From Deltaproteobacteria bacterium RIFOXYA12_FULL_61_11 (lineage in GTDB: Bacteria > Bdellovibrionota_F > JAHFAK01 > YA12-FULL-61-11): 7,362 nt of DNA. The stretch spans positions 1 through 7,362 of the forward strand of contig MGSU01000213.1 in the NCBI GenBank assembly GCA_001799195.1. Direction: 5' to 3'. The position numbers and the translations under genes were made by a program. The notes beneath the pieces were generated by a model. It was not told the origin of the DNA. It ran no database searches and saw only the letters and a list, made by a program, of their open reading frames with translations. How positions within the stretch are numbered: position 1 is the first letter of the stretch; each line of letters begins with the position of its first letter. Below, piece by piece: positions 1 to 7,362 of the stretch.

Positions 1-1022
1 CTATGTTCCACCTGGCCGTCGAGGGTGACCTCGACGTCGCCGCTGGTCACCACCTCGAGGTGGTAGACGCCTTTTTCTGCCACCGCAACCGTGCCTTCGA
101 ACTGGTGCGCCAAGCCGAGCTCCTCGGCGGGCCGTTGACGCAACTCCATGGCGTCGACCCGTTGTTCCGAGAGCACGAGCCCGAGTTCGCGGTTGTCGGT
201 GCGCATGGCCTGGACCCGATGCACCACTCCGTCCTCCCAGGGCAGGTAGGCGAGCGGCAGGGGTAGGTCCGAACCGGGGCACTGTTGTTCTTCGGTCAGG
301 GTCCAGCCCAGGGTCAGGGCGGTCGGGCCGGAGTATTGGTCCGAGAGCAGTTCCAGGCGGTGACTGCCCTTGATCAGGAGCATCTCGACCTGGTCGACGC
401 GATCCTGGCCGGCAGGGCTGCCGCTCACCTCGAGCACCTCTTCGTCGTCGAGGTACAGCGCCGCGGTCTCACGCGCCAAGACCGAGAAACGGTACAACCC
501 GTCTATCTCCGTCGCGAACTGGTCGCACGCGACGTGATAGCGAACACCTGCCGGATCGCCGCCGAGCCGAACGCTCCCCAACTCTTCGCTGCGCAGCAGG
601 TTCCCGGCGGGGTCGAAGACGCTCAGCCGCCAACCGCTGCGGCAGGTCAGCCGGGAGTCTGTGATCGGCTCCGGAGGCAGCTGCGGCTGGGTTTGGACCG
701 GGGGAGGCTCTGTCGCCGCGGGGGTCTGAAAATCCTCGCAGCGCCGCGTGATGTGCAGGTATTCGGTATAGGCGAAGCGGCAGGCCTCGACCGACTGAGC
801 CGAGTAGTCGTAATAATAACAAATACCTTCATACTGTGAGCAGTTCGGGAAGGTTGCTGGACAGACCAGGAGTTCCCCGCTGCGCGGATCCTTCCAGGTA
901 CACCGCCCGGTCAGGGGGTCGACGCCGGTATCCGCGAGCGCGGTGGCCGGTTGCAGGAACATGGCCAAGAGAGTGGCTACCATGAAGTCGACCACTAGAT
1001 CGTGCCGTTTCTTTGTTTTCAT
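1..1022 (-). CDS. Exported protein with Cys-rich segment and PA14-like domain (3' end outside window)
   Basis: The frame is open from an ATG at 1022 to the left edge (340 codons, no stop). GAGG at 1030-1033 lies 7 nt before the ATG. Residues 1-30 form a signal peptide: KKRH basic start, hydrophobic FMVATLLAMFL, likely cleavage after ATALA. Residues 41-95 hold six cysteines (41, 54, 61, 68, 81, 95), which suggests disulfides. A Pro/Gln-rich linker spans about 100-120. Residues 174-242 read like a PA14-type beta domain: GLYRFSVLAR, then ALYLDDEEVLE, then LLIKGSHRLELL and ALTLGW. Residues 309-340 (KGVYHLEVVTSGDVEVTLDG) look like the start of a second such module, cut by the edge. PA14 domains often bind carbohydrate in surface or secreted proteins; the ligand here is unknown. 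The protein is probably periplasmic, outer-membrane-associated or secreted. topB lies upstream on the same strand across a 160-bp gap, so separate transcription is likely. The reading frame and signal peptide are firm; the PA14 call rests on pattern only. Confidence 0.8.
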   Translation of the reverse strand, partial: MKTKKRHDLVVDFMVATLLAMFLQPATALADTGVDPLTGRCTWKDPRSGELLVCPATFPNCSQYEGICYYYDYSAQSVEACRFAYTEYLHITRRCEDFQTPAATEPPPVQTQPQLPPEPITDSRLTCRSGWRLSVFDPAGNLLRSEELGSVRLGGDPAGVRYHVACDQFATEIDGLYRFSVLARETAALYLDDEEVLEVSGSPAGQDRVDQVEMLLIKGSHRLELLSDQYSGPTALTLGWTLTEEQQCPGSDLPLPLAYLPWEDGVVHRVQAMRTDNRELGLVLSEQRVDAMELRQRPAEELGLAHQFEGTVAVAEKGVYHLEVVTSGDVEVTLDGQVEH

Positions 1023-1182
1023 TTGATCGCCTCGGCCATTGTACCAGGACCGTGGCCTCTTCTTGCAAAGTGAAAGCCAACATATTTAATTGATATGCAA
1101 CAAGCCTCGATACACGCTGCTGCGACATGCAGGACCAGCAGTCACAGCGCGTGCTCACGAAATGGACATTTTGGAATCTACA
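1023..1182 (-). other. Intergenic gap between topB and the exported-protein gene
   Basis: This 160-bp gap follows the topB stop. Next to topB lies a possible hairpin, CTGCTG (1117-1122) with CAGCAG (1136-1141) and a 13-nt loop, but no T-run follows, so it is at best a weak terminator. Positions 1080-1100 are strikingly AT-rich for this GC-rich window. Reading leftward, TTGCAA (1063-1068) and TACAAT (1038-1043) could be a -35/-10 pair for the exported-protein gene. The 19-bp spacer is long and the implied start would almost reach the ribosome binding site, so I regard this promoter as doubtful. Confidence 0.3.
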
Positions 1183-3522
1183 TCAATTCTTGTTTTCAAA
1201 ATCGAAGACAACCCCGCCGTCCTCGCTCACCCTGAGCGCGGCAGTGAAGGTCTTGCCGGTGCGACTGGAGAGGAACCCGCTGAGGGGTGGGGTGCGGCGC
1301 GAGGTCAGCAGACTGTCCAGGATGTCGCGTTCCATGGACCTGCCGGCCAGGGTTTTGCGCAGTTCGAAGGCACAACCTCGACGAAGGTAACGGCACGCAT
1401 AGCGCCACTGGTCTTCGAGGATTTCGCCGCCGCAGATCGGGCACGTTCCGACCTGGCCTTCCATAGTCTCGGGTTTCGTGCCCGCGGGTACCAGCGATAT
1501 TCCCGTCTCGGTATCGAGCAGGGCGAAGCTGCGTTCGCGGCCGGGTTGATCGGAAGAGAGTGGGGCGAGGGTCCTTCCATAGCGGAGGACCTCGGCGACT
1601 TGGCGAAAACCCAGGAGAAAACCCTCGGGTTGGGAGGGAAGCACGAAACTGCAGCCCTCGCGGAAGCCGCTGCAGCCGAAGTCCTTCCTGCCGCGGATCA
1701 CCGGCCGACCGCAGCGCGGGCAAGGGCCGAGGTCGCGTGCGTGCGCTACGGCGAGTTCTCCGCGGTTGCCGTCTATCAAGGTCCTGGTGAATTCGGTGAT
1801 CTCAGCCATGAAAGCGGCGGGATCCCCCTTTCCCCGCTCCATGCTCTTCAAACGCGCCTCCCATTCTCCGGTCATCTCGGCCGACTTGAGCCGGTGGTCC
1901 CGCACCAGGGCCTCGAGCCGGATACCCCGTTCGCTCGGCAGGAGGCGCTTCCCCTGGCGGAACATATACCCGCGCCGACAGAGCAGTTCGATGATCCCGG
2001 CTCGGGTTGCCGGCGTGCCGAGGCCCTTGTCCTTGAGGGCCTGACGCAGGTCTTCGTCCTCGCAGTCCTTGCCGGCCGTCTCCATGGCAGCGAGTAAGCT
2101 GGCCTCGGTGTGGTGCCTGGGAGCTTTGGTCTTCTTGGAGAGGAGTTCGGGCCGGTGCTCCCCCTTTTCGCCGACCGTGAACTGGGGCAGACCTTGTTCT
2201 TCGTCTCCTTCTTTGCCCTCCTTTGTGCGTTCCTCGGGCAGCACGACGTGCCAACCCGGTCGCAGGACCTCGACCCCTCCGGCCTTGAAACGGTGGCCTG
2301 CGAGGTCTGCGTGCACCGTAGTCAAAGCCTTCAGGCAAGGCGGATAGAAGGCGGCCAGAAAACGGTCCAGGACCAGGTCGTAGATGCGGCTCTCGTCTTG
2401 GCCGGGTTTGGTCGGGAGCACCCCGGTCGGGATGATGGCGTGATGGTCCCCGACCTTGGAGTCGTCGACCAGGCGGGGGGTAATCGGGAGGTTCGAGAGG
2501 TCGAGGCCCTCGACCGCGGCCGGACGCAGGGGGCGGAGCTTCTCGAGGAGCGCCGGTAGGGTGGGGACTAGGTCGGTGGTCAGGTACGACGAATCGGTGC
2601 GTGGATAGGTCAGGACTTTTCCCTCGTAGAGCTTCTGGGCCACCTCCAGGGTTTGCTCGGCGGTGAGTCCGTATTTGATGTTGGCCACCCGTTGCAGGCC
2701 GGTGAGGTCGAAGAGCAGGGGCGGGACGTACTCCTGCTCGCGGCGCTCCAACGAGACGATGGTCAAAGGGGCGGGAACGAGCTCGGCGAGCAGGGCGTGC
2801 GCCGCTGCTGCGTCGGTCAAGCGCTCGTGTTCGTATTTGAAGCGCACCCCGCGATAGCGGGTCTCCAGCGAAAAGTAGGTTTCGGCCCGGAAGCCCTGGA
2901 TCTCGAGGTAGCGTTGCACGATCATGGCCAACACGGGGGTCTGGACCCGACCGACGCTCAGCACCTCCCCGGCGGTACCGTGGAGCAGGGTATAGAGCCG
3001 GGTGAGGTTCATGCCCACGATCCAGTCGGATTCCCTCCGACACCGAGCGGCCTGGTAGAGACGGTCGAACTCGGCCCCGGCACGCAGCGCCGCGAAGCCT
3101 TTCTTGATCGCTTCGTCGGTCATACTGCTGATCCACAAGCGATGCACCGGTTTCCCGGCGCCGCCGAGGTACGAAACGATGCTGCGGAAGATCAACTCGC
3201 CCTCGCGCCCTGCGTCCGTCGCGCATACCACCGTTTCGGCGCGATCGAGCAAGGTGGCGATGACCGCGAGCTGACGCCTGGCCCCCTCGTCGCCGCTCGG
3301 AGCGAGTCGGAACTCTCCCGGGAGCAACGGCAGATCCTGCAGGGTCCACTTCTTCCAGGCAGGGTTGTAAGCCTCCGGCGGACAGAGTTCGAGCAGGTGC
3401 CCATAGGCCCAGGTCACGATGAGTTCGTCGCTTTCAAGATAGCCCTCGGCCTGTCTCTTCACGCCGAGTACTCGGGCTATATCTCTGGCCACAGAGGGTT
3501 TTTCGGTCAGGACGAGTTGCAC
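1183..3522 (-). CDS. topB: DNA topoisomerase III (type IA)
   Basis: TopB cuts and reseals one DNA strand without ATP and separates linked or recombining DNA in the cytoplasm. The 779-aa product has the type IA layout. The Toprim domain carries TEKPS (Glu7) and ATDAGREGE (Asp103, Glu107) for Mg2+ and catalysis. ESDWIVGMNLTR is at 164-175 and SVGRVQTP at 189-196. The active-site tyrosine is Tyr306 in LTYPRTDSSYL, followed by GDHHAIIPT (358-366) and GLGTPATRAGII (500-511). Two four-cysteine zinc ribbons follow (Cys601/604/617/624 and Cys694/697/710/717), then a topoisomerase C-terminal repeat (about 747-776, GFLSSRTGKTFTAAL). E. coli TopB is about 650 aa, and the extra length is mostly this tail. 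GTG is the only plausible start: TGA lies in frame 18 nt upstream, and MQLVLTEKPSVARD fits the family N terminus. The gene is complete and intact. ICE and plasmid copies of topB exist, but no mobile-element gene is visible nearby. Confidence 0.96.
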   Translation of the reverse strand: MQLVLTEKPSVARDIARVLGVKRQAEGYLESDELIVTWAYGHLLELCPPEAYNPAWKKWTLQDLPLLPGEFRLAPSGDEGARRQLAVIATLLDRAETVVCATDAGREGELIFRSIVSYLGGAGKPVHRLWISSMTDEAIKKGFAALRAGAEFDRLYQAARCRRESDWIVGMNLTRLYTLLHGTAGEVLSVGRVQTPVLAMIVQRYLEIQGFRAETYFSLETRYRGVRFKYEHERLTDAAAAHALLAELVPAPLTIVSLERREQEYVPPLLFDLTGLQRVANIKYGLTAEQTLEVAQKLYEGKVLTYPRTDSSYLTTDLVPTLPALLEKLRPLRPAAVEGLDLSNLPITPRLVDDSKVGDHHAIIPTGVLPTKPGQDESRIYDLVLDRFLAAFYPPCLKALTTVHADLAGHRFKAGGVEVLRPGWHVVLPEERTKEGKEGDEEQGLPQFTVGEKGEHRPELLSKKTKAPRHHTEASLLAAMETAGKDCEDEDLRQALKDKGLGTPATRAGIIELLCRRGYMFRQGKRLLPSERGIRLEALVRDHRLKSAEMTGEWEARLKSMERGKGDPAAFMAEITEFTRTLIDGNRGELAVAHARDLGPCPRCGRPVIRGRKDFGCSGFREGCSFVLPSQPEGFLLGFRQVAEVLRYGRTLAPLSSDQPGRERSFALLDTETGISLVPAGTKPETMEGQVGTCPICGGEILEDQWRYACRYLRRGCAFELRKTLAGRSMERDILDSLLTSRRTPPLSGFLSSRTGKTFTAALRVSEDGGVVFDFENKN

Positions 3523-3533
3523 GTGCTGCTCAT

Positions 3534-3539
3534 TTCCTC
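3534..3539 (-). promoter_or_regulatory. Ribosome binding site of topB
   Basis: GAGGAA on the minus strand lies 11 nt before the GTG at 3522. The spacing is long but usable. An ATG directly after it (3531-3533) is out of frame and opens only an eight-codon ORF ending in TGA at 3507-3509, so it is not the topB start. Confidence 0.5.
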
Positions 3540-3552
3540 GGGATCAGCGCCC

Positions 3553-3580
3553 ATTGTCCGGAGCGACAACGACCTGTCAA
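3553..3580 (-). promoter_or_regulatory. Predicted sigma70-type promoter of topB
   Basis: On the minus strand a perfect TTGACA (3575-3580) is followed after 16 bp by GACAAT (3553-3558), which matches four of six -10 consensus bases. Transcription would begin near 3546, giving a leader of about 24 nt that includes the GAGGAA site. It faces away from the promoter at 3702-3731. No operator palindrome is evident between them. Confidence 0.55.
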
Positions 3581-3701
3581 GCCTGAACGTAGCAGCCAAC
3601 CTGCTTTCCAACCGTCAGAGGTTCCGACTGCTCTCTGCGATGGGGTAATCCCTCAGCAATGACCTTCGAGGATGGCACCGAAAGGGTGTTTCGCCAGTTG
3701 C

Positions 3702-3731
3702 TTGACTTTTCGCCATTTTCTCCGGTACTCT
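3702..3731 (+). promoter_or_regulatory. Predicted sigma70-type promoter of the 73-aa gene
   Basis: TTGACT (3702-3707) and TACTCT (3726-3731) are separated by 18 bp, an acceptable sigma70 arrangement. The start would be near 3738, about 22 nt before the ATG at 3760, leaving room for the ribosome binding site. It is also the best promoter I see for the downstream aminotransferase-reductase gene, if the two are co-transcribed. Confidence 0.6.
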
Positions 3732-3749
3732 GCGCTCAACCGAAGTGAC

Positions 3750-3753
3750 GAGG
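3750..3753 (+). promoter_or_regulatory. Ribosome binding site of the 73-aa gene
   Basis: GAGG lies 6 nt before the ATG at 3760 and is followed at once by TGG, so pairing with 16S rRNA may extend slightly. It selects this ATG over the in-frame GTG at 3745, which lies upstream of the site and only about 7 nt from the predicted transcription start. Confidence 0.6.
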
Positions 3754-3759
3754 TGGAAT

Positions 3760-3981
3760 ATGAAGACCGTTCTCGGCGGCCTCCATTCCCCGGAGGAGAG
3801 GCTTGTTCAACTTTTACGCACCCAACTCCCGAAAGATCTCACCATCGAGCTCAAACCCTATCTCGGCAACGAATACATTGTGAGTTATCGCGGCGTCCTC
3901 GAGCCAACCCATCGCAACGCCATCAGGGCTCATTTTAAGGACCAACACGGTATCATCCTCCACCTGTTGCCCCAGCGCTGA
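3760..3981 (+). CDS. Small protein of unknown function (73 aa)
   Basis: I do not recognise this family. The 73-aa product starts MKTVLGGLHSPEERL and ends HLLPQR. It has no signal peptide, membrane segment or cysteine, so it is probably cytoplasmic. By eye it folds as a helix (residues 10-23, PEERLVQLLRTQL), two strands around a turn (27-45, TIELKPYLGNEYIVSYRG), a helix (48-62, EPTHRNAIRAHFKDQ) and a final strand (65-70, IILHLL), a compact alpha-beta-beta-alpha-beta order. A good promoter, a well-spaced GAGG and this periodicity support a real gene. An in-frame GTG at 3745 would add five residues but lies upstream of the ribosome binding site. The next gene on the same strand starts 135 bp downstream, so co-transcription is possible. 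The size suggested an acyl carrier protein, but no DSL-type serine site is present. Confidence 0.72.
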   Translation: MKTVLGGLHSPEERLVQLLRTQLPKDLTIELKPYLGNEYIVSYRGVLEPTHRNAIRAHFKDQHGIILHLLPQR

Positions 3982-4019
3982 GGCAGCCGCGACATCCTTC
4001 CCCGTCGTTCCCGAAGGGA

Positions 4020-4040
4020 CACCCCCATTGCGCCGGGGTG
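4020..4040 (+). terminator. Possible hairpin after the 73-aa gene
   Basis: CACCCC (4020-4025) can pair with GGGGTG (4035-4040) around a 9-nt loop, 38 bp after the stop of the 73-aa gene. No T-run follows, so it is not a classic intrinsic terminator. It might attenuate readthrough or stabilise the 3' end of the upstream message. Confidence 0.25.
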
Positions 4041-4103
4041 GTGCCTATGCTAGGAAAGGCTCCCCCGGTCTCGAGAGGCCGTGAGGGGTTGGGAGCGTGT
4101 TGC

Positions 4104-4107
4104 AGGA
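4104..4107 (+). promoter_or_regulatory. Ribosome binding site of the aminotransferase-reductase gene
   Basis: AGGA lies 9 nt before the ATG at 4117. It supports that start over the in-frame GTG at 4081, whose only nearby purine stretch (GAGAGG) ends 2 nt before the codon, too close for normal initiation. Confidence 0.5.
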
Positions 4108-4116
4108 CTGGACCGC

Positions 4117-6960
4117 ATGAGGGACCTCCAGGACGAATTGACCACCCGGTACGGCCGTGGTTGCAAGCCTCGCGTGGAACGAATGCTGCGCGCCCTGAAC
4201 CTGGACGTGAGCTATTCCGAAGGGCAGGGCAATTGGCTCCAGGCAAGGGACTCCCATGACCGGCATTGGCGAGTCTTCGACGCTGCTGGAGGTTACGCGG
4301 CCAACGTGCTTGGGCATGCCCATCCCGGCATTCTGGAGGCCATGCGGCAGGCCGCCCATGCGACCCTTCCCTGTCATGTCCAAGGCTCGATCAGAGGAGC
4401 AGCCGCGCACCTCGCGGCCGACCTCGAAGTCCTGGTGGCGGCGGAAACCGGGATTCATGGTTGGATATCCCATTTCACCAATAGCGGTACGGAAGCGGTA
4501 GAGGCGGCGCTCAAACATGCGCTGCTCGTCAACAGAGCCAAGCGCGACAACCTCGGCCGTCGCATCCTCGAGAGTCTGATCGAGCTCGCGCAGATCTTCC
4601 AGGGGACCCACCCCGCTCATCTGGACGAAGAACTCGATTTGTATCTCGAAAACCGATCCAGGGCTCTCGCCTTGCCGGTGCCCACCTCTCTCTTCCAGGG
4701 GCTCGAGCAGGTCCGCGACGCCATGCTCGCCTTGCTCGACGTTCCGCCCCTGCTCGCCGCCTTCCAAGGCTCTTACCACGGCAAGACTCTCGGTGCCCTC
4801 GGGCTCACCTCGAATCCGGAACTCCGCCTTCCCTTCCTCTCCGCTCCGGAACCCCAACGGGCCTTCCTCCCCTTCGATGATGCCGAGAGTCTCGTTGCCT
4901 GGACCGAGAGGCAACGAGGGTCTCTCGTGCTGCCAATCCTGCGGGGGCACCACCTCGCCACGACCGAGGTCTTCCTGCCTCTCGTCGCCGCTTTCATCGT
5001 TGAACCGGTCCAGGGAGAAGGCGGGGTGCGTCCGGCCGGGGGCGACTTCCTGACCACCTTGCGCCGCTGTGCCGATGATCTACAGGCCTCTCTGATCCTC
5101 GACGAGGTGCAGACCGGATGCCGTCGCACCGGTCCCTTCCTGTGCAGCAGCGCCTTGGGTATCGTCGCCGATACGTATTGTCTCTCCAAGGGGTTGGGCG
5201 GTGGGTACGTCAAGCTCGGCGCGACTCTCTTTCATCCTCGGCACTACGACGACCGCTTCGGGTTTCTCCACAGCTCCACCTTCGCCGAGGACGAATTCTC
5301 CTCCACTGTCGGCCGTTACGTGCTCTCCCTGCTCGCTCCGGACGAACTCGGTACCCAGGTCACGGCGCGCGGCCTGGAGCTCCTGGCCGGCCTCCGGGAC
5401 CTGCAACAACGCTATCCCCTCCTGGTAGCCGGAATACGCGGCCGGGGGCTCCTCGTCGCTCTCGAATTCAGCGCGGATATCGCTCAACGGGTGTTCGAGT
5501 TCAAAGTATTCGATGACTGCGATTGTTTCGGTTACCTCCTCGCCGGCGCGCTTCTCCACCGCGAGGGGGTGCGGGTCATGCCCACCCTGTCCAGTCCGCG
5601 GACCCTCCGATTCGCCCCCAGCCTCCTGACCGATACCGAGGAGGTAGCGTGGCTGTTAGCCGCCCTCAAGCGCTTGTGCGAACACCTGGAGCGGCTCGAC
5701 CTCGACTACCTCCTCGGACAAGCCTATCGCGGCCATCGCCTCGGTCCGGCCACTCGCCTGACCTCCCCCCTCAGAAAGGTCCCCGGACTGCCGACGGCCG
5801 CCTTCCTCACACACCTGATCGACGAGAACCACATTCGCAGTTTCGCCGCTTCGCACCGCCTCCTCCCCTCCGGTCTGATCGAGCGCAAGCTGGACAAGGC
5901 CTCGGACCTCTTCGAATTCGGCCTGTATCACTCCTCCTCGGTGAACGGTGCAACGGGCAACAGCGTTCGCTTCCTGCTGCTCGGCATCCCGGTCCTGAGC
6001 AGTTCCATCAACGCCATGAGCAGGTCCGGACGCAACAACTTCATCGGAAAGATCCAGGCGGCCGTTACACTCGCGGTCTCCCACGGTGCGAGCACCATCG
6101 GACTCGGTCAATTCACCTCCATCGTCACCCACAACGGATTGCTCCTCGACCCACGTGGTGCGACCCTTACCACGGGAAACAGCTATACCGCATGGCTGGC
6201 GGTAGAGGCGACCCTGGGGGCTGCGCGCGAGCATCATGGGGACCTGCACCGCACCACCCTCGCCTGTATTGGGGCGGCGGGCAACATCATCGCCACCTGC
6301 GCGACCCTGCTTGCCGATCACGTCGGCCGGTTGATCCTCCTCCATCACACCCCTCCCGAGCGCAGCCCTAAGCTGCTCGAAGCCTTGTCCCTGCTGTTTC
6401 GGACGCTGTCCAGGGGTTCGGGGACCTCTCCCCTTGCTGCCGGGATTCGCGCTCTCGGACTGGACCCCGAGCTACTCCCCCCGGAGCAGGTGCCCATGCT
6501 GCTGCGACATCCCTCCCTGCGCGATCAGGTGATCGTTGGCAGCGACCTCCAGTTGCTCTCGCAAGCAGCGGTGGTCCTCACCGGCACCAATCAGACCACC
6601 CCGACGGTCCCGGCCGAACTCCTAGCCCCAGGGGCAGTGGTGGTCGATCTCGGGGTGCCTGCCAATCTGGCCCCGAACCTCGCCGCCCGTAGACCGGACC
6701 TGCATCTGCTCAGGGGAGGCCTGGCCGCGCTACCCCCGCAAGCCGATGGCAGACCCCAGGCCCTCGCCTGTCCGTTCCTCCCCTTGACAGCCGGAACGTG
6801 TTACGCCTGTTTGGCTGAGACACTGACCCTGGCGTTATCCGGGAATCCCCCGGGACGTTATCTTGGAACGCTCGATCCCTCCGGCGTTCTGGCGGTACGG
6901 GAACTCGCCCGTGCCCAGGGCTTCAGCCTGGCAGGATCCTTCAATGAAGAGGTGCGTTGA
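4117..6960 (+). CDS. Class III aminotransferase fused to acyl-ACP reductase-like domain; probable amine-forming enzyme
   Basis: The product is 947 aa from ATG 4117; residues here are counted from the in-frame GTG at 4081 (subtract 12). Residues about 25-535 are a fold-type I class III PLP aminotransferase: NSGTEAVEAALKHAL (134-148), SYHGKTLGALGLT (231-243), EPVQGEGGV (308-316), LDEVQTG (340-346, Asp341 to the PLP ring nitrogen) and LSKGLGGG (368-375, Lys370 as Schiff-base lysine). Residues about 572-959 match cyanobacterial AAR in order: AAFLTHL, GQFTSIV (676-682), TTGNSYTAW (697-705), a Rossmann loop GAAGNI (731-736), DLGVPANL (856-863), LRGG (877-880) and CYACLAET (907-914), where Cys910 aligns with the AAR acyl-enzyme cysteine. 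Inferred reaction: acyl-ACP or acyl-CoA plus NAD(P)H gives an aldehyde, then transamination gives a primary amine. PigE of prodiginine synthesis combines the same activities. Chain length, carrier and amino donor cannot be read here. The gene is intact and cytoplasmic, with no adjacent pathway genes. Confidence 0.88.
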   Translation: MRDLQDELTTRYGRGCKPRVERMLRALNLDVSYSEGQGNWLQARDSHDRHWRVFDAAGGYAANVLGHAHPGILEAMRQAAHATLPCHVQGSIRGAAAHLAADLEVLVAAETGIHGWISHFTNSGTEAVEAALKHALLVNRAKRDNLGRRILESLIELAQIFQGTHPAHLDEELDLYLENRSRALALPVPTSLFQGLEQVRDAMLALLDVPPLLAAFQGSYHGKTLGALGLTSNPELRLPFLSAPEPQRAFLPFDDAESLVAWTERQRGSLVLPILRGHHLATTEVFLPLVAAFIVEPVQGEGGVRPAGGDFLTTLRRCADDLQASLILDEVQTGCRRTGPFLCSSALGIVADTYCLSKGLGGGYVKLGATLFHPRHYDDRFGFLHSSTFAEDEFSSTVGRYVLSLLAPDELGTQVTARGLELLAGLRDLQQRYPLLVAGIRGRGLLVALEFSADIAQRVFEFKVFDDCDCFGYLLAGALLHREGVRVMPTLSSPRTLRFAPSLLTDTEEVAWLLAALKRLCEHLERLDLDYLLGQAYRGHRLGPATRLTSPLRKVPGLPTAAFLTHLIDENHIRSFAASHRLLPSGLIERKLDKASDLFEFGLYHSSSVNGATGNSVRFLLLGIPVLSSSINAMSRSGRNNFIGKIQAAVTLAVSHGASTIGLGQFTSIVTHNGLLLDPRGATLTTGNSYTAWLAVEATLGAAREHHGDLHRTTLACIGAAGNIIATCATLLADHVGRLILLHHTPPERSPKLLEALSLLFRTLSRGSGTSPLAAGIRALGLDPELLPPEQVPMLLRHPSLRDQVIVGSDLQLLSQAAVVLTGTNQTTPTVPAELLAPGAVVVDLGVPANLAPNLAARRPDLHLLRGGLAALPPQADGRPQALACPFLPLTAGTCYACLAETLTLALSGNPPGRYLGTLDPSGVLAVRELARAQGFSLAGSFNEEVR

Positions 6961-7008
6961 CGGTAGGTCGGCAGCGCGCGGCAGGATTCGGTCCTTGGTC
7001 GAACGACG

Positions 7009-7362
7009 TCAGTCCATGGAACAAATTTCCAATTGTCGCAGTTTTAGGGTGACGTCCTTGTTACCGAAGAGCAACAGCCCCACGCCCTTGACCGCCTTCA
7101 GGGTCAACCCATTGTCCGGGGCGTCCGGAGGCTGGAAATCGGTGCGCCGTTTGAAATCCTTGAGGGGTGCCTCGATAGCCGTCCACTCCAGCCCCACCAA
7201 ACCACCTGCTTCGTACTGAAATTGTTCTCCACCGTCGTCGTGGAGCAAAATCCTGAAGTCCACCTCGGTGCGATCCGCTCTGACGTTGAACTGGAGCATG
7301 CACCCCAGATCCCACTGTCTTGGCGGCGTCAGGGGGATCTCGACGGCGACGAGATCGTGTAG
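7009..7362 (-). CDS. C-terminal part of a CIA30/CBM11-like beta-sandwich protein (5' end outside window)
   Basis: The frame is open from the right edge to TGA at 7009-7011, giving the last 117 residues. They alternate strands and turns: WDLGCMLQFNVRAD, then TEVDFRILLHDDGGEQFQYE, then LEWTAIEAPLKDFKRR, then LTLKAVKGVGLLLFG and DVTLKLRQLEIC. A tryptophan followed by a 'PLKDF' turn and a final strand with regular hydrophobic spacing resembles CIA30 and family 11 carbohydrate-binding domains, which are galactose-binding-like jelly rolls. This is fold resemblance, so sugar binding is only possible. Such domains often end larger exported or enzymatic proteins; the missing N terminus would decide this. 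An internal ATG at 7299 is unlikely to be the start because it would cut through the domain. The gene converges on the aminotransferase-reductase gene with 48 bp between stops and no clear terminator there. Confidence 0.7.
   Translation of the reverse strand, partial: LHDLVAVEIPLTPPRQWDLGCMLQFNVRADRTEVDFRILLHDDGGEQFQYEAGGLVGLEWTAIEAPLKDFKRRTDFQPPDAPDNGLTLKAVKGVGLLLFGNKDVTLKLRQLEICSMD

Follow-up and report, generated by a model that had tools for sequence, protein, structure and literature searches.

The window analysed here spans the whole of contig C213 (7,362 bases), which belongs to a genome of 4.64 Mb at 87% completeness, and it codes for a protein in which a class III aminotransferase is joined to an AAR-like domain. 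The question raised by this locus is whether such a protein would convert an acyl thioester to an amine and whether its domain order reflects a new and independent fusion, as an initial annotation of the sequence had suggested, or places it in a family that is already known.

Reading frame and domains of the fusion protein

The gene is a single uninterrupted frame starting with ATG and coding for 947 amino acids, with a G + C content of 0.70/0.48/0.75 at the three codon positions, a pattern found in coding genes. That one frame holds both domains is confirmed and far beyond chance. The description of the product as one chain with the class III aminotransferase first is borne out by this frame, by the Pfam match of the N-terminal half (Aminotran_3, PF00202, E = 2.4e-58, residues 29-519) and by matches of the C-terminal half to PigE and AAR. 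An alternative start, a GTG at position 4081, lies 12 codons upstream and would give 959 amino acids. The catalytic residues had been numbered from it as Lys370, Asp341 and Cys910; the residues exist, but they become Lys358, Asp329 and Cys898 when counted from the ATG (Table 1). In an alignment made by eye, the N-terminus of a fused relative at locus L064 (MTDSLSELYTRHCRP...) matches the ATG start of the fusion protein, and the ATG at 4117 appears to be the better candidate, the GTG being a possible but less likely one.

Table 1. Features of the fusion gene, with residues numbered from the ATG
Feature	Position in the window	Strand	Evidence
Aminotransferase-AAR fusion gene, 947 aa	4117..6960	+	Frame, Pfam and NCBIfam matches; start by eye against L064
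Class III aminotransferase domain, CrmG-like long form, residues 29-519	4201..5673	+	Pfam PF00202, CrmG match, tree
Asp329	5101..5103	+	Present in 31/31 aligned aminotransferases
Lys358, PLP Schiff-base lysine	5188..5190	+	Present in 31/31 aligned aminotransferases; PtTamH K340, CrmG K344
AAR-like acyl-thioester reductase domain, about residues 561-939	5797..6933	+	PigE and SeAAR matches; full-length alignment to relatives
GAAGNI nucleotide-binding loop, 719-724	6271..6288	+	Third Gly of GxxGxxG is Ile725
DLGVPANL motif, 844-851	6646..6669	+	Aligned with SeAAR DGGYPKNL and PigE DVALPRDI
Cys898, putative acyl-accepting nucleophile	6808..6810	+	Aligned with SeAAR Cys294 and all AAR-type domains compared

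The PLP lysine and the aspartate are conserved in every aminotransferase aligned, and Asp329 is presumably the ligand of the PLP pyridine nitrogen. Among solved structures, the aminotransferase half is best matched by CrmG, the caerulomycin transaminase (5DDS; E = 3.8e-57, residues 24-531), which shares its long-form clade but lacks a reductase domain. The published counterparts of Lys358 are K340 in the tambjamine enzyme PtTamH (PMC9594044) and K344 in CrmG. The lysine lies at position 358 in the fusion protein and 344 in CrmG, against 243-279 in most of those short-form relatives that lack N-terminal extensions, and it is only this position that separates the transaminase subfamilies, whereas the spacing from lysine to catalytic cysteine does not. 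Lys340 of TamH would thus fit the long form and not the short one. A scan of the genome contigs gave a single relative, which matches the aminotransferase half.

The C-terminal half has no match in a Pfam search of the protein, but it is recognized by the NCBIfam PigE model (E = 1.5e-22) and by the AAR model TIGR04058 (1.9e-9), and among solved structures by PigE (9.3e-11) and the Synechococcus AAR, SeAAR (6JZY; 1.8e-6). The catalytic cysteine of SeAAR, Cys294, aligns with Cys898, and each of the other 30 AAR-type domains in the comparison has this cysteine too. The two motifs reported earlier, GAAGNI and DLGVPANL, are both present. The half was also described as a canonical AAR-type reductase, which is too strong, since it scores 37 bits against an equivalog cut-off of 449.7 for TIGR04058 and the GxxGxxG nucleotide motif is incomplete (GAAGNII). 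SeAAR belongs to the same reductase superfamily, but it stands alone as a protein and is distant from this half in both score and tree. The fusion protein is likewise under the cut-off of the PigE model NF053554 (267 bits against 850). Single-sequence structure models of the C-terminal half and of the whole protein had a mean pLDDT of 37-38 and were set aside.

The third glycine of GxxGxxG is also absent in PigE-type proteins, which have Cys or Ala, and in the fused relative G068, which has Cys; since it varies across the wider family, the full motif was not treated as defining TamH-type fusions. A degenerate, inactive reductase half, leaving only a transaminase acting on aldehydes produced elsewhere, would be in line with the missing glycine, the low AAR score and a long branch in the AAR tree (2.01). 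This is nevertheless improbable, because the catalytic cysteine and the motifs GLGxFTSI, TTGNSYT and VPANL are retained, and PigE is active although it lacks the same glycine. Similarity to the cyanobacterial enzyme could also point to an alkane-pathway AAR feeding an aldehyde-deformylating oxygenase, with the transaminase being incidental, but the TIGR04058 score is far under its cut-off and no such oxygenase was found when sought in the 87%-complete genome, making this reading hardly credible.

TamH, PigE and the predicted reaction

The same domain order is known from PtTamH of Pseudoalteromonas tunicata (tambjamine YP1), a 941-aa transaminase-AAR fusion with the transaminase first that was purified and assayed in 2022 (PMC9594044). 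The purified enzyme converts C12 aldehyde and L-Glu to C12 amine and, together with its partner TamA and NADH, takes C12 acid through C12-acyl-ACP to C12 amine (dodecylamine), while C12-CoA is not accepted (PMC9594044). The fusion protein resembles PtTamH in having the transaminase first and the AAR-like reductase second, as well as in length. By published residue numbers only, the lysine is at 340 in PtTamH and 358 here, the catalytic cysteine at 887 and 898, and the distance between them 547 and 540. However, PtTamH has all three GxxGxxG glycines, whereas the fusion protein has Ile at the third, and TamH is clustered with the ligase-carrier protein TamA, a partner that the fusion gene does not have on its contig. 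PigE, the Serratia prodigiosin enzyme (4PPM), harbors the same two domain types, and thioester reduction followed by aldehyde transamination has been reported for it (PMC8341465). Its order is reversed, with the reductase N-terminal and the transaminase C-terminal, in agreement with the initial annotation.

Because the order and the reaction are both demonstrated in PtTamH and the catalytic residues of both halves are conserved, it is very likely, by analogy, that the protein is a TamH-type bifunctional enzyme, predicted to convert acyl-ACP to an aldehyde and then to a primary amine; the acyl-thioester-to-amine chemistry proposed from the sequence thus appears to be the best explanation. Cys898 of the C-terminal domain would receive the acyl chain delivered by an acyl carrier protein, a nicotinamide cofactor would reduce the resulting thioester and release the aldehyde, and the N-terminal PLP transaminase would convert the latter to a primary amine by means of Lys358, with L-Glu, for instance, as amino donor. 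The protein would probably form a dimer through its transaminase domain. The amine reading is favoured by the absence of any detected aldehyde-deformylating oxygenase in the genome and by the presence there of a carrier-ligase pair. On the other side are the lack of a carrier, ligase or pathway gene on the contig and the divergent AAR half with its lost glycine, a loss that weighs less since PigE, without that glycine, also reduces a thioester.

Distribution and descent of transaminase-first fusions

Transaminase-first AAR fusions were found in 19 other genomes or plasmids among those surveyed, including replicons of Photobacterium, Paraburkholderia, Leisingera, Rhodovulum, Haematobacter and Pseudorhodobacter and 13 genomes of two other phyla, and distant TamH relatives had already been noted by the PtTamH authors in Chitinimonas, Paucibacter and Streptomyces (PMC9594044). 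With these and PtTamH, the domain order cannot be regarded as new.

Trees were built from the AAR half, the transaminase half and both joined, PtTamH itself being outside the sequence set. In the AAR-half tree, the protein falls in a group of nine (99/92), all of them transaminase-first fusions. In the transaminase-half tree, these nine are joined by CrmG, which is unfused, and by a Streptomyces transaminase to form a group of eleven (100/100). The nine fusions also group together in the joined tree (100/100), where a grouping of the protein with PigE is rejected (p = 0.0002); in the AAR half alone, this grouping is close to rejection but short of it (p = 0.056). The AAR-half branch being long, common ancestry is argued from the concordance between the half-trees. 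The idea of an independent fusion had been put forward, in which a CrmG-like transaminase and an AAR would have been joined separately from TamH and by convergence, and it could draw on the unfused CrmG-like transaminases of the same clade and on the AAR half alone, which does not reject a position outside the other fusions (p = 0.145). With the same eight partners in both half-trees and the support of the joined tree, it is very improbable. Since these eight transaminase-first fusions accompany the protein whichever half is used, it is most likely a divergent, distant member of the already known TamH-type transaminase-reductase fusions.

The phylum of this genome is represented by one other genome in the comparison set, so that TamH-type fatty-amine synthases would be extended to a poorly sampled lineage (two genomes). 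The fusion family offers more candidates for biocatalysis, and does not reveal a new chemistry.

Genomic context here and in relatives

The neighbours of the fusion gene code for a topoisomerase, a PA14-domain protein and a partial CBM_11 protein, none of them obviously related to it, and no carrier, TamA-like ligase, polyketide or peptide synthase or other pathway gene is present on the 7,362-base contig. Mis-binning of this contig was considered and rejected, its G + C content and tetranucleotide profile being like those of the genome's other contigs (r = 0.96 with L080). Whether a 73-aa frame (3760-3981, + strand) that precedes the fusion gene is itself a gene is doubtful either way; Pfam gave no match for it, the genome holds no convincing second copy, and it is not a carrier protein.

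Unlinked to the fusion gene, a carrier gene and an acyl-AMP-ligase gene overlap each other on contig C174 of the same genome, and this ligase is nearer to the fusion-linked ligases (33-35%, E = 1e-85 to 1e-90) than to the genome's other ligases. A functional link between this pair and the fusion gene would be a guess; acyl-ACP might come from it or perhaps from fatty acid synthesis. Rather unlikely is a role of the fusion enzyme in general lipid metabolism, outside any natural-product cluster, in which acyl-ACP from the unlinked pair would yield long-chain alkylamines, possibly for membrane or envelope lipids.

In relatives, the fusion is more directly linked to carriers and ligases, which points to acyl-ACP as a probable substrate. 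For example, a ligase-carrier gene directly adjoins the fusion gene at L064, as TamA does TamH, ligase and carrier genes lie near it at L020, and a carrier gene is close to it at L071. At L067 (8556-13289), an acyl-AMP ligase, a carrier, a transaminase and an AAR are found in one frame of 1,578 aa, which would represent the whole fatty-acid-to-amine route in one protein. Together with this chain, the relatives suggest that fused fatty-acid-to-amine conversion is widespread, beyond tambjamine producers. At L049 and L068, the fusion gene is located within ketosynthase clusters. It is possible, though doubtful, that the substrate here is a specialised polyketide or similar carrier-bound chain rather than a plain fatty acid, the chemistry being unchanged: the transaminase half lies within the long CrmG-like clade, and the relatives in Photobacterium and in genome G245 have ketosynthase, carrier and ketoreductase genes around them, but the contig has no polyketide or peptide synthase gene and the relatives with linked ligases suggest free fatty acids.

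Further arrangements were observed, such as transaminase-AAR-ligase in Leisingera (L050:8575-12759) and ligase-transaminase-AAR at L073:9047-13327, as well as a protein without transaminase in which an AAR-like domain is followed by GAF domains (L072:8023-10560). Finally, in all three Rhodobacterales replicons examined (Rhodovulum, Haematobacter and Pseudorhodobacter; L051:8644-12089, L056:3125-7317 and L082:11599-15090), the transaminase-AAR gene adjoins a gene whose product has a VPLPA-CTERM-type sorting signal at its end. An exosortase was sought in the genome of the window and not found, and in Rhodovulum the exosortase gene xrtD lies about 4.5 kb from the transaminase-AAR gene. The sorting-signal neighbours raise the idea, worth testing, that a fatty amine could serve as an exosortase acceptor in Rhodobacterales.
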